NCBI RefSeq assembly: GCF_018139985.1
Contig: NZ_JAGSOU010000002.1
Span: 1 to 64,000, forward strand
DNA length: 64,000 bases
Source: Actibacterium sp. MT2.3-13A
Lineage (GTDB): Bacteria; Pseudomonadota; Alphaproteobacteria; Rhodobacterales; Rhodobacteraceae
Direction: 5' to 3'
Shown here: in pieces, positions 1-64,000 of the stretch
How positions within the stretch are numbered: the stretch's first letter is position 1
How the letters are laid out: the number at the start of each line of letters is the position of its first letter
Notes under the pieces: model-generated
What the model was told of the DNA's origin: nothing
The model's input: the letters and a program-made list of their open reading frames with translations, nothing else
Databases searched by the model: none
Program-made: the position numbers and the translations under genes

Positions 1-228
1 CCAATCGCGGCGAAGCGGCGCGAGCCCCTGCGTGATATCCGTCACCACATCCGGGTCGGTGTAGGGGCCCGAGCTGTCGTAGACCGGCAGGGGAGGCTCT
101 CCGGCCGTGGGGTGCACCGAAATCTCCCGCATCGGCACGCGGATATCCGGGTGCAGCGCGCCCGCGACATGGATCTTCCGAGAGCCGGGCAGCTCGCCGG
201 TGGTGATCTTTGGGTTGGGGACGTTCAT
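1..228 (-). CDS. thiC: Phosphomethylpyrimidine synthase ThiC, N-terminal part (cut by window edge)
   Basis: ThiC is the radical-SAM enzyme that converts aminoimidazole ribotide to HMP phosphate in thiamine synthesis. Only the first 76 codons are in the window, read from the ATG at 226-228. The fragment shows the family's N-terminal signatures: a GSRK segment, DIRVPMREI, and [11 protein letters not shown] leading into GLAPLR. The catalytic domain and the C-terminal iron-sulfur Cys motif lie outside. A TPP riboswitch sits about 140 bases upstream on the same strand, which independently supports the call and shows how the gene is controlled. Confidence 0.95.
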
Positions 229-369
229 ATCGGCGCTCCTCAAGCGTTCCACTCAAAAAGACACAGATGAGATTGGGCCGGGAAACCGGGGGGATTACGG
301 GGTCTGACCCCTTCGCGCCCCCTGCAGAATGCCTCTTGCCGGTCGCCTTTGCGGCGGAGGCAGGAGGCT

Positions 370-473
370 CTTGGCTCCCTACGCCAGTATCAACTGGGTC
401 AGGTTCAAAGGGTCGCTTCACCGGTCAATCGACCTGTCAGCCTCTCAGTCCCCTCGGCGGGACTCCCCTGCGT
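370..473 (-). promoter_or_regulatory. TPP riboswitch (THI element) upstream of thiC
   Basis: Read on the minus strand, the stretch holds the hallmarks of the thiamine pyrophosphate aptamer: GGGGAGTCCC near the 5' end, CTGAGAGGCTGACAGG, then ACCCTTTGAACCTGA, then CAGTTGATACTGGCGTAGGGA. These are the conserved pyrimidine- and pyrophosphate-binding elements. It lies between a candidate promoter and thiC, so it should repress thiC when TPP is abundant. The roughly 140 bases between the aptamer and the thiC start include a short palindrome (GGGGTC-T-GACCCC, about 299-311) that could be part of the expression platform. Confidence 0.95.
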
Positions 474-481
474 GGTTACGT

Positions 482-510
482 TGGGTAATGCGTGGTCCGC
501 GCCGCGTCAA
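482..510 (-). promoter_or_regulatory. Candidate promoter of the thiC riboswitch transcript
   Basis: On the minus strand TTGACG (505-510) is followed after 17 bases by TACCCA (482-487), just upstream of the aptamer. The -35 is good and the spacing ideal; the -10 is poor. The call is inferred from position and spacing only. Confidence 0.4.
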
Positions 511-599
511 GGAAATCGATTCCTTCTTGCGGGGCGCTCGGTCACGGCATCGGGCTGAACCCGCTTCCGTGCCCCTGTCGGAAAGGGCTGCGCCGGGAT

Positions 600-624
600 C
601 GACGGCGGCGTGCGGCCGCCGTCG
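600..624 (-). terminator. GC-rich hairpin downstream of tctA
   Basis: A perfect 10-bp stem (CGACGGCGGC / GCCGCCGTCG) with a 5-base loop lies 45 bases past the tctA stop. No U-rich tract follows on the minus strand, so it could be a weak terminator or a 3'-end stabiliser. The rest of 511-668 shows nothing recognisable. Confidence 0.35.
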
Positions 625-668
625 GATTTGACCCCGGACGTGGTGCGATAACGGCCTGGAAGGCGGGG

Positions 669-2168
669 TCAGACATCCCCCGCCGGCGAGGCGCCTTTTC
701 GTCGCATCCGCAACACGATGGGCGACAGCCAGATCGCCACGGTGACGACCCCCAGAACGGCGGCGATGGGGCGCTCGAAGAAGGCGACGAGGTTGCCGTC
801 GGCCTTGATCATCGAGGTCATGAAGCTGTCCTCCAGCAGCCCGCCCAGAACCAGCCCCAGGATCGCGGGCGCAATGGGAAAGCCGTTCTCCTCCATCACA
901 TAGGCCACCAGCCCCAGCACCATCATCACACCGACACCGAACACGGTGTTGTTGATGGCGAAGGTGCCGACGATGCAGAACATCAGGATGATCGGCATCA
1001 GCACGTCGCGCGGCACGCGCAGCAGCTGTGTCGAGGATTTGATCGCGGCATAGCCCAGTGGCAGCAGCAGCAGGTTGGCCACGAAGAAGGTGACGAACAC
1101 GGCATAGATCAGCTCGGGCTGTTCCAGGAACACGGTGGGGCCCGGGTTCATGCCCTTGACGTATAGCACGCCGATCACGATCGCGGTGATCGAATCGCCC
1201 GGGATGCCGAAGACCAGCGCCGGCACCCAGGTGCCCCCCAGCCCCGCGTTGTTGCTGGAACCGGCATCGACGATGCCCTCGACATGGCCGGTGCCGAATT
1301 TCTCGGGGGTGCGCGAGAATTTCTTGGACACGGCATAGGAGATCCAGGCCGCGATGTCTGAGCCGGCGCCGGGCAGGGCGCCGACCAGCGTGCCGATCAC
1401 GCTGCCGCGCAGGAGGTTCAGCTTGTATTGCTTCAGCACACCGCCAACGCCCCTGAAGACATTGCCGAAATGGCCGTTCTCGACGCGCGCGAGGGGGCTC
1501 GTCGCGGTGACCGAGCGCAGCACCTCGGCCACGGCGAACATGCCGATCATGGCGGGGATGAAATTGACCCCGCCCATCAGCTCGACGCTGCCGAAGGTGA
1601 AGCGCGGGTGGCCCGCGGTGGGGTCGATGCCCACGGTGGCGATCAGCAGCCCGACCAGCAGCGAGATCAGACCCTTCACCGGCTCGTCGGTCGAGATGAA
1701 CGCGGCCGAGGTCAGGCCCAGGCAGGCCAGCCAGAAATACTCGAAGGAGCTGAATTTCAGCGCCACCTCGGCCAGGACCGGGGCGGTGAAGCTGAGAACC
1801 ACCGCGCCGAACAGCCCGCCGATCACCGCGCTGGAAAGGCCCACGCCCAGCACCAGCTCGGCCTTGCCCTTGCGGGTCATGGCATAGGCTTCCTCGGTAT
1901 AGGCGGCCGAGGCGGGCGTGCCGGGGATGCGCAGCAGTGCGCCCGGCAGGTCGCCCGCGAAAATCGCCATCGCGGTGGCGGTCACGATCGCGGCCAGCGC
2001 CGGCACCGGCGGCATGAAGAAGGTCACCGGCACCAGCAACGCGGTCGCCATGGTGGCCGACAGCCCCGGAATGGCGCCCATGAACAGCCCGAACGCGCCC
2101 GACAGCACGATCACCATCATCACATAAGGGTCGAAAACCAGGCCCATGGCCTGCAAGATCACGTCCAT
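669..2168 (-). CDS. tctA: Tripartite tricarboxylate transporter, large permease subunit TctA
   Basis: This 499-residue protein is the large integral-membrane subunit of a TTT transporter, which imports carboxylates using a periplasmic binding protein. The N-terminal half carries the family's glycine-rich signatures: GAIPGLSATMATALL near residues 31-45 and GDLPGALLRIPGTPASAA near 72-89. A second related half follows (GALPGAGSDIAAW, then GIPGDS). The length matches the family. It is the last gene of a tctC-tctB-tctA operon, 10 bases after tctB. The substrate cannot be told from the sequence. Confidence 0.93.
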   Translation of the reverse strand: MDVILQAMGLVFDPYVMMVIVLSGAFGLFMGAIPGLSATMATALLVPVTFFMPPVPALAAIVTATAMAIFAGDLPGALLRIPGTPASAAYTEEAYAMTRKGKAELVLGVGLSSAVIGGLFGAVVLSFTAPVLAEVALKFSSFEYFWLACLGLTSAAFISTDEPVKGLISLLVGLLIATVGIDPTAGHPRFTFGSVELMGGVNFIPAMIGMFAVAEVLRSVTATSPLARVENGHFGNVFRGVGGVLKQYKLNLLRGSVIGTLVGALPGAGSDIAAWISYAVSKKFSRTPEKFGTGHVEGIVDAGSSNNAGLGGTWVPALVFGIPGDSITAIVIGVLYVKGMNPGPTVFLEQPELIYAVFVTFFVANLLLLPLGYAAIKSSTQLLRVPRDVLMPIILMFCIVGTFAINNTVFGVGVMMVLGLVAYVMEENGFPIAPAILGLVLGGLLEDSFMTSMIKADGNLVAFFERPIAAVLGVVTVAIWLSPIVLRMRRKGASPAGDV

Positions 2169-2178
2169 CTTCGCCTCC

Positions 2179-2658
2179 TTACCAGGCGTAGTCTTCGAAC
2201 ACGCCCCAGGGCAGGGGCACGCGCAGGAACTGGCCGAAGAACAGGTGCATGGCCACGACCGTCACAACGGCGATCAGCAGCGATGATTTCCAATGCTCCC
2301 GTCCACGCAGCCAGATCGTCAGCCCGCCCAGCACCACGGCGCCGGTGAGGAAGAAGCCCAGCGTGTCGGACAGCAGGATATAGGCCACCAGACCCGCCAG
2401 AACGGCGAGGAAATTGCCCACATGGCGCGGAGAGCGGGTCCACTCGGCAAGTTCCAGAAGGGGCGTCGAGGACCACTCCTTCAGTCCTTTGACAACCAGC
2501 AGAACCCCGCCCACGCCCATCAGCACCGCGATCAGCCGCGGGAACATGTCGGGCCCGTAGGATTGCCCCGGCATCTCGGGGTAATCTCGGGTCAGGTAGA
2601 ACAGGAGCAGCGCGAACAGGATGAAGAACAGCCCGGAGACGGCGTCGTTGAACTTCAA
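2179..2658 (-). CDS. tctB: Tripartite tricarboxylate transporter, small membrane subunit TctB
   Basis: A 159-residue protein with about four hydrophobic segments, beginning MKFNDAVSGLFF and containing the YGPDMFPRLI motif near residues 34-43 that marks the TctB family. It is the poorly conserved small membrane partner of TctA. It sits between tctC and tctA. A strong hairpin separates it from tctC, which probably lowers tctB-tctA expression relative to the binding protein. Confidence 0.88.
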   Translation of the reverse strand: MKFNDAVSGLFFILFALLLFYLTRDYPEMPGQSYGPDMFPRLIAVLMGVGGVLLVVKGLKEWSSTPLLELAEWTRSPRHVGNFLAVLAGLVAYILLSDTLGFFLTGAVVLGGLTIWLRGREHWKSSLLIAVVTVVAMHLFFGQFLRVPLPWGVFEDYAW

Positions 2659-2690
2659 GGGTCGATCCTCAGGCTCGGAATGGAAAAGAT

Positions 2691-2717
2691 GGGCGGAAGG
2701 GAAAGTCCCTTCCGCCC
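2691..2717 (-). other. Perfect 12-bp intercistronic hairpin between tctC and tctB
   Basis: GGGCGGAAGGGA (2691-2702) and TCCCTTCCGCCC (2706-2717) form a perfect 12-bp stem with a 3-base loop, 21 bases past the tctC stop. No U-tract follows. Such hairpins after a binding-protein gene commonly protect the upstream message, so that the periplasmic receptor is made in excess over the permease. Confidence 0.6.
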
Positions 2718-2738
2718 AGCGTTGGTCCGGCGGCGGGC

Positions 2739-3719
2739 TTATTTCGCCAGCCCGGCCTCTTTCATGACGCGGCCCGAATCCTCGTCGGCCTTCTGCATGA
2801 ACTCATAGGCCTCGGCGGCGGGGCGCCACGTCATGCCGAAGCCACGGCCATCCATGAATTCCTTGTATTCCGGGCTGTTGTAGGCTTTCTCCAGGGCCGG
2901 AACGACCTTGGCCACGACATCCTCCGGGATGCCCTTGGGGCCCACGAACATGCGCCAGGCGCCGATCGTCCAGTCCGAGCCGGTGGCCTCTTTCAGGGTC
3001 GGGACGTCGGGGAACAGGCCAAGGCGCTCTTCGCCCATGTTGGCCAGCGGGCGTACCTTGCCGGCCTCGATCAGCGCGCGACCCTCGGCCAGCGAGGAGG
3101 TGACGAAATCGACGCCGCCGGCGACCATGTCCTTGATGGCCGGGGCCGAGCCCTGGCTGGGAACCCACGGGACATTGGCCGGATCGACGCCTTCCGACAG
3201 CATCCAGCCGGCATAGCCGAGATGCCAGATGCCGCCCTGGCCGGTGCCCGATGCCTTGAAGGTGCTGGCGGGCTCGGCCTTGATCGCGGCCAGCAGGTCG
3301 GCGGCGGTCTCATAGGGCGAATCCGCGCTCACCATCAGCCCGCCCGGGTCCAGGTTGACCTGTCCGAAGACGGTGTAGTCGGCATAGGTCAGGTCGGTCA
3401 GGCCGGCCCAGTGCATCATGGCGATTTCCACCGTCGCCACGCCCAGCGTGTAGCCGTCGGGCTTGGCCGCGGCGATCGCCGCATGGCCCACCACGCCGCT
3501 GCCGCCGGTGCGGTTGACGACGTTGACCGGCGTGCCGAGTTCCTTTTCCAGCAGGCTGGCCAGGATGCGGCCCACGGCGTCGGTGCCACCGCCCGCGCCC
3601 CAGGGCACGATGATCGTGATCGGGCGCTCGGGCCATTCGGCCTGGGCCTTGGGGGCGCCGAAGGCGGCGAAGGCCGCGACGGCCATGGTCGCGAATTTCA
3701 AAACGGAACGTCGTTTCAT
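2739..3719 (-). CDS. tctC: Periplasmic tricarboxylate-binding receptor TctC (Bug family)
   Basis: A 326-residue extracytoplasmic solute receptor. The N-terminus is a signal peptide ending near AQA (residues 25-27); its start, KRRSVLKF, resembles a twin-arginine motif, so Tat export is possible. The mature protein begins WPERPITIIVPWGAGGGTD, the first ligand-binding loop of Bug receptors. It also has NRTGGSGVVG near 69-78 and a LFPDVPTLKE segment. It is the first gene of the operon. The roughly 320 bases upstream hold a perfect TGGTATACCA palindrome. Confidence 0.93.
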   Translation of the reverse strand: MKRRSVLKFATMAVAAFAAFGAPKAQAEWPERPITIIVPWGAGGGTDAVGRILASLLEKELGTPVNVVNRTGGSGVVGHAAIAAAKPDGYTLGVATVEIAMMHWAGLTDLTYADYTVFGQVNLDPGGLMVSADSPYETAADLLAAIKAEPASTFKASGTGQGGIWHLGYAGWMLSEGVDPANVPWVPSQGSAPAIKDMVAGGVDFVTSSLAEGRALIEAGKVRPLANMGEERLGLFPDVPTLKEATGSDWTIGAWRMFVGPKGIPEDVVAKVVPALEKAYNSPEYKEFMDGRGFGMTWRPAAEAYEFMQKADEDSGRVMKEAGLAK

Positions 3720-3865
3720 GGGTGTCTCTCTCCCTTTGGTGTCGTCAGTTCCAGAGCCGCGCGGCTTCTTGCGTCCGCCTGGCTTCGGTGATTCCTGGTG
3801 TCGCGGGCCGGTCCGGCCCGCCGTTGCGCGCTGCGTCCGTTGAACATCCGCGCCGCACGAAAAAA

Positions 3866-3875
3866 TGGTATACCA
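3866..3875. promoter_or_regulatory. Palindromic operator candidate TGGTATACCA upstream of tctC
   Basis: A perfect 10-base palindrome flanked by A/T runs sits about 147 bases upstream of the tctC start, in an otherwise featureless 320-base gap (3720-4039). TGGT-N2-ACCA is the typical half-site arrangement of FCD/FadR-subfamily GntR regulators, which often control carboxylate uptake. No such regulator gene lies in the window, so the match rests on motif shape and location alone. Confidence 0.45.
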
Positions 3876-4039
3876 AAATTCTTCACGCTGTCACCCTGTT
3901 TTGACCTGCCGTCCGCGGCGACGTCCGGGGACGGGCGGCCAAAGTCGCGCACGCGGCCCTCCGCGCTCCGGCCGCAAGCGCCTGTGACCCCGAGCCGCGG
4001 TGGGGTCGGGGCAGGTCGCGTTCGAAATAGGCGGCGTCT

Positions 4040-4777
4040 TTAGCGGCGCGGCCCGTCGCTGCGGCGGCTTTCCGGAGCCAGGACTGGAGGCGGGGCCGTC
4101 CGCGCCACCTCGTCGGCGCTGGCGGTGTAGTGCAAGGCGTAGCGGCCGAGGGTGATCTCACCGGACGCGCCGCTGTCCCGCAGGGCCGTGGGGTCGAGAT
4201 GCGCGGCCGCCGCCCGCTCCAGTGCGGCGGCGTCATAGGCCGTGGCAATCACCAGCCACGGCATCGCCCTGTCGGGGCCGCGCAGGGATTGCTCGCGGGT
4301 CATCGGCGGCGGCGGGGCGGGCTGCAACAGATGCGCGCCGACCATCCCGCGCCGCGCGGCCAGGGCCGGCAGCACATCGCGGGCGATCCAGCCGGAGAGC
4401 TGCTCCGCTGCGCCCTGCGCAGGCACGAAGCGCAGCGCCAGGGCGGCGTTGCCGAGGCCGAATCCCGCGCTTGCCGCGATGCGGCAGAAGCCGCGCGTCA
4501 TGCCGCGGAAGCGCGGCATCATCTCGCTGGTCCAGGGCGTCGGATTGTTCAGCCGGTCGAGATAGTCCTGCGATGTCGCGACATCGACGCCGCCGACCTC
4601 GTAGGTGACCATGTATCTCGGCGTGGCCGCGGTCGCCACCCAGCGCGTGGCGCGCACAAAGCCTGGCACCGAAAGGCGCTCGTGGAAATGTTCGTAACTG
4701 TGCCAGTCGTCGTGATCGGCGGTATCGCCCTCGATGTCGTAGAACAGCACCATCGCGGCGTCGCTGCAAAGCGCCAT
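4040..4777 (-). CDS. Uncharacterised protein, possible dimeric alpha/beta-barrel fold
   Basis: A 245-residue cytosolic protein with no signal peptide. Its beginning (LFYDIEG, then HDDWHSYEHFHERLSVPGF) resembles the ferredoxin-like half-barrels of EthD/DUF4286-like proteins, where a W-H-E-H stretch follows strand one. A second similar half may begin near residue 110. The C-terminal 30 residues are Pro/Arg-rich and look disordered. An AGGGGG ribosome site supports the ATG at 4777. It lies 135 bases downstream of a permease gene on the same strand. The function is not recognised; the fold suggestion is an inference. Confidence 0.6.
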   Translation of the reverse strand: MALCSDAAMVLFYDIEGDTADHDDWHSYEHFHERLSVPGFVRATRWVATAATPRYMVTYEVGGVDVATSQDYLDRLNNPTPWTSEMMPRFRGMTRGFCRIAASAGFGLGNAALALRFVPAQGAAEQLSGWIARDVLPALAARRGMVGAHLLQPAPPPPMTREQSLRGPDRAMPWLVIATAYDAAALERAAAAHLDPTALRDSGASGEITLGRYALHYTASADEVARTAPPPVLAPESRRSDGPRR

Positions 4778-4912
4778 TGCCGGCCCCCTGTGATCGGTGA
4801 AAGTGGGGGCACGCTAACCTTCGGCACGAGCCGCCGCAACAGGTCGCGGGAAAGGCGGCGTCCGGCGTCGCGACCGGACCGGCGGTGGGCGTCCGCCTCG
4901 GGCGGCGCCGGC

Positions 4913-6358
4913 CTACAGGGTCGAATAGGCGAACACCCAGACCGACAGGATGAGCGCGGTGATCAGTGCGTAGGCGCGGTTCCATCGCAGGCCGACATGG
5001 CGCGCGCTGACCCGGGCGAAAGAGCCGATCAGAAGGGTGGTGGCGGTGAATGGCGAGGTGACGCCGCTCAGCGCCCAGCCCGAGGTGATGGCGACGATGA
5101 TGGCGGTCGGGGTGACCCCCAGCGCCTCGGCCGAGGGGATCAGCGGGGCGATCAGCGTGACCGCCAGAATGGGGTTCATGCCGATTTGTCCGGCCAGCGG
5201 AATGATCCACACGAAGGAGATCAGCACCAGCGACGTGGGCAGCGCCGACAGGTCCAGCCCCAGCCCGACAAGCAGCGGTTTGAGCAGGGGCGCGCCCACG
5301 GTGCCGATGTAGCCCGCCATCATCAGAAGGACGATCTCGCCACGGTATTTCGGCAGTTCGACGAAGGCATAATCGGACAGCCGCCGCCCGAAACGCCGCC
5401 CCGGCTCCGCCTGACGCGTCTGCAGCAATACCCAGCTCAACGCGATCATCGGCACGATCAACATGACGAGGCCGACGACGCGGATCCCCGTCGCGAAATG
5501 CAGCACCACGATGCTGCTGACGAGAATCGCCAGCAGCATGACCAGCGGCAGCAACAGCGCCCAGCTGCCCTCGGGCGGTGCCGATGCCGGGCGCGGGCGC
5601 GACAGCCGCGGCTTGAATATCGAATCGAGCGCCCATCCGGTTCCGGCCATCAGAACCGACGTGACGACCCCGGGGATCACGGCCTGGGCCCAGCTGGCGC
5701 CGGGAATCAGCGCGATGGAGATCGCGACCGCAAAGGACAGGGGCGACCAGGGCAGGGTCGAGGTGAACGCCCTCTGGATCGCCAGCAGCATGCGCCGCAT
5801 GCGGTGCCGCCGGATCTCCTCGTCCTGTTCCTCGTTGGCGCTGGCCGTGGCCAGGCTGCCAAGCAGGGCGATCGACCCGTAGTTCAGCAGCAGCGCGAAC
5901 ATCTGCCCGCCCAGGGTCAGGGCCAGATAGCGGCGGCCCGGGGGCTGCTGGGCGAGGAAACGCCCGCCACGCCGGATCGAAGGTGAGGTCTCCGCGGCGC
6001 TCCGCAACGAGGCGAGCGCCGAAAAGAACGCGGCGATGAACGCGGCCGTCCGCAGGCCTTTTTTCGCGGCGCCGGCCCAGTTCGGGTCGAAACGCGCCAG
6101 CGCGAGGGTCAAGGCCGCAGCCACCAGCACGAAGGCATATCGTCCCGGCCTGACCTGAACCGCAAGGATCGCCGTCACCAGAACGACGAGCCAGGGCAGC
6201 AGGGGCGCGGCAAATTCCCCGCCCCACTCGACCAGTACGACCAGTCCAGCGATGGCGACAAGCAGTCCGCCGGTCAGCGTGTTCAAGAAATCCGTGGCCT
6301 TCATGCCCGGCAAGTATTTGCGCGCAAAGCGAAGAATGTGCAAGCCGAACCGCGCCAT
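4913..6358 (-). CDS. Multi-pass membrane permease, ion-transporter-like
   Basis: A 481-residue protein with roughly 11-12 hydrophobic segments. The C-terminal third (LAGQIGMNPILAV, then TSGWALSGVTSPFTATTLL) resembles the second half of anion/carboxylate permeases of the ion-transporter superfamily, where an N-P or S-P turn breaks a helix near the substrate site. The N-terminus of about 18 residues is basic, and an alternative start exists at residue 19. There is no clear ribosome site for either start. Whether it works with the neighbouring 245-residue protein is unknown. Confidence 0.6.
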   Translation of the reverse strand: MARFGLHILRFARKYLPGMKATDFLNTLTGGLLVAIAGLVVLVEWGGEFAAPLLPWLVVLVTAILAVQVRPGRYAFVLVAAALTLALARFDPNWAGAAKKGLRTAAFIAAFFSALASLRSAAETSPSIRRGGRFLAQQPPGRRYLALTLGGQMFALLLNYGSIALLGSLATASANEEQDEEIRRHRMRRMLLAIQRAFTSTLPWSPLSFAVAISIALIPGASWAQAVIPGVVTSVLMAGTGWALDSIFKPRLSRPRPASAPPEGSWALLLPLVMLLAILVSSIVVLHFATGIRVVGLVMLIVPMIALSWVLLQTRQAEPGRRFGRRLSDYAFVELPKYRGEIVLLMMAGYIGTVGAPLLKPLLVGLGLDLSALPTSLVLISFVWIIPLAGQIGMNPILAVTLIAPLIPSAEALGVTPTAIIVAITSGWALSGVTSPFTATTLLIGSFARVSARHVGLRWNRAYALITALILSVWVFAYSTL

Positions 6359-6657
6359 CGCGCCCGGGCGGAGCCGAAAATTCGCCCTCGGCTGTGCCGC
6401 TCCCTCTTGCGGCGGACCCGCGGCGGGGCGCGTCCGAAAGGCCCGGCGGGGCTGTCACGCAGGGCGCGGGGCAAGGGCCCCGTGATGCCACGCGGGCGCA
6501 GTCCCCCCGATGCCGGATTTTTCACGTTCGGATGACGCGGGTTTGACGCGCGGTTCACGCCTCTTGGGCAGAATATGGGAACTCCGCATCAGTTCAGGGA
6601 AGGAAGGGAACGCGTCAGCGGGGGGCGGAAAATTCCCTCCCAAAGGAGATTGAAGAG

Positions 6658-6888
6658 ATGAAACAGATAGTTTGGGCCATCGTGCCGGCATCGCTTATTG
6701 GGTTCGCGATGACGGCCGGAGGCGTCGCCGCCGACCACAAGTATCCCGAAGTGACGCGCATGCAGACGGCGCCGATCGGCCGTCCCTGCACGCAACTGGA
6801 ACTGACGGCCGGCGTCGACCGGGCGCAGTGCGGCAGCCTCACCGTCGGTGGCGTGATTCAGCAGTTGCTGTCCGAGCAGGACGATTGA
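6658..6888 (+). CDS. Small secreted protein of unknown function
   Basis: A 76-residue protein preceded by a good AAGGAG ribosome site. It has a signal peptide (hydrophobic to about residue 24, cleavage after a GVAA-type site) and a mature part of about 50 residues with two cysteines (near 41 and 59) that could form a disulfide. A strong terminator follows 40 bases after the stop, so it is probably a single-gene transcript. No family was recognised. The roughly 300 bases upstream (6359-6657), shared with the divergent permease, show no clear promoter. Confidence 0.7.
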   Translation: MKQIVWAIVPASLIGFAMTAGGVAADHKYPEVTRMQTAPIGRPCTQLELTAGVDRAQCGSLTVGGVIQQLLSEQDD

Positions 6889-6927
6889 CCGCGGTCTGTC
6901 GCCCTGCGCGGCGATCTGGTGGCGAAC

Positions 6928-6957
6928 GGGGCCGGCTGCCGCCGGCCCCGTCCTTCT
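6928..6957 (+). terminator. Rho-independent terminator after the small secreted protein
   Basis: A perfect 9-bp stem, GGGGCCGGC / GCCGGCCCC, with a TGCC loop is followed by GTCCTTCTT. The rest of the gap up to 7193 holds no gene that can be supported. Confidence 0.75.
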
Positions 6958-7193
6958 TGGGTGCGCCGTATCCGCAGGCTGTGCGCCGCCGCGCCCGCGC
7001 GCGAGGCCAGGTCCCGCACCGGCCACGCTCCGCCGGAGCCGGACGGGGGCCGTGCCGCTTTCGCGGCATCCCGCTTTGCCCGTTGACCGTTGACAGGTCT
7101 TCTGGCCGGTGCGCGAGATGCGACAATGTGCTAGAATGACCTTAATTGTTGCGCCACGGGTGACGCCGCGAGCGGCTTTGTGGAGAGCATCCC

Positions 7194-8720
7194 ATGGACG
7201 ACGAACGCGTTGAATTCCATGTCCGTGGCCCCTTCCGGGTCCAGGCCCCCGGAGGCGCGGATATCACCCCGCGGGGATCGAAGCTGCGCGGACTGCTGCT
7301 TCTGCTGCTGACCAGCACGGCCGGCAAGCGCGCGCGTGTGTGGATTCAGGACAAGCTGTGGAGCGATCGGGGGCGCGAACAGGGGGCCGCGAGCCTGCGG
7401 CAGGCGCTGGTCCAGATACGCAAGGCCTTCGGCGCCCACCGGGGCGTTCTGGCCGCCGACCGGCTGGATGTCGCGCTGAACCTCGGCCGCATCCGCCTGT
7501 GCGAGGACGGGACCGGCGAATTCGCCGAGGGCATCGACGTCCGCGACCAGGAATTCGAACATTGGCTGCTGACCGAACGCGCCCGCCGGCCTGGCCCCGA
7601 AGACGCGCCGGCCGCGGGACGTGCCGCCTGGGCGCCCGCGGTCCCGCTGCCATCGCGGCCCTGGACCATCGTGGTGCGCGCCGGGAACGATCCGCGCAAC
7701 CCGTCCTGGTGGGTCGAGCAACTGGTGGCCGACGGGGTCGTGCTGTCCCTCAGAGAGACCTTCAACGCGACCGTCCACCGGAACGGCCACCGGAACGGTG
7801 CCGCCGCCGCCGAAGGCCCCGCCTGGGTGGTCGACCTTGCGAGCTTCTCGCCCGACCGCCGGAGGTTCGGGATACGGGCGGCGCTGAGCGAACAGGGGTC
7901 GGGGCACCAGTTGTGGTCCGGCTACCGGATCGTCCGGCGGACCGATGCGCCGCCCGTCGAGCACCCCGACATCCTGCAATTCACCAATGCGCTGGTGGCC
8001 GCGGTGGCCGACGGCCTGCTGGCCGGGGAGGGCCGGCTGCCGGGCGCCGTGCGCGCGGACCTGCGCTGCTGCGCCGCCATCCGCCGGCTGTTCCTGATGA
8101 AGCCCGACGAGGTGAAACGCGCCGATGAAACCTTTGCCGAGGCGTTCGAGATCGCCGGACGGGGCACCTACCTGGGCTGGCGGGCGCAGGTGCGCACCAT
8201 CCAGCGCATCAAGCGTTACCGGGATGCGCTGGACGATCTCCGGGAGGAGGGTGCGCGTTTCGCGGCCCGCGCCCTGCAGCTGGCGCCGCGCAATTCGGTC
8301 GTCCTGGCCGCCCTGGCCAACACGCGGCTGTTTCTCGAAGGGGATGTCGCGGGCGGCCATGAACTCGCCGCCCGGAGCGCCCGGATCAATCCGGCCAACC
8401 CCATGGCATGGTGGGCGCTCAGTTCGGCGCAGCTGTATTCCGGCGCGGTGGATGCGGCCTGCGAGAACGCGGCAAGGGCGCGTCACCTGGCGGGGATGCC
8501 CTCTGCCACGACCTGTGCACTGCCGTTCTTCGTGGCCCCGCCCGCATTTCGCCGCGGCAATGGCAGCGCCGCGTTCGGTTGCGCAAGCCGGGTTGCGGGA
8601 TCGAGGGGCGGTGCGGCGCCCGGCTTCAGCGGTCCCGCCGGGGTCGCCGATCGCGCGCCGGCCCAGGTCGGGCAAAGGGGGATGATCGAACTGAAATGCG
8701 TCCCGCCGAATTGCGCCTGA
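7194..8720 (+). CDS. SARP-like transcriptional regulator with TPR region; C-terminus possibly frameshifted
   Basis: A 508-residue protein. Residues about 5-95 look like the winged-helix domain of SARP/BTAD-type regulators (FRVQAPGG, then LRGLLLLLLT, LWSDRGREQGAASLRQALVQIRKAF). A middle region and a TPR-like helical repeat region (about 330-430, with AARALQLAPRNSVVLAALAN and ARINPANPMAWWALSSAQLY) follow, as in adenylate-cyclase-like regulators without the cyclase domain. After about residue 440 the sequence loses TPR character and becomes Gly/Ala/Arg-rich. Plausible TPR-like fragments appear in other frames, suggesting one or more frameshifts or decay of the last 60-70 residues. Confidence 0.7.
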   Translation: MDDERVEFHVRGPFRVQAPGGADITPRGSKLRGLLLLLLTSTAGKRARVWIQDKLWSDRGREQGAASLRQALVQIRKAFGAHRGVLAADRLDVALNLGRIRLCEDGTGEFAEGIDVRDQEFEHWLLTERARRPGPEDAPAAGRAAWAPAVPLPSRPWTIVVRAGNDPRNPSWWVEQLVADGVVLSLRETFNATVHRNGHRNGAAAAEGPAWVVDLASFSPDRRRFGIRAALSEQGSGHQLWSGYRIVRRTDAPPVEHPDILQFTNALVAAVADGLLAGEGRLPGAVRADLRCCAAIRRLFLMKPDEVKRADETFAEAFEIAGRGTYLGWRAQVRTIQRIKRYRDALDDLREEGARFAARALQLAPRNSVVLAALANTRLFLEGDVAGGHELAARSARINPANPMAWWALSSAQLYSGAVDAACENAARARHLAGMPSATTCALPFFVAPPAFRRGNGSAAFGCASRVAGSRGGAAPGFSGPAGVADRAPAQVGQRGMIELKCVPPNCA

Positions 8721-8827
8721 GCGGGGCTGTGGCGCGGGCCATGCCGAGACCTAATTCCATCGCGGCCGCCAGCCCTGGCAAGCGGGTTTCGGCGGTGGAA
8801 AAATTAAGGGGCCGGTTTTCGGGAAAA

Positions 8828-8917
8828 TGGCGGAGAGACAGGGATTCGAACCCTGGGATCCCGTGAAGGATCAACGGTTTTCGAGACCGCCCCGTTCGAC
8901 CACTCCGGCACCTCTCC
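8828..8917 (-). tRNA. tRNA-Ser (anticodon CGA)
   Basis: The minus strand begins GGAGAGGTGCCGGAGTGGTC. It has the anticodon loop CTCGAAA (anticodon CGA), a long variable arm typical of serine tRNAs, a T-arm with GGTTCGAATCC, and ends TCTCTCC-G-CCA. The 7-bp acceptor stem pairs, and CCA is encoded at 8828-8830. It decodes UCG codons, which are common in this GC-rich genome. Confidence 0.96.
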
Positions 8918-9014
8918 GCGACCAAGTGGTTTGTGAGCGCGGGGTTTAGTCGGAAGAGCGGGACGGTGCAACCGCTTTTTCGGCCCGGCCGGGCAAAAGT
9001 TTTCCACAGGGCGG

Positions 9015-9052
9015 CGCGCCCCGGCGGCCGGCCCGCAGGCCGCCGGGGCGCG
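9015..9052. repeat. Perfect 15-bp GC-only inverted repeat between divergent tRNA-Ser and DUF2059 genes
   Basis: CGCGCCCCGGCGGCC (9015-9029) and its exact reverse complement (9038-9052) flank an 8-base loop. It does not end any visible gene, because both neighbours point away from it. There is no U-tract. Role unknown. Confidence 0.6.
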
Positions 9053-9197
9053 TGCGTGGACCGGCCTTTCTTCGGGCGCGTTCTGCGGGTGCAATCCGCG
9101 CGGAAAGGCGCGCCGCGCTTCCGAGGTTGCGGCTTGGATTACACCGCGCGCGGGCCTAGGGTGGGGTGTCACATGCATACCGGACCGGAGGGCCGTC

Positions 9198-10019
9198 TTG
9201 ACCCGTTTTGTTGCTGCCTGCCTGACCCTGATCTGCCTGGCTCTGCCCGTGCGGGCCGAGCCGGATCGGCTCGATGCGCTGATCGAGGCGCTGGCGATGG
9301 ACGACATCCTTGAGATCATGCGCCAGGAGGGCATCGACTATGGCGAGGACCTGCGCGAGGAGATGTTCCCCGGCCGGGGCGGCGCGGCCTGGACCGCGAC
9401 GGTGGCGCGAATCTACGACGGCGCGCGTATCCGCGCGGTGATGCGCGCGGGCCTGGCCCAGGAGCTGGAGGGGACCGACCTGGACCCGCTGATCGCGTTC
9501 TTCACCTCCGAGACCGGCGCGCGGGCGATCGCGCTGGAGGTCCGGGCGCGGCGCGCGCTGCTGGACGATGCCGTGGTCGAGGCCAGCCGCGACGCGCTGG
9601 CCGCGATGCGGACGCGCGACGATCCCCGGCTGGCGCTGCTGACCCGTTTCGTGCGGGCCAACGACCTGCTCGATTTCAACGTGGTGGGGGCGTTGAACGC
9701 AAATTACGCCTTCTATGTCGGACTGGTCGATGGCGGCGCCTTCCCCTTCGAGATCACCGAGGAGCAGATGCTGAGCGATGTCTGGTCGCAGGAGGCCGAC
9801 GTCCGGCTGGAGACCGAGCAATGGCTTTATTCCTACCTCGCGATGGCCTATGACCCGCTGCCCGACGCCGATCTGGAGGCCTATATCGCGATCTCGGAGA
9901 CGCCCGAGGGCAAGGCCCTGAACCGCGCGCTGTTCGAGGCGTTCGACGTGCTGTTCCGGGGTATCTCGCGCGAGCTGGGCCTCGCGGCCGCGCGGCTGAT
10001 CTCGGGCGAGGACATCTAG
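9198..10019 (+). CDS. DUF2059 domain-containing periplasmic protein
   Basis: A 273-residue protein with a clear signal peptide (hydrophobic to about residue 18, cleavage near VRA-E). The mature part is almost wholly helical and acidic. Segments such as DDILEIMRQEG and the later IAFFTSETG and AYIAISETPEGKALN match the DUF2059 pattern, in which a 'FxSxxG' helix pair follows a region of conserved helices. The start is a TTG placed 5 bases after GGAGGG; no in-frame ATG fits. It stands alone, about 200 bases before rplU. The function of the family is not established. Confidence 0.8.
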   Translation: MTRFVAACLTLICLALPVRAEPDRLDALIEALAMDDILEIMRQEGIDYGEDLREEMFPGRGGAAWTATVARIYDGARIRAVMRAGLAQELEGTDLDPLIAFFTSETGARAIALEVRARRALLDDAVVEASRDALAAMRTRDDPRLALLTRFVRANDLLDFNVVGALNANYAFYVGLVDGGAFPFEITEEQMLSDVWSQEADVRLETEQWLYSYLAMAYDPLPDADLEAYIAISETPEGKALNRALFEAFDVLFRGISRELGLAAARLISGEDI

Positions 10020-10053
10020 CCCGGGCCGGGGTGGGCGGCGCCGGGCATCAGCC

Positions 10054-10082
10054 TTGACTTCTGGACGGGTTTCCCGGATAAG
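10054..10082 (+). promoter_or_regulatory. Candidate promoter of rplU-rpmA
   Basis: TTGACT (10054-10059), then 17 bases, then GATAAG (10077-10082), about 135 bases upstream of rplU. The long leader between promoter and gene could hold ribosomal-protein autoregulation, but no known L21 leader could be confirmed by eye. Confidence 0.5.
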
Positions 10083-10219
10083 CGCGGTCTCTGCCGGGCT
10101 TCGCGTCCGGCGGATTCGATTCATGTTGTCCGTGAAGGGCACGCTGTCCGAAGGCGCTGATTGGCAGGAAACACCGCAGATGCGGGGCCAAAGGACGCGG
10201 TGAAGAAAAGGAAAACCGG

Positions 10220-10813
10220 ATGTTCGCGGTTCTTAAGACCGGTGGCAAGCAGTACAAGGTGCAGAGCGGTGACGTACTGCGCGTTGAGAAGCTGGCCGCC
10301 GAAGCTGGTGAAAAAGTCCAGTTCAACGAGATTCTGATGGTCGGGGCCACGGTTGGCGCGCCCACCGTCGATGGCGCGGCCGTGCAGGCCGAGGTGATCG
10401 AGCAGATCAAAGGCCCGAAGACGATCAACTTCGTCAAGCGTCGCCGCAAGCACAGCTCGAAGCGCACCAAGGGCCACCGTCAGCAACTGACCCTGCTGCG
10501 CGTGACCGAGATCCTGGAATCGGGTGCCGACAAGTCGGGCGTCAAGGCCGCCGTGGGCGCCGCCTCCGTGGCCAGCCTGGCCGCTGCCGCTCCGGCCCCC
10601 AAGGCCGCGAAGAAGGCCGCCGCGCCGGCCGCCGCCGCGTCCGCCGCTGACGACCTGACCAAGATCAACGGTGTCGGCCCCGCCGCCGCCAAGAAGCTGG
10701 CCGAGGCCGGCATCACCACGTTCGCCCAGCTGGCCGCGATCGACGTCGACAGCTTCGACGCCGTGAAGGTGAAGGCCGAGTGGGTCGAACAGGCCAAAGA
10801 ACTGGTCGGCTAA
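10220..10813 (+). CDS. rplU: Large-subunit ribosomal protein L21, with C-terminal helix-hairpin-helix extension
   Basis: Residues 1-102 are canonical bL21 ([15 protein letters not shown] at the start, [16 protein letters not shown] near 74-89). At 197 residues it is nearly twice the usual length. An Ala/Lys-rich linker (about 110-145) leads to a domain around 146-197 with the helix-hairpin-helix pattern [20 protein letters not shown], as found on L21 in many Rhodobacterales. An AAGGAA ribosome site supports the start. It forms an operon with rpmA, 18 bases downstream. Confidence 0.97.
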
Positions 10814-10831
10814 GGATAGGAGTGAAGCGAG

Positions 10832-11101
10832 ATGGCACATAAAAAAGCTGGCGGTTCGTCCCGCAACGGTCGCGACTCTGCCGGTCGCCGCCTCGGCGTC
10901 AAGAAATATGGCGGCCAGGCCGTCATCCCGGGCAACATCATCGTGCGTCAGCGCGGCACCAAGTGGTGGCCGGGCGAAGGCGTCGGCATGGGCAAGGATC
11001 ACACCATCTTTGCGACCGTCGATGGCGCGGTGACCTTCCACAAGGGCCTCAAGGGCCGCACCTTCATTTCGGTCCTCCCGTCGGCGGAGGCCGCGGAATA
11101 A
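10832..11101 (+). CDS. rpmA: Large-subunit ribosomal protein L27
   Basis: An 89-residue bL27 starting [16 protein letters not shown], with the conserved N-terminal tail that reaches the peptidyl-transferase centre, followed by [10 protein letters not shown] and the barrel core. Normal length. It is cotranscribed with rplU and followed by a strong terminator. Confidence 0.98.
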
Positions 11102-11131
11102 GCCGAAAACCCAAGCGGTTCGATAAAATCA

Positions 11132-11170
11132 GGGGGATCGGCAAAGCGCCGGTCCCCCCGTTTCATTTTT
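11132..11170 (+). terminator. Rho-independent terminator of rplU-rpmA
   Basis: An 11-bp stem (GGGGGATCGGC / GCCGGTCCCCC, one G-T pair) with a short loop is followed by GTTTCATTTTT, about 30 bases past the rpmA stop. Confidence 0.9.
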
Positions 11171-11225
11171 GGCCCCTGGCGGGGCGCGCGCAGTGATTTA
11201 AGATGCATTCCGGAGGAGGGAAGGC

Positions 11226-11765
11226 ATGAAACTGGATACCATCGTCAGCCAACCGGTGATCGAAACGGGGCGGTTTTGCCTGCGTCCGCTGCGCAAGTCG
11301 GACGCGGGGCTTCTGCACATGTATGCCGGCGACGAGCGCGTGGCGCGCTACACCCGCTCGGTCCCGCATCCGATGCCGCCCGGCGCGGCCGAGGCCTTCG
11401 TCGCCCGCGCGCTGGAGGAGGGCCGGAGCGAGGATGTCTGGGCGATGGACGGCGCCGCGCAGGGGCTGGGGGAACTTCTCGGCGTGATCACGCTGGAGCG
11501 GATGGACCGCGACCAGTCGCAGATCGGTTATTGGGTGGCGCCGGCGCTGTGGAACAGCGGCATCGCGTCCGAGGCCGTGCACGCGCTGCTCGACGCCAAC
11601 CCGCAGGGCTGCAAGACGGTGTTCGCCGAGGTGTTCCAGGACAATCCGGGATCGGCCCGGGTGCTGACCAACGCGGGTTTCGAATATATCGGGGATGCCG
11701 AGGCGTTCTCGGTGTCGCGGGGGGCCCAGGTGGCGACCTGGACCTATCTCAAGAAGCTGGGATGA
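11226..11765 (+). CDS. GNAT-family N-acetyltransferase (RimJ/RimL-like)
   Basis: A 179-residue acetyltransferase of the type that modifies protein N-termini or small amines with acetyl-CoA. It shows the RimJ/RimL-like layout: TGRFCLRPLRKSDAGLL at the start (residues about 16-34, here with ETGRF), IGYWVAPALWNSGIASEAV near 100-118, then the VF..NPGSARVLTNAGFEYIG motif near 135-153. An AGGAGGGAAGG ribosome site supports the ATG. It lies between the rpmA terminator and obg, 77 bases before obg. The substrate is unknown. Confidence 0.85.
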   Translation: MKLDTIVSQPVIETGRFCLRPLRKSDAGLLHMYAGDERVARYTRSVPHPMPPGAAEAFVARALEEGRSEDVWAMDGAAQGLGELLGVITLERMDRDQSQIGYWVAPALWNSGIASEAVHALLDANPQGCKTVFAEVFQDNPGSARVLTNAGFEYIGDAEAFSVSRGAQVATWTYLKKLG

Positions 11766-11824
11766 GGCGCGCGGCGGGCCTTGAGGGCCGGCCGCTTGTC
11801 CTATATCGCCAGATCAACACATGA

Positions 11825-13970
<2,146 letters not shown>

Positions 13971-13974
<4 letters not shown>

Positions 13975-15227
13975 CTGACGCTGAGAACATCCACGACATG
14001 ATGACCGCGATCGGCGCCCGCGCGAAGGCTGCCGCCGCCGAGCTGGCCTTTGCCCCCGCCGAGGCCAAGCGCCGCGCGCTGGAGGCCGCCGCCGATGCGG
14101 TCTGGGCGAACCGGGCCGGGATCGTCGCCGCCAATGAAAAGGACATGGAATTCGGCCGCGACAAGGGGCTGAGCCCGGCCATGCTGGACCGGCTGATGCT
14201 CGACGAGACCCGCATCCGGGGCATCGTCGCCGGCCTGCGCGCCGTGGCCGCCCAGAAGGATCCGGTGGGCGAGGTCATCGCCGAGTGGGACATGCCCTCG
14301 GGCCTGCATATCCGCCGCGTCCGCACGCCGCTGGGCGTGGTCGGCGTGATCTACGAAAGCCGCCCCAACGTGACCGCCGACGCCGGCGCGCTCTGCCTCA
14401 AGGCGGGCAACGCCGTGATCCTGCGCGGCGGCTCGGAAAGTTTCCATTCCTCCGGCGCGATCCACGCCTGCCTGGTCGAGGGGCTACGCGCCGCCGGCCT
14501 GCCCGAGGACGCGATCCAGCTCGTCCCCACCCGCGACCGCGCCGCCGTCAGCGAGATGCTGACCATGACCGGCGCCATCGACGTGATCGTGCCCCGCGGC
14601 GGCAAGGGGCTCGTCGGCCTCGTGCAGCGCGAGGCGCGGGTGCCGGTCTTCGCCCATCTCGAAGGCATCGTGCATATCTACATCGACAAATCCGCCGACC
14701 CGAAGAAGACGCTGGACGTGGTGCTCAACGCTAAGACCCGGCGCCCCGGAATCTGCGGCGCCGCCGAATGCCTGCTGATCCATCGCGACATCGCCGCCGG
14801 CCTTGGCCAGCAGGTGCTCGACGCGCTGATGGCGGCCGGGGTCGAGGTGCGCGCGGGCGCGGGGCTGCGCGGCACGACGCCCGCCACCGACGAGGACTGG
14901 GGTCACGAATATCTCGACATGATCATCGCGGCCAAGCTCGTCGATGACGTGGACGGCGCCATCGCCCATATCCGGCGCTACGGCTCCAGCCACACCGACT
15001 GCATCCTGGCCGAGGACGCCGCCGCCGCCGAGCGCTTCTTCCAGCGCCTCGACAGCGCGATCCTGATGCACAACGCCTCCACCCAGTTCGCCGATGGCGG
15101 CGAGTTCGGCATGGGCGCCGAGATCGGCATCGCCACCGGAAAGATGCACGCCCGCGGCCCGGTGGGCGCCGAGCAGCTGACCAGCTTCAAATACCTGGTC
15201 GAGGGCGCGGGGACCACGCGCGCCTGA
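13971..15227 (+). CDS. proA: Glutamate-5-semialdehyde dehydrogenase (gamma-glutamyl phosphate reductase)
   Basis: A 418-residue NADPH-dependent reductase that turns the ProB product into glutamate semialdehyde, the second step of proline synthesis. Family motifs: [16 protein letters not shown] near 122-137, LRGGSE, and [15 protein letters not shown] near 256-270, which holds the catalytic cysteine. The C-terminal part has SSHTDCI and [11 protein letters not shown]. The length is normal. It is the last gene of obg-proB-proA and converges on chpT. Confidence 0.96.
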
Positions 15228-15229
15228 CC

Positions 15230-15257
15230 CCCTTCTTCTTGGCGCAAATACTCATGG
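15230..15257 (-). repeat. Dispersed convergent-junction repeat, copy A
   Basis: Read on the minus strand: GAGTATTTGCGCCAAGAAGAAGG. It lies between the convergent stops of proA (15227) and chpT (15292). Related copies are at 22113-22140, 23471-23498 and 53663-53693; the shared core is (G/A)TATTT, three to four bases, then GCCA-AGAAGAA or a close variant. Confidence 0.65.
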
Positions 15258-15291
15258 CCGCGCCGGTCTTTCCCCGCGCGCGGCCCGGGGC

Positions 15292-15900
15292 TCAGAACAG
15301 GATCTCGATCCGGCCGTCCCCCAGGGTGACGGCCGGCGCGCGCCCGGCCTCCGCCGCGGCCAGCGGCAGCAGGGCGAATTGGACCTCGGCGGCGGACAGG
15401 CCCGCGGCCGGCGCGGGATCGTCCAGCTGCCGCCACAGCCGCGGCTCAATGCGGATACGCGGCCCCGCGCCGATCAGCCGCCAGTGCCCGCCCGCCTCGG
15501 CCAGCCGGATCGTGCCGCCCTGGGGCAGGGCGCAGACCATCCCGAGGACCAGCAGCAGCGCCAGCTTGGCGTCGCGGCGGCCGATCGCGGCGGGCAACTC
15601 GGTGCTCAGGGCGATGCGGCCGCCGTCGAAACTGTCGGCCAGCACCGCGGCCAGTTCGGCGCCGGACAGCGCCTGGCCCTCGGTCGCCGCGCCGAAGGCG
15701 ATGCGGAAGAACCGGATCCAGGCATTGGCGCTGTCCACGCTCTGGGCGATCAGCGCCAGCTCCGGCGCGACGCCGGGCGTCTTGCCGGTCAGGCTCAGCA
15801 GCTCCAGCCCATTGCCGATGGCGCCGAGAGGGTTGATAAGGTCATGACAGATGCGCGAGCCGACCAGCGCGCTGATATCGGGACGGGAACGCGTGGTCAC
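15292..15900 (-). CDS. chpT: Histidine phosphotransferase ChpT
   Basis: A 202-residue dimeric phosphotransferase that in alphaproteobacteria passes phosphate from the hybrid kinase CckA to the response regulators CtrA and CpdR. The diagnostic helix RICHDLINPLGAIGNGLELL (residues about 17-36) carries the phosphorylated His19. The C-terminal half is a degenerate, non-ATP-binding kinase-like fold (GGTIRLAEAGG, LPLAAAEAGR). The length matches the family. It is divergent from the DUF3553 gene. A perfect CtrA-type box lies about 250 bases upstream, before olsB. Confidence 0.88.
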   Translation of the reverse strand: MTTRSRPDISALVGSRICHDLINPLGAIGNGLELLSLTGKTPGVAPELALIAQSVDSANAWIRFFRIAFGAATEGQALSGAELAAVLADSFDGGRIALSTELPAAIGRRDAKLALLLVLGMVCALPQGGTIRLAEAGGHWRLIGAGPRIRIEPRLWRQLDDPAPAAGLSAAEVQFALLPLAAAEAGRAPAVTLGDGRIEILF

Positions 15901-15927
15901 CCTGAGACCTCACGGAAGGACAGTGAC

Positions 15928-16110
15928 ATGAACGATCTGAACGCGATGCTGGAGCCGGGCATGTTCGTCCGCCACCCCACGCGCCCGGACTGGGGGCTGG
16001 GGCAGGTGCAGTCCAACATCAACGGCCGTATCACCGTCAATTTCGTCGAAGCCGGCAAGGTGGTGATCGATGGCGCGCGGGTGGCCCTCATTCCGGTTTT
16101 CGACTCCTGA
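15928..16110 (+). CDS. DUF3553 domain-containing small protein
   Basis: A 60-residue protein starting at an ATG with GGAAGGA upstream. It matches the small DUF3553 family: MFVRHPTRPDWGLGQVQS, then ITVNFVEAGK. This is a compact beta-barrel-like module in which a W-G-x-G-x-V turn and an F-E-x-G-K strand are conserved; related modules occur in UvrD/PcrA-type helicase tails. Free-standing copies are common in Rhodobacteraceae. It is divergent from chpT with 27 bases between starts. The function is not established. Confidence 0.8.
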   Translation: MNDLNAMLEPGMFVRHPTRPDWGLGQVQSNINGRITVNFVEAGKVVIDGARVALIPVFDS

Positions 16111-16144
16111 ACCCTTTACTGCGGCCAGCGTGAGCATGAATTCA

Positions 16145-16159
16145 TTAACAAAGGGTTAA
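16145..16159. promoter_or_regulatory. Perfect CtrA-type box (TTAA-N7-TTAA) upstream of olsB
   Basis: TTAACAAAGGGTTAA lies in the 145-base gap between the DUF3553 gene and olsB. It matches the full CtrA consensus TTAA-N7-TTAA of alphaproteobacteria. The ChpT gene, whose product helps phosphorylate CtrA, lies just upstream. Binding is inferred from the motif. Confidence 0.6.
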
Positions 16160-16255
16160 CAAATCCCGTTCCGCGGCGCGCAGCGCCCGGTTGCAAAATT
16201 CGCGGCGCCTGCCTAAAACCTCGGCACCCGCCGCAACCGGAGGCTTTCTTCGCCC

Positions 16256-17035
16256 ATGCGCCCCCCTGAACCCCATTTCGAGCTGCGCCTGGCCCGGACG
16301 CCCGAGGATCTGCGCGCCGCCCAGCGTCTGCGCTACGAGGTCTTCGTGGCGGAACTCGGCGGCGATGGCGCGCTGGTCGATCACGACGCGCGGCTGGAGC
16401 GCGACGAATTCGACCCGTTCTACGACCACCTGCTGCTGATCGACACCCGCCGCGACGCGGCGGCGCTCGACCATGTGGTCGGGGTCTACCGCCTGCTGCG
16501 CGACGACCAGGCCGCGCGCCTGGGGCGATTCTATGTCGAGGACGAATACGACCTGTCGGTTCTGAAACAGAGCGGCCGCAGGCTGCTGGAGCTGGGCCGC
16601 TCCTGCCTGCACCGCGACTATCGGGGCGGCACGGCGATGTATCAGCTGTGGCAGGGGCTGGCCGGCTATGTGCTGGAGCACGGGATCGAGGTTCTGTTCG
16701 GCGTGGCCAGCTTCCACGGCACGGATATCGAGGCGCTGAGAATGCCGCTGTCCTACCTGCATCACGCCCATCTCGCCCCGCCGGAACTGCGCGTGCGCGC
16801 GCAGCCGGCGCATTTCCAGCGGATGGACCTGGTGCCGGCGGAACGGATCGACCGCAAGGCGGCGATGCTGGCGACGCCGGCGCTGATCAAGGCCTATCTG
16901 CGGCTCGGCGGGTTTGTGGGCGAGGGCGCCTATGTCGATCGCGCCTTCAATACCACCGATGTCTGCCTGGTGATGGACACCGAGCGGATGAACGCCAAGA
17001 CGCGCGCGCTCTACACCAGGGGCGTGTCGCGGTGA
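16256..17035 (+). CDS. olsB: L-ornithine N-alpha-acyltransferase OlsB
   Basis: A 259-residue GNAT-like acyltransferase that joins a 3-hydroxy fatty acid from acyl-ACP to ornithine, making lyso-ornithine lipid. Family features: QRLRYEVFVAELGG near 22-35, VVGVYRLLRDDQA near 77-89, LELGRSCLHRDYRGG near 112-126, and a substrate-pocket region containing FGVASFHGTD. The stop overlaps the GTG start of olsA, so the pair is an operon in reaction order. A perfect CtrA-type site lies 97 bases upstream. Confidence 0.9.
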   Translation: MRPPEPHFELRLARTPEDLRAAQRLRYEVFVAELGGDGALVDHDARLERDEFDPFYDHLLLIDTRRDAAALDHVVGVYRLLRDDQAARLGRFYVEDEYDLSVLKQSGRRLLELGRSCLHRDYRGGTAMYQLWQGLAGYVLEHGIEVLFGVASFHGTDIEALRMPLSYLHHAHLAPPELRVRAQPAHFQRMDLVPAERIDRKAAMLATPALIKAYLRLGGFVGEGAYVDRAFNTTDVCLVMDTERMNAKTRALYTRGVSR

Positions 17036-17856
17036 GCCCGACCTGGGATCCGGGCGACACGCCGCCGCAGCCCGCGCCGCAGGGCCTCGACTGGCTGCGC
17101 GTGGCCTGGCGCGGGGGGGCGCTGGCGGCGATCACGTTCGGCTGCCTGGGCCTGCTGCTGCTGGTGCGGCTGTTCGAGCGGCCGCTCTGCGGCTGGCACC
17201 GCCCGGTGACGCCCTACATCACCCAGTTCGTCTGCCGCATGGCCTTCGTCATCCTGCGCATCCCGTTCACGGTGCGCGGCCACCTGATGCGCGAGCGCGG
17301 CGCGGTGGTGGCCAATCACGCCAGCTGGCTCGACATCTTCGCGCTGAACGCGCGCAAGCGGATCTATTTCGTCTCCAAGTCCGAGGTCGCGGGCTGGCCC
17401 GGCATCGGCTGGCTGGCGCGCGCCACCGGCACGGTGTTCATCAACCGCAAGGGCCGCGAGGCGCGCGCCCAGAAGGACCTGTTCGAGGCGCGGCTGGGGG
17501 CCGGCCACAAGCTGCTGTTCTTTCCGGAGGGCACCTCGACCGACGGTCAACGCGTGCTGCCCTTCAAATCCACGCTCTTCGCGGCCTTCTTTTCTGACCA
17601 CCTGCGCGAGTTCATGCATGTCCAGCCGGTGACGGTGATCTATCGCGGCCCCGAGGGGGGCGACCCGCGCTTCTACGGCTGGTGGGGCGAGATGGAATTC
17701 GGAGAGCACCTGCTGAAGGTGCTGGCGGCGCGCGAGCAGGGCTCGGTCGAGCTGGTCTATCACCCGCCGCTGCGGGTGGCCGATTTCGCGGACCGCAAGG
17801 CGCTGGCGAAATACTGCGAGGAGATGGTGCGCAGCGCCCTGCCGTCCGACGGGTAG
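17032..17856 (+). CDS. olsA: Lyso-ornithine lipid O-acyltransferase OlsA (PlsC family)
   Basis: A 274-residue membrane acyltransferase that adds the second acyl chain to lyso-ornithine lipid. One N-terminal membrane helix (about 27-48) precedes the PlsC domain with the NHASWLD (HX4D) catalytic motif and the acceptor motif FFPEGTSTDG. It starts at GTG overlapping the olsB stop (GTGA); the upstream in-frame alternatives fall deep inside olsB. Two tandem hairpins follow immediately. Confidence 0.9.
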   Translation: MSPTWDPGDTPPQPAPQGLDWLRVAWRGGALAAITFGCLGLLLLVRLFERPLCGWHRPVTPYITQFVCRMAFVILRIPFTVRGHLMRERGAVVANHASWLDIFALNARKRIYFVSKSEVAGWPGIGWLARATGTVFINRKGREARAQKDLFEARLGAGHKLLFFPEGTSTDGQRVLPFKSTLFAAFFSDHLREFMHVQPVTVIYRGPEGGDPRFYGWWGEMEFGEHLLKVLAAREQGSVELVYHPPLRVADFADRKALAKYCEEMVRSALPSDG

Positions 17857-17857
17857 G

Positions 17858-17902
17858 CGATTTTTCCGCGAAAAATCGGATCGAAATTTCGCGGAAATTT
17901 CG
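17858..17902. terminator. Two tandem bidirectional hairpins between convergent olsA and thiE-like genes
   Basis: CGATTTTTC-CGC-GAAAAATCG (17858-17878) is followed 3 bases later by CGAAATTTC-GCG-GAAATTTCG (17882-17902). Both are perfect 9-bp stems with 3-base loops and A/T runs inside the stems. The two can also pair with each other as one larger inverted repeat. They fill the 50-base gap between two convergent stops. Confidence 0.7.
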
Positions 17903-17906
17903 TGCC

Positions 17907-18527
17907 TCAGCCCATCGCCGCGATCATTTCGCCCAGCCGGGCCGCGGGGTCGTCGCTGCGCCAGATCTCCTCGCCGATGCCGAAGAAATCGGTGACCGGG
18001 GCGAGGTCGCGGATGCTCTCCAGGCTCAGCGCGCCCTCGGCCACCACCGGCACCTCGATCATCTCGGACCACCAGGCGAAGAGATCGCATTCGGTGCGCG
18101 TGCCGTCACCCAGGCTGCTTTCGCCGACGGGACCGAAGCTGACGTAATCCGCTCCGGCCTCGGCCGCGTTGAGCCCGTCGTGGCGCGAGGTGCCGCAGAA
18201 GGCGCCGACGATGGCGTCCGCCCCCAGCGCCTTGCGGGTCTTGCGCACCGAGCGCGCGCCGTCGGTCAGGTGCACGCCGTCCAGCCCGAGCCGCTCGACC
18301 AGCTGGACGTGGTTCTCGATGGCGATGGCGATGTCGCGGGCATGGGCGACCTCGCGCAGCGCGTCGGCGGCGCGCGCGACGCGGTCCTCGTCCTTGCTGG
18401 CCAGCGCCAGCCGGACGCAGGCAATCTCATGGGTGTCCAGCACGGCGGCCAGCCGGTCGGGGAACTCCGACAGCTCAAACTCCGGCGGGGTGATCAGGTA
18501 GATTTGCGGGCGCTCGATTTCGGCCAT
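17907..18527 (-). CDS. ThiE/TenI-family protein, atypical thiamine phosphate synthase
   Basis: A 206-residue TIM-barrel protein of the thiamine phosphate synthase/TenI family. Recognisable elements are YLITPPEF at the start, the GLDGVHLTDG loop near 80-89 (where true ThiE has GVHLGQxD), a TSRHDG loop (where ThiE has ISxHx) and YVSFGPVGESS near 127-137. The loop that binds pyrophosphate in canonical ThiE (PTxTK) is replaced by GDGTRTE. It may be a divergent synthase or a non-catalytic relative. It stands alone, convergent with olsA, far from thiC. Confidence 0.75.
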   Translation of the reverse strand: MAEIERPQIYLITPPEFELSEFPDRLAAVLDTHEIACVRLALASKDEDRVARAADALREVAHARDIAIAIENHVQLVERLGLDGVHLTDGARSVRKTRKALGADAIVGAFCGTSRHDGLNAAEAGADYVSFGPVGESSLGDGTRTECDLFAWWSEMIEVPVVAEGALSLESIRDLAPVTDFFGIGEEIWRSDDPAARLGEMIAAMG

Positions 18528-18652
18528 TTCCGGGCTCCTTCACGGGTTCGCACCGCCTATAGCGGGGTTTTGCGCGCTTGGCTACGCCCGCGCAAGCTTG
18601 CCTCTGCCGGGGCGGCGGCGTATCAGGCCGCAAACCGCCCTGAACAGCCGAG

Positions 18653-19399
18653 ATGCCCATGACCGCCCCCCAGCCCGCCTTTATCCTTGTCCGCCCCCAG
18701 ATGGGCGAGAATATCGGGGCCGCGGCGCGGGCGATGTGGAATTTCGGGCTGGAGCGGATGCGGCTGGTCAGCCCCCGCGACGGCTGGCCCAACAGCCGCG
18801 CCGCGGCGCTGGCCAGCGGCGCGGGGCGGCTGCTGGACAACGCGGGTCTCTATGACGACACCGCGGCCGCGGTGGCCGATTGCGATTATGTCTTCGCCAC
18901 CACCGCGCGCCCCCGGGGCCTGACGAAGCCAGTGGTCACGCCCGAACGGGCGATGGAGCAGGCCCGGGCGATGATCGCCGAGGGGCGCAAGGTCGGCGTT
19001 CTGTTCGGCCCCGAACGCGCCGGGCTGGAAAACGACGACATCGCGCGCGCCAATGCCATCATCTCGGTCCCGGTGAATCCGGAGTTCGCCTCGCTCAACC
19101 TCGGTCAATGTGTGCTGCTGACCGCCTATGAATGGCGCCGCCAGACCGCCGAATACGCGCCCGAGGTCATGGAAATGGCCAAGACCGAATTCGCCAGCGC
19201 CGTGGAGATCGAGAAGCTGGGCGACCATTTCGAACAGCGGCTGGAGGCGGCCGGTTTCTTCTTTCCCGAGGCCAAGGCCGAGGGCATGAAGATCAACCTG
19301 AGAAATCTCTGGAGCCGGATGCCGCTGACCCGCGCCGACGTGCAGATCTTCCACGGCATGCTGCGGCAAATGGTGCGCTGGAAGGAACGCGGCGACTGA
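18653..19399 (+). CDS. SPOUT-family RNA methyltransferase, TrmJ-like
   Basis: A 248-residue protein of the SpoU/TrmJ group, which 2'-O-methylates tRNA (position 32 in E. coli TrmJ). It shows PAFILVRPQMGENIGAAARAM near 8-28, LVSPRDGWPN near 37-46, the knot-forming FGPERAGLENDDI near 116-128, and VNPEFASLNLGQCVLL near 138-153. These are the three SPOUT cofactor motifs. A helical C-terminal extension follows. The ATG at 18659 (residue 3) is an alternative start. It lies between a divergent thiE-like gene and ctaA. Confidence 0.88.
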   Translation: MPMTAPQPAFILVRPQMGENIGAAARAMWNFGLERMRLVSPRDGWPNSRAAALASGAGRLLDNAGLYDDTAAAVADCDYVFATTARPRGLTKPVVTPERAMEQARAMIAEGRKVGVLFGPERAGLENDDIARANAIISVPVNPEFASLNLGQCVLLTAYEWRRQTAEYAPEVMEMAKTEFASAVEIEKLGDHFEQRLEAAGFFFPEAKAEGMKINLRNLWSRMPLTRADVQIFHGMLRQMVRWKERGD

Positions 19400-19453
19400 C
19401 TTGAAGGGGACGGGGGCGGGGCCTAGTCTCCCGCCCAAAGGGAAGGGAGAGGC

Positions 19454-20596
19454 ATGAGCCAGAAACGGTCTATTTTCGAAGAGGTGGGAGCGGAGAAACC
19501 CGCCGGCCGCCCCGCGGCGCAGCCCGGCCTGATCGACCGCGCCCGCAAGGGCGCGCGCGGCGCGATCCGGGCCTGGCTGATGGTCCTGTTCGCGCTGGTC
19601 GTGGCGATGATCCTGGTGGGCGGGCTGACCCGCCTGACGGATTCGGGCCTGTCGATCACCGAATGGAACCCGGTCACCGGCGCGCTGCCCCCGATGGACG
19701 AGGCCGCCTGGACGGCCGAGTTCGAGAAATACCAGCAGATCCCCGAATACCAGCTTCAGAACATGCACATGACGCTGGAGGATTTCAAATTCATCTACTG
19801 GTGGGAATGGAGCCACCGGCAGCTGGGCCGTTTCATCGGGCTGGTCTGGGCGCTCGGTTTCTTCGGTTTCCTCGCGGCGCGGAAAATCCCCGCCGACTGG
19901 AGCGGGCGGCTGCTGGGGCTCGGCGCGCTTGGCGGCGCGCAGGGCGCGATCGGCTGGTGGATGGTGTCCTCGGGGCTGGGCGGCGAGAGGCTGGACGTGG
20001 CCTCCTACCGGCTGGCAACGCATCTGGGGCTCGCCTTCGTCATCCTCGGCGTGATCGCCTGGTTCGTGTTCAAGCTGGGCCGCGCCGAGAGCGACCTCAT
20101 GCAGGCCCGCCGCGCGGGCGAGCGCGGCCTTTTCGGCATGGCCACGGGCGTGGTGCATTTCGCCTTTCTTCAGATCCTGCTGGGGGCGCTGGTGGCGGGT
20201 ATCGACGCGGGCCGCAACTTTGTCGATTGGCCGCTGATGGCCGGGGGCTTCCTGCCGCCGGACCTGTTCGCGCTGGAGCCCTGGTGGCGGAACTTCTTCG
20301 AGGATGACGGGCTGGTGCAGTTCATGCACCGGATGGCGGGCTACCTGCTGGTGGCCTTCGGGCTGGCGACCTGGAACCGGGCGCGGCGCAGCGGCAATCT
20401 CAAGACCCGCCGCGCCTTCGACTGGATGGCGGTGATGCTGTTCGGGCAGATGGTGCTGGGCATCGTCACGGTGATGCATTCGGCGCCGCTGGCGCTGGGG
20501 ATCGTCCACCAGCTGGGCGCGGTTCTGGTCTGGGTGCTGGCGCTGCGGGCGCGCTTCCTGGCGCGCTATCCGGTGGCGCAATCGGTGAGGGGATAA
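19454..20596 (+). CDS. ctaA: Heme A synthase CtaA
   Basis: A 380-residue inner-membrane protein with about eight transmembrane segments that oxidises heme O to heme A for cytochrome aa3 oxidase. Family motifs: GGLTRLTDSGLSITEWNPVTG near 56-76, WEWSHRQLGRFIGLVW near 117-132, and paired histidines in RLATHLGLAF and QFMHRMAGYLL. The N-terminal 35 residues are a cytosolic basic extension. It is followed after 3 bases by the M32 carboxypeptidase gene. Confidence 0.95.
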   Translation: MSQKRSIFEEVGAEKPAGRPAAQPGLIDRARKGARGAIRAWLMVLFALVVAMILVGGLTRLTDSGLSITEWNPVTGALPPMDEAAWTAEFEKYQQIPEYQLQNMHMTLEDFKFIYWWEWSHRQLGRFIGLVWALGFFGFLAARKIPADWSGRLLGLGALGGAQGAIGWWMVSSGLGGERLDVASYRLATHLGLAFVILGVIAWFVFKLGRAESDLMQARRAGERGLFGMATGVVHFAFLQILLGALVAGIDAGRNFVDWPLMAGGFLPPDLFALEPWWRNFFEDDGLVQFMHRMAGYLLVAFGLATWNRARRSGNLKTRRAFDWMAVMLFGQMVLGIVTVMHSAPLALGIVHQLGAVLVWVLALRARFLARYPVAQSVRG

Positions 20597-20599
20597 TTG

Positions 20600-22078
20600 A
20601 TGACCGCTTATGACGAGCTGATGGCCTACCAGCGCGAGACCGAGGCGCTGGCCGAGATCGCGGGCCGCCTGGGCTGGGACCAGGAGACCATGATGCCGCG
20701 CGGCGCCGCCGCCCAACGCGCCGAGGAGATGGGCGCGCTGGAAACGGTGCTCCATGCCCGGCGCACGGATGCGCGGATGGGCGACTGGCTGGCGGCGATC
20801 GACGACGCGGCGCTCGACGCGGTGGGGCAGGCCAACATGCGCCATATCCGCCGCTCCTACGCCCGCGCGACCAGGCTGCCCGAGACGCTGTCGGCGGAAC
20901 TGGCGCGCGTGACCAGCCGCGCCCAGGGCATCTGGGCCGAGGCGCGACAGGCCGACGACGTGGCGCATTTCCTGCCCATGCTGCGCGAGGTGGTGCGGCT
21001 GAAGCGCGAAGAGGCTGCGGCGCTGGCCGATGGCGGCGACCTCTACGACGCGCTGCTCGACGATTACGAGCCGGGCGCGACGGGGGGCGAAATCGCCGCG
21101 ATGTTCGACCGCATGCGCGACCGGCTGGTCATGCTGCGCGAGCGCGTCATGGGGGCCGGGCGCGCGCCTGCGGCGCTGTCGGGCCATTTTCCCGAAGCCG
21201 GGCAGATGAAGCTGTCGCACGAGATCGCGGAGCGCTTCGGCTATGACTGGCGGCACGGGCGGCTGGACAAGTCGGTGCATCCCTTCACCTCCGGTTCCGG
21301 GACCGACGTGCGCATCACCACGCGGGTGGACGAGGGCGAGCCGCTGGGCTGTTTCTATTCCACCATCCACGAGGTGGGCCATGCCTGCTATGAGCAGAAT
21401 ATCGCGCCGGCCTATCACGGGACCCCTCTGGGGCACGGTGTTTCGATGGGCGTGCACGAAAGCCAGAGCCGGATTTACGAAAACCAGCTGGGGCGCTCGC
21501 GCGCCTTCACCGGCTTCCTGTTCGACCGGATGAGGGACGTGTTCGGGAGCGCGGGCGCGGCGGATGCCGATGCCTTCTACGCGGCCGTCAACCGGGTTCA
21601 CGCGGGCTTCATCCGCACCGAGGCCGACGAGGTGCATTACAACCTGCATGTCATGCTGCGCTTCGACCTGGAGCGGCAGCTGATCGAGGGCGCGCTGGAG
21701 GTCGACGACCTGGAGTCCGCCTGGAATGAGCGGTTCGAGCATGATTTCGGCGTGGCGGTGGACCGCCCCTCCAACGGCGTGCTGCAGGATGTGCACTGGT
21801 CGGTCGGGCTGTTCGGATATTTCCCGACCTACTCGCTGGGCAATGTCTATGCCGGATGCCTTAACCTCGCCCTGCAGGCCGCGGTGCCGGATCTGGAGGC
21901 GGAACTGGCGAAGGGGCATACCCAGGGCGCGACGGCGTGGCTGCGCGAGAATGTGCAGGGTCACGGCGGGCTCTACCGGCCGGCCGAGGTGATCGAGCGC
22001 GCCTGCGGCTTCGCGCCGAACGAGGGACCGCTGCTGGATTACCTCGACGCGAAATTCGGGGCATTGTACGGCGTCTGA
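20600..22078 (+). CDS. Carboxypeptidase, metallopeptidase family M32
   Basis: A 492-residue cytosolic zinc carboxypeptidase that trims single amino acids from peptide C-termini. The zinc motif HEVGH is at about 257-261, within STIHEVGHACYEQN. Other M32 signatures are MMPRGAAAQRAEEM near 31-44, HPFTSG, DVRITTR, GVHESQSRIYENQLGRS and the C-terminal GYFPTYSLGNVYAGCL. The ATG at 20600 has a GAGGGG ribosome site; an in-frame TTG lies just before it. It is tightly linked to ctaA, but no functional link is known. Confidence 0.93.
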   Translation: MTAYDELMAYQRETEALAEIAGRLGWDQETMMPRGAAAQRAEEMGALETVLHARRTDARMGDWLAAIDDAALDAVGQANMRHIRRSYARATRLPETLSAELARVTSRAQGIWAEARQADDVAHFLPMLREVVRLKREEAAALADGGDLYDALLDDYEPGATGGEIAAMFDRMRDRLVMLRERVMGAGRAPAALSGHFPEAGQMKLSHEIAERFGYDWRHGRLDKSVHPFTSGSGTDVRITTRVDEGEPLGCFYSTIHEVGHACYEQNIAPAYHGTPLGHGVSMGVHESQSRIYENQLGRSRAFTGFLFDRMRDVFGSAGAADADAFYAAVNRVHAGFIRTEADEVHYNLHVMLRFDLERQLIEGALEVDDLESAWNERFEHDFGVAVDRPSNGVLQDVHWSVGLFGYFPTYSLGNVYAGCLNLALQAAVPDLEAELAKGHTQGATAWLRENVQGHGGLYRPAEVIERACGFAPNEGPLLDYLDAKFGALYGV

Positions 22079-22087
22079 GGCGTCGGG

Positions 22088-22140
22088 CCGGGGGTTTTGC
22101 ACCCCCGGACCCCCGCAGGATATTTACGGCCAGAAGAAGC
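22088..22140 (+). repeat. Hairpin plus dispersed convergent-junction repeat, copy B
   Basis: A hairpin CCGGGGGT/ACCCCCGG (22088-22108) is followed by CGCAGGATATTTACGGCC and AGAAGAAGC (22113-22140). The element fills the gap between the convergent stops of the M32 peptidase (22078) and enoyl-CoA hydratase (22143) genes, and may terminate both. Confidence 0.65.
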
Positions 22141-22142
22141 GG

Positions 22143-22934
22143 TTATTGCGTCCACTCGGGGGAGCGCTTTTCGAGGAAGGCGCTGATGCCTTCCTCGGTG
22201 TCGCGGTAGAGCATGTTCTCCACCATCACCTCGCCGGCAAAGGCATAGGCCTGGTCGAGCGGCATCTCGATCTGGTCGTAGAAGGCGCGCTTGCCGATCT
22301 TGACCGCGGCGCCGAGCTTGGCGGCGACGGTGTCGGCGAGGTCGCGGGTTGCGGTCCGCAGGTCGTCATGGGGGACGACGCGGTTGACGAGGCCAAGCGC
22401 CTCGGCGCGGTCGGCGCCGATGAACTGGCCGGTCGTCAGCATCTCGAAGGCGTGCTTGCGCGGGATGTTGCGGCTGAGCGCCACCATGGGGGTGGAGCAG
22501 AACAGGCCGATATTGACGCCGTTGACGCCGAAGCGCGTGCCCTCGGCCGCCACCGCCATGTCGCAGGAGGCGACCAGCTGGCAGCCCGCGGCGGTGGCGA
22601 TGCCGTGGACTTCGGCGATCACCGGCTGGGGCAGGCGCGAGAGGCCGGTCATGACCCGGGCGCAGCGGGAGAAGAGATCGGCGAAATAGGCGCGGCCGCC
22701 ATCCTCGGCCTGGCGGCCGGCGGTCATTTCCTTGAGGTCGTGGCCGGCGCAGAACGCCTTGCCCGCGCCGCGCAGGATCACCGCGCGGGTGGCGCGGTCC
22801 TCGGCCAATGCGTCGATCTGGGATTGCAGCGCCGCCAGCATGGCGTCGGAGAGCGCGTTGAGGCGGCCGGGCGCGTTCAGCGTCAGTTCGGCCACGCCGC
22901 CGCGGTCCTCGCGCAAAAGGATGTCGTCGCTCAT
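22143..22934 (-). CDS. Enoyl-CoA hydratase/isomerase-family protein
   Basis: A 263-residue crotonase-fold enzyme. It has the oxyanion-hole segments GAGKAFCAGHDLKEM near 53-67 and VHGIATAAGCQLVASCDMAVA near 108-128, and the trimer-forming C-terminal helix region. At the usual catalytic positions it has FGVNGVNIGLFCS rather than the two glutamates of a standard hydratase, so the exact reaction is uncertain. The start at MSDDILL is chosen because GGGAGGA lies 9 bases upstream; an upstream ATG would add 10 residues. Confidence 0.85.
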   Translation of the reverse strand: MSDDILLREDRGGVAELTLNAPGRLNALSDAMLAALQSQIDALAEDRATRAVILRGAGKAFCAGHDLKEMTAGRQAEDGGRAYFADLFSRCARVMTGLSRLPQPVIAEVHGIATAAGCQLVASCDMAVAAEGTRFGVNGVNIGLFCSTPMVALSRNIPRKHAFEMLTTGQFIGADRAEALGLVNRVVPHDDLRTATRDLADTVAAKLGAAVKIGKRAFYDQIEMPLDQAYAFAGEVMVENMLYRDTEEGISAFLEKRSPEWTQ

Positions 22935-22993
22935 CTTGTCATTCCTCCCCTTTGCGGCAAACACTACGCGGCAAAGCGGCAGGGGGGAAGAGC

Positions 22994-23413
22994 ATGGAGC
23001 CGGTGATGGACAAGGCGGCGCTGCAGGAATTCCTGGAACGGGAGTTTCCGCAGGTGGCGGGGGAATTCACCATCGAGTCGGTGGCGCCGATGGCGCTGAG
23101 CGTGCGGCTGAACACGCAGGAGAAACATCTGCGGCCGGGCGGGACCGTATCGGGGCCGACCATGTTCGCGCTGGCCGACGTGGCGATCTACCTCGCCGTT
23201 CTGGCGATGATCGGGCCGAAGGCGCTGGCCGTGACCACCAATTGTTCGATCGATTTCATGCGCAAACCCGCGGCGGGGCGCGACCTGATCTGCGAGGCGC
23301 GGCTGCTGAAGCTGGGGAGGGTGCTGGCGGTGGGCGATGCGCTGATCCGCTCGGAGGGGCAGGAGGGGGCGGTGGCCCGCGCGGGGCTCACCTATTCCAT
23401 TCCGCCGAAATAG
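22994..23413 (+). CDS. PaaI-family hotdog-fold thioesterase
   Basis: A 139-residue hotdog thioesterase of the type that hydrolyses aromatic or short acyl-CoAs. It shows RPGGTVSGPTMFALADVAIYLAVL near 47-70, where the second half is the central helix with the acidic catalytic Asp, and NCSIDFMRKPAAGRDLICEA after it. The start at 22994 has a GGGGAAG ribosome site; an earlier ATG would add 14 residues overlapping the divergent promoter. It is divergent from the enoyl-CoA hydratase gene with about 60 bases between starts, so the two acyl-CoA enzymes may share control. Confidence 0.85.
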   Translation: MEPVMDKAALQEFLEREFPQVAGEFTIESVAPMALSVRLNTQEKHLRPGGTVSGPTMFALADVAIYLAVLAMIGPKALAVTTNCSIDFMRKPAAGRDLICEARLLKLGRVLAVGDALIRSEGQEGAVARAGLTYSIPPK

Positions 23414-23445
23414 GCGGCGAGGGGGGCGGGGGGCTGTCTGCCCCC

Positions 23446-23498
23446 GTCCCGGATGAAATCCGGGACTCCCCCGAGGATATTTCCGGCCAGACGAAAAG
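23446..23498 (+). repeat. Hairpin plus dispersed convergent-junction repeat, copy C
   Basis: A perfect 9-bp hairpin, GTCCCGGAT-GAA-ATCCGGGAC (23446-23466), is followed by CGAGGATATTTCCGGCCAG and ACGAAAAGG (23471-23498). It sits between the convergent stops of the thioesterase (23413) and speE (23506). Confidence 0.65.
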
Positions 23499-23505
23499 GC
23501 TGCCG

Positions 23506-24351
23506 TCAGGGCAGCAGGCGTTCCACATAGGCGGGAAGGGCGAAGGCGCCCTTGTGCACCCCGGGCGTGTAGTAGTCGGTCACGATGCCGGCGGCGGCGA
23601 AGCGGGCCTGGAGTTCCTCGACCGTGACCGCGCGGGCCGGGCCGTCGGTGCCCCAGCCGAAGGCCATCGGGCCGCCGGCGTAGGTGGGGACGGTGGCCAT
23701 GTAGCAGCCCCAGTCGGCGAACAGCGCCTTGAAGGCGCGCAGCGTGTTGGCCAGCTCCTCGCCCTGGAGGAAGGGCACGCCATTTTGCGTCACCAGGATG
23801 CCGTCTTCGGTCAGGGCGCGCTTGGCGTGGCCGTAGAACGTGTCGGTGAAGAGCACCTCGCCCGGGCCGATCGGATCGGTGGAATCGACGATGATGACGT
23901 CGAACCTGTCCGTCGTGCCGCGCATGAAATCGGCGCCGTCCGCGATCACCAGGTTCAGCCGCGGGTCGTCGAAGGCGCCCTGGCTGAGCATGGGCAGGTA
24001 TTCCCTGGAGAATTCCACCACGCCGGCGTCGATCTCGACCATGGTGACATGTTCGACCGACTTGTGGCGCAGCACCTCGCGCGCCATGCCGCCGTCGCCG
24101 CCGCCGATGATCAGAACGCGCCGCGCCGCGCCATGGGCCAGGATCGGCACATGGGTCATCATCTCGTGATAGATGAAATTGTCGCCCGCGGTGGTCTGAA
24201 CCACCCCGTCGAGCGTGAGCACGCGCCCGAAGGTGCCGTTCTCGAAGACCTGCAGGCGCTGATGCTCGGTCTTGCTGTCATAGATCAGCGCGTCGACGCT
24301 GAGGCCCTGCGCGTAATGCGGGTGGAGGGTCTCGCGGAACCACACGGTCAT
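23506..24351 (-). CDS. speE: Spermidine synthase
   Basis: A 281-residue aminopropyltransferase that makes spermidine from putrescine and decarboxylated SAM. Family motifs: VLTLDGVVQTTAGDNFIYHEM near 43-63, VLIIGGGDGGMARE near 78-91, and the catalytic region VIIVDSTDPIGPGE near 153-166 with the key Asp residues. The ATG overlaps the speD stop by 4 bases. The operon speD-speE thus makes the aminopropyl donor first and then uses it. Confidence 0.95.
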   Translation of the reverse strand: MTVWFRETLHPHYAQGLSVDALIYDSKTEHQRLQVFENGTFGRVLTLDGVVQTTAGDNFIYHEMMTHVPILAHGAARRVLIIGGGDGGMAREVLRHKSVEHVTMVEIDAGVVEFSREYLPMLSQGAFDDPRLNLVIADGADFMRGTTDRFDVIIVDSTDPIGPGEVLFTDTFYGHAKRALTEDGILVTQNGVPFLQGEELANTLRAFKALFADWGCYMATVPTYAGGPMAFGWGTDGPARAVTVEELQARFAAAGIVTDYYTPGVHKGAFALPAYVERLLP

Positions 24352-24854
24352 GCGGCGGCCTCCTCGGTCACCAGCCCGTCGCCGCGCAGCAGCTCCTGCA
24401 CGCGGACGTCCTCGGTGGCGAAGGCGCGCTTGAGGACATCGACGGCGCGCCACGGCTGGGCGTCGCCGCACATGAACACGTCGAAGGCGCCGTAACCGAT
24501 CTCCGGCCAGGTGTGCACCGAGATGTGGCTTTCGGCCAGCACCGCCACGCCGCTCACGCCCTGGGGGCTGAACTTGTGGGTGTGGATGTGCAGAAGCGTC
24601 GCGCCGCATTCGTCCACGCAGTCGCGGAAGGCCTGCTGAATGCGGTCCTCCTCGTCCAGGCCGTGGCCGTTGACCACCTCGATGATCAGATGCGTGCCTG
24701 CGAAAACGCGGCCGTCGCGACGGATGAAGTGATCGTCGCGCGCCTCGTCGAACAGGTCACGGGTGTCGTTTGCAGCCGAATGGCCGCGGTTATCTTCCGC
24801 ATGGGCGCCTGTCTCCAGACCGATCCCCAGTTGGAAGAGGTTGGCGTCCGTCAT
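24348..24854 (-). CDS. speD: S-adenosylmethionine decarboxylase proenzyme
   Basis: A 168-residue pyruvoyl enzyme that decarboxylates SAM for polyamine synthesis. Self-cleavage is expected between Glu108 and Ser109 in LAESHISVHTWPE, creating the pyruvoyl group on the new N-terminus. Other features: GTHLIIEV near 53-60 and a CG-type nucleophile in FMCGD near 127-131. The N-terminal 30 residues are longer than in the short bacterial form. It is the first gene of speD-speE. Confidence 0.95.
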   Translation of the reverse strand: MTDANLFQLGIGLETGAHAEDNRGHSAANDTRDLFDEARDDHFIRRDGRVFAGTHLIIEVVNGHGLDEEDRIQQAFRDCVDECGATLLHIHTHKFSPQGVSGVAVLAESHISVHTWPEIGYGAFDVFMCGDAQPWRAVDVLKRAFATEDVRVQELLRGDGLVTEEAAA

Positions 24855-25019
24855 GGCGCTCCCCTTCTTACCAGCAGATTGAATCCAGTCGGTCCCTTAG
24901 CGCCCCCCCGGAAGATGTCCGAAGTTGGGATCGGTTCCGATCGTGATCGGGCATCTAAGCAACGGCGGGGATTCGATCAATAGCAAATTTGCCACAACCC
25001 CGTCCGGCGCTGCCTATCG

Positions 25020-25049
25020 CAAAAAAAGGCCGGAGACGAATCTCCGGCC
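25020..25049 (-). terminator. Rho-independent terminator of the DUF1127 gene
   Basis: On the minus strand GGCCGGAGA-TTCG-TCTCCGGCC is followed by TTTTTTTG, a textbook terminator, 27 bases past the stop of the DUF1127 gene. Confidence 0.92.
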
Positions 25050-25075
25050 AGGAAGAGGTTCCGTTACGGGGAAAG

Positions 25076-25309
25076 TCACGGCCTCCAAAAGGGTTTGCGG
25101 CTTTCCGCATGGGCCTGGCCCGGCGTGTGCCCGATGTCGCGCAGCAGATGCGGGGGCAGATCGCGCAGGCGCTGGCGGCTGCGGCGGCGCTCGGACCAGA
25201 TCAGGAGGAGATAGGCCAGCCGCACCGCCACGCGCGAACCCACCGGCAGCGTAGCGCTGGCGGAAAGCTGTGCCAGGGGCGTCGGGCCGGTTGAAACTGC
25301 GGGGGTCAT
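25076..25309 (-). CDS. DUF1127 (YjiS-like) small protein
   Basis: A 77-residue basic protein. Its C-terminal half holds the DUF1127 pattern: an R-rich helix (SERRRSRQRLRDLPPHLLRD), then IG and the closing ESRKPFWRP. AGGAGATC upstream of the ATG fixes the start. Larger and small DUF1127 proteins in alphaproteobacteria have been linked to RNA turnover and phosphate or stress physiology; the role here is unknown. It is divergent from a MocR regulator gene, and the shared 93-base gap carries repeated TGATACAA motifs, so the MocR protein probably controls it. Confidence 0.85.
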   Translation of the reverse strand: MTPAVSTGPTPLAQLSASATLPVGSRVAVRLAYLLLIWSERRRSRQRLRDLPPHLLRDIGHTPGQAHAESRKPFWRP

Positions 25310-25332
25310 CGGGTGGATCTCCTGTATTGTGT

Positions 25333-25369
25333 TGATACAAATTCTGCGATAAGCACGATCCTGATACAA
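25333..25369. promoter_or_regulatory. Direct TGATACAA repeats, likely MocR operator
   Basis: TGATACAA occurs at 25333-25340 and 25362-25369 (29 bases apart, nearly three helical turns), with GGGTACAA near 25406 and a third perfect copy at 25461-25468 inside the MocR coding region. MocR/GntR regulators typically bind direct repeats in the gap shared with a divergent target. Confidence 0.6.
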
Positions 25370-25402
25370 ATCATAGCCCGGAAGGTCGAGGGAAACATTG
25401 TT

Positions 25403-26788
25403 ATGGGTACAATTTGGCCTCCCGATTTCCGCGATTCTCCGGGGCCGAAATACCTTGCATTGATACAATCCCTGCGCGCGGCCGTGCGATCGGGCGAACT
25501 GGTCCAGGGCACGCGCCTGCCGCCGGTGCGCGAGCTGGCCTGGCAGCTGGGCATCACCCCGGGCACGGTGGCGCGGGCCTACAAGATGGCCACCGAGGAG
25601 GGGCTGATCGACAGTCGGGTCGGGCGCGGCAGTTTCGTGGCCGGGACCGCCGTCCCCGCGCCGGTGGTCGAGGAGCCGCTGATCAACAGCATGCAACCCG
25701 ATGTGCTGGATTTCCGCGCCTGCCGGGGGTCCGATGTCGGGCAGGGGGCGCTGATCGGCGCCGCGCTGGCGTCGGTAGGCGAGGGCTGGTGCAGCATCGA
25801 CTATCCCACCGCCGATACCGACCTGGCCGCGCGTCAGGCGGTCTGCGACTGGATCGGGCAGGAGCGGGCCGGCCGTCTGACGCCCGATGACATCGTGCTG
25901 GGGCTGGGGGCGCAGAACTCGGTGATGATGACGCTGCAGACCTGCCTCAGCGGCCCGGCGCCGGTGATCCTGACCGAGGAGCTGGCCTATCCCGGCATGC
26001 GGCACGCCGCGCGGCTGCTGCGCGCCCAGCTGATCGGAGTGTCGATGGATCAGAACGGCATCCGGCCCGACCGCCTGGAGGAGGCGCTGCGCCGGCATGG
26101 CGGGCAGGTGCTGCTGACCTCGGCCGAGGTGCACAGCCCCACCACCATTCGGACCAGCGCGGAACGGCGGCAGGAGGTGGCCGACATCGCGCGCCGCTAC
26201 CAGTTGCAGGTCATCGAGGACGACTGCCACTGCATCACCCGCCCCGAGGCGCCCTCCTACCGCGCGCTCTGCCCCGAGCGGGGCTGGTTCGTCTCGTCGC
26301 TGAGCAAGGTGTTCAGCGCGACGCTGCGCTTCGGCTATGTCGCCTGCCCGGCGCAGATGGCGCAGGCGGCGCGGCAGGTGGCGCAGTCCACCTTCTACGG
26401 GCTGCCGCAACCGATCCTCGATCTCGGATGCGAGTTGCTGCGCTCGGGCGAGGTGGAGCGCGTGCGCCAGCAGGTGGTCGTGAGCGTGGCCGAGCGGGTC
26501 AAGACCGCGGTCAACATCCTCGGCCGCTGGGATCTGCGCTGGCGTCCCGACGTACCCTTCATCTGGCTGAAGTTGCCGCAGGGCTGGCGCGGCTCGACCT
26601 TCACCATGGCCTGCGAGGCGCGGGGCATCCGTATCAAGCCGGCGGACGAATTCGCGCTGCCTGACGGCTCGGCGCCGCATGCGGTGCGGCTGGCGCTGAA
26701 CAGCTCCATTCCGGACGCGGCCTACGAGTCGGCGCTCAAGACCATGGGCGATATGCTGGCCCATCCGCCCGCTGCCGTCGATCTGTGA
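25403..26788 (+). CDS. MocR-type regulator: GntR winged helix fused to a PLP-dependent aminotransferase-like domain
   Basis: A 461-residue fusion. Residues about 15-75 are a GntR winged helix (GTRLPPVRELAWQLGI and GTVARAYKMATEEGLI). From about 95 on is a fold-type I aminotransferase-like domain with the PLP lysine in SSLSKVFSATLRFGYVAC and the Asp-containing segment VIEDDCHC. The ATG at 25403 is preferred because the GntR domain begins right after it; an upstream ATG at 25313 would add 30 residues over the operator repeats. It probably regulates itself and the divergent DUF1127 gene. Confidence 0.9.
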   Translation: MGTIWPPDFRDSPGPKYLALIQSLRAAVRSGELVQGTRLPPVRELAWQLGITPGTVARAYKMATEEGLIDSRVGRGSFVAGTAVPAPVVEEPLINSMQPDVLDFRACRGSDVGQGALIGAALASVGEGWCSIDYPTADTDLAARQAVCDWIGQERAGRLTPDDIVLGLGAQNSVMMTLQTCLSGPAPVILTEELAYPGMRHAARLLRAQLIGVSMDQNGIRPDRLEEALRRHGGQVLLTSAEVHSPTTIRTSAERRQEVADIARRYQLQVIEDDCHCITRPEAPSYRALCPERGWFVSSLSKVFSATLRFGYVACPAQMAQAARQVAQSTFYGLPQPILDLGCELLRSGEVERVRQQVVVSVAERVKTAVNILGRWDLRWRPDVPFIWLKLPQGWRGSTFTMACEARGIRIKPADEFALPDGSAPHAVRLALNSSIPDAAYESALKTMGDMLAHPPAAVDL

Positions 26789-26853
26789 TGGGGTAACATG
26801 ATACCGAAATCACAACCCATTGTTTTGGCACATAAAATCCTGCATTGTTGCGC

Positions 26854-26881
26854 TTGACGCTGCGCGAGAAACGCTTAAAAA
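26854..26881 (+). promoter_or_regulatory. Candidate promoter of rplM-rpsI
   Basis: TTGACG (26854-26859), 16 bases, then TAAAAA (26876-26881), about 65 bases upstream of rplM. This fits a housekeeping promoter by position and sequence. Confidence 0.5.
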
Positions 26882-26945
26882 GCCTCCATCCAAGCATCCG
26901 GGGGCGCCGAAGGCCCCCCAGACCACAGCCAATAGGGCCATCGAT

Positions 26946-27407
26946 ATGAAAACCTTCTCTGCGACTCCGGCAGACATCGAGAAGAAATGGATCCTGATCG
27001 ACGCCGAGGGCGTCGTTCTGGGCCGTCTCGCCTCGATCGTCGCCATGCGTCTGCGCGGCAAGCACAAGCCGTCCTTCACGCCCCACATGGACATGGGCGA
27101 CAACGTCATCATCATCAATGCCGACAAGGTCCAGCTGACCGGCAAGAAGCGTGACGACAAGAACTACTACTGGCACACCGGCCACCCGGGCGGGATCAAG
27201 AGCCGCACCGCGCGCCAGATCATCGAGGGCGCCTACCCCGAGCGTGTCGTCACCCAGGCTATCAAGCGCATGCTGCCGGGCAACCGCCTGAGCCGCCAGC
27301 TGATGACCAACCTGCGCGTCTATGCCGGGGCCGAGCATCCGCACGAAGCCCAGAACCCCGAAGTGCTGGACGTCAAGTCCATGAACTCCAAGAACACCCG
27401 GAGCTGA
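26946..27407 (+). CDS. rplM: Large-subunit ribosomal protein L13
   Basis: A 153-residue uL13 starting [20 protein letters not shown], with [19 protein letters not shown] and the [14 protein letters not shown] signature near 110-123. The length is normal. The ATG at 26946 gives the usual N-terminus; an upstream in-frame ATG would overlap the promoter. It is followed 2 bases later by rpsI, the usual L13-S9 pair. Confidence 0.97.
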
Positions 27408-27409
27408 CA

Positions 27410-27901
27410 ATGGCTGAAGAAATCAAATCCCTGGACGCGCTGAACGCCGTCGCCGGTGGTGCCGAGGCTCTTGTCGCCGAGATCGCCGAGCCCCGCGAAC
27501 CCGTCCGTGACGAGCTGGGCCGCTCCTACGCCACCGGCAAGCGGAAAGACGCGGTTGCCCGCGTGTGGATCAAGCCGGGCTCCGGCAAGGTCACCGTCAA
27601 CGGCAAGGAACTGAACGTCTATTTCGCGCGTCCCGTGCTGCAGATGATCCTGCGCCAGGCCTTCACCGTCGCCGGCGTCGAGGGCCAGTTCGACGTGATG
27701 GCCACCGTCAAGGGCGGCGGTCTGTCGGGCCAGGCCGGTGCGGTCAAGCACGGCATCTCGAAGGCGCTGCAGCTCTACGATCCGTCGCTGCGCCCGGCGC
27801 TGAAGGCCGCGGGCTTCCTGACCCGCGACAGCCGCGTCGTGGAACGCAAGAAGTTCGGCCGCCGCAAGGCCCGCCGCAGCTTCCAGTTCTCCAAGCGCTG
27901 A
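27410..27901 (+). CDS. rpsI: Small-subunit ribosomal protein S9
   Basis: A 163-residue uS9. An N-terminal extension of about 35 residues, common in alphaproteobacteria, precedes the core [20 protein letters not shown]. The C-terminus ends [17 protein letters not shown], the tail that touches P-site tRNA. It is cotranscribed with rplM and followed by a terminator. Confidence 0.97.
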
Positions 27902-27921
27902 TCGGCGTTTCAACGATTTCG

Positions 27922-27954
27922 GAAGGGGCCGCTTCATGCGGCCCTTTTCATTTT
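27922..27954 (+). terminator. Rho-independent terminator of rplM-rpsI
   Basis: AAGGGGCCGC-TTCAT-GCGGCCCTT (one bulged G) is followed by TTCATTTT, about 20 bases past the rpsI stop. Confidence 0.85.
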
Positions 27955-28018
27955 GGGGCCTCGCCGCGGCGCAGCTGGCAGGCGCGGCCTGCTCCGGCAA
28001 TTGCCGGGCGGGCAGGGG

Positions 28019-28684
28019 TCACTCGTTTCCGGTGACCGGGCGATAGCGTTTCTCCGGGTCCGCCGCCGAAGGGTCGGGCGGCGCCGGGATCCGCGGCGGC
28101 GCGGGCTGCGGGGCGGGTGCGACCGCGGCGCCGCCCAGGGCCGCCGGCGCCGTGCTCTCCGCCCGCGCCGGACGGATCCGGGCCATCGCCTCGGCGAAGC
28201 CCTTCACCGACAGCGGGATCGCGAAGGCGCCCTGGCCGGGATTGGTCACCGATATGCTGGCGCTGCCGCCGCGCGAAAACGCCTGCAGCAGGTCCTCGGG
28301 CACCGTGCCCTCGATCAGGCAGCCCTGCTGGGTGCAGCGCGACAGCCGCACGGCGATGGAATAGCCGGTATCGGTGGCGATGGTCGCCCCCTTCTCCAGG
28401 TCGATGCCCAGCGGCAGGGCGATCTGGGTGCGCATGGCCTGGCGGGCCTCGTCCCAGGCAAAGGTTGCCACCAGGGCGATGGCGCTGCCGTTGTTGATCA
28501 GGATGCGCTGGTAGATCTGGCACTGGCCGACCGGCGCGTCGAAACATTCCAGAACCCAGTCCTGGATGTTCTCGCGGCTGTCGGGTTGCGGGTAGTCGGC
28601 GGTCTGCGCCGACGCCTGGGCCGCCGCCCAGACCAGCGCCAGGGCCGCCGCTGCGCCGGCGGCAATCGGGCGCGTCCTAGGCAC
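28019..28684 (-). CDS. Invasion-associated locus B (IalB) family protein, last gene of the curli operon
   Basis: A 221-residue exported protein. The signal peptide ends near ASA-Q (about residue 26). The mature domain shows the IalB pattern: DWVLECFDAPVGQCQIYQRI near 42-61, LPLGIDLEKGATI, the cysteine pair in LSRCTQQGCLIEG near 113-125, and SVKGFAEAMARI near 159-170. The last 40 residues are Pro/Ala-rich. It begins with GTG inside the end of csgG (8-base overlap), so it is translationally coupled to the curli secretion channel. Its job in curli is not established; a periplasmic accessory role is an inference. Confidence 0.82.
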   Translation of the reverse strand: MPRTRPIAAGAAAALALVWAAAQASAQTADYPQPDSRENIQDWVLECFDAPVGQCQIYQRILINNGSAIALVATFAWDEARQAMRTQIALPLGIDLEKGATIATDTGYSIAVRLSRCTQQGCLIEGTVPEDLLQAFSRGGSASISVTNPGQGAFAIPLSVKGFAEAMARIRPARAESTAPAALGGAAVAPAPQPAPPRIPAPPDPSAADPEKRYRPVTGNE

Positions 28685-29642
28685 CTTCCGCGCCCTCCGC
28701 GGGGGCCTTCGCGGTCTGGGTCTGGGGCGCGGGCGCGGTTTTCGCCGGGGCCGCGGCGGCGGTGGCGGATGCGGCGACCGCCCCCGCCTTGCGCTGCCGG
28801 TAGAGGGCGATGTGGCGACTCTGCTCGGCGGCGTTCTGGAAGGACCACAGCCCGTTCATCGCCCCCTCGATGACCAGGCTGTAGACGGCCAGTTCGATCG
28901 CCTGCCGCACGGCCAGGCCCACCGGCTCGTTGCGGGACAGTCCGGCCTCGATCTCAAGGATCTCATCGGCGGAGACGTAGCGGAACACGTCGCCCCGCAC
29001 GAGCACGGAATAGACCGTCTTCTCGGTCATCACCGAGGTCAGGACCTCGCCGGTGTTCACGCTGACCGCGCGCAGCGACACGGTCAGGCGGTCGCGCCGG
29101 TAGCTGGTCGAGGCGCCGACGCCGAGGATCCGCGCGCCGAAACCGCCGGTCATGCTGTTGGTGTCGTAATCGATGATGCCCCCCTCGAGGATGATGCCGG
29201 CAAAGCGCAGCGGCGGCAGGACCGAGCGGGAGGTCCCGCGATAGGCGAGGTTGGTCTGGTCGATCAGGTTGCGCTCGGTCAGCAGGTTCTGCAGGCCCGC
29301 GCGTTCGACCACGTTGAACCAGCCCGCGCCGCCGACATCCTTCAGAACGTCGATGAGGACGGCCGTGCCGCCCTGGGTCACGGCCTTGGAAAAGCGTGAG
29401 AAATTGTCGGCGGGCTTCTGCTGGCCGGTCTGGTCGGAATAGCCGTAGACCGCCACGTCCACCGGGCGCCGCGGCGCGGGCAGCCGCTCCAGTTCGACCC
29501 CGATCGCGGTCTTGGTGGCGAAGGAGGGCGGCGCGCCCTGAAGCTCGGGAAGGTCGCCGGGTGCGGCGCAGGCGCCCAGCAGGGCCGCCGAAAGGATCAG
29601 GGCTGCCGCCCCCGGCGCCGATCTGAAATGGAGTTTTGGCAT
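28677..29642 (-). CDS. csgG: Curli secretion channel lipoprotein CsgG
   Basis: A 321-residue outer-membrane lipoprotein that forms the nonameric channel for curli subunits. The lipobox is LLGAC near residues 21-25. The core has RPVDVAVYGYSDQTGQQKP near 59-77, the GWFNVVERAGLQNLLTER region near 104-121, GGIIDYDTNS with the membrane-hairpin segment following, and VSLRAVSVNTGEVL. The C-terminal tail of about 40 residues (Ala/Pro/Thr-rich) is an extension. ATG at 29642 is chosen because it gives a normal lipoprotein signal. Confidence 0.94.
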   Translation of the reverse strand: MPKLHFRSAPGAAALILSAALLGACAAPGDLPELQGAPPSFATKTAIGVELERLPAPRRPVDVAVYGYSDQTGQQKPADNFSRFSKAVTQGGTAVLIDVLKDVGGAGWFNVVERAGLQNLLTERNLIDQTNLAYRGTSRSVLPPLRFAGIILEGGIIDYDTNSMTGGFGARILGVGASTSYRRDRLTVSLRAVSVNTGEVLTSVMTEKTVYSVLVRGDVFRYVSADEILEIEAGLSRNEPVGLAVRQAIELAVYSLVIEGAMNGLWSFQNAAEQSRHIALYRQRKAGAVAASATAAAAPAKTAPAPQTQTAKAPAEGAEGA

Positions 29643-29725
29643 GGTCGTCCCGCCTTGATAATCATCAATGAAATCGACCGGCGCATGCCGAAGGCGCATG
29701 CGCCGCGCCCGTTGCCCTGTTGCGA

Positions 29726-30064
29726 TCAGGGGTTGGTGCCGCCGGTTCCGCCCGTGCCCCCAGTGCCGCCGGTCCCCCCCGTGCCGCCCGTTCCGCCCGT
29801 GCCGCCGCCCCCCAGGCCGCCAAGGTCGATGGTGATCGGCGGAAAGGTGATCTGCGGCACGCCGCCGCCGCTGCTGCCGCCATTGCCGGTGAACTGGTTC
29901 TGGCTCTGGGCCAGGCCGAGAAGATAGTCGATGTTGTTGGGATTTCCGCCGAAGCCGGGATTGACCGGGGTGTATATGAGGTCCGTCGCGGCGGCGCCGG
30001 TCGCGCTGATCGCGGCGGCCCCGAAGAGCACCGCCGCTGCCAGAAATTTCATTCGGGGTCTCAT
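29726..30064 (-). CDS. csgF: Curli assembly factor CsgF, shortened, with Gly-Gly-Thr repeat tail
   Basis: CsgF docks in the CsgG channel and couples secretion to nucleation. This 112-residue form has a signal peptide to about residue 26, then the conserved mature N-terminus with NPGFGGNPNN at 35-44 and LLGLAQSQNQF at 48-58, the part that binds inside CsgG. The globular C-terminal half of E. coli CsgF is missing; instead there is a Gly-rich stretch and eight GGT units ending NP. The start ATG follows TTGGAG. It lies between csgB-like and csgG genes. Confidence 0.88.
   Translation of the reverse strand: MRPRMKFLAAAVLFGAAAISATGAAATDLIYTPVNPGFGGNPNNIDYLLGLAQSQNQFTGNGGSSGGGVPQITFPPITIDLGGLGGGGTGGTGGTGGTGGTGGTGGTGGTNP
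29735..29806 (-). repeat. Eight tandem 9-bp units encoding Gly-Gly-Thr at the CsgF C-terminus
   Basis: Eight in-frame units encode GGT. Third positions vary between units (Thr codons ACC, ACG and ACT; Gly codons GGC, GGA and GGG), so the protein pattern is kept while the DNA has drifted. Confidence 0.9.
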
Positions 30065-30080
30065 GCGTGTCTCCAATCGG

Positions 30081-30680
30081 TCAGTTGAGCTTCACCACCG
30101 TGCCCGGCGGCGCGTTCCGGATGACGATGCCGCCGTTGTAGTTCTGGCCGGCCTGGCCGTAGACCACGGTGGTGCTGGTGGAATCGACCAGCGCCACGGA
30201 CGCTCCCAGCCCGTCGCCCAGCTGCACGGTGCTGACCGCGTTGTCGGCACCGCGGAGGATCCCGACCAGCGAGTCGTTGTTGCTGCCGAACTGCGCCTGG
30301 GCGATGGTGCTGCCGGGCGAGTCCTCGATCACCCCCACCGCTCTGTTCGACTGGCCGAGCTGGATCGAGGCCAGAGCCGCCCCCGGGCTGTTCGTCGAAT
30401 AGGCGCTGGCCCTGTTGCCGCTGCCCTGTTGCACGATGATGGAGGTCGCGCTGCGGTTCGTGCTTTCCGCGGAGCCCAGCCCGTTGGGAAGGGTGGCCGT
30501 GTAGGGATTTTGTCCGTTGGCGACAACGAGTTGTTCGAGCGAGAAATTCCCGACGCTGAACGAGAGATCCTGCGCCTGAGCCGCGGTCGCGAGACCCAGC
30601 GCCAGCAGCGCCCCCGCCACGCCGGCAGGGCAGCGCGGCCAGGGGCGCCGGCGGATCGGGCGGCTGCGTTGCATGGTCAT
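30081..30680 (-). CDS. csgB: Curlin-repeat protein, CsgB-like minor subunit
   Basis: A 199-residue secreted protein. The signal peptide is long and basic, ending near AQA-Q (about residue 36). The mature part has irregular curlin-type repeats with the Q-x-G-x-x-N pattern (IIVQQGSGNRASAY, SIQLGQSNRAVGV, QAQFGSNNDSLVGI, TVQLGDGLGASVAL). They are less regular than in the csgA-like gene, which fits a nucleator role. The C-terminus ends VVKLN. CsgB rather than a second CsgA is inferred from position and repeat irregularity. Confidence 0.75.
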   Translation of the reverse strand: MTMQRSRPIRRRPWPRCPAGVAGALLALGLATAAQAQDLSFSVGNFSLEQLVVANGQNPYTATLPNGLGSAESTNRSATSIIVQQGSGNRASAYSTNSPGAALASIQLGQSNRAVGVIEDSPGSTIAQAQFGSNNDSLVGILRGADNAVSTVQLGDGLGASVALVDSTSTTVVYGQAGQNYNGGIVIRNAPPGTVVKLN

Positions 30681-30719
30681 GACGGGTCCCCACCAATCAC
30701 TCGATCATTCAAAAACATC

Positions 30720-31085
30720 TCAAATATCCGGGAGCGCGCGCGCCCCGCTGCACTCCGTCCGCGTCGCGCCATCCGTCAATGTGACCCGCACGGTGGCCAT
30801 CGCGCCTGACCTGTTGTTTACCACAATTCTGGAAAACCGTGTAGGTTCCCGACCGGACAGCATCACCGAGCCGCTTTGCTGCGACACGGAGAGGTTGCCG
30901 CCGGCGCGGATTTCGGCGGTCACGCTGTACCGCGCCGTCACCTCCCGGCCGGAATCGGCCACGCTTTGAATGACGGTGAAATCGCCCTCCACCTCGAACC
31001 GGACCGAACAGCTGAGCGCGGCCGCGGGATCTGGGGCAAGGACCAGCATGCTGGCCAGGACATGAGCGATGAAACGGCGCGGCAT
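30720..31085 (-). CDS. csgH: CsgH-like curli assembly protein
   Basis: A 121-residue exported protein with a signal peptide to about residue 23 and a small beta-rich mature domain (SCSVRFEVEG, TARYSVTAEI, SVSQQSGSVMLSG, SRIVVNNRSGAMATVRVTLTDG). Two cysteines, near 26 and 113, could form a disulfide. The size, immunoglobulin-like strand pattern and place between curlin genes match CsgH, the alphaproteobacterial counterpart of CsgC that keeps curlin from polymerising in the periplasm. Confidence 0.72.
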   Translation of the reverse strand: MPRRFIAHVLASMLVLAPDPAAALSCSVRFEVEGDFTVIQSVADSGREVTARYSVTAEIRAGGNLSVSQQSGSVMLSGREPTRFSRIVVNNRSGAMATVRVTLTDGATRTECSGARALPDI

Positions 31086-31114
31086 GGCGGCGGGCCCTTG
31101 ATATCCGGGGGAAA

Positions 31115-31136
31115 CCGGGGGCGCGGACGCCCCCGG
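31115..31136 (-). terminator. Strong hairpin between csgA-like and csgH-like genes (attenuator)
   Basis: On the minus strand CCGGGGGCG-TCCG-CGCCCCCGG is a perfect 9-bp stem, extended beyond a 2-base bulge by GGGAAA/TTTCCC. It lies about 20 bases past the csgA-like stop. It probably ends most transcripts after the major subunit, lowering the downstream genes. Confidence 0.65.
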
Positions 31137-31155
31137 CGTTTCCCGGGCAACCGGA

Positions 31156-32127
31156 TCAGCGGTTGTTCTGATAGTTGACCGCTTCGTTGTTGGTCCCCGT
31201 CTGGAGGATCGCGCTCCGGTTGTTGGTGCCGAGCTGGAGATTGGCCGCCGAGTTGCTGGCCGCGCCCATCGCGCCGAAGGGCGTGCCGCCGCCGGGCAGC
31301 ACCGTCGTCCCGATCGGAAGCCCGTCGCCGGTGCCGAACATGTCCGTGGTGAAGCTCTTCGTCGGGTCGATCGTGGTCAGCGACGCGACCAGGGTGGTGC
31401 CGCCCTGGTTGATGTAGGACTGGTTGGCGCCGCCTTCCTGCAGCGAGGCGACGGTGTTGTTCGTGCCGTCCTGGAAGCTGACCGAGGTGTTGCTGTTGCC
31501 CACCTGGGCATGGGCGGCAAGATTGCCCTGCTGCGCGGTGTCGCCCGACTGCAGGGCGATCGCGGCGTTGTTGTCGCCCAGCTGTGCGATGGCCGCCGCG
31601 TGATCGTTGCCGTCCTGCACGGCCGCGGCCGTGTTGCCGTCGCCGACCTGGGTGATGGCCGCCTCGTGGTTGGCGTAGGACTGGCTGACCAGGGCCGCGT
31701 TGTTGTCGCCGACCTGCAGCGTCGCCGACTCGTTCCAGCCGCCGATCTGCATGTTGACGGCGGCGTTGTCGTTGCCCAGCTGGAACTGGACGTTGCGGCT
31801 GAAGTTGCCGGCGCCGCCGGGATCGAGGCCGATGCTCGGGTTGTTGTTGGCGCCTTGGGCGTTGGCCGTGCCGCCGGCGATCACGCCGTCGCCGACCTCG
31901 GCCGAGGCCAGTTCCTGGTCGCCGCCGGTCAGGCCGTTGTCACCCACTGCGCTGGCGCCCTCGGTGGCGACGACCGCCTGGGTGCTGTCATCGGAGTTGA
32001 TCGAAGATGCCTGTGTGCCTGCGGTTGCCGAGGCCTCGTCGCCGGGGCCGGTCCCGGCGGTTTCGGCGGCGAAGGCCGCCCCTGCAAGCGAGAGTACAGC
32101 CGTGGTCGTGAGAAAAATACGTTTCAT
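31156..32127 (-). CDS. csgA: Curlin-repeat protein, CsgA-like major amyloid subunit
   Basis: A 323-residue secreted protein with a signal peptide to about residue 20. Residues about 21-108 are a Gly/Ala/Ser/Asp-rich region. From about 112 to 240 come six or more curlin repeats with the Q-x-G-x-x-N-x-A pattern (QFQLGNDNAAV, TLQVGDNNAAL, ITQVGDGNTAA, IAQLGDNNAAI, HAQVGNSNTSV). After a 50-residue linker two more repeats close the protein (NLQLGTNNRSAI, LQTGTNNEAV). This is about twice the length of E. coli CsgA. An AGGAAGGAAG ribosome site precedes the ATG. It is the first gene of the curli operon. Confidence 0.88.
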   Translation of the reverse strand: MKRIFLTTTAVLSLAGAAFAAETAGTGPGDEASATAGTQASSINSDDSTQAVVATEGASAVGDNGLTGGDQELASAEVGDGVIAGGTANAQGANNNPSIGLDPGGAGNFSRNVQFQLGNDNAAVNMQIGGWNESATLQVGDNNAALVSQSYANHEAAITQVGDGNTAAAVQDGNDHAAAIAQLGDNNAAIALQSGDTAQQGNLAAHAQVGNSNTSVSFQDGTNNTVASLQEGGANQSYINQGGTTLVASLTTIDPTKSFTTDMFGTGDGLPIGTTVLPGGGTPFGAMGAASNSAANLQLGTNNRSAILQTGTNNEAVNYQNNR

Positions 32128-32218
32128 GACACGCTTCCTTCCTGAAAAACGAATACGGCCCCTGCAATTTGAGCCGTGTCCCCAGTCTGCGGAAAAACCG
32201 GCGGAAGGAGTATTGGTG

Positions 32219-32233
32219 TTAACTGCTAGTTAA
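32219..32233. promoter_or_regulatory. Perfect CtrA-type box upstream of the curlin gene
   Basis: TTAACTGCTAGTTAA (TTAA-N7-TTAA) lies 92 bases upstream of the csgA-like start, in the gap shared with the divergent small-protein gene. It is a full match to the CtrA consensus. Confidence 0.6.
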
Positions 32234-32251
32234 TTGCTAAGTCCCTTCGTG

Positions 32252-32285
32252 GACTAGTAAGTTTCGACTAGTTGGTTTCAGCTAG
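32252..32285. repeat. Tandem 14-bp CTAG-containing repeats in the curli control region
   Basis: GACTAGTAAGTTTC (32252-32265) is followed directly by GACTAGTTGGTTTC (32266-32279) and a partial AGCTAGAAA. CTAG occurs at 32226, 32254, 32268 and 32282, spacing 28, 14 and 14. CTAG is generally rare in proteobacterial DNA, so this array looks like a regulator-binding site. Confidence 0.6.
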
Positions 32286-32382
32286 AAATCCCGGCCTGGG
32301 CGCCGCGCCGGACGGAAAACGGTTGACCGGCATCCGCGGGCGGACCGATAGTCGGGGACAGGATGTCGCTCGGAGACAGACC

Positions 32383-32679
32383 ATGCCGAAACTGATTTCG
32401 ACCCTGGTTTTGATCGCGGGATCTGCGCTCTTCGGTGCCCAGGCTGCCGCCGATACCCGGGCCACCGTTCCCCAGATCTCCGGGGGCGACGGCGCCTTCG
32501 TCGTCCAGGTGCCCGGCGGGCAGCGCCAGATGGCGCCGATCAACCGCGGCCAGACCCCGCCGCGCCGCGCCGCACAGACGCCGCCGCCGCGCCGCGATTT
32601 CATCCTTGATTTCGGCGGGCAGGGCGCGCCGTTTACCCTGCCGTCGGTGCGCGAGGGCGTGCGGATCTCGCTCAACTGA
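32383..32679 (+). CDS. Small proline/arginine-rich secreted protein, divergent from curli operon
   Basis: A 98-residue protein with a signal peptide (hydrophobic to about residue 20, cleavage near AAA-D). The mature part has a short ordered start (VPQISGGDGAFVVQVPGG), a Pro/Arg-rich middle (about 50-72), and an end FILDFGGQGAPFTLPSVREG. CGGAGA lies upstream of the ATG. It is not CsgE by length or sequence. The position between the curlin gene and the LuxR regulator gene suggests a curli-related or matrix role. No family was recognised. Confidence 0.65.
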   Translation: MPKLISTLVLIAGSALFGAQAAADTRATVPQISGGDGAFVVQVPGGQRQMAPINRGQTPPRRAAQTPPPRRDFILDFGGQGAPFTLPSVREGVRISLN

Positions 32680-32738
32680 GCACGCCACGACGGGGCTCTC
32701 TGGCGTCAGCGCGTTTACAAAACGGGCCGGTTGCGTTA

Positions 32739-32753
32739 TTAACTTTGAATTAA
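32739..32753. promoter_or_regulatory. Perfect CtrA-type box upstream of the LuxR regulator
   Basis: TTAACTTTGAATTAA (TTAA-N7-TTAA) lies 60 bases upstream of the chosen start of the LuxR-family gene, in an AT-rich promoter-like stretch. Confidence 0.6.
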
Positions 32754-32812
32754 GAGTTCATTTTCTGTTTTTGATTAATGGTGCATTGTGTGTTCCGGGG
32801 GGGGCGTATTTT

Positions 32813-33514
32813 GTGGTGTCTGGAGCATCCGGACCCGTAGACTGGGTCGTTCTATCGAATAGTCGTCTTGAGCAGATGGCGCTGGCGCGGGTTGCAGAAA
32901 AACTCCGGGGCGCGCGGGGGGCGTGTGCCGATCACGACCGCGAGTCGCTCAATGCGATGCTGCCCAAGGGCGCCGAGCCGTCGCTCATCCTGACCTGCCT
33001 GGGCCGGCAGGATCTGCAGAACGGCAGGCTGGAGGAACTGGCCGGGCGTTTCCCGAAGGCGCGGGTGGTTGTCTTCCTTCAGGCGGGGCCGCCGCCCGCT
33101 GCCATCGACATGTTGCCCGACAACGTTCGCGCCATCATGTGCTCCGATTGCACCGAGAGACAGATCTGCCAGGCGATCGAGCTGGTCGCCACGGGCTACC
33201 TGCTCCTGCCGGGCGCCTCCGGCGGCGCGCAGGCCGGCCACGGGGCGGTTCCCGGCGTGGTTCCCGCACCCGACCTTCCTGCCGTCAGGCCGCCGGAACT
33301 GACCGGGCGTGAGTGGCAGGTCTGCTGCGAGGTTTCCAAGGGCTCTTCGAACAAGCAGATCGCGCGGCGCCTGGGCATCGCCGTCAACACGGTGAACGTG
33401 CATGTCGGCTCGATCATGCGCAAGCTCGGGGTCCACAACCGGACGCAGATCGCATTGCGCATCGCCAACGGGGTAGCCCGGAAAAAGATCGCCGAGCACC
33501 GGACCGATTTTTGA
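32813..33514 (+). CDS. LuxR-family (CsgD-like) transcriptional regulator
   Basis: A 233-residue regulator. The N-terminal 130 residues look like a degenerate receiver domain (WVVLSNSRLEQMALARVAEKL at the start, later RAIMCSDCTERQICQAIELVATGYLLLP). The C-terminal domain is a LuxR helix-turn-helix (LTGREWQVCCEVSKGSSNKQI, then VNTVNVHVGSIMRKLGVHNRTQ). No clear phospho-acceptor Asp is seen, as in CsgD. The GTG at 32813 is chosen because a G-rich ribosome site precedes it and because the first strand of the receiver fold begins just after; the first ATG (32876) would cut into the domain. Confidence 0.8.
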   Translation: MVSGASGPVDWVVLSNSRLEQMALARVAEKLRGARGACADHDRESLNAMLPKGAEPSLILTCLGRQDLQNGRLEELAGRFPKARVVVFLQAGPPPAAIDMLPDNVRAIMCSDCTERQICQAIELVATGYLLLPGASGGAQAGHGAVPGVVPAPDLPAVRPPELTGREWQVCCEVSKGSSNKQIARRLGIAVNTVNVHVGSIMRKLGVHNRTQIALRIANGVARKKIAEHRTDF

Positions 33515-33588
33515 CGGCATGCGCGCGCCGGTGCAGTCGTCAGATGTCCCGGGGTCTGGGGCCGCGTCCCGATCCCTGCGCCGCCCGG

Positions 33589-34206
33589 TCACGCGTCCGG
33601 CGGCAGGACGCCCAACCCGCGCAGGTAGATGCCCAGGCCGCTTTCCAGCAGATCCTCGGGCGCGAAGGGGGCGCGGCCGCCCGGCGCGCCACGCGCGAAG
33701 AGCTCGACGATGCCGTGGCTGAGCGCCCAGATATGGGCCGAGACCATCGCCGCCGGCGGCCGCCTGTCCGGCGCGACATGCTCGGACAGGTCGCGCGCGG
33801 CGCGCTCCAGCACGGCGCTGGCGCGCCCGGCCACGCGGGCCAGTTCGGCATGCGCGTTGACCGACAGTCCGCTTTCGAACATCGCCATGTAATGGCCGGG
33901 ATGGCGGCGCGCGAAGGCCAGATAGGCCCGACCCGCCGCCTCGATCGAGGCCAGCGCCGAGGGCTGGCCCTGTTCGTAGGCGTGTTCGATCAGATCGGCG
34001 AAGATCTCGTAGCCCTGCCGCGCGACCTCGGCGATCAGGTCCTCGCGCCCGTCGAAATGGCGGTAGACGGCGGCGGGGGTGACGCCGGCGGATTTCGCCG
34101 CCTCCGACAGGGTGAAACCCTGCGGCCCCTTCTCTTCGATCAGGGTCAGCGCGGCCTCGACCAGCGCCTGTTTCAGGTTGCCGTGGTGATAGCCGCGCTT
34201 AGGCAT
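33589..34206 (-). CDS. TetR/AcrR-family transcriptional regulator
   Basis: A 205-residue repressor. The N-terminal DNA-binding domain begins [20 protein letters not shown] and has the TetR helix-turn-helix [26 protein letters not shown] near 34-59. The C-terminal ligand and dimer domain is of the WHG type (the [14 protein letters not shown] helix near 160-173). Its start overlaps the ppk2 end by 8 bases, so the two are cotranscribed. Confidence 0.9.
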
Positions 34207-35068
34207 CCCAGATATCGGGGCCCCCGCAGATCGCGGGGTCGGGCGCGCCAATGGCGGCGGCGTCCTTGCCCTTGTAATCGACGCAGCCCAACACCCGCTG
34301 CATGGCCGCAATCCGCGCCCGGCGCTTGTCGTCGGAGCGGATCACCGTCCAGGGCGCGGCCTCGCTGTGGCTGCGCGCGAAGGTCTCGCGGATGGCGTCG
34401 GAATAGTCGTCCCATTTCGACAGGCCCTCGATATCGATAGGGCTGAGCTTCCAGTGTTTCAGCGGATCGGCCTCGCGCTTGAGGAACCGGCGCAGCTGCT
34501 CGGCCCGGCCGACGTTCAGCCAGAGTTTGACCAGGGTGATGCCCTCGCGCACCAGAAGGGTCTCGAAATCGGGCAGCTGGCGGAAGAAATTCTCGCGCTC
34601 TTCCGTCGTGCAGAAGCCGAAGACATGCTCGACCACGCCGCGGTTGTACCAGGAGCGGTCGAAGAGCACGATCTCGCCGCCCGAGGGGAGCTGCTCGACG
34701 TAGCGCTGGAAATACCACTGGCTGCGCTCCTTGTCCGAGGGCTTGGGCAGCGCCACCACGCGGGCCACGCGCGGGTTCATGTATTCGCGGAAACGCTTGA
34801 TCGTGCCGCCCTTGCCGGCGGCGTCACGCCCCTCGAAGATCACCGCGATCCGCCCGCCGCCTGATTTCACATGGGCCTGCAGCTTGACCAGTTCGACCTG
34901 CAGCGCGCGCAGCCTGGTCTCGTATTCCGCGCGGCGCATGGGCTGCCGATAGGGGTAGCTTTCGGTCAGGATGTCCTTCTTGCCGCCGTCCTCGATGGCG
35001 CGGCGCACCGCTTCGGGGGCTTCGCTTTCGAAATAGTGGCTGATCGCGCTGTCGAATGGCAGCTCCAT
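34199..35068 (-). CDS. ppk2: Polyphosphate kinase 2 (PPK2)
   Basis: A 289-residue enzyme that moves phosphate between polyphosphate and nucleotides. The Walker A is [16 protein letters not shown] near 79-94, the lid/catalytic region [23 protein letters not shown] near 113-135, and Walker [12 protein letters not shown] near 137-147. This is a single-domain PPK2, of the class I type by length. A GGGAGGGA ribosome site supports the ATG. It is followed by the coupled TetR gene. Confidence 0.93.
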
Positions 35069-35114
35069 CGCGTCCCTCCCGTGATTGACCCGCCCAGTAT
35101 GGCGAAGGCCGCGC

Positions 35115-35987
35115 TCAGCGCAATCCGGCGCGCGCGGCGGCGCGGTCGATGGCGGCGACTGTCGCGTCGGGGGCTGCGTGGTGGGGCATGTGGCCGATGC
35201 CCGGAAGCTCGACCAGATGCGCCTGGGCGATGGCCCGGGCCAGGGGGCGGGCATGGGTGGCGATCGGCGCGATCCGGTCGGCGGTGCCGTGCAGGATCTC
35301 CACCGGCGCCGCGATCGAGGGATAGCGCGGCGCCTGCCGGTGCAGCGCCGCGTTCAGCCCGTGGACCTGGCGCGCGTTGGCGCGCAGGCTTTCGGGGCGC
35401 AGGGTCAGCTCGGCGCCGATGTAATCCTCGTAGCCCTCGGGCGGGCTTTGCGGTGCGAAGACCTCGTGCAGGGCCTGGGAGACCAGGCTGCGCGGGGCCA
35501 AGGCCGCGATCAGCGGCACCGCCACCAGGCCGCCGGTCCAGCTGGCGGCGGCGCGGTAGAGCAGCCCCAGTTCGCCCCCCCAGGGGTTGACGGCGCCCGC
35601 CAGGACCACCACCGCCGCCACGCGCGCCGGGTGGTTCATCGCCCAGGCCAGCGCCACCGCCCCGCCGTAGGAATGGCCCACGATCACCGCGGGGCCGATG
35701 CCGAGGTCGGCGGCCGCGCTGTCCAGGAAGGCGGCCTGTTCCTCCGGCGTCTCGCCGTGATGGTGCAGGGGTGGCGTGTGGCCGAGGCCGGGGCGGTCGA
35801 AGGCGTAGACGTGGTAGCGATCCTGCAGCCGCGCGGTCAGCGAGAAGGTGAAGTCGCGGCTGTTCCCGCCCGCGCCATGGATCAGGATCACCGGCGGGCG
35901 CGGGTCGGACACATGGACATGCACCCGGTGGCCGTTGACCGTCAGCATCTTTCCCGTGGGGGGAAACCGCTCTGTCGCGTCGCTCAT
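35115..35987 (-). CDS. Alpha/beta-hydrolase
   Basis: A 290-residue alpha/beta-hydrolase-fold enzyme. It has the oxyanion segment [13 protein letters not shown] near 34-46, the nucleophile elbow [13 protein letters not shown] near 101-113 (Ser in GHSYG), a mobile cap region in the middle, the acid in [11 protein letters not shown], and the catalytic His in [14 protein letters not shown] near 265-278. It lies 27 bases upstream of nothing obvious on its strand and downstream of metA. The substrate is unknown. Confidence 0.88.
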
Positions 35988-36014
35988 CGGCTGCCTTTCC
36001 GGGCGCGCCCGTTC

Positions 36015-36947
36015 TCAGGCGTCCTCGGTCCCGATCCTGTCGAGCTCGAAGGGGGTGCTCTGGTAGATCTCGTTGATCCAGTTGCCGTAAAGCAGATGCG
36101 CGTGGCTGCGCCAGCGGTTCTGCGGCGTCCTGGTCGGGTCGTCGCCGGGGTAGTAGTTCACCGGCACCGCGATCGGTTTTCCCGAGGCGACGTCGCGATC
36201 GTATTCTTCCTTCAGCGTGAAGCTGTCGTATTCCAGGTGGTTGAAGATATAGAGCGCGCGATGGCCCGGATCCTCGACCAGGCAGGGGCCGACCTCGTCG
36301 CTGCCCAGCAGGGTCCGCAACTCCGGCACGGCGTCGAGTTCGTCCTGCCGGATCTCGGTCCAGCGGCTGACCGGGATCAGCAGGTCGTCGGAGAACCCGC
36401 GCAGATAGGGTGAGGCCGGCGCCAGGTTGCGGTGCCGGAAACAGCCGAAGGCCTTGCGGTCCAGCATGTGCTTGGGGATGCCGTGGAAATGATTGATCAT
36501 CGCCATCCCGCCCCAGCACACGCCGAAAGTGGACTGCACATGGGTCTGGGTCCAGTCGAAGACGCGCGACAGCTCGCCCCAATAGGTCACCTCGTCGAAT
36601 TCGAGATGCTCCACCGGGGCGCCGGTGATGATCAGACCGTCGAATTTCTCGCCCGTCGCCTCGACCTCGGCGAAGGGGCGGTAGAACGCCTCCATGTGCT
36701 CGGCGGCGGTGTTCTTGCTCTCGTGCTCGGTCATGCGGATCAGCGACAGCTCGATCTGGAGCGGGGTGGAGCCGATCAGCCGCGCGAACTGGGTCTCGGT
36801 CTGGATCTTCTTGGGCATCAGGTTCAGCAACCCGATCCGCAGGGGACGGATATCCTGCCGCGCCGCACGCCCCTCTTCCATCACCATCACGCCCTCTTTG
36901 GTGAGGACGTCGAAGGCCGGAAGGTCGGAGGGCAGTTTGATGGGCAT
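36015..36947 (-). CDS. metA: Homoserine O-acyltransferase MetA (predicted acetyltransferase)
   Basis: A 310-residue enzyme that activates homoserine for methionine synthesis. It has the MetA features [21 protein letters not shown] near 36-56, [17 protein letters not shown] near 107-123, the nucleophile Cys144 in TFGVCWGG, and a C-terminal HLEYD-type Glu. In this family the residue after the TGAPV/L motif decides the acyl donor: Glu (here Glu113) goes with acetyl-CoA, Gly with succinyl-CoA. AGGAA precedes the ATG. No SAM riboswitch is visible in the 39-base gap upstream. Confidence 0.93.
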
Positions 36948-36986
36948 GGGCGGGTTCCTGTATGCGAGAGACGGTAGATAGGCCGA

Positions 36987-37850
36987 TCAGCCCTTGGCCT
37001 CAAGGGCGCGGGCGATAAGGGCCTCGAAATCCTGCGGTGTGTGGACGCGGGCGACCTCTTCGGCGCAGACCCGGACGCCCCAGTTGTCGGCCATCGCCGC
37101 GTAGCGCGGCTGGCGGTGGGCCAGCGCGCGGGCATAGGTCCAGCGCACGAAGGCGTCGGGGTCGACCCGATCCTCGGTCAGCTTGTGGCTGTCGAGATAT
37201 TCCGCCCAGGCGTCGTGCAGAAAGGCGGGCTGGTAATACATCGGCTTCGGCGCGCGGTCGAAACGGCGGATCAACTCCTCGGTATGCGCGTCCGAGCCCT
37301 CGATCCAGACCATCAGCAGGTTCTGCGACAGCGTGGTCAGAACCGGGTCCTGCGGGTCGTCGGGATTGACCACCTCGCAGATCGACCCGCCCGAGTCGCA
37401 GACGAAATGCGCGTAGCCGTAGATCCGCTGCGCGCGCTCGATGAAATGCGGCGTGTCCAGCAGGGCGGCGATCTCGGCCTGGCGGTGCTGCTCCTGCCGG
37501 CGCATGTACTCGTCGAAGGGCAGGCCGCCCTTTTCCGGGTTGCCGGGCTTGCCCAGGTAGGTCGAGAGCGGCGCGAGGTTGTTGAAGGTGATGTTGGAGG
37601 CGATGTAGATCGAATCCGTCATCAGCAGCTCGCGCAGGAAGGGGGTGCGCATCGCCTCGGCCTTGAAATTGTCGACGATATGCTCGCCCATGTAACGGGT
37701 GCCGATGCGGTAATCGACCGAGTAGTGGAACCACTCGCCCGAGGCGCGCAGCATGTTCGAGACATGGGTCTTGCCCAGCCCAGACATGCCGAACAGAAGC
37801 ACCCGCTTGCGCTCCGCGCCCCGCCACTCAGCTGCCGAATTGTAGATCAT
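36987..37850 (-). CDS. P-loop ATPase of unknown function
   Basis: A 287-residue protein with a Walker A motif (LLFGMSGLGKTHVSNML, about 18-34) near the N-terminus. It has no typical Walker B of known families nearby; VDYRIGTRYMGEHIV and SIYIASNITFNNL follow, and FVCDSGGSICEV near 149-160 may hold another acidic site. It looks like a nucleotide kinase-like protein. Homologues of this size are common beside metA in Rhodobacteraceae by my recollection. The ATG has a GGGAG ribosome site. It is 39 bases upstream of metA on the same strand, probably in one transcript. Confidence 0.75.
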   Translation of the reverse strand: MIYNSAAEWRGAERKRVLLFGMSGLGKTHVSNMLRASGEWFHYSVDYRIGTRYMGEHIVDNFKAEAMRTPFLRELLMTDSIYIASNITFNNLAPLSTYLGKPGNPEKGGLPFDEYMRRQEQHRQAEIAALLDTPHFIERAQRIYGYAHFVCDSGGSICEVVNPDDPQDPVLTTLSQNLLMVWIEGSDAHTEELIRRFDRAPKPMYYQPAFLHDAWAEYLDSHKLTEDRVDPDAFVRWTYARALAHRQPRYAAMADNWGVRVCAEEVARVHTPQDFEALIARALEAKG

Positions 37851-37899
37851 CGCCGCTCCCTCGCCGTTGGCCGAGTGGTAGTCAGCCGCGCGCGGGCGG

Positions 37900-38817
37900 T
37901 CAAACGGAATGTCGCGCGGCGCGGCGCCTCAGCAGGCGGCCGTCGACGATGACCAGACCCAGCGCCAGCAGGGCGAACCCGGCATAGGCGCGGGGGCTCA
38001 GCGCCTCGTCCAGAACCACGGCGCCCAGCACGATCGCCACAGGCGGGATCAGCAGCGTCACCAGCAGCAGGTTGCCGGCGCCCGCCATCGCCAGCACCCG
38101 ATAATAGAGCAGATAGGCCAGCGCCGTAGCCGCGACGGCGTAATAGGCGACCGCGCCCCAGGTGAGCGGGGCCAGGTCGAACCGGAACGGACCTTCCAAC
38201 GTCCAGGCCAGCGGCAGCATGACCAGGCTCGCGCCGGTCAGCATGCCGGCCGCCGCCACCTGTGGCGGCAGCCCGGCCAGGGTGCGCCGCGCCCAGGCCC
38301 CTGCCAGCGCGTAGGAGAAGGTGCCGCCGATCACTGCGAGCTGTCCCAGCGAGCGCGGGTCGAGGGACAGGAGGCTCTCCAGCCCGATCGCCGTGGACAC
38401 GCCGAGAAAGCCGAGGGCGACCCCCAGCATGCGGCGCGCGCTCAACCTCTCGTCGGGAAAGACGGCGGCGGCCACCACCACGCCGAAGATCGCCGTGGTG
38501 GCGTTGAGGATCGAGGTCAGGCCGCTTTCGATGTGCAGCTGGCCCCAGGCCATCAGGGAAAAGGGCACCACGTTGTTGAGCAGCCCCATCACGAGGAACC
38601 CCGCCCAGATCCGGGGCTGGCGCGGCACGCGCAGCCCGCGCAGCGCCACATGGCTCCAGAGCAGGATCGCCGCCCAGCCCACACGGTGCGCGACGGCGGT
38701 GAACACGCCAAGCTCGTCGAGGGCGAGGCGAATCGACAGGAACGAGCCGCCCCAGAGCAATGCCAGCAGGAGAAGCTCGGCCCAGGCGCGGGAGGTCAGG
38801 GTCTTCTGGACGGTCAT
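37900..38817 (-). CDS. DMT-superfamily transporter (EamA family)
   Basis: A 305-residue membrane protein with ten predicted helices in two EamA halves. The first begins LLLALLWGGSFLSIRLALDE near 15-34 and includes ALNN-type and NATTAIFGVVVAA segments; the second starts near 150 (LAVIGGTFSYALAGAWARR). Such proteins usually export amino acids or other metabolites. It lies just upstream of the ATPase-metA genes on the same strand. A strong terminator separates it from the porin gene before it. Confidence 0.9.
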   Translation of the reverse strand: MTVQKTLTSRAWAELLLLALLWGGSFLSIRLALDELGVFTAVAHRVGWAAILLWSHVALRGLRVPRQPRIWAGFLVMGLLNNVVPFSLMAWGQLHIESGLTSILNATTAIFGVVVAAAVFPDERLSARRMLGVALGFLGVSTAIGLESLLSLDPRSLGQLAVIGGTFSYALAGAWARRTLAGLPPQVAAAGMLTGASLVMLPLAWTLEGPFRFDLAPLTWGAVAYYAVAATALAYLLYYRVLAMAGAGNLLLVTLLIPPVAIVLGAVVLDEALSPRAYAGFALLALGLVIVDGRLLRRRAARHSV

Positions 38818-38867
38818 TGCCGGGCTTTACCGCCTGGCGGCGGGGCGCGCGACCCGGAAACTGCGCA

Positions 38868-38900
38868 AAGAAAAAACCCGCCTTCACGAAGGCGGGCTTT
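38868..38900 (-). terminator. Rho-independent terminator of the FadL-family gene
   Basis: On the minus strand AAAGCCCGCCTTCGTGAAGG continues into CGGGTTTTTTCTTTG: an 8-bp stem (CCCGCCTT/AAGGCGGG) with a U-run, 31 bases past the stop. Confidence 0.92.
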
Positions 38901-38931
38901 CCCGATGCTCTCATCCGAGGACGAGACGATG

Positions 38932-40047
38932 TCAGAAAGTATAGCCGACCTTGAAGCCGAAAGCCACGCCGCTGTTGTCCTTGAACTCGCCCAGCGTGGT
39001 GCCGGCCGGGAAGGGGGCGGCGGCCTCGGTCTTGGCGTCGCCGATCCAGACGTAGCGCGCGCCGCCGGTGATCTTCATGTTGCCGTGAGTGTAGGTCGCG
39101 GCGAGGCCGACGCTGGTGAAACCGTCGGTCGGCCCGAGGTTGCCCCAGAATCCGCCCTGCGAGGGTTCGTGGCCGAGGGTGACGGCGCCCGCCCAGCTGT
39201 CGTTGAACTTGCGCCCGACGCCGAAGGTGTAGGTGATGGTGTCGTTCTTGTAGTCGACCAGCGACCTGCCCGAGGCCGCGAACAGCGCGGCCGGGGTGAT
39301 GTCGGTCTTCGACCACTCCACCCAGCGCGCCGAGCCGAACAGCAGCGTGTCGGCGGCTATGCCGGTCTGGAATTCGAGGTTCAGCGACTGCGGGATCTCG
39401 GTCGAGAACCGGGTCGGGACCGGCGCGATGTTCTCGGTCGCGTTGAACTTGTGGGTGATGGCCGAGTTGTAGGTCAGCGCGATGCGCGCCGCGATCTCGG
39501 GCTTCTCCCAGGCAGCGCCCAGCACGAAGCCGGTCTCAGACGAGGTGTCGGTGCTCATCGTGTAGCCGTTGAACAGCGCCACCTTGCCCTCGGCCCGCTG
39601 GAAGCGCAGGCCGCCGTGGATGCTGAAATTCGACGGCAGCTTGTAGCGCGCCAGCATGGTCAGCGCGGTGGAATCGATGCTCGCGGTCGAACCGCCGTAG
39701 ATATAGCCGGTGCCGGCCTTGTATTTCACGTCAGCCCCGATCGGGCTGTCGAGGATCAGCGCGAGGTCGATCCGATCGTTGAGCGCCGCCTTGAAGCCGA
39801 GAGAGCTGGTGGTGTAGCTGCCGGTCATGTCGCCCGAGCCCGCCGTGCCCAGCACCGGCGTCACCGCGGCCGAGTGGCTGCCGCTGACATCGGGGGCCAC
39901 GCGGCCCATGCTCAGTTCCGCATAGGTGCCTTGCTGAAACAGGATCCCAACCGATTGGCTGGAGCGTTCCAGGCCCCCTGCGTAAACGGGCGTCATCATC
40001 AGCGCGGCCAGAGCCGCTCCTCCCAGGACACGAACCATTTCCCTCAT
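38932..40047 (-). CDS. OmpP1/FadL-family outer-membrane transporter (first copy)
   Basis: A 371-residue outer-membrane protein with a signal peptide ending near residue 23 (VYA-G). The mature part consists of alternating beta strands (GMRAP-like segments such as YTTSSLGFKAALNDRIDLAL and LPSNFSIHGGLRFQRAEG) and a C-terminal strand ending VGYTF, the outer-membrane insertion signal. The family imports hydrophobic molecules such as fatty acids and aromatics. A second, distinct FadL-family gene lies at 43904-45178. Alone on its transcript, with its own terminator. Confidence 0.82.
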   Translation of the reverse strand: MREMVRVLGGAALAALMMTPVYAGGLERSSQSVGILFQQGTYAELSMGRVAPDVSGSHSAAVTPVLGTAGSGDMTGSYTTSSLGFKAALNDRIDLALILDSPIGADVKYKAGTGYIYGGSTASIDSTALTMLARYKLPSNFSIHGGLRFQRAEGKVALFNGYTMSTDTSSETGFVLGAAWEKPEIAARIALTYNSAITHKFNATENIAPVPTRFSTEIPQSLNLEFQTGIAADTLLFGSARWVEWSKTDITPAALFAASGRSLVDYKNDTITYTFGVGRKFNDSWAGAVTLGHEPSQGGFWGNLGPTDGFTSVGLAATYTHGNMKITGGARYVWIGDAKTEAAAPFPAGTTLGEFKDNSGVAFGFKVGYTF

Positions 40048-40168
40048 CCCTGCTTGTGTATTGTTTGAGTTGCGGCCGACGCTAGCGGCGTCGATTTGCC
40101 GCCGTCAATCTCTGACGCCACGTCATAGCCTTGTTGCCGAAAACTGTTGTGATTTCTCCGCAGCGCGA

Positions 40169-41038
40169 TCAGCGCGGGCGCCGCTCCGCCCGCAGGTTGA
40201 TCACATTGGCGCCGAAGATCACCGCCCCTCCGATGAAGACCAGCATCTCCAGCGGCTCGCCGTAAAGTGCCATGCCCACCACCGCGATCACCGGCAGACG
40301 CAGGAAATCGAGCGGCATCACGATGCCGGCCGGTGCGATCGACAGGGCGCTGGTCAGGCAGAAATGCGCGAACAGCCCGGCGCAGCCGATCACCACCAGC
40401 GCCGGCCAGACCGCGGCCGAGGGCCGGGCGATGTCGCCGTCGATCCCGGCGCAGATCAGGCCGAAGCCCGCCTGCATTACGGTCAGCCAGAACAGGATGC
40501 AGGTGATGGTCTCGGTGCGCGTCAGCCGCTTGGTGAACAGCGCCGATCCGGCAAAGCCGATGGCTGCCGCCATCGCGGCGATGGCGCCGGGCTGCAGGTT
40601 GGCGGGGTCGGGGCGCGCCACGATCAGGATGCCGGCAAATCCCACCGCCGCCGCGAAGGCGCGCGTGGGCGTCAGCCGCTCGCCCACCAGCAGCGGCGCC
40701 AGCAGCGTCACCCACAGCGGCGCGGTGAATTCCAGCGCGAAGACCTGCGCCAGCGGGATCGCCGCGATGGCATAGAACCACAGGTTCTGCCCGGCGAAAT
40801 GGCTGACATTGCGGATCAGTTGCAGCCGCATCCGCCGCCGCGAGATCTGGCCCAGCGTGCCCGCCATGCCGCCCACCGCCAGCACCAGCGCGACGCCGAC
40901 CAGAGAGCGGTAGAACATCAGTTCGAAGGTATCCAGCTCGGCCTGCACCAGCCGGCCGGCCACGGCCATGGTGGAAAAGGAGGCGATCGCGCCGGTCATC
41001 CAGAGCGCGGCCTTCGCCACCTGCGGTGTGTCGCTCAT
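40169..41038 (-). CDS. DMT-superfamily transporter (EamA family, second copy)
   Basis: A 289-residue membrane protein with ten predicted helices in two EamA repeats (AALWMTGAIASFSTMAVAG at the start, IPLAQVFALEFTAPLWVTL near 84-102, then the second half from about 140). It resembles RarD/SAM-transporter-like members with the F-Y-R-S motif (LMFYRSLVGVAL near 43-54). The start has a GAGGTAGG ribosome site. It ends about 120 bases before the FadL-family gene on the same strand. The substrate is unknown. The 250 bases upstream (41039-41288) hold no supported gene. Confidence 0.88.
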   Translation of the reverse strand: MSDTPQVAKAALWMTGAIASFSTMAVAGRLVQAELDTFELMFYRSLVGVALVLAVGGMAGTLGQISRRRMRLQLIRNVSHFAGQNLWFYAIAAIPLAQVFALEFTAPLWVTLLAPLLVGERLTPTRAFAAAVGFAGILIVARPDPANLQPGAIAAMAAAIGFAGSALFTKRLTRTETITCILFWLTVMQAGFGLICAGIDGDIARPSAAVWPALVVIGCAGLFAHFCLTSALSIAPAGIVMPLDFLRLPVIAVVGMALYGEPLEMLVFIGGAVIFGANVINLRAERRPR

Positions 41039-41288
41039 ATCTTGCCTACCTCGTGATAGCGTCGGCTTTGCGCCGTTCCCGCATCCGTTCGCTGCCGCCC
41101 ATCCGACTGACATCAAACGCCGCGCGGCCCCGGACCTGTTGTCCTGTCGGGCCGTCGCGGCATGACCGCGAAGCCCGGATGTTTCAGTGGAAGGCAACCT
41201 GTCCCGTCGCGGCTTACGCCCGCAGCCAGAGGGCCGTGGCATCCGCGGACACCGGGGTCCAGATCACCGCTCTGCCGCACGGCGCGCC

Positions 41289-42206
41289 TCAGGGGATACG
41301 GCGGTCGGACAGGCCGGCCCGCGTGATCTCCACATGGCGCCGGCGTCTGCCGTAGCCAAAAACACGCGATGTCGCGGGGCTGAAGAAGCAATCCATGTCC
41401 TCGAACCCCGCCTCGATCATCCAGCGTTCCAGACAGGAGGCCGAGGGAAGGAACCAGTTCCACCCGCCGCGGTTCAGCTTGGTGACATCCTCACCTTCGG
41501 TGTCGTGCATGACGCGGTTGCCGTCGAAGCGGCAGATGTTGCGCGGGTCGTTCAGCCCAGCGCTTTCCACAAGGATCTCGCCCCCGTCCTTGAGCGCGTT
41601 GAAGAGGCGCCGCAATGCGAGAACCGGGTCCGACAGGTGATAGATCACGCCGGGGAAGTAGGCGATGTCGTATTTTTTCGAGGTTTCCAGGTCGTAGAGA
41701 TTCGTGCCTTCGCAGGAAATCCCGTCCTGCTCGTAGACGTCCTGGGTGAGGATCCTGGCCGTGCGCGCGTATTTCTGGACCTCTTCCAGGGCCAGGACAT
41801 TGGCGGCGCCCATGGCCTTCAGCAGCAGGGTGGTTCCCCCGGTCCAGCACCCGACGTCGATCACGTCCTTGCCCTCGAAATGGGTGTCGGGCAGCCCGTA
41901 GCGCACCAGGAATTGCGCCATGAGATTGATGTGGCGGTTGCCCATGCGCCCGGTCACCGAGAAGTCCTCGCTGAAGCGGTGGTTGTGTCCCCAGTGAAAC
42001 TTGATCGAGAGATCGCGCTGATTTTCCGTGGATTTCAGCCCCTCGATCTCGGGGTCGATCGTCCCCTGCTGATCGGTGAGCTGTTTCGCAAGCGCGAGTT
42101 TCGCGGGATCGGTCAAGGCGGTGAAGGAATCGAACCGGGACTTGAGCCGGCCTTGGACGGCCTTGACCCGTTCGATGTATTCCTTCTTCTGCGTTTCGTC
42201 GTCCAT
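41289..42206 (-). CDS. SAM-dependent methyltransferase, CmoB/DUF1698-like
   Basis: A 305-residue class I methyltransferase. The cofactor loop VIDVGCWTGGTTLLLKAMGA is near 114-133, followed by VLALEEV (the acidic ribose-binding position) and the motif IAYFPGVIYHLSDPVLALRRL near 182-202, which resembles CmoB/DUF1698 proteins. The N-terminal 110 residues are a helical region with KFHWGHNHRFSEDF. CmoB proper carboxymethylates wobble uridine in tRNA; whether this protein does so is uncertain. AAAGGA lies upstream of the start. It precedes nothing obvious in an operon. Confidence 0.75.
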   Translation of the reverse strand: MDDETQKKEYIERVKAVQGRLKSRFDSFTALTDPAKLALAKQLTDQQGTIDPEIEGLKSTENQRDLSIKFHWGHNHRFSEDFSVTGRMGNRHINLMAQFLVRYGLPDTHFEGKDVIDVGCWTGGTTLLLKAMGAANVLALEEVQKYARTARILTQDVYEQDGISCEGTNLYDLETSKKYDIAYFPGVIYHLSDPVLALRRLFNALKDGGEILVESAGLNDPRNICRFDGNRVMHDTEGEDVTKLNRGGWNWFLPSASCLERWMIEAGFEDMDCFFSPATSRVFGYGRRRRHVEITRAGLSDRRIP

Positions 42207-42267
42207 GCAGAAACCGTCCTTTCTCAGGGGGCTTGTTCCGTGTCCGGGTCGTTCCGGGCGCCGCCGG

Positions 42268-43830
42268 TCACTCCCATTCGATGGTCCCCGGCGGCTTCGA
42301 GGTCACGTCATAGGTGACGCGGTTGATGCCCTTGACCTCGTTGATGATCCGGGTCGCGGTCTCGCCGAGGAAGTCGTGGCTGAACGGATAGTAATCGGCC
42401 GTCATCCCATCCACGCTCGTGACCGCGCGCAGCGCGCAGGCGTAGTCATAGGTGCGCCCGTCGCCCATCACGCCCACGGTGCGGACGGGCAGGATGGCGA
42501 CGAAGGCCTGCCAGATCTCGTCGTAAAGCCCGTGCTTGCGGATCTGGTCGATGTAGACGGCATCGGCCTTGCGCAGGATCTCCAGCTTCTCGCGGGTGAT
42601 CTCGCCGGGGCAGCGGATGGCGAGGCCGGGGCCGGGAAAGGGGTGGCGGCCGATGAACTGCTCGGGCAGGCCGAGTTCACGGCCCAGCGCGCGCACCTCG
42701 TCCTTGAACAGCTCGCGCAGCGGCTCGACCAGTTTCAGGCCCATCTTCTCGGGCAGGCCGCCGACGTTGTGATGCGACTTGATGGTGACCGAGGGGCCGC
42801 CGGAGAACGAGACGCTCTCGATCACGTCGGGGTAGAGCGTGCCCTGCGCCAGGAACTCCGCCCCCTCGATCTGGTTGGCGTATTTCTGGAACACGTCGAT
42901 GAACAGCCGGCCGATGGTCTTGCGCTTGACCTCGGGGTCCGACACGCCGTCCAGCTCTCCGAGGAACAGGTCGCTTTCGTCGGCATGGATCAGCGGAATG
43001 TTGTAGTTGTCCCGGAACATCGAGACGACTTCCTCCGCCTCGCCCTGGCGCAGCAGCCCGTGATCGACGAAGACGCAGGTCAGCTGGTCGCCGATCGCCT
43101 CGTGGATCAGCACCGCCGCGACCGAGCTGTCGACGCCGCCCGACAGGCCGCAGATCACCCGCTTGTCGCCCACCTGCTCGCGGATCAGGCGAATCGCCTC
43201 GTCGCGGTAGGCGCCCATCGTCCAGTCGCCGGTGAAGCCCGCCAGGCGCACGAAATTCTCGTAAAGCTTCTTGCCGTTGGGCGTGTGGTGCACCTCGGGG
43301 TGGAACTGGACGGCGTAGAACCGGCGCGCGGTATCGGCGGTGATCGCATAGGGGGCGTTGGGCGAGGTGCCGTAGACCTCGAAACCCGGCGCGATCTGCG
43401 AGACATGGTCGCCGTGGCTCATCCAGACCTGCTCGTCGCCCGCAGCGAACCAGCCGTCCAGCAGGTCCAGCGACCCGTTCTTGGCGGTGACATAGGCGCG
43501 GCCGAACTCGGCGGTGCCGTGGCCCGATTCGACCTTGCCGCCGAGCTGGGTCATCATGACCTGCTGGCCGTAGCAGATGCCGAGGATCGGCAGGCCCATC
43601 TCGAACAGTTCCTGCGGTGCGCGCGGACTGCCCTCGCGGGTGACGGAATCGGGGCCGCCCGACAGGATCACCGCCTTCGGCGCCATCTCGCGGATGAACC
43701 CGGCGGTGACGTTCTGGAAGGGGTGGATTTCGCAATAGACGTTCAGCTCGCGCAGGCGCCGCGCAATCAGCTGCGTGACCTGGCTGCCGAAGTCGATGAT
43801 GAGAAGGCGGTCGTGAGAGGTGCTTGTCAT
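42268..43830 (-). CDS. guaA: GMP synthase (glutamine-hydrolysing)
   Basis: A 520-residue enzyme that aminates XMP to GMP. The N-terminal class I glutamine amidotransferase (about 7-200) has the nucleophile Cys in LGICYGQQ and the His/Glu pair in FHPEV. The ATP-pyrophosphatase domain follows with the P-loop [12 protein letters not shown] near 225-236. The C-terminal dimerisation domain begins near 400 ([12 protein letters not shown]) and ends PPGTIEWE. The length is normal. Single gene, with a hairpin between it and the upstream porin gene. Confidence 0.97.
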
Positions 43831-43867
43831 GGCAGGCTCTTATGCAAGCTGCCGGATTCTTGCAAGA

Positions 43868-43894
43868 GCCCCCGCACCGATTGGGCGCGGGGGC
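43868..43894 (-). terminator. Hairpin between the second FadL-family gene and guaA
   Basis: GCCCCCGC (43868-43875) and GCGGGGGC (43887-43894) form an 8-bp stem about 10 bases past the porin stop. On the minus strand TCTTGCAAG follows, so termination is probably weak. Confidence 0.5.
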
Positions 43895-43903
43895 GGGGTG
43901 GTT

Positions 43904-45178
43904 TTACCACTTGTAGGTCATGCCGAGGGCCAGTTCGTGCTGGTTCATCCGCACTTTCACCGGCTGGGTCGGGGCCAGCGCCGGGTTGGTGCCGGTCACG
44001 CTGTTCTCGAAGGCATGGGTGTAGGAGCCGGTGACGCCCCAGCCGTTCTCCAGCTTGTAGCTGAAGCCCATCGAGGCATGCCACTGCGGCGTGGCCGGCG
44101 CGAGCAGGTTGAACAGGGTCTCCTGCCTGGGCGCGAATTGCGACGCGTAGGACAGGCCGCCGCGCAGCGTCAGCCGGTCGTTGGCCTTGTAGCTGGCCGC
44201 GACCCGGTAGACATCCATGTCCTTCCAGCCGAAGCCCGGGCCGTTGGCCGCGCCGAAGGGCGCCACGATCGCGGCCGAGCTGTTCGCGATCGCCTTCACA
44301 TCGCCGTAGAAGATGCGCTGATACTCGGCGCTCAGCGTCAGGTCGGGCTTGGCGGCGGGGCGGAAGGCCGCGCCCAGGGTGGCCACGGCGGGGATGTCGA
44401 AATCGCCCCGCTCGGCGAAGAGGCCCGCGTATTTGTCGAACCTCTGCATCTCCATCTCGCTGCGATAGGAGGCGCCGAAGCTCCACTGTGCGTTCGGCTC
44501 GTAGAGCACCCCGAGATTGAAGCCGAAACCGTTGGACCAGTCGTCGCCGTTGTTGCTCAGCGCGGCCGGGTTCGACGAGAACATGCCGAAATTCTCAAGG
44601 CCGGTGGCGCTGAACCGCTGGACGGCGAAGATCGGGGCGACGCCGAGGGTCAGTTTTTCGGACAGCTGGTGGCTGAAATTGGCGGCGAAGAACGCCTGCT
44701 CCAGGTTCACGCCCAGTGGCGAGGTGCCCGCGGGGCCGTAGCCCGGCACGAAGACATTGGTGCCGTATTCGGTGTTCATGCCGCCATTGCCGAACATGAA
44801 CAGGCCCAGCGCGCTGCGCTCGCCCAGCTTGAAGTTCACCCCGCCGCAGGGGATGAGAAACACGTCGTTGCGGCTCTTGAAGGTCCCGGTCTGCAGGCCG
44901 CCGACGCCGGACACGGTGAAGCCGCGATCAGGCGCGAAGGTGGTCAGGCAGAAGCCCGCCTGGTTGCCGACCTTCAGGCCCATGGCCGGGTTCAGCGCCA
45001 GCCCCAGCACGCCGTTGGGCACGGCGACGCCGGCGCCGGCCATGCCCTTCGACCCGCCGCCATAGCCGTTGGCGATATAGCCGTTGGTCGCCTGTGCCGC
45101 GCCCGCCATCCCTGTCACAAGACATGCCATGCCTGCGGCGCGGGCCAGCGTGCGCCCGCGCGTTCTCACGTTTATCAT
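43904..45178 (-). CDS. OmpP1/FadL-family outer-membrane transporter (second copy)
   Basis: A 424-residue outer-membrane protein with a signal peptide to about residue 30. The mature N-terminus, NGYIANGYGGGSKGMAGAGVA, is the FadL-type plug segment, followed by beta strands and a C-terminal GMTYKW. A pair of cysteines (C78 and C92 region, FCLTTFAP and LIPCGGV) could be disulfide-bonded. The start has an AGGGAGAGAG ribosome site. The gene is divergent from the MttB-family gene. Likely import of hydrophobic compounds; the substrate is not known. Confidence 0.88.
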   Translation of the reverse strand: MINVRTRGRTLARAAGMACLVTGMAGAAQATNGYIANGYGGGSKGMAGAGVAVPNGVLGLALNPAMGLKVGNQAGFCLTTFAPDRGFTVSGVGGLQTGTFKSRNDVFLIPCGGVNFKLGERSALGLFMFGNGGMNTEYGTNVFVPGYGPAGTSPLGVNLEQAFFAANFSHQLSEKLTLGVAPIFAVQRFSATGLENFGMFSSNPAALSNNGDDWSNGFGFNLGVLYEPNAQWSFGASYRSEMEMQRFDKYAGLFAERGDFDIPAVATLGAAFRPAAKPDLTLSAEYQRIFYGDVKAIANSSAAIVAPFGAANGPGFGWKDMDVYRVAASYKANDRLTLRGGLSYASQFAPRQETLFNLLAPATPQWHASMGFSYKLENGWGVTGSYTHAFENSVTGTNPALAPTQPVKVRMNQHELALGMTYKW

Positions 45179-45278
45179 ACGGTCTCTCTCCCTTGTGGCG
45201 CGGCCTCCCAGCCGCGCCTCTCCCTAGTGCACGCGCGGGCTGCGCCTTGGCAACCCGCGCGATGTTGTTGGTTTCCCA

Positions 45279-45295
45279 TGTGACATATTTTCACA
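45279..45295. promoter_or_regulatory. Crp/Fnr-like palindrome in the porin-mttB divergent gap
   Basis: TGTGACATATTTTCACA is an inverted repeat TGTGA-N7-TCACA, one base longer in the spacer than the Crp consensus. It sits in the AT-rich part of the 266-base gap between the divergent FadL-family and MttB-family genes, a plausible position for a shared operator. Confidence 0.35.
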
Positions 45296-45444
45296 TTCAT
45301 ATCTGTGTGCAACGGTTTTCTTCACGCCGCCGTGAATGTCGTTTTCGCGATGGAAAGGCCGCATTTCGGCGTCGTCCGTCCGGGGGATCGGCTATACCCG
45401 ATGCGCACCGGGCCTGTTCGGCCCGGAAGACAGGAGGCCCGGAC

Positions 45445-46983
45445 ATGGAAGAGGCACGCAGCAGACGGCGCGGCGGCGGCGGCGCGGCGCGGCGCGCAGA
45501 GCGCAGCGCGCCCCGGATCGAGGCCGCGAAATTCATCGAGAGGAAGATCCCGACTCTCGACCTGCTGACCGAAGAGGCGCTGGCCATCATCGAGGACAAC
45601 GCCGAGACCGTGCTCGAAGAAATCGGCGTGGCCTTCGTCGAGAATCCGCAGGCGCTGGAGCGCTGGCGCCAGGCCGGCGCCGATGTGCGGGGCGAGAGGG
45701 TGCGGATCCCGCGCGGGCTGGCCCGCCGGCTGTGCGCGACGGCGCCCGCGCGCTTCACCCAGCACGCCCGCAACCCCGCCCGCAGCGTCGAGATCGGCGG
45801 CGACTCGCTGGTGCTGGCCCCGGTCTACGGCCCGCCCTTCGTGCGCGACCTGGCCGGCGGGCGCCGCTACGCCACGATGGAGGATTTCCGCACCTTCGTG
45901 AAGCTCGGCTACATGTCGAAATACCTGCACCATTCCGGCGGCACGGTGTGCGAGCCGACCGACGTCGCGGTGAACAAGCGCCACCTCGACATGCTGCACG
46001 CCCACATGACGCTGTCCGACAAACCGTTCATGGGCTCGGTGACCGAGCCCGCCCGCGCCCGCGATTCGGTGGAGATGTGCGAGATCCTGTTCGGCCGCGA
46101 TTTCGTCGCCGAGAACACGGTGATGACCTCGCTGATCAACATCAACTCGCCGCTGACCTTCGACGCCACCATGATGGGCGCGCTTGAGGTCTATGCCGCG
46201 GCGAACCAGGCCTGCATCGTCTCACCCTTCATCGTCGGCGGCGCGATGGCGCCGGTCTCGGTGATGGGGACGCTGACGCAGGTGCTGGCCGAGGTGCTGG
46301 CGGGCGTCGCCTATTCGCAGCTGGTCCGGCCCGGCGCGCCGGTGATCTTCGGTGCCTTCGTGACCTCGATCGACATGAACTCGGGCGCGCCCACCTTCGG
46401 CACGCCGGAGGCCAGCCAGATCCTCTACGGCGCGGGGCAGCTGGCGCGGCGGCTGGGGCTGCCGTTCCGGTCGGGCGGCGGGCTGTGCGGCTCCAAGCTG
46501 CCCGACGCGCAGGCGGCCTACGAATCCGCCAACACGCTGAACGCGGCGCTGATGGGGGGCGTCAATTTCATGCTCCACGCCTGCGGCTGGCTGGAGGGCG
46601 GGCTGGTGGCGAGCTTCGAAAAGTTCGTCATGGATGCCGACCAGCTGGGCGCGCTGCACAAGCTGGCGGCGGGGGTGGCCATCGACGAGGCGGCGCAGGC
46701 GATGGATGCGATCCGCGAGGTCGGACCGGGCGGCCATTACCTCGGCTGCGCCCATACCCAGGCGCATTTCAAAGAGGCGTTCTGGCGCACCGATCTGCTG
46801 GACTACAAACCCTACGAGACCTGGGACGAGGAGGGCGCGCGCGACACCGTGGCGCTGGCCGCCGCACGCCTCCGCAAATTGCTGTCCGAGTATCAGCAAC
46901 CCGCCCTCGACCCCGGCATCGCCGAGGCGCTCGCCGGCTATGTGGCCGAGAGGAAGGCGTCGATGCCCGACGCCTTCACCTGA
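45445..46983 (+). CDS. MttB-family methyltransferase (non-pyrrolysine type)
   Basis: A 512-residue protein of the trimethylamine methyltransferase family. The N-terminal 25 residues are Arg/Ala-rich. The catalytic barrel carries family segments such as LTEEALAIIEDNAETVLEEIGV near 40-61, GGTVCEPTDVAVNKRHLDML near 166-185, SPLTFDATMMGALEVYA near 235-251 and ATQ-like AAYESANTL. No in-frame amber codon interrupts the gene, so this is a non-pyrrolysine homologue, a group that demethylates quaternary amines such as betaines via a corrinoid protein. AGGAGG lies upstream of the ATG. No corrinoid-protein gene is adjacent. Confidence 0.88.
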   Translation: MEEARSRRRGGGGAARRAERSAPRIEAAKFIERKIPTLDLLTEEALAIIEDNAETVLEEIGVAFVENPQALERWRQAGADVRGERVRIPRGLARRLCATAPARFTQHARNPARSVEIGGDSLVLAPVYGPPFVRDLAGGRRYATMEDFRTFVKLGYMSKYLHHSGGTVCEPTDVAVNKRHLDMLHAHMTLSDKPFMGSVTEPARARDSVEMCEILFGRDFVAENTVMTSLININSPLTFDATMMGALEVYAAANQACIVSPFIVGGAMAPVSVMGTLTQVLAEVLAGVAYSQLVRPGAPVIFGAFVTSIDMNSGAPTFGTPEASQILYGAGQLARRLGLPFRSGGGLCGSKLPDAQAAYESANTLNAALMGGVNFMLHACGWLEGGLVASFEKFVMDADQLGALHKLAAGVAIDEAAQAMDAIREVGPGGHYLGCAHTQAHFKEAFWRTDLLDYKPYETWDEEGARDTVALAAARLRKLLSEYQQPALDPGIAEALAGYVAERKASMPDAFT

Positions 46984-46995
46984 CCGGCCGGCGGC

Positions 46996-47295
46996 TCAGG
47001 CCCCGTCCCGGCGCGGGGCGGGCGGCAGCAGCCGCGCCTCGGCCATCAGCGCAATCAGCACGTCCACATGGCGGCTGATCGAATAGCTGGCGTCGCCCGC
47101 GCGACGGGTGGCTTCCAGCCGTTCCTCCTGCTCAAGCAGACGGTCCAGCGCCTGGGCGGGCGCAAGCAGGCGCGGGCTGTCCACCAGCCGGGCCAGATCG
47201 CGCTCGCGGCGGTATTCCTCCATCCCCAGCCGCGCGGCGCGGATCAGCAGGCGCGGGCGGCGCAGGGCCTTCAGAACGGTCAGCGGATCGGACAT
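46996..47295 (-). CDS. DUF6477-family small protein
   Basis: A 99-residue soluble protein, highly helical and Arg/Leu-rich (LTVLKALRRPRLLIRAARLG near 5-24, LLEQEERLEATRRAG later). This size and pattern match a short family seen in Rhodobacteraceae (DUF6477), by recollection. AAGGAG precedes the ATG. It converges on the MttB gene with a 12-base gap and is divergent from the DUF6456 gene. The function is unknown. Confidence 0.65.
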   Translation of the reverse strand: MSDPLTVLKALRRPRLLIRAARLGMEEYRRERDLARLVDSPRLLAPAQALDRLLEQEERLEATRRAGDASYSISRHVDVLIALMAEARLLPPAPRRDGA

Positions 47296-47433
47296 CGGGA
47301 CGCTCCTTCGGATATGTGTTCCGAGCCCAGAATGATGCAACGCTGGCGGGTGTTGCGCCCGGGCGGAGAGCAGCGCGCGGAGCTTTCAGAAATGTTTATG
47401 AATTAGAAACAATTATTTCCAACGACGAAAACG

Positions 47434-47448
47434 TTAACCTGCCGGTAA
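47434..47448. promoter_or_regulatory. Near-match to a CtrA-type box upstream of the DUF6456 gene
   Basis: TTAACCTGCCGGTAA has TTAA-N7-GTAA, one base off the full CtrA consensus, in the 232-base gap between the DUF6477 and DUF6456 genes. Confidence 0.35.
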
Positions 47449-47527
47449 CAATGACAACCCTAGCGTGAACTCCACCTGTGGATAAATTCACCGCGGCGGC
47501 AGGCCAGGATCGAAGGAACGCAGCGCA

Positions 47528-48664
47528 ATGGGAAATCCCGCTTCGCCGGACAGCTCACATGCCGTCGCGCCGCCGCCCTGGCTGCCGCAGCCGACCTACT
47601 GGTATCTGGCGCATACCGAGGCGGGGCAGTCGCTGCGCGCTCTGGCCCGCAGCGCGGGGTGCCATGCCTCGACCATCCTGCGCCATGTCCGCCGCCTCGA
47701 GCAGCGCCGCGACGACCCGCTTTGCGACAGCGCGCTGGCCCAGCTCGGCCGGCAGCTGTTTCCCGTCCCCCACCCCCGGAGCCGAAACGAGGATTGCCAA
47801 GCCATGACTGCATTTGCCAGATCGCCCAAGACTCTGACCGACGGCGCCACCCTCAACCGTGAGGCGCGGCGCATCCTGCGCCGGCTTTGCGAGACCGGCG
47901 CCTTCCTGGCGATCGCGCCGGAGATGGACAAGGCCGTGGTGCTGAAACAGATGGGTCAGGACGCGGCCACGCGGATCGGGGTGCTCGACCGTGCGGTGGC
48001 CGAGGCCTTCGTGCTGAAGGACTGGATCAGCTGCGCCAAGCCCGGCCGGGTTACCACCTACCGTATCACCCAGGCCGGCCGCAGCGCGCTGAAGCGGATG
48101 CTGGCCGAGGAGGCGCCGGCGGCCGCCGGCTTTTCCGAGGCCGCGCGGCCCTTCGCCGACCAGCACCGCGACTGGGGCACGCGCGTGGTGATGGAGCCGG
48201 GCGCCGAGGCGCCGCGCGCGCTGCGCGCCAACCTCGCGGAATCGCCGCTGGCGCTGCTGGCGCGGCGGCGCGACCGCAACGGGCAGCCCTTCCTGACGCC
48301 CGACCTGGTGGCGGCGGGTGAGCGGCTGCGCGAGGATTTCGAGCTGGCCCAGATGGGCCCGCGCGTCACCCAGAACTGGGACCGTTTCCTGACCGGGGGC
48401 GAACGCGGCAGCTTCGCCGGCGCGGGACCCGCGGAGGGGTCGCGCGGCGCGCGCGACCGCGTCACCTCGGCGCTGCGCGACCTCGGACCGGGGTTGGGCG
48501 ACGTGGTGCTGCGCTGCTGCTGCTATCTCGAAGGGATGGAGGCGGCGGAGAAGCGCATGGGCTGGTCGGCGCGCTCGGGCAAGGTCGTGCTGCGCATCGC
48601 GCTGCAACGGCTGAAGCGCCATTACGAGGAGCTCAGCGCCGCCGGGGCCGATCTGATCGGCTGA
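47528..48664 (+). CDS. DUF6456 domain-containing putative DNA-binding protein
   Basis: A 378-residue protein. Residues about 25-62 look like a helix-turn-helix (TEAGQSLRALARSAGCHASTILRHVRRLE), a second winged-helix-like segment appears at about 105-175 (LNREARRILRRL, and VTTYRITQAGRSALKRML), and the C-terminal third (LRDLGPGLGDVVLRCCCYLEGMEAAEKRMGW) matches the DUF6456 pattern found across alphaproteobacteria. An AAGGAA ribosome site supports the ATG. It is probably a transcription regulator; targets unknown. Its stop abuts that of the VIT1-like gene. Confidence 0.75.
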   Translation: MGNPASPDSSHAVAPPPWLPQPTYWYLAHTEAGQSLRALARSAGCHASTILRHVRRLEQRRDDPLCDSALAQLGRQLFPVPHPRSRNEDCQAMTAFARSPKTLTDGATLNREARRILRRLCETGAFLAIAPEMDKAVVLKQMGQDAATRIGVLDRAVAEAFVLKDWISCAKPGRVTTYRITQAGRSALKRMLAEEAPAAAGFSEAARPFADQHRDWGTRVVMEPGAEAPRALRANLAESPLALLARRRDRNGQPFLTPDLVAAGERLREDFELAQMGPRVTQNWDRFLTGGERGSFAGAGPAEGSRGARDRVTSALRDLGPGLGDVVLRCCCYLEGMEAAEKRMGWSARSGKVVLRIALQRLKRHYEELSAAGADLIG

Positions 48665-49375
48665 TCAGCCGCCGACCCACATGCCCACCAGATAGGCCAC
48701 CGCGGCGCAGAGCCCGCCGACCAGCACCGTCTCCAGGATCGACCGCGCCGGCGCGTCGCCGGTGGCGTGCCAGCGCAGCACGCCCAGCGCCACCAGCGCC
48801 GAGAAGGTCGCGAGAAGCGACAGCTGGAACGTGGCCGGGGTGGCGGGCCACAGGAAATAGGGCACCAGCGGGATCGCCCCGAATACGAGGAAGGCGAAGA
48901 GGGTGAACAGCCCGTTGGCCGCGGGCCGCTGGTCGCGCGGGTGGCTCAGCCCGTGGGCATAGGCCATCATCATCTCGGCCATCACCTGCGGGTGGCGGGC
49001 CAGGATCGCGCTGGCGGCCTGCGCGTCCGACGAGTTGAGCCCGCGCTTGCGGAACAGCTCCGACAGGCGCGCGCGCGCGGCGGGCGTGTCCTGGGCGATG
49101 GCGCGCAGCGTCTCCCTGTGGCGCATCCGGTAGAGGTCGTGCTGCGAACGCAGCGACAGGAACTCGCCCAGCCCCATCGAGACCCCGTCGGCAAAGAGGT
49201 TGGCCAGCCCGAAGACCAGCACCGCCAGCGCGCCGATCTCGGCCGCGCCCTCGGACCGCGCACCAGCAAAGCCGGCGACGATGGCGAAGGTGGTGACGAT
49301 CCCGTCATTGCCGCCGAAGACGATCTGCTTGAGGAATTCCTGCACCCGCCCGAAGCGGGGCCCGTCTGCTGCCAT
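48665..49375 (-). CDS. VIT1/CCC1-family iron/manganese transporter
   Basis: A 236-residue membrane protein with five predicted helices. The first helix region has the family signature FLKQIVFGGNDGIVTTFAIVAGFAGA (residues about 14-39), and a second is GLANLFADGVSMGLGEFLS near 56-74. A cytosolic helical loop with acidic/His residues (about 80-150) resembles the metal-binding domain of VIT. Its role is probably export of Fe2+ or Mn2+. GGGAGGTG lies upstream of the ATG at 49375. It ends back to back with the DUF6456 gene. Confidence 0.88.
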   Translation of the reverse strand: MAADGPRFGRVQEFLKQIVFGGNDGIVTTFAIVAGFAGARSEGAAEIGALAVLVFGLANLFADGVSMGLGEFLSLRSQHDLYRMRHRETLRAIAQDTPAARARLSELFRKRGLNSSDAQAASAILARHPQVMAEMMMAYAHGLSHPRDQRPAANGLFTLFAFLVFGAIPLVPYFLWPATPATFQLSLLATFSALVALGVLRWHATGDAPARSILETVLVGGLCAAVAYLVGMWVGG

Positions 49376-49502
49376 TCCGGCACCTCCCTGGCCTTGCCGT
49401 CGCACATGCTAGACCCGGCGGCGGGGCATTGAAACCGGATTTGCGCCCGGCTGCCCGGGGGCGCGCGCGCGGCGCGGGGGCTCCGGGGGACGAGGCGCGC
49501 CG

Positions 49503-49537
49503 GAACGCAAATCGCCCCGGCCGATGACCGGGGCGAT
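49503..49537 (-). terminator. Rho-independent terminator of the peroxiredoxin gene
   Basis: A perfect 10-bp stem (ATCGCCCCGG / CCGGGGCGAT, 7-base loop) lies 19 bases past the peroxiredoxin stop and is followed on the minus strand by TTGCGTTC. Confidence 0.75.
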
Positions 49538-49555
49538 CGTGGGATATTCCGGGCC

Positions 49556-50104
<549 letters not shown>

Positions 50105-50314
50105 CGGATTCTCCTGTCAGGGTTGGGAAATGCTGCGATGCAGCTTCGTTCGGGCAGCGAATTAGAAGAATTCCAGATCGTTGCCAATGGCAAAGCCGCC
50201 GCCGATCCGCGAAAATGCCCCGCGAGAAGCGCAAAGCCGGTTTGCATCCGGAGAAGGGGCATTGGTTCCGGGCGCGGAGTCTTCTATACAGGGGCGCGAA
50301 ACGAGGAACCCGCC

Positions 50315-51265
50315 ATGCGTGATCTGAAAATTCCGTCCGAACGCCACCCCGAAAAGGCGCACCGCCCCGACAACGCGCAGCCGCGCAAGCCCAGCTGGAT
50401 CCGCGTCAAGGCGCCCAGCGGCACGGGCTATCAGGAAACCCACAAGATCATGCGCGAGCATAACCTGGTGACCGTCTGCGAGGAGGCCGGGTGCCCCAAC
50501 GCCGGCGAATGCTGGAGCCAGGGCCACGCCACCATGATGATCATGGGCGAGATCTGCACCCGCGGCTGCACCTTCTGCAACGTGGCCACCGGCAAGCCGG
50601 ACGTGCTGGACGCGTTCGAGCCGGGCCGGGTCGCCGACGCGGTGGCCAAGCTGGGGCTGAAACATGTGGTCATCACCTCCGTGGACCGCGACGATGTCGC
50701 CGATGGCGGGGCCGAGCATTTCGCCCAGACCATCCGCGCCGTGCGCCACCGCTCGCCGACGACCACGATCGAGATCCTGACGCCCGACTTCCTGAAATGC
50801 GGCCCCGAGGCGCTGGAGGTCGTGGTCGCGGCGAAACCGGACGTGTTCAACCACAACCTCGAAACCGTGCCGGGGCTTTACCCCGAGGTGCGGCCCGGCG
50901 CGCGCTATTTCCACTCGCTGCGGCTGCTCCAGCGGGTCAAGGAGATCGACCCCTCGATGTTCACCAAGTCGGGCATCATGGTGGGCCTCGGCGAGGACCG
51001 GCAGGGGGTGCTGCAGGTGATGGACGACATGCGCGCGGCGGATATCGATTTCCTGACCATCGGCCAGTATCTGCAACCCACGCCCAAGCATCACCGGGTG
51101 GATCGCTTCGTCACCCCCGAGGAATTCGCGGCCTATGAGAAGGCCGCCTATGGCAAGGGCTTCCTGATGGTCTCGGCTACGCCGCTGACGCGCTCCTCCT
51201 ATCATGCGGGCGACGATTTCGCGCGCCTGCGCGCGGCGCGGATGAAGAAGCTCGGCCAGGCATGA
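50315..51265 (+). CDS. lipA: Lipoyl synthase LipA
   Basis: A 316-residue radical-SAM enzyme that inserts two sulfurs into octanoyl groups on lipoyl domains. The auxiliary cluster motif is [12 protein letters not shown] near 51-62 and the radical-SAM motif [10 protein letters not shown] near 77-86, with the SAM-binding TSVDRDD and the C-terminal RSSYHAG. ACGAGGAA precedes the ATG. It overlaps the following amidohydrolase gene by 4 bases (ATGA). Confidence 0.97.
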
Positions 51266-52401
51266 CGCCGGAGCGGCGGGCGCGGCTGGCGGCCCTGCGC
51301 CATGAGCTGCACCGTTGTCCCGAGCTTTCGGGCGAAGAGGCGGCGACCGCCGCGAGAATCGCCGAGTTTCTCGCGCAACATCACCCCGACGCGCTGCTGA
51401 CCGGGCTCGGCGGTCACGGCGTCGCGGCGGTGTTCGCGGGCGCGGCGGCCGGCCCGACAGTGCTGATCCGGGCCGAGTTGGACGCGCTGCCGATCGAGGA
51501 GATCTCCGACGCCGATCACCGCTCCGCCGTGCCGGGCAGGGGGCATCTGTGCGGCCACGACGGCCACATGGCCATGGTCGCGGCACTGGCCGAGGATCTG
51601 CGGGAGCGCCCCGCGTGCGGCCGCGTCGTGCTGCTGTTCCAGCCCGCCGAGGAAACCGGCAAGGGCGCGCGCGCGGTGCTGGGCGACCCGCGCTTCGCCG
51701 TGCTTGCCCCCGACTACGCCTTCGCCTTGCACAACACGCCCGGACTGCCGCTGGGCGAGGTGCGCCTGTGCCGCGGCGCGGCCAACTGCGCCTCGCGCGG
51801 GATGCGGGTGCGGCTGGCGGGAAGGACGTCGCACGCCGCAGCGCCTCAGGACGGCATTTCGCCCATGCAGGTGATGGCGCGGCTGATGCCGGGGCTGGTG
51901 GCGCTGGGGCCGGGCGGGACGCTGGACGAAGGTTTCGCGCAGGTGACCCTGACCCATGCGCGGCTGGGCGAGGCCACATTCGGCGTCGCGCCGGGCGCGG
52001 GCGAGATCTGGGCCACGCTGCGCACCGTGACCGACGCGCGGATGCAGGCCCTCTGCGCCGCGGCCGAGGCGCTGGTGCGGCGCGAGGCCGGGGTCGAGGG
52101 GCTGAAGGTCGAGATCGGATATGACGACATCTTCGACGCCAGCACCAACCACCCCGAGGCCGTGGCCGCGCTGGAACGGGCGCTCATCGCCGAACAGACG
52201 CCGTGGCAGCCCGCGGATGGGCCGCAGCGCTGGTCCGAGGATTTCGGCCGCTTCGGCATGGGCGCGAAGGCCGCGATGTTCTGGCTGGGCGCGGGCGAGG
52301 GGCAGCCGCAACTGCACAATCCCGATTACGATTTCCCCGACGCGCTGATCCCGATCGGCGCGGGCATCTTCCGCCGGGCGATCCGGCAACTGCTGGGTTA
52401 G
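51262..52401 (+). CDS. M20-family amidohydrolase (hippurate hydrolase-like)
   Basis: A 379-residue metallo-amidohydrolase. It has [18 protein letters not shown] near 11-28, the metal motif [12 protein letters not shown] near 93-104, [17 protein letters not shown] near 129-145 (catalytic Glu), and a lid domain (about 175-290) with the MQVMARLM segment. It hydrolyses N-acyl amino acids or similar amides; the substrate is unknown. It is coupled to lipA by ATGA and ends overlapping the convergent 60-residue gene by 4 bases. Confidence 0.92.
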
Positions 52402-52580
52402 CGCGCGATCCGCCCGCGCGGCGTGCCCTCCAGCGTCAGCCAGTCGGGCCAGCCGAAAAACCGCTCCAGTGCGACCAGCAGCAGGCAGAGCGCGACCACC
52501 CCGAGCACCAGCTTCACCCGTTTTTCGCTGGGCGGGTTGCGCGCCCAGCGGGACGCGCGCAGCAGCCAGCGCATGCTCAT
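52398..52580 (-). CDS. Small single-pass membrane protein coupled to hpt
   Basis: A 60-residue protein with a basic N-terminus ([15 protein letters not shown]) and one membrane helix (about 21-42, [21 protein letters not shown]). Its start overlaps the hpt stop (ATGA) and its end overlaps the convergent M20 gene by 4 bases. No family was recognised; such short proteins after hpt are inferred to be conserved in the group. Confidence 0.65.
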
Positions 52581-53122
52581 CCGGTGAACCTCACCTTGCC
52601 GATATAGGGCAGGTTGCGGTTGTGCTGGGCGTAGTCGATGCCATAGCCCACGACGAATTCGTCGGGGATCTCGAACCCCACCCAGTCGGCGCTGACCAGC
52701 ACCTCGCGGCGCGACGGCTTGTCGAGCAGCGCGCAGACCTTCAGCCGCCGCGGGTTGCGCCCGCCCAGCAGGTGCAGCACATGTTTCAGCGTGTAGCCGG
52801 TATCGACGATATCCTCGACCACCAGCACGTCGCGCCCCTCGATCTCGCCGCGCAGGTCCTTGAGGATTCGCACCTCGCGCGAGCTTTCGGTGGCGTTGCC
52901 GTAGGAGGAGGCCTCGAGGAAATCGACCTCGACCGGCAGGTGCAGCTCGCGCACCAGATCGGCGATGAACACGAAGGAGCCCCGCAGCAGCCCCACCACC
53001 ACCAGCTTGTCGGTATCGGCGAAATGGTCGTGGATCTGGTGCGCCAGCGCCTCGACCCGGGCCGCGATGGCCTTGGCCGATATCATCTCGTCGATGACAT
53101 AAGGTCCCTGTGTCATGGCCAC
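52577..53122 (-). CDS. hpt: Hypoxanthine phosphoribosyltransferase
   Basis: A 181-residue purine-salvage enzyme that joins hypoxanthine or guanine to PRPP. The PRPP-binding loop is [18 protein letters not shown] near 96-113, [21 protein letters not shown] near 41-61 holds the pyrophosphate loop, and [17 protein letters not shown] near 148-164 the purine site. The length is normal. It overlaps the downstream 60-residue membrane-protein gene. Confidence 0.95.
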
Positions 53123-53183
53123 CCCTTGATTTTCCGTGGTTCGTAGCCGAAACCACGCCCACTGTTAACAAGAAACGCAGGCC

Positions 53184-53633
53184 ATGCCGACCCATTCAGA
53201 GACCCGCAGACTGCCCTATACCGCCGCCCAGATGTACGAGTTGGTGGCCGACGTGGCGTCCTACCCGAAATTCCTGCCCTGGACCGCGGCCGCCCGCATC
53301 CGTTCGCGCGCGCCCATCGCGGGCGGCGGCGAGGTGATGGAGGCCGACCTGGTGATCTCGTTCAAGGTGTTCCGCGAACGCTTCGGCAGCCGGGTGACCC
53401 TGTGGCCCGATCAGCGCCGGATCGACACCGAATACCTGGACGGGCCGTTCAGGTTCCTGAAGTCGAACTGGAGCTTTCGCGATCTCGACGAGGGCGGCTG
53501 CGAGGTCGCGTTCTTCGTCGATTTCGAATTCAAGAACGCGGTGCTGCAAAAGGTGATCGGCGTGGTGTTCCACGAGGCGATGCAGCGCGTTGTCAAGGCG
53601 TTCGAGGCGCGGGCGGAGGCGCTCTACGGCTGA
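53184..53633 (+). CDS. Coenzyme Q-binding COQ10/RatA-type protein
   Basis: A 149-residue START-like protein. It has YTAAQMYELVADVASYPKFLPW near 12-33, EADLVISFKVFRERFGSRV near 54-72, and FRFLKSNWSFRD near 90-101. The family includes Coq10, which delivers ubiquinone, and RatA, named as a ribosome-association toxin. Context (ubiquinone-using alphaproteobacterium) favours a Coq10-like role. Divergent from hpt, with about 60 bases between starts. Confidence 0.88.
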   Translation: MPTHSETRRLPYTAAQMYELVADVASYPKFLPWTAAARIRSRAPIAGGGEVMEADLVISFKVFRERFGSRVTLWPDQRRIDTEYLDGPFRFLKSNWSFRDLDEGGCEVAFFVDFEFKNAVLQKVIGVVFHEAMQRVVKAFEARAEALYG

Positions 53634-53662
53634 GCGCGGCGCGCCGGAAAACGCCTGTGCCT

Positions 53663-53693
53663 CCGGCGGGAGTATTTTCGCCAAGAAGAACGG
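53663..53693 (+). repeat. Dispersed convergent-junction repeat, copy D
   Basis: CCGGCGGGAGTATTTTCGCC followed by AAGAAGAACGG lies between the convergent stops of the COQ10-type gene (53633) and amtB (53734). It is closest to copy A in sequence. Confidence 0.65.
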
Positions 53694-53733
53694 GGGGCGG
53701 CCCGGAACGCGCGCGCGCCGGGCCGCGATGGGG

Positions 53734-54912
53734 TCACGACATGATGTCGTAGGCGCGTTCGCCATGCACGTTGAGGTCGAGGCCGCCGACCTCGGTCTCC
53801 TGGTCGACGCGCAGCGGCGTGACCAGCGCACAGAGCTTGATCAACGCATAGGTGACGACCACGGTGAAGACGCCGACCACGGCCAGCCCACCCAGCTGGG
53901 CGGCCCAGCTGCCCGCGCCGAGCACCGCGATCATGATCGTGCCGAAGATTCCGCCCACGCCATGCACCGCGAAGACGTCGAGCGTGTCGTCGATATGCAG
54001 TCGGTTGCGCACCAGGTTCACCGCCTCCTGGCACAGCACGCCGGCGATGGCGCCGATGATCAGCGCTTCGACCGGGCCGACGAAGCCGGAGGCGGGCGTG
54101 ATCGAGGCGAGGCCTGCGATGGTGCCGGTGACGAGGCCCACGAGGGACGCCTTGCCGTATTTGACCTTTTCCCACAGCGCCCAGCTGAGCGAGGCGGTGG
54201 CCGCCGAGATATGGGTGACGGTCAGCGCCAGCGCCGCGCCGCCGTCGGCGGCGAGCTGCGAGCCGCCGTTGAAGCCGAACCAGCCCACCCACAGCATCGC
54301 CGCGCCGATCATCACGAAGCCCGGTGCATGCGGCGGCGTGGTCTTGTTGCGCCGCGGGCCCAGCACCACGGCCAGCAGGATCGCGGCGAGGCCGGCGGTC
54401 TCATGCACCACGATGCCGCCGGCGAAGTCCCGGACGCCAGTCGCGCCGAAGATCCCGCCATCGGCAAGGAATCCGCCGCCCCAGATCCAGTGCACGACCG
54501 GAGCGTAGCACAGCAGCATCCACAGCCCCGAGAACAGCAGCACGAAGCCGAAGCCGATGCGTTCGACATAGGCGCCGACGATCAGCGCGGGGGTGATGAT
54601 GGCGAAGGTCATCTGGAAGGCGAAGAACAGCACCTCGGGCAGGGTGCCGCTGAGGCTGTCGGCATCGACGCCGCGCAGGAACGCCTTGCCCAACCCGCCC
54701 CACCAGGCGCCCCCGTCGCCGAAGGCGACCGTGTAGCCCGCGGCGAGCCAGAGCACGCTCATCAGGCAGGCGATGGCATAGACATGCATGAAGACGCTCA
54801 GCACGTTGCGCGCGCGCACAAGCCCGCCGTAGAACAGCGCGAGCCCCGGCAAAGTCATGAATAGCACCAGCGCCGTTGCGACGATGATCCAGGCGGTATC
54901 GGCCCCGTTCAT
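53734..54912 (-). CDS. amtB: Ammonium transporter AmtB
   Basis: A 392-residue membrane channel with about 11 helices. It has TAWIIVATALVLFMTLPGLALFYGGLVR near the start, the DFAGGIVVHETAG region around 150-162 (Asp and the first pore His), and FGFNGGSQLAADG. The C-terminal part includes FAVHGVGGIFGTI near 309-321 with the second pore His. The C-terminal tail is short. GGAAGGGGAA precedes the ATG. No glnK gene lies next to it, unlike in many proteobacteria. No sigma-54 promoter is visible upstream. Confidence 0.95.
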   Translation of the reverse strand: MNGADTAWIIVATALVLFMTLPGLALFYGGLVRARNVLSVFMHVYAIACLMSVLWLAAGYTVAFGDGGAWWGGLGKAFLRGVDADSLSGTLPEVLFFAFQMTFAIITPALIVGAYVERIGFGFVLLFSGLWMLLCYAPVVHWIWGGGFLADGGIFGATGVRDFAGGIVVHETAGLAAILLAVVLGPRRNKTTPPHAPGFVMIGAAMLWVGWFGFNGGSQLAADGGAALALTVTHISAATASLSWALWEKVKYGKASLVGLVTGTIAGLASITPASGFVGPVEALIIGAIAGVLCQEAVNLVRNRLHIDDTLDVFAVHGVGGIFGTIMIAVLGAGSWAAQLGGLAVVGVFTVVVTYALIKLCALVTPLRVDQETEVGGLDLNVHGERAYDIMS

Positions 54913-55081
54913 TTCCCCTTCCTTTCCCTTTTTCTTGGTGTTGGAGGCGAAAGAGCCGCTGGCGGGCGCAAAAAAAAGGGGCAATGGGCGAAAAACGGGC
55001 CCAACGCCCGGGCGTTTTGCGAAACGCCCAAAAAAGTGGCGGATGTTTTGTGGGTTTGCCTGATTTGCGGGCGGGCGATGC

Positions 55082-55561
55082 CTAGGATCTCAGCGCGTCC
55101 AGAAGCAGCTTCAGCGCGTGCTCGACCGTGGCGCGGCGCACGTTCGACCGGCCTATGGCGCCGAATTCGACGGTCTCGCTGCGACTCGGCGCGCCGTGCG
55201 CGGCCAGGCCGAAACAGACGCGTCCCTCCGGCTTGTGATGTGAGCCGCCGGGCCCGGCGATGCCGGTGACGGCGACGGCCAGCCCGGCCTGCGAATGCGA
55301 CAGCGCGCCCTCGGCCATCTCGCGGGCTGTCTCTTCAGAGACCGCGCCGTGGGCCTCCAGCGTGCCGGGCCGCACCCCCAGCATCTCCTGCTTGGAGAGG
55401 TTGGAATAGGTCACGAAGCCGCGGTCGAAGACATGCGAGGAGCCCGGCACCTCGGTCAGCGCGCCGGCGATCAACCCGCCGGTGCAGCTTTCGGCAGTGG
55501 CGATCGTCACGCCCTTTTCGCGGGCGGTCGCGATCAATGTGCCGGCCGGATCAAGAGTCAT
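55082..55561 (-). CDS. CinA-family protein, nicotinamide-nucleotide amidase (PncC)
   Basis: A 159-residue stand-alone C-terminal CinA domain that deamidates NMN in pyridine-nucleotide recycling. It has the signature ATAESCTGGLIAGALTEVPGSSHVF near 20-44, VTYSNLSKQEMLGV and VTGIAGPGGSHHKPEG near 99-114. It overlaps pgpA by 4 bases. It is the last gene of ispDF-pgpA-cinA. Confidence 0.92.
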   Translation of the reverse strand: MTLDPAGTLIATAREKGVTIATAESCTGGLIAGALTEVPGSSHVFDRGFVTYSNLSKQEMLGVRPGTLEAHGAVSEETAREMAEGALSHSQAGLAVAVTGIAGPGGSHHKPEGRVCFGLAAHGAPSRSETVEFGAIGRSNVRRATVEHALKLLLDALRS

Positions 55562-56061
55562 GCCATGATCACCCCGTGATACAGCCCCGCCGCCAGAAAC
55601 ACGCCGATCCCGGCAAAGAGGCCGGCGATCAGGTCATCCAGCATCACGCCGACCGTGCCGCCCATTCGGTCGGCGCGGCCGACCAGCCAGGGCTTCCAGA
55701 TGTCGAACAGGCGGAACAGAACGAAGGCCCCGACCCAGCCCGGCCAGGGGAAGTTCCAGCTGTCCAGCCCGGCCATCCAGAACCCCAGCGAGGGCGCCAG
55801 CAGGGCCAGCCATTGCCCGGCCACCTCGTCGATCACGATCTCGGACGGGTCGGTGTCGGAGGCCTCGCGGGTGGCCATGTCGCGCGCGACGGACCAGAAG
55901 CCAAGCGCGGTGACGGCGACGGTGGCCAGCGCCAGCAGCGGGAAGCCGCCCAGCCCGTGGATCAGCAGCCCCAGCGCCACCGCCGCGGCCGAGCCCCAGG
56001 TGCCGGAGGCCGGGCGCAGCGTGCCGACGTAAAAGACGGTGGTCAGAATGCGGATGTTCAT
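55558..56061 (-). CDS. pgpA: Phosphatidylglycerophosphatase A
   Basis: A 167-residue inner-membrane protein with four hydrophobic segments that dephosphorylates phosphatidylglycerol phosphate. It has the family patterns [19 protein letters not shown] near 13-31 and the acidic metal motif [15 protein letters not shown] near 72-86, and [13 protein letters not shown] near 119-131. It overlaps both neighbours by 4 bases, so it is translated in step with ispDF. Confidence 0.92.
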
Positions 56062-57203
56062 GCTTTCACCAGGGTTGCGGTGGCCAGGGCGGCGATGCCT
56101 TCCTCGCGGCCGGTGAATCCCAGCTTTTCCGAGGTGGTGGCCTTGACGCTGATGCGCTCCTCCGCGACGCCCATGATCGCGGACAGCGCGGCACGCATTG
56201 CCTGGGCGTGCGGGCCGATCCTGGGGCGCTCACAGATCAGGGTGACGTCGGCATGGCTGAGGGTGAAGCCCGCCGCGCGGACCTGTTCCATCGCGTGTTC
56301 GAGGAAGATGTGACTGGCAGCGCCCTTCCATTGCGGGTCGGAGGGCGGGAAATGCTGGCCGATATCGCCCAGCGCCAGCGCGCCGTAGATGGCGTCGGTC
56401 AGCGCGTGCATGCCGACATCGGCGTCGGAGTGGCCCTTCAGCCGGTGGCTGTGCGGGATCTTGATCCCGCAGAGAACCACCGCCTCGCCGGCCTCGAACG
56501 CATGCACGTCGAAGCCGTTTCCGGTGCGGATATCCATGCCATCTCTCTCCTGAAGGATGCGGGCCGCGCGGTCGAAATCGCCGGGGAGGGTGATCTTGAT
56601 GTTGTCCTCTTCGCCCTCGACGATGGCAACGTCAACCCCGTGGGCCAGTGCCACCTCGACATCGTCGGCCGCGCCCGCGCCGTGGATGGCGTGGGCGCTG
56701 CGGATCGCGTCGAGGTGAAAGCCCTGCGGGGTCTGCGCGCGGTAAAGCCCGGTGCGCGGATGCGGGGCGACCACGCGGCCGCCGGCGCCGCGCCACAGCG
56801 CGTCGGTGACGGGCAGGGCGGGGGCGGCGCCGCGGTGCTCGGCCAGCGCGTCGAGCACCCGGTCGATCAGATCGGCGCTGACCAGCGGGCGCGCGCCGTC
56901 GTGGATCAGCACGGTTTCAGCCGCCTCGACCGCGGCCAGACCGGCCAGCACCGAGGCGTCGCGCGTCGCGCCGCCCTCGACCACGGTCAGTCGGTCGGCC
57001 AGATCGCCGAGGCAGTCGCAGAACAGGTCGGCATCGTCGGGGTGGCGGACCACCACGATCTGGCCGATCCGCGGGTGATCGGCAAAGGCGGAGACCGCGC
57101 GGGCCAGCACAGCCTGGCCCCCAACCGCGCGGTATTGCTTTGGAATCTCCCCGCCCGCGCGGGTGCCGCGCCCGGCGGCGACGATGATGGCGGCGCTCTT
57201 CAT
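56058..57203 (-). CDS. ispDF: Bifunctional IspD/IspF enzyme of the MEP isoprenoid pathway
   Basis: A 381-residue fusion. Residues 1-225 are IspD ([20 protein letters not shown] near 5-24, [11 protein letters not shown] near 96-106), which makes CDP-methylerythritol. From about 227 the IspF domain begins ([14 protein letters not shown], the metal-binding D-x-H) with [20 protein letters not shown] near 258-277. The fusion is typical of alphaproteobacteria; the two catalyse non-consecutive steps. It is the first gene of its operon and divergent from dusB. Confidence 0.96.
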
Positions 57204-57365
57204 CGGACCTCTCTTCTTGCCTCATTTCCGTGTATGACGTGCCGGTCCAAGGGGCAATGGCGCAGTTTGCCCCCGGGCTGTGCCCAAATTTTGGTCAAAA
57301 TGCGTTTCTGCCGCATTTCGCGCCACATGCGCGATTGCCTTTTCGCGTCGGGGCGATTAGCTCAG

Positions 57366-58372
<1,007 letters not shown>

Positions 58373-58376
<4 letters not shown>

Positions 58377-59449
58377 CCGTGCAGCACGATCGGATCTGGT
58401 CCTCGCTGCCGATCCCGGCCTTCATCCTCGACCCGCAGGACCGGATCGACGAGATCAATCCCGCGGCAGAGACCTTCGTCAACGCCTCGATCCGGGCGCT
58501 GCAGGGTGTGCCGGTCTGGGACCGGCTGGCGGTGGACGCGCCGCTGGACGAGGCCTTCGCCCGGGTGCGCGAGAACCACTCCGAGCTGTTCATCAACGAT
58601 GTCGATGTCAGCTCGGGGCAGCGCGCGCCGGTGTTGTGCAACCTCCAGATCGCCCCGCTGAGCGACGCGCCGGACAAGCTGCTGCTGCTGGTCTCCCCGC
58701 GCGAGATCGCCGGACGCCTGGGCCGCGCGCATTCCTCGAAAACCGCGGCCAAATCCGCGATCGGCATGGCCGAGATGCTGGCCCATGAGATCAAGAACCC
58801 GCTGGCGGGCATCACCGGGGCGGCGCAGCTTCTGTCGATGAACCTGACGCCCGAGGATCAGGAGCTGACCGACCTGATCGTCGCCGAGAGCCGCCGCATC
58901 GTGAAGCTGCTGGAGCAGGTGGAGCAGTTCGGCAACCTGCGCCCGCCCGAGCGCAGGCCGGTCAACATCCACGACCTGCTGGACCGCGCGCGGAAATCCG
59001 CGCTGGTGGGTTTCGCCGCCGAGATGCAGATCGTCGAGGATTACGACCCCTCGCTGCCGCCGACCTGGGTCGATGGCGACCAGTTCCTGCAGGTCTTTCT
59101 GAACCTGCTGAAAAACGCCGCCGAGGCGGCCGAGAAGGGCGGCGGCACGATCCGGCTGCACACCTTCTACGACCAGTCGCTGCGGCTGCGCGCGACCGAC
59201 GGCTCGGACCGGCCGCTGCCGCTGCAGGTGGAAATCATCGACGACGGTCCCGGCCTGCCGCCCGAGATCGCCGGCGACATTTTCGAGCCCTTCGTCTCTG
59301 GGCGCGAGAACGGCACCGGGCTGGGGCTGGCCCTGGTGTCAAAGATCATCTCGGACCACGACGCCTGGATCGCGGTGGATTCGGTGCCCGGGCGCACCGT
59401 GTTCCGCATCTCGCTGCCGGTGGCGCCGAAACCCACGGAGGATGACTGA
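58373..59449 (+). CDS. ntrB: Nitrogen sensor histidine kinase NtrB
   Basis: A 358-residue cytosolic kinase that phosphorylates NtrC when nitrogen is scarce, under PII control. A PAS domain covers about 10-115. The phospho-acceptor His138 lies in [20 protein letters not shown]. The HATPase domain follows with N-box [10 protein letters not shown] near 243-252 and G-boxes DDGPGLP and GTGLGLALV. It overlaps dusB (ATGA) and ntrC (1 base), so the three genes are tightly coupled. Confidence 0.95.
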
Positions 59450-60816
59450 TGGATGGCACGGTTCTGGTCGCCGATGACGACCGCACGATCCGCACGGTTC
59501 TGACCCAGGCGCTGACGCGCGCGGGCTGCAAGGTGCACGCAACCTCGTCGCTGATGACGCTGATGCGCTGGGTCGAGGAGGGCAAGGGCGACCTGGTGAT
59601 CTCGGATGTGGTCATGCCCGACGGCAACGGTCTGGAGGCGCTGCCCAGGATCGGCGAGATGCGCCCCGGACTGCCGGTGATCGTGATCTCGGCGCAGAAC
59701 ACGATCATGACCGCCATCCAGGCCGCCGAGGCCGAGGCCTATGATTACCTGCCCAAACCCTTCGACCTGCCCGACCTGATGAAGCGCGCCGCCCGCGCGC
59801 TGGAGACCAAGCGCCGCGCGCCCGCCCCGCGGCAGGCCGGCGCGGGCGAGGCCAATGACGACCTGCCGCTGGTCGGGCGCACACCGCAGATGCAGGCGCT
59901 CTACCGGCTGGTGGCGCGGGTGATGAATACCGATCTGCCGGTTCTGATCACCGGCGAGAGCGGCACCGGCAAATCGCTGATCGCGCGCGCGATCCACGAT
60001 TTCTCGGACCGCCGCACCTTGCCCTTCGTCACCGCCACCGCCGGCGAGTTGGAGGGGATGGACGGCCCCTCGACGCTGCTGGCGCGGGCGCGCGGCGGCT
60101 CGATCCTGTTCGACGAGGTGTCGGACCTGCACGACGAGGCGCAGGCGCGCATCGTGCGGATGCTCGACGGTCTGGGCGACAACGCGCCGCGGGTGATGGC
60201 CTCCAGCCAGACCGACCTGATGCGGCGGATGGAGGCGGGAGCGTTCCGGCAGGACCTGTTCTACCGCCTCGGCGGGGTCACCATCGCGGTGCCCTCCTTG
60301 CGCGAACGGGTCGACGACATCCCGCTGCTGGCCGATCATTTCCTCGCCCGCGCCGAGCGCGACGGCCTGCCGCTGCGCCGCTTCGCCGAGGACGCGATGG
60401 ACCTGGTGCGCGCCTATTCCTGGCCCGGCAACGTGCGCCAGCTGGAAAACACCGTGCGCCGGCTGGTGGTCACCAATTCCGAAGAGGTGATCACCCGCGC
60501 CGAGGTCGAGCAGGTGCTGGGCAACCAGCCCGAGATCGAGCCGCTGGTCGGCGGCGGCGACGGCGAGAAGCTCTCGGCCTCTGTGGCCAAGCACCTGCGC
60601 CGCTATTTCGATCTGCATGGCGGCGTGCTGCCGCCGCCGGGCCTCTATCAGCGCATCCTGCGCGAGGTGGAGCTGCCGCTGATCGAGATCGCGCTGGACG
60701 CCACCGGCGGCAACCAGGCGAAATGCGCCGACCTGCTGGGCATCAATCGCAATACTTTGCGCAAGAAGATCACCGATCTGGATATTCGCGTGACACGCCG
60801 CCGGAAGTTGATGTAA
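59449..60816 (+). CDS. ntrC: Nitrogen response regulator NtrC, lacking the GAFTGA loop
   Basis: A 455-residue regulator with a receiver domain (phospho-Asp53 in ISDVVMPDG), an AAA+ domain (Walker A GESGTGKS at 169-176, Walker [10 protein letters not shown] near 219-227) and a C-terminal Fis-type helix-turn-helix ([20 protein letters not shown]). Between Walker A and B the usual E-L-F-G...GAFTGA segment that contacts sigma-54 is absent; the sequence reads [20 protein letters not shown]. This matches Rhodobacter capsulatus NtrC, which acts with the housekeeping RNA polymerase. It is followed after 98 bases by ntrY. Confidence 0.96.
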
Positions 60817-60914
60817 AAAGGCAACATCTGTGGCGCTTCGGTGTCAGGCTTTCGGGGCGCCGCAGCACAAGGCGGTAAGCCGCGAGACAGCGGCGCAACG
60901 AAAAGAGGCCGGCG

Positions 60915-63185
60915 GTGCTCAGCCCCGCGCGAAGCGCAACATGGGAACGCGTGGCGCGACTGCGTCGCCAGCGGCGTGTTCAGAATGCCACGGCTCTGGG
61001 CGTGGTGATCCTTGGCCCGGTACTGGCCATTGCCACCCTTCTGCTGCTCGGGCCGCTCGATCAGGGGGCGAGCTCCCTGTGGCTGCGGCTGATCCTTCTC
61101 ACCGATCTCGTTTATGCCCTTGTGGTCGCCGCGCTGGTGACGCAGCGGGTGGCGCAGATGATCGCCGCGCGGCGGCGCCGTTCGGCCGGGTCGCGGCTGC
61201 ACCTGCGGTTGACCGGGGTGTTCGCGCTGCTGGCGCTGATCCCGACGGTCCTGGTCGCGGTCTTCGCCGGCCTGACGGTGAACATCGGCCTCGAAGGCTG
61301 GTTCTCCGACCGGGTGCGCACGGTGCTGAGCACCTCGCTCGCCGCGGCGGAAGCCTATGAGGAGGAACACCGCCGCGACCTGGAAAAGGACGCGCGCGTG
61401 CTGGCCGGCTATCTCAACATCGCACGGCAGGCGACGTTCTTCCTCTCCGAGGGCGAGTTGCGACAGGTGCTCAGCCAGGCCCAGGGGCAGGTGCAGCGCG
61501 GGCTGAAAGAGGCCTATGTGATCGACGGCGGCGCCGAGATCGTCGCGCGCGGCGAACGCTCCTACCTGTTCGATTACGAGGCCCCCGCGGCCGACCAGAT
61601 CGCCCGCGCCGCCGCGGGCGAAGTGGTGATCCTCGAAGACTGGGACAACAACGAGTTTCGCGCGCTGCTGCTGCTCGACGCCTATGTGGACAAGTTCCTC
61701 TATATCTCCCGCACCGTGGATGGCGAGATCCTGAACCTGCTGGACGACACGCGGGAGACCGTCCGCCTCTACCAGCAACTCGAAAGCGAACGCGGGCGGC
61801 TGCTGTTCGAATTCGGGCTGCTCTATCTCGGGTTCGCGGTGATCCTGATCCTCGCCGCGGTCTGGCTGGGCCTGTGGTTCGCCGAGCGCCTGTCGCGCCC
61901 GGTGGGCCGGCTGGCGGGCGCGGCGCAGCGCATCGGGGCGGGCGACCTCGACGTGCGGGTGATCGAGGAAAAGGGCGATGACGAGATCGCCATGCTGGGC
62001 CGCGTGTTCAACCAGATGACCCGGCAGCTCAAGGGACAGCGCGACGCGCTGATGGACACCAACCGCCAGATCGAGCGGCGGCGGCGGCTGTTCGACTCGG
62101 TGCTGGGGTCGGTCACGGCGGGGGTGATCGGGCTGGACGCCGAGGGGCGGATCGACTTCGTCAACCGCTCGGCCCTGCAACTGCTGGATCTCGACGAGGC
62201 GGGCGACCACGAGCGCCCCCTGGAGGCGGCGGTGCCGGAGTTCACGCCCCTGTTCGAGCGGCTTCGTGCCGGCCCCTTCGAGGCCGCGCAGGAGGAGCTG
62301 AAGCTTACCCGCCGCGGCAAGCTGGAGAACCTGCTGGTGCGGATGGCCATGCGGCGCAGCGCCTCCGGGCAGCTGGAGGGCTATGTGGTGGCCTTCGACG
62401 ATGTGACCGATCTGGTCTCGGCGCAGCGCATGGCGGCCTGGGGCGACGTGGCGCGGCGCATCGCGCATGAGATCAAGAACCCGCTGACCCCGATCCAGCT
62501 GTCGGCCGAGCGCATCAAGCGCAAGTTCGGCCGGCTCATGGATGCGGAGGCGGCCGCGGACCTGGATCAGTATACAGACGTGATCGTGCGGCAAACCAAT
62601 GACTTGCGTCGCATTGTTGATGAGTTCTCCAAATTCGCGCGCATGCCCGAACCCGACCGCCGCCCCGGCGATCTGGCCGCGCTGGTGCGCGATGCGGTGG
62701 TGCTGCAGGAGAGCGGCCAGCCGGGGGTGCGGATCGCCTCGGACCTGCCGGCCGGGCCGGTGATGACCGAGCTTGACGCCACCATGATCAGCCAGGCCCT
62801 GACAAACCTGATCAAGAACGCTGGCGAAGCCACGGAAACACTTATCGAAAAAGGCGCACCTGAGGGATATGCCCCGGAAGTCCGCGTGGCGCTGAAGGTG
62901 GCCGGCGGCATGGCCGAGATAACCGTCGCCGACAACGGCATCGGCCTGCCCGAGGACCGCGCGCGACTGTTCGAGCCCTATGTCACCACGCGCGACAAGG
63001 GCACAGGGCTGGGCCTGCCCATCGTGAAGAAGATTATCGAGGAACATGGCGGCACGCTGGTGTTGCGTGACGCCCCCGTCTTCGACGGCTGCACCCATTG
63101 CGGGGCGCTGGCCGAGATCCGCCTGCCGTTGCTGGCAACGGCCGGGCGCGACGGGAGTGAGGGAGAGAGAGTGCAAAATGAGTGA
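60915..63185 (+). CDS. ntrY: Membrane sensor histidine kinase NtrY
   Basis: A 756-residue kinase. Three membrane helices near 25-48, 57-78 and 98-122, a periplasmic domain to about 295, a fourth helix near 299-322, then HAMP (ERLSRPVGRLAGAAQRIGAGD), PAS (about 385-490), and the kinase core with His518 in [20 protein letters not shown] and ATP-binding motifs NLIKNAGEA, DNGIGLP and GTGLGLPIV. It starts at GTG with a GAGG site 6 bases upstream. NtrY senses nitrogen or redox state in related bacteria. It overlaps ntrX by 8 bases. Confidence 0.95.
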   Translation: MLSPARSATWERVARLRRQRRVQNATALGVVILGPVLAIATLLLLGPLDQGASSLWLRLILLTDLVYALVVAALVTQRVAQMIAARRRRSAGSRLHLRLTGVFALLALIPTVLVAVFAGLTVNIGLEGWFSDRVRTVLSTSLAAAEAYEEEHRRDLEKDARVLAGYLNIARQATFFLSEGELRQVLSQAQGQVQRGLKEAYVIDGGAEIVARGERSYLFDYEAPAADQIARAAAGEVVILEDWDNNEFRALLLLDAYVDKFLYISRTVDGEILNLLDDTRETVRLYQQLESERGRLLFEFGLLYLGFAVILILAAVWLGLWFAERLSRPVGRLAGAAQRIGAGDLDVRVIEEKGDDEIAMLGRVFNQMTRQLKGQRDALMDTNRQIERRRRLFDSVLGSVTAGVIGLDAEGRIDFVNRSALQLLDLDEAGDHERPLEAAVPEFTPLFERLRAGPFEAAQEELKLTRRGKLENLLVRMAMRRSASGQLEGYVVAFDDVTDLVSAQRMAAWGDVARRIAHEIKNPLTPIQLSAERIKRKFGRLMDAEAAADLDQYTDVIVRQTNDLRRIVDEFSKFARMPEPDRRPGDLAALVRDAVVLQESGQPGVRIASDLPAGPVMTELDATMISQALTNLIKNAGEATETLIEKGAPEGYAPEVRVALKVAGGMAEITVADNGIGLPEDRARLFEPYVTTRDKGTGLGLPIVKKIIEEHGGTLVLRDAPVFDGCTHCGALAEIRLPLLATAGRDGSEGERVQNE

Positions 63186-64000
63186 TATTCTGATCGTTGA
63201 CGACGAGCGCGACATCCGCGAACTGATCGCCGATATCCTGCGCGACGAGGGCTATACCACCCGGCTGGCGGCCAATTCCGACGACTGCATGGCCGAGATC
63301 AACAGCGAGCCGCCGGCGCTGATGATCCTCGACATCTGGCTCAAGGACAGCCGGATGGACGGGATCGACATCCTGACCAAGGTCAAGCGCGACAATCCCG
63401 AGATCCCGATCATCATCATCTCGGGCCACGGCAACATCGAGATCGCGGTCGCCGCGATCAAGCAGGGCGCCTATGACTTCATCGAGAAGCCCTTCAACAT
63501 CGACCAGCTGCTGGTGGTGATCCGCCGCGCGATGGAAACCTCCCGGCTGCGCCGCGAGAACCTCGACCTGCGCCGCCGCGAGACCGTCATGGCCGAGATG
63601 ATCGGATCAAGCGCGTCCTTCAAGGCACTGAAATCGCAATTGGAAAAGGTCACGCGATCGAACGGTCGGGTGATGCTGACCGGCCCCGCCGGCAGCGGCA
63701 AGGAGATGGCCGCGCGCTTCATCCATGCCCAGTCGAACCGCGCCGCGGCGCCTTTCGTCTCGGTCAATTCCGCCTCGATCGAGCCTGAGCGCATGGAGGA
63801 GGTGCTGTTCGGCCGCGAAAGCCCCGAGCGCGGGGTCGAGCCGGGGCTCCTGGAGCAGGCGCATGGCGGGGTTCTCTATTTCGACGAGGTGGCCGACATG
63901 CCGTCCGGCACCCAGTCCAAGATCCTGCGGGTGCTGGTTGACCAGCAGTTCCAGCGCGTCGGCGGCACCGGCAAGGTGCGGGTGGACCTGCGGGTGATCT
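63178..64000 (+). CDS. ntrX: Response regulator NtrX (cut by window end)
   Basis: The first 274 residues of NtrX. The receiver domain (about 1-125) has DDERD at 9-13, the phospho-Asp in LMILDIWLKDSRMDG near 47-61, and SGHGNIEIAV. An AAA+ domain follows with a Walker A-like TGPAGSGKEMAAR and Walker B VLYFDEVADMP. As in other alphaproteobacterial NtrX, the GAFTGA loop is replaced (EEVLFGRESPERGVEPG). The gene overlaps the ntrY end. The DNA-binding part is outside the window. Confidence 0.95.
   Translation, partial: MSDILIVDDERDIRELIADILRDEGYTTRLAANSDDCMAEINSEPPALMILDIWLKDSRMDGIDILTKVKRDNPEIPIIIISGHGNIEIAVAAIKQGAYDFIEKPFNIDQLLVVIRRAMETSRLRRENLDLRRRETVMAEMIGSSASFKALKSQLEKVTRSNGRVMLTGPAGSGKEMAARFIHAQSNRAAAPFVSVNSASIEPERMEEVLFGRESPERGVEPGLLEQAHGGVLYFDEVADMPSGTQSKILRVLVDQQFQRVGGTGKVRVDLRVI

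Follow-up and report, generated by a model that had tools for sequence, protein, structure and literature searches.

In Rhodobacterales, the CckA-ChpT-CtrA relay controls motility, gene transfer agents, and pili, and CtrA is itself phosphorylated by ChpT. The CtrA-dependent promoters of Rhodobacter (Cereibacter) sphaeroides, as described in the excerpts of PMC6180460 used here, carry a box near the -35 position that lies 23 or 24 nt from the transcription start, which is a purine, together with an invariant A at -11; the targets of these fla2 promoters are flagellar. Members of the relay also have CtrA sites in their own promoters. According to the portions of the two reports on which we draw, sites are predicted at flagellar genes, ctrA, cckA, and divL in D. 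shibae (PMC4046655), and sites at ctrA and cckA are reported for Ruegeria KLH11 as well, where ctrA is autoregulated and cckA is not (PMC3692519). A CtrA site before chpT was looked for in KLH11 and none was found (PMC3692519, in the part cited), and chpT is unchanged in exponential phase when ctrA is deleted in D. shibae (excerpts of PMC4046655 and PMC7232146). Transcriptional control of chpT is described for C. sphaeroides, in which XrpA, an XRE repressor, binds the control regions of both ctrA and chpT; those authors state that they knew of no earlier report placing chpT in the CtrA regulon (PMC11999139, in part). No CtrA site at chpT is named in excerpts of PMC6473078, PMC2877005, or PMC7200025.

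Here we examine the chpT locus of Actibacterium sp. MT2.3-13A in a window of 64,000 nucleotides, by which we mean the whole stretch of DNA that was analyzed. The chpT gene, encoding the histidine phosphotransferase of the relay, occupies positions 15292-15900 on the minus strand with a GTG start at 15900. Its product matches Pfam HPTransfase at 78.4 bits (cut-off 22.9), which supports the earlier reading of this neighbor as chpT, and scores 104 and 96.7 bits against two NCBIfam ChpT models, both below their cut-offs. Head to head with chpT lies a small DUF3553 gene (15928-16110, plus strand; Pfam PF12073, E 5.5e-27, above the Pfam cut-off), followed by a gap (16111-16255) and by two genes on the plus strand: olsB, for L-ornithine N-alpha-acyltransferase (16256-17035, ATG at 16256; NCBIfam NF052554, 456 bits, cut-off 350), and olsA, for lyso-ornithine lipid O-acyltransferase (17032-17856; NCBIfam NF052552, 441 bits, cut-off 300). 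Both chpT and DUF3553 lie beside olsB in 68 of 69 loci selected by olsB, our own included, and DUF3553 and olsB lie beside chpT in all 54 further loci selected by chpT; with gene order almost always kept, broken synteny failed as a means to separate chpT from olsB. The sole exception, L044 (G149), is also the only one of the 142 loci used for gaps that is missing DUF3553, and the 400 nt upstream of its olsB hold no box with at most one mismatch. A second, distant OlsB-like match is present in our genome (G000:C12:11579-12235, L070; 34% identity), and two OlsB matches occur in most genomes searched.

The DUF3553-olsB gap contains a symmetric CtrA-type box, TTAACAAAGGGTTAA, at positions 16145-16159, which matches TTAA-N7-TTAA exactly, has no strand, and is kept in part of the family. 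The C directly after it fits the full CtrA pattern TTAA-N7-TTAA(C). As the original prediction had it, the repeat is perfect and its distance from the chpT start is 245 nt; on the other side, the olsB ATG follows after 96 nt. The window contains three exact matches in all, compared with a mean of 0.01 and a maximum of 1 in 100 shuffles. The other two lie at 32219-32233, before a curlin-repeat gene (31156-32127, minus strand), and at 32739-32753, at a LuxR-type regulator inside the ORF 32435-33514 (plus strand); possibly they place an adhesive fibre under CtrA control. Genome-wide excess is absent: the exact pattern occurs at 10 places in the 3.6-Mb genome, compared with 14 for the reversed control AATT-N7-AATT. 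Frequency alone therefore proves nothing, and the comparative evidence is the strong part of the case.

The genome does encode CtrA (NF045991 at C22:135879-136550; 424 bits, cut-off 350). One full box lies 15 nt before a CckA-like kinase gene, whose best NCBIfam matches are to CckA (395 bits where the cut-off is 1000, for a sequence cut at the locus end), and another lies 434 nt upstream of ctrA, between this gene and mnmA. Further full boxes are found before a gene for a PAS-domain protein adjoining regB, which we guess, without model support, to be DivL-like; some 840 nt ahead of an ORF that matches FliK weakly (at 21.8 bits, short of the cut-off); upstream of cpaB and of a small ORF that looks pilin-like by eye and has no family match; at a ParA gene; and at G000:C50:21062-21076 (L079), between a gene that we read from its ORF as carA-like and a family-2 glycosyltransferase gene with an MshEN domain.

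To assess conservation, we assembled gaps from 142 loci, of which 139 remained after removal of L044 and two gaps alike in their last 100 nt, and 132 after removal of seven near-duplicates (more than 40% shared 12-mers). Adding 54 further gaps, none of which was dropped, gave 186; for 73 short loci the end of the retrieved sequence served to approximate the olsB start. Among the 132 non-redundant gaps, 15 contain a perfect N7 box and 54 a box with at most one mismatch (100 shuffles averaged 0.13 and 3.39, with maxima of 1 and 9), while the other spacings from N2 to N14 yield 0-3 perfect boxes and 2-23 within one mismatch. The full set of 186 gives 21 perfect boxes and 76 with at most one mismatch at N7, 3 and 32 at N6, many of the N6 matches being shadows of N7 boxes, and 0 and 20 at N8. 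When the count starts 15 nt before the gap and four short gaps are left out, 21 of 182 gaps have a perfect box (shuffles: mean 0.3, largest 2) and 85 have one with at most one mismatch (mean 6.0, largest 12), or just under half. On these spacing controls and shuffles we reject a chance origin of the box. Together with the pattern itself, the N7-specific conservation supports the reading of the repeat as probably of CtrA type, and the observation from which this work started holds and is stronger than was claimed.

The first 260 nt of olsB coding sequence in 119 loci contain no perfect box and one box with at most one mismatch (shuffles 0 and 1.1). In the 260 nt to the left of the gap, running through DUF3553 towards chpT, 17 of 186 loci have a box with at most one mismatch and one has a perfect box (shuffles 3.3 and 0.05), a mild enrichment that we ascribe to putative contributions from DUF3553 codons. 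On a quick OlsB tree (117 rows; 59 of 114 inner branches open), presence of the box changes 25 times, compared with a mean of 34.7 and a minimum of 29 for shuffled labels, so that the box partly follows kinship yet has been gained and lost often. Shuffled labels come close to the values for the perfect box (10 changes compared with 11.5) and for the box with a -10 on its left (12 compared with 12.5).

Because the box is symmetric, its direction can be read only from the flanks. We therefore scanned both sides of a set of 74 boxes, which leaves out boxes that begin over 3 nt ahead of the gap or lie within 55 nt of olsB. On the chpT side of the 46 boxes that lie 11 nt or more beyond the DUF3553 stop, an A stands 14 nt from the box in 31 and an A..T pair at 14 and 18 nt in 16 (0 of 1000 shuffles for each). 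The same type of scan on the olsB side shows no peak, its best value of 6 of 46 being equalled by 307 of 1000 shuffles. The signal persists for boxes at least 19 nt past the stop (A in 16 of 28, 0 of 1000 shuffles; A..T in 7 of 28, 12 of 1000) and in the wholly non-coding subset at least 22 nt past it (A in 14 of 26 and A..T in 7 of 26, 4 of 1000 shuffles each). When the A..T rule is applied at 13 or 14 nt to all 74 boxes, 25 satisfy it chpT-ward versus 9 olsB-ward, although only 7 of the 20 perfect boxes are among those that follow the rule. The 28 boxes no more than 10 nt from the DUF3553 stop lack a chpT-ward -10 in 26 cases and have one in 2; an A at 13 nt is present in 21 of these 28, within conserved DUF3553 codons.

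As a positive control, we examined boxes before ctrA in 30 family loci (L208-L237) that were returned with loci from the 61 genomes searched. The proximal box has A..T at 13 nt towards ctrA in 23 of 30 loci and away from it in 1 of 30; the best distance on the away side is 11 nt, in 9 of 30. The main peak thus lies at 13 nt before ctrA and at 14 nt before chpT, and the box facing ctrA has a geometry similar to that on the chpT side. A distal box, mostly TTCA..TTAA, is also conserved in the ctrA-mnmA gap: 29 of the 30 loci have it, some 420-475 nt ahead of ctrA. It has -10-like elements on both sides, with A..T towards ctrA at 13 nt in 15 of 29 and towards mnmA at 12 nt in 15 and at 14 nt in 8 of 29.

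By this family geometry, the putative chpT-facing -10 in the window is CACGCT (16127-16132, minus strand), whose A and T lie 14 and 18 nt from the box edge. It has the 13/14-nt spacing but is a poor -10 hexamer. The related locus L001, which comes from Actibacterium naphthalenivorans DSM 105040 and also has a perfect box, shows CAAGCT at this place, and 10 of the 12 positions lying 7 to 18 nt from the box are the same in both sequences; on the olsB side the two have a GC-rich block in common as well. Family geometry and the R. sphaeroides fla2 promoters together predict a chpT start at the minus-strand A at 16120, 24 nt from the box, and a 220-nt chpT leader (15901-16120, minus strand) antisense to DUF3553. 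This leader folds no better than shuffled sequence (z 0.96), and a scan for consensus promoters and terminators on both strands of 15850-16300 found nothing.

We consider it somewhat better than an even chance that the box is the CtrA-binding element of a chpT promoter that is transcribed leftward through DUF3553. Phosphorylated CtrA would bind at 16145-16159, taking the place of a -35 element, and RNA polymerase would use the weak -10 at 16132-16127 of the minus strand; the transcript would start near 16120 and run leftward, antisense through DUF3553, into chpT. Since CtrA is phosphorylated by ChpT, CtrA-driven chpT would close a feedback loop at the phosphotransfer step. We also counted in favor of this reading the full boxes at the CckA-like kinase gene and in the ctrA-mnmA gap of the same genome. 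The arrangement would resemble the fla2 promoters in its box near -35, its A at -11, and its distance from box to start, but the target would be chpT rather than a flagellar gene, and the transcript would cross a divergent small gene (PMC6180460, in part). It would differ from the KLH11 and D. shibae relays in bringing chpT under CtrA, and from XrpA in the regulator concerned (PMC3692519, PMC4046655, and PMC11999139, in part).

Some of the gaps carry a plain sigma-70 promoter motif in the same orientation. TTGACA (at least 5 of 6 matches)-N16-[TC]ANNNT faces chpT in 30 of 186 gaps, compared with a mean of 2.5 and a maximum of 8 in shuffles of the chpT-facing strand, and faces olsB in 4 of 186. 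In the 260 nt to the left of the gap, chpT-ward promoters of the TTGACA type remain at shuffle level (20 shuffles), and the only chpT-facing promoter signal in excess, among the pattern types searched, therefore lies behind DUF3553. A recurrent CACAACC motif was rejected as the site of a second regulator, as on the other strand it sits, in many of the gaps inspected, in the spacer of a leftward promoter of the TTGACA-N16-TAGCCT type. The original prediction had also allowed for a promoter within the gap that could be assigned to no gene. This came close: the gap does appear to hold a promoter, but one that apparently belongs to chpT. Judged from sequence, it is probably a chpT promoter antisense over DUF3553, with either a CtrA box or a sigma-70 -35 according to lineage. 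L181 (G035), which is probably D. shibae, has no box with at most one mismatch and carries a chpT-facing TTGACA-N17-TAGCTT, in agreement with the published D. shibae chpT data.

The same family promoters bear on whether CtrA would activate or repress. If the box overlapped a leftward sigma-70 promoter at its spacer and -10, it could serve chpT in negative feedback, a reading that we consider unlikely. Such an arrangement is seen in L041, L052, and L083, whose ChpT proteins are 58, 56, and 51% identical to that of the window: each has a perfect box overlapping the -10 of a chpT-facing TTGACG-N16-TAAGG[TA], which would suit repression. More widely, 7 of the 74 boxes have a TTGACA with at least 5 of 6 matches at N16 from the overlapped -10, while no other spacer between 8 and 25 gives more than one, and CtrA repressor half-sites overlap the -10 in Caulobacter (excerpts of PMC6180460). 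In the window, however, the hexamer 16 nt upstream of the overlapped -10 is ACGGGA, a 2 of 6 match to sigma-70, and both the window and L001 fit the geometry of an activator rather than that of a repressor. Activation is tentatively favored over repression in this species. The computation itself establishes the box, its conservation in relatives, the one-sided -10 geometry, and a separate olsB promoter motif; from these we infer that CtrA binds the box, that transcription runs towards chpT in this species, and that binding activates it.

On the other side of the box, the original prediction had raised CtrA control of ornithine-lipid synthesis. The window has a putative olsB -35 (TTGCAA, 16191-16196) and -10 (TAAAAC, 16214-16219), both on the plus strand and separated by N17, which follow the motif TTGC[AC][AT]-N16-19-TA. 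Of the 186 gaps, 119 have this motif in the olsB direction, and its spacer is N17 in 97; in the window, olsB would be read from this separate sigma-70-like promoter (16191-16219). CtrA might act on it from upstream and so link the synthesis of ornithine lipids to the relay, or act on both sides, since a single box can serve two divergent promoters, as at fliF2/fliL2 (PMC6180460, in part). The 31 nt between the box and the -35 would suit this, as the distances in the 45 gaps with both elements, variable as they are, cluster at about 20-33 nt (median 27). Their full range is nevertheless 11-117 nt, no helical phasing of the box relative to the -35 was found, and no olsB-ward -10 is conserved at a fixed distance from the box, there being no olsB-ward peak of an A at 13-14 nt. 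We found no link of CtrA or ChpT to ornithine lipids or olsB in the open-licence literature, one Brucella review included, within the text of these sources available to us. Action on olsB, alone or in addition, therefore seems improbable to us, the proposed link between CtrA and ornithine lipids is weakened by the analysis, and chpT is more likely than olsB to be the target. Least probable, and in our view a slim prospect, is that the repeat is the site of another regulator such as FnrL or Dnr, or a chance relic. In D. shibae, a Dnr/Fnr site (TTAAC-N4-GTCAA) has one half-site in common with CtrA, and a prediction places FnrL at chpT (both from parts of PMC7232146), but the N7 spacing is specific among the spacings compared, and TTG[AG][TC]-N4-[AG][TC]CAA, a strict pattern that weaker Fnr sites could escape, occurs nowhere in the 186 gaps and the 200 nt to their left.

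Taken across the family, the reading of the box as part of a chpT promoter may extend further, a proposal that we make tentatively and rate a little short of an even chance. In a large share of these bacteria, chpT would be a direct CtrA target through a promoter concealed on the far side of the divergent DUF3553 gene, and lineages would have repeatedly swapped the -35 between a sigma-70 hexamer, with chpT independent of CtrA and the loop left open in the way described for D. shibae, and a CtrA box, which closes it; every chpT transcript would also be an antisense RNA to DUF3553. The question of whether the relay governs its own middle step, chpT, is relevant to its ability to latch. The published D. 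shibae work places chpT outside the loop; here, if the reading is true, the relay of this species, and of a share of related ones, would be self-regulating. If the promoter works as proposed, the wiring of the relay would differ among relatives by one promoter element that is predictable from sequence, so that the question can be tested species by species.

Follow-up and report, generated by a model that had tools for sequence, protein, structure and literature searches.

As a master regulator, CtrA governs the cell cycle of alphaproteobacteria and, within Rhodobacterales, also motility and traits linked to quorum sensing. Does it directly control the production of curli as well? This question is raised by the curli locus of Actibacterium sp. 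MT2.3-13A, for which a first-pass annotation of a stretch of 64,000 bp (contig NZ_JAGSOU010000002.1, positions 1–64,000; referred to as the window) had proposed CtrA control on the basis of two TTAA-N7-TTAA words in the curli control regions. Few studies have addressed how alphaproteobacteria regulate curli; a review on Agrobacterium noted curlin clusters and assigned no role to them (PMC4018554). Our literature search, which also covered curli csgG in Rhodobacteraceae, yielded no link between CtrA and curli, though its thin coverage of subscription papers makes this weak evidence. If curli are under direct CtrA control, matrix amyloid and with it the choice between swimming and sticking would be coupled to the CtrA phosphorelay, and the prediction is a sharp one, being confined to two 15-bp sites and two promoters.

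Gene content of the curli locus

Annotation of the locus revealed a curli gene set on the reverse strand, namely csgA encoding the major curlin with its curlin repeats (31156–32127, PF07012), csgH for the alphaproteobacterial curli chaperone (30720–31085, NF041112), a gene for a CsgB-like second curlin (30081–30680), csgF (29726–30076, PF10614), csgG for the outer-membrane curli secretion pore (28677–29699, PF03783) and, at the end of the set, a gene for an IalB-family protein (28019–28684). The latter was assigned by PF06776 together with conserved synteny, and the CsgB-like gene, which is without a Pfam match, by its position and by homology to the equivalent gene of relatives. On the forward strand, a gene for a small secreted protein (32383–32679) is followed by luxR (32816–33514). 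The small gene, for which Pfam gave no match, is also conserved in relatives, again between csgA and luxR, and its product is possibly an unrecognised curli accessory protein.

The luxR gene encodes an orphan regulator of the NarL/CsgD type that combines a GerE helix-turn-helix (HTH, PF00196) with a receiver-like N-terminal part, in which no phospho-acceptor Asp is evident. A profile match to NarL/VraR structures spans both parts. Its start was set at the GTG at 32816, since relative G370 starts likewise. HTH, receiver-like N-terminus and curli-adjacent synteny together characterise it as a CsgD-type regulator; the CsgD equivalog model NF007505 scored 40.3 bits, below its cut-off of 250, and matched the HTH region only, so that the product was not filed as CsgD and is described as CsgD-like in its place and probable role.

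In several relatives the small secreted protein carries a C-terminal LPSVREGVRI-type motif, and a second curlin-repeat gene is present in the same genome (G000:C2:140338-140655, L079), with no CtrA box nearby. Curlin matches of the broader family, comprising most of L064–L079, were rejected as different curlin genes without csgA-luxR synteny.

Two exact CtrA-type boxes in the curli control regions

Inspection of the window confirmed that both words are exact TTAA-N7-TTAA matches. Box 1 (32219–32233) reads TTAACTGCTAGTTAA from position 32219 and TTAACTAGCAGTTAAC on the reverse strand, i.e., that of csgA, where it also exactly matches TTAAC-N5-GTTAAC, the full form of the motif cited for Dinoroseobacter shibae (PMC7232146). 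Box 2 (32739–32753, forward strand, TTAACTTTGAATTAA) is without the outer G/C of the preferred motif. Box 1 is separated by 91 bp from the ATG of csgA and by 149 bp from that of the divergent small ORF, and box 2 ends 62 bp before the likely start of luxR. As judged by eye, the right half of box 2 (TTAAGA, 32750–32755) may serve as the -35 element of a luxR promoter, with ATTAAT (32774–32779) as a possible -10 element after a spacer of 18 nt.

A third perfect copy, absent from the first-pass annotation, was detected at 16145–16159 (forward strand), giving three copies in the window compared to 0.01 expected from dinucleotide-preserving shuffles of the window. When only the two AT-rich intergenic regions were shuffled, 0.005 and 0.003 boxes were expected, so that local AT richness does not explain the boxes.

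Spacing specificity and further sites in the genome

The first-pass annotation had suggested scanning the genome for the motif, and a pattern search over all 51 contigs of the genome (3.6 Mb) for TTAA pairs with spacings of 0–30 revealed N7 as the sole strongly enriched spacing. Ten pairs were found at N7 compared to 20 summed over the other 30 spacings, which held on average 0.67 pairs each and a maximum of four at any single one. The Poisson probability of ten pairs at N7 is 2.6e-9, or 5e-7 with the two curli boxes excluded. The other spacings provide a clean control, as the word TTAA occurs only rarely in DNA of such high GC content. Two of the ten copies share a stretch of 535 bp at the curli locus. 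A sample of 400 kb from the same genome was left out of the site rates because it had been chosen around sites.

The genome encodes a Rhodobacter-type CtrA (G000:C22:135867-136550; NF045991, 424.7 bits with a cut-off of 350). Outside the curli locus, boxes were located 56 bp upstream of a divL-like multi-PAS gene, 45 bp upstream of sciP (DUF1153), itself just upstream of ctrA, 15 bp upstream of cckA (CckA models being the best NCBIfam matches), 78 bp upstream of a sigma-32-like gene flanked by motB and a fliK-like gene, 90 bp upstream of a gene for a MipZ/ParA-like ATPase, 49 bp upstream of an MshEN-glycosyltransferase gene, and within the intergenic region of a Flp-pilus (cpaB) locus. The third box of the window lies 96 bp upstream of a gene for an OlsB-like GNAT acyltransferase (16256–17035). 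Though chpT (15292–15900, reverse strand) is also near, a short forward-strand ORF separates it from this box; the olsB-like gene was therefore regarded as the adjacent target, and the box was rejected as a chpT site. Identities of the neighbouring genes were derived from Pfam and NCBIfam, the names divL, olsB, fliK, and flp being given by resemblance. Where the next gene is clear, the distances from box to start range from 15 to 96 bp, and the curli values of 91 and 62 bp fall within this range. Overall, this gene set reads like a CtrA regulon, and the site list agrees with the putative CtrA targets published for D. shibae, which include ctrA, cckA, divL, rpoH, and flagellar genes (PMC4046655). 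Spacing-specific enrichment together with known targets indicates that this genome uses the word as a CtrA motif.

Boxes at the curli loci of relatives

A search for close relatives of this genome found none of the same genus, and nine other Rhodobacteraceae curli clusters were used for comparison. Perfect boxes were identified in the csgA/small gene/luxR control region of three genera. In G162 (Cognatishimia sp. MH4019) and G546 of the same genus, the box follows the small gene and precedes luxR by 168 bp; in G616 and G472, it precedes the small gene by 67 and 80 bp, respectively. In G370, representing a further lineage, a perfect box precedes csgG by 73 bp. The csgA-luxR regions of G370, G503, G707, G784, and G589 revealed no perfect box, and the more distant Nitratireductor loci, with an equivalent curli operon and luxR further away, had no box either. 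G413 and G795 do not show the canonical csgA-luxR arrangement. Boxes with one mismatch (G503, G616, G472) were not counted, since these are far less specific.

In the control regions of nine clusters including that of the window, six TTAA pairs had the N7 spacing, the other 30 spacings together accounted for five, and shuffles of these regions gave an expectation of 0.11 N7 pairs. Among the loci of the relatives, four sites fell into 9.8 kb of control region and one, likewise inside the curli cluster, into the other 158.6 kb. With the window left out and the Cognatishimia pair counted once, a csgA-luxR box was present in three independent lineages compared to about 0.2 expected (P ~1e-3), an expectation based on the site density of each genome, with the site counts of G707 and G784 and an intergenic share of 10% being assumed.

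According to the first-pass annotation, a lack of conservation in related genomes would refute CtrA control. Further genera do have boxes at their curli loci, but roughly every second canonical locus is without a perfect one in the csgA-luxR control region, and across the loci the position shifts between promoters, with no one fixed place. Both states occur within one genus (G616 with, G707 without the box), which shows box turnover, and the link between curli and CtrA thus appears recurrent but labile. In G162 and G546, a terminator-like inverted repeat directly follows the box and shares its last bases (L061:8700-8724; at the same place in L108, reading AACCTGTCCTTTTAGACAGGTT), so that conservation there may partly have another cause than CtrA.

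A CTAG array upstream of csgA

The csgA control region also harbors an array of short repeats (32226–32285) with CTAG at 32226 and, at a 14-bp spacing, at 32254, 32268, and 32282, and with CTAA at 32237. The first CTAG falls into the spacer of box 1, and a 14-bp direct repeat (GACTAGTAAGTTTC/GACTAGTTGGTTTC) contains two of the four words. Four CTAG words within 60 bp compare with 0.05 expected per 250 bp, and a genome-wide search for CTAG pairs 6–30 bases apart revealed three linked pairs nowhere else. In 13 curli loci taken together, the 250 bp preceding csgA held 18 CTAG words compared to 2.2 expected, mostly 100–160 bp before the ATG, and the element is also present at loci without a CtrA box (G784, G589, G795, Nitratireductor). 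It is probably an operator array for the curli LuxR regulator, with LuxR as its presumed ligand.

Interpretation of the boxes and alternative explanations

The exact boxes, the spacing enrichment, the encoded CtrA, the placement of other boxes before recognised CtrA-pathway and target genes, and the recurrence at curli loci of relatives all point to the control proposed in the first-pass annotation. The boxes appear to be a genuine regulatory feature that is specific and conserved in part, and the two promoters are putative new targets of a known regulator. We predict with good confidence that both boxes are CtrA binding sites, by which the curli locus would become part of the CtrA regulon, with CtrA acting on luxR as well as on csgA.

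The main rival reading is that the functional CtrA site is the box before luxR, or before the small gene and luxR, alone, and that box 1 is a by-product of LuxR CTAG operator units (TGCTAGTTAA / TTGCTAAG) holding TTAA at the right distance by chance. Consistent with this, the csgA-luxR boxes of relatives lie before luxR (G162, G546) or 67–80 bp before the small gene (G616, G472) and never near csgA, CTAG units occur inside and adjoining box 1, and no clear -10 element was seen by eye for csgA. Nevertheless, box 1 is the better of the two in matching the longer TTAAC-N5-GTTAAC form exactly, and such a box is hardly expected in the shuffled csgA upstream region (0.005), so that we rate this reading as rather unlikely.

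It is improbable that both boxes are chance words of AT-rich promoter DNA. For this explanation speak the control word AATT-N7-AATT, with 14 sites in the genome compared to ten of TTAA-N7-TTAA, and the missing perfect box in several relatives. The AATT count indicates that it is the spacing rather than the raw count that is unusual, and as a control it is uninformative because AATT is the commoner word; both the spacing-specific enrichment with its regulon-like gene set and the recurrence in three independent lineages argue against chance. Binding of the TTAA pairs by a different regulator whose half-site overlaps, e.g., one of the FnrL/Dnr type, is very improbable, since, despite the published overlap (TTAAC-N4-GTCAA at D. 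shibae nosR2; PMC7232146), the Fnr-type site has a spacing of 4 instead of 5 and GTCAA as its second half, to which neither curli box fits, and the genome-wide enrichment falls at the CtrA spacing.

With both boxes taken as CtrA sites, phosphorylated CtrA from the CckA-ChpT-CtrA relay would bind box 2 across the -35 region of the luxR promoter, most likely activating luxR, and would also bind box 1 upstream of csgA. There, CtrA may either activate or gate, the latter via the overlap with the LuxR array. The LuxR protein would in turn bind the CTAG array and turn on the curli operon, resulting in a feed-forward loop in which CtrA reaches csgA both via LuxR and directly. Since one CTAG lies inside box 1, CtrA and LuxR would cooperate or compete at this site. 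Curli production in these bacteria is thus conceived as probably wired to the CtrA programme, and the connection to the cell cycle or to gene-transfer agents, as put forward in the first-pass annotation, is plausible. A more general proposal, which we make tentatively and at somewhat less than even chances, is that in Rhodobacterales CtrA directly governs extracellular amyloid via a feed-forward loop with overlapping CtrA and LuxR operators, this input having been repeatedly gained or re-positioned at luxR, at the small gene and luxR, at csgA, or at csgG, depending on the genus.

Comparison with known systems

In E. coli and Salmonella, curli are controlled by the divergent arrangement of csgD and csgBAC. 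The locus studied here resembles it in that a LuxR-family regulator with a receiver-like N-terminus is divergent from the curlin operon and operator-like repeats are found upstream of the curlin gene. It differs in that the resemblance to CsgD is restricted to the HTH region, a gene for a secreted protein lies in between, and an input from CtrA is predicted.

Target promoters of CtrA with TTAA-N7-TTAAC have been described for Caulobacter, D. shibae, Rhodobacter sphaeroides, and Hyphomonas (PMC6180460, PMC4046655, PMC7200025, PMC7232146), and the boxes reported here agree with these in motif and spacing and, as far as the distances to the gene starts suggest, in a promoter-proximal place. The kinds of neighbours are also shared, i.e., divL, cckA, the ctrA/sciP region, sigma-32, flagellar, and pilus genes. 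As at the curli luxR, CtrA-type boxes precede a LuxR-family gene in the case of D. shibae luxR2 (PMC4046655), but that gene belongs to the luxR2I2 operon and encodes a quorum-sensing regulator, while the luxR gene here is an orphan of the NarL/CsgD type beside curli genes. In contrast to the CtrA promoters of the papers searched, which included none of this kind, the predicted target is a curli amyloid operon together with its own regulator.
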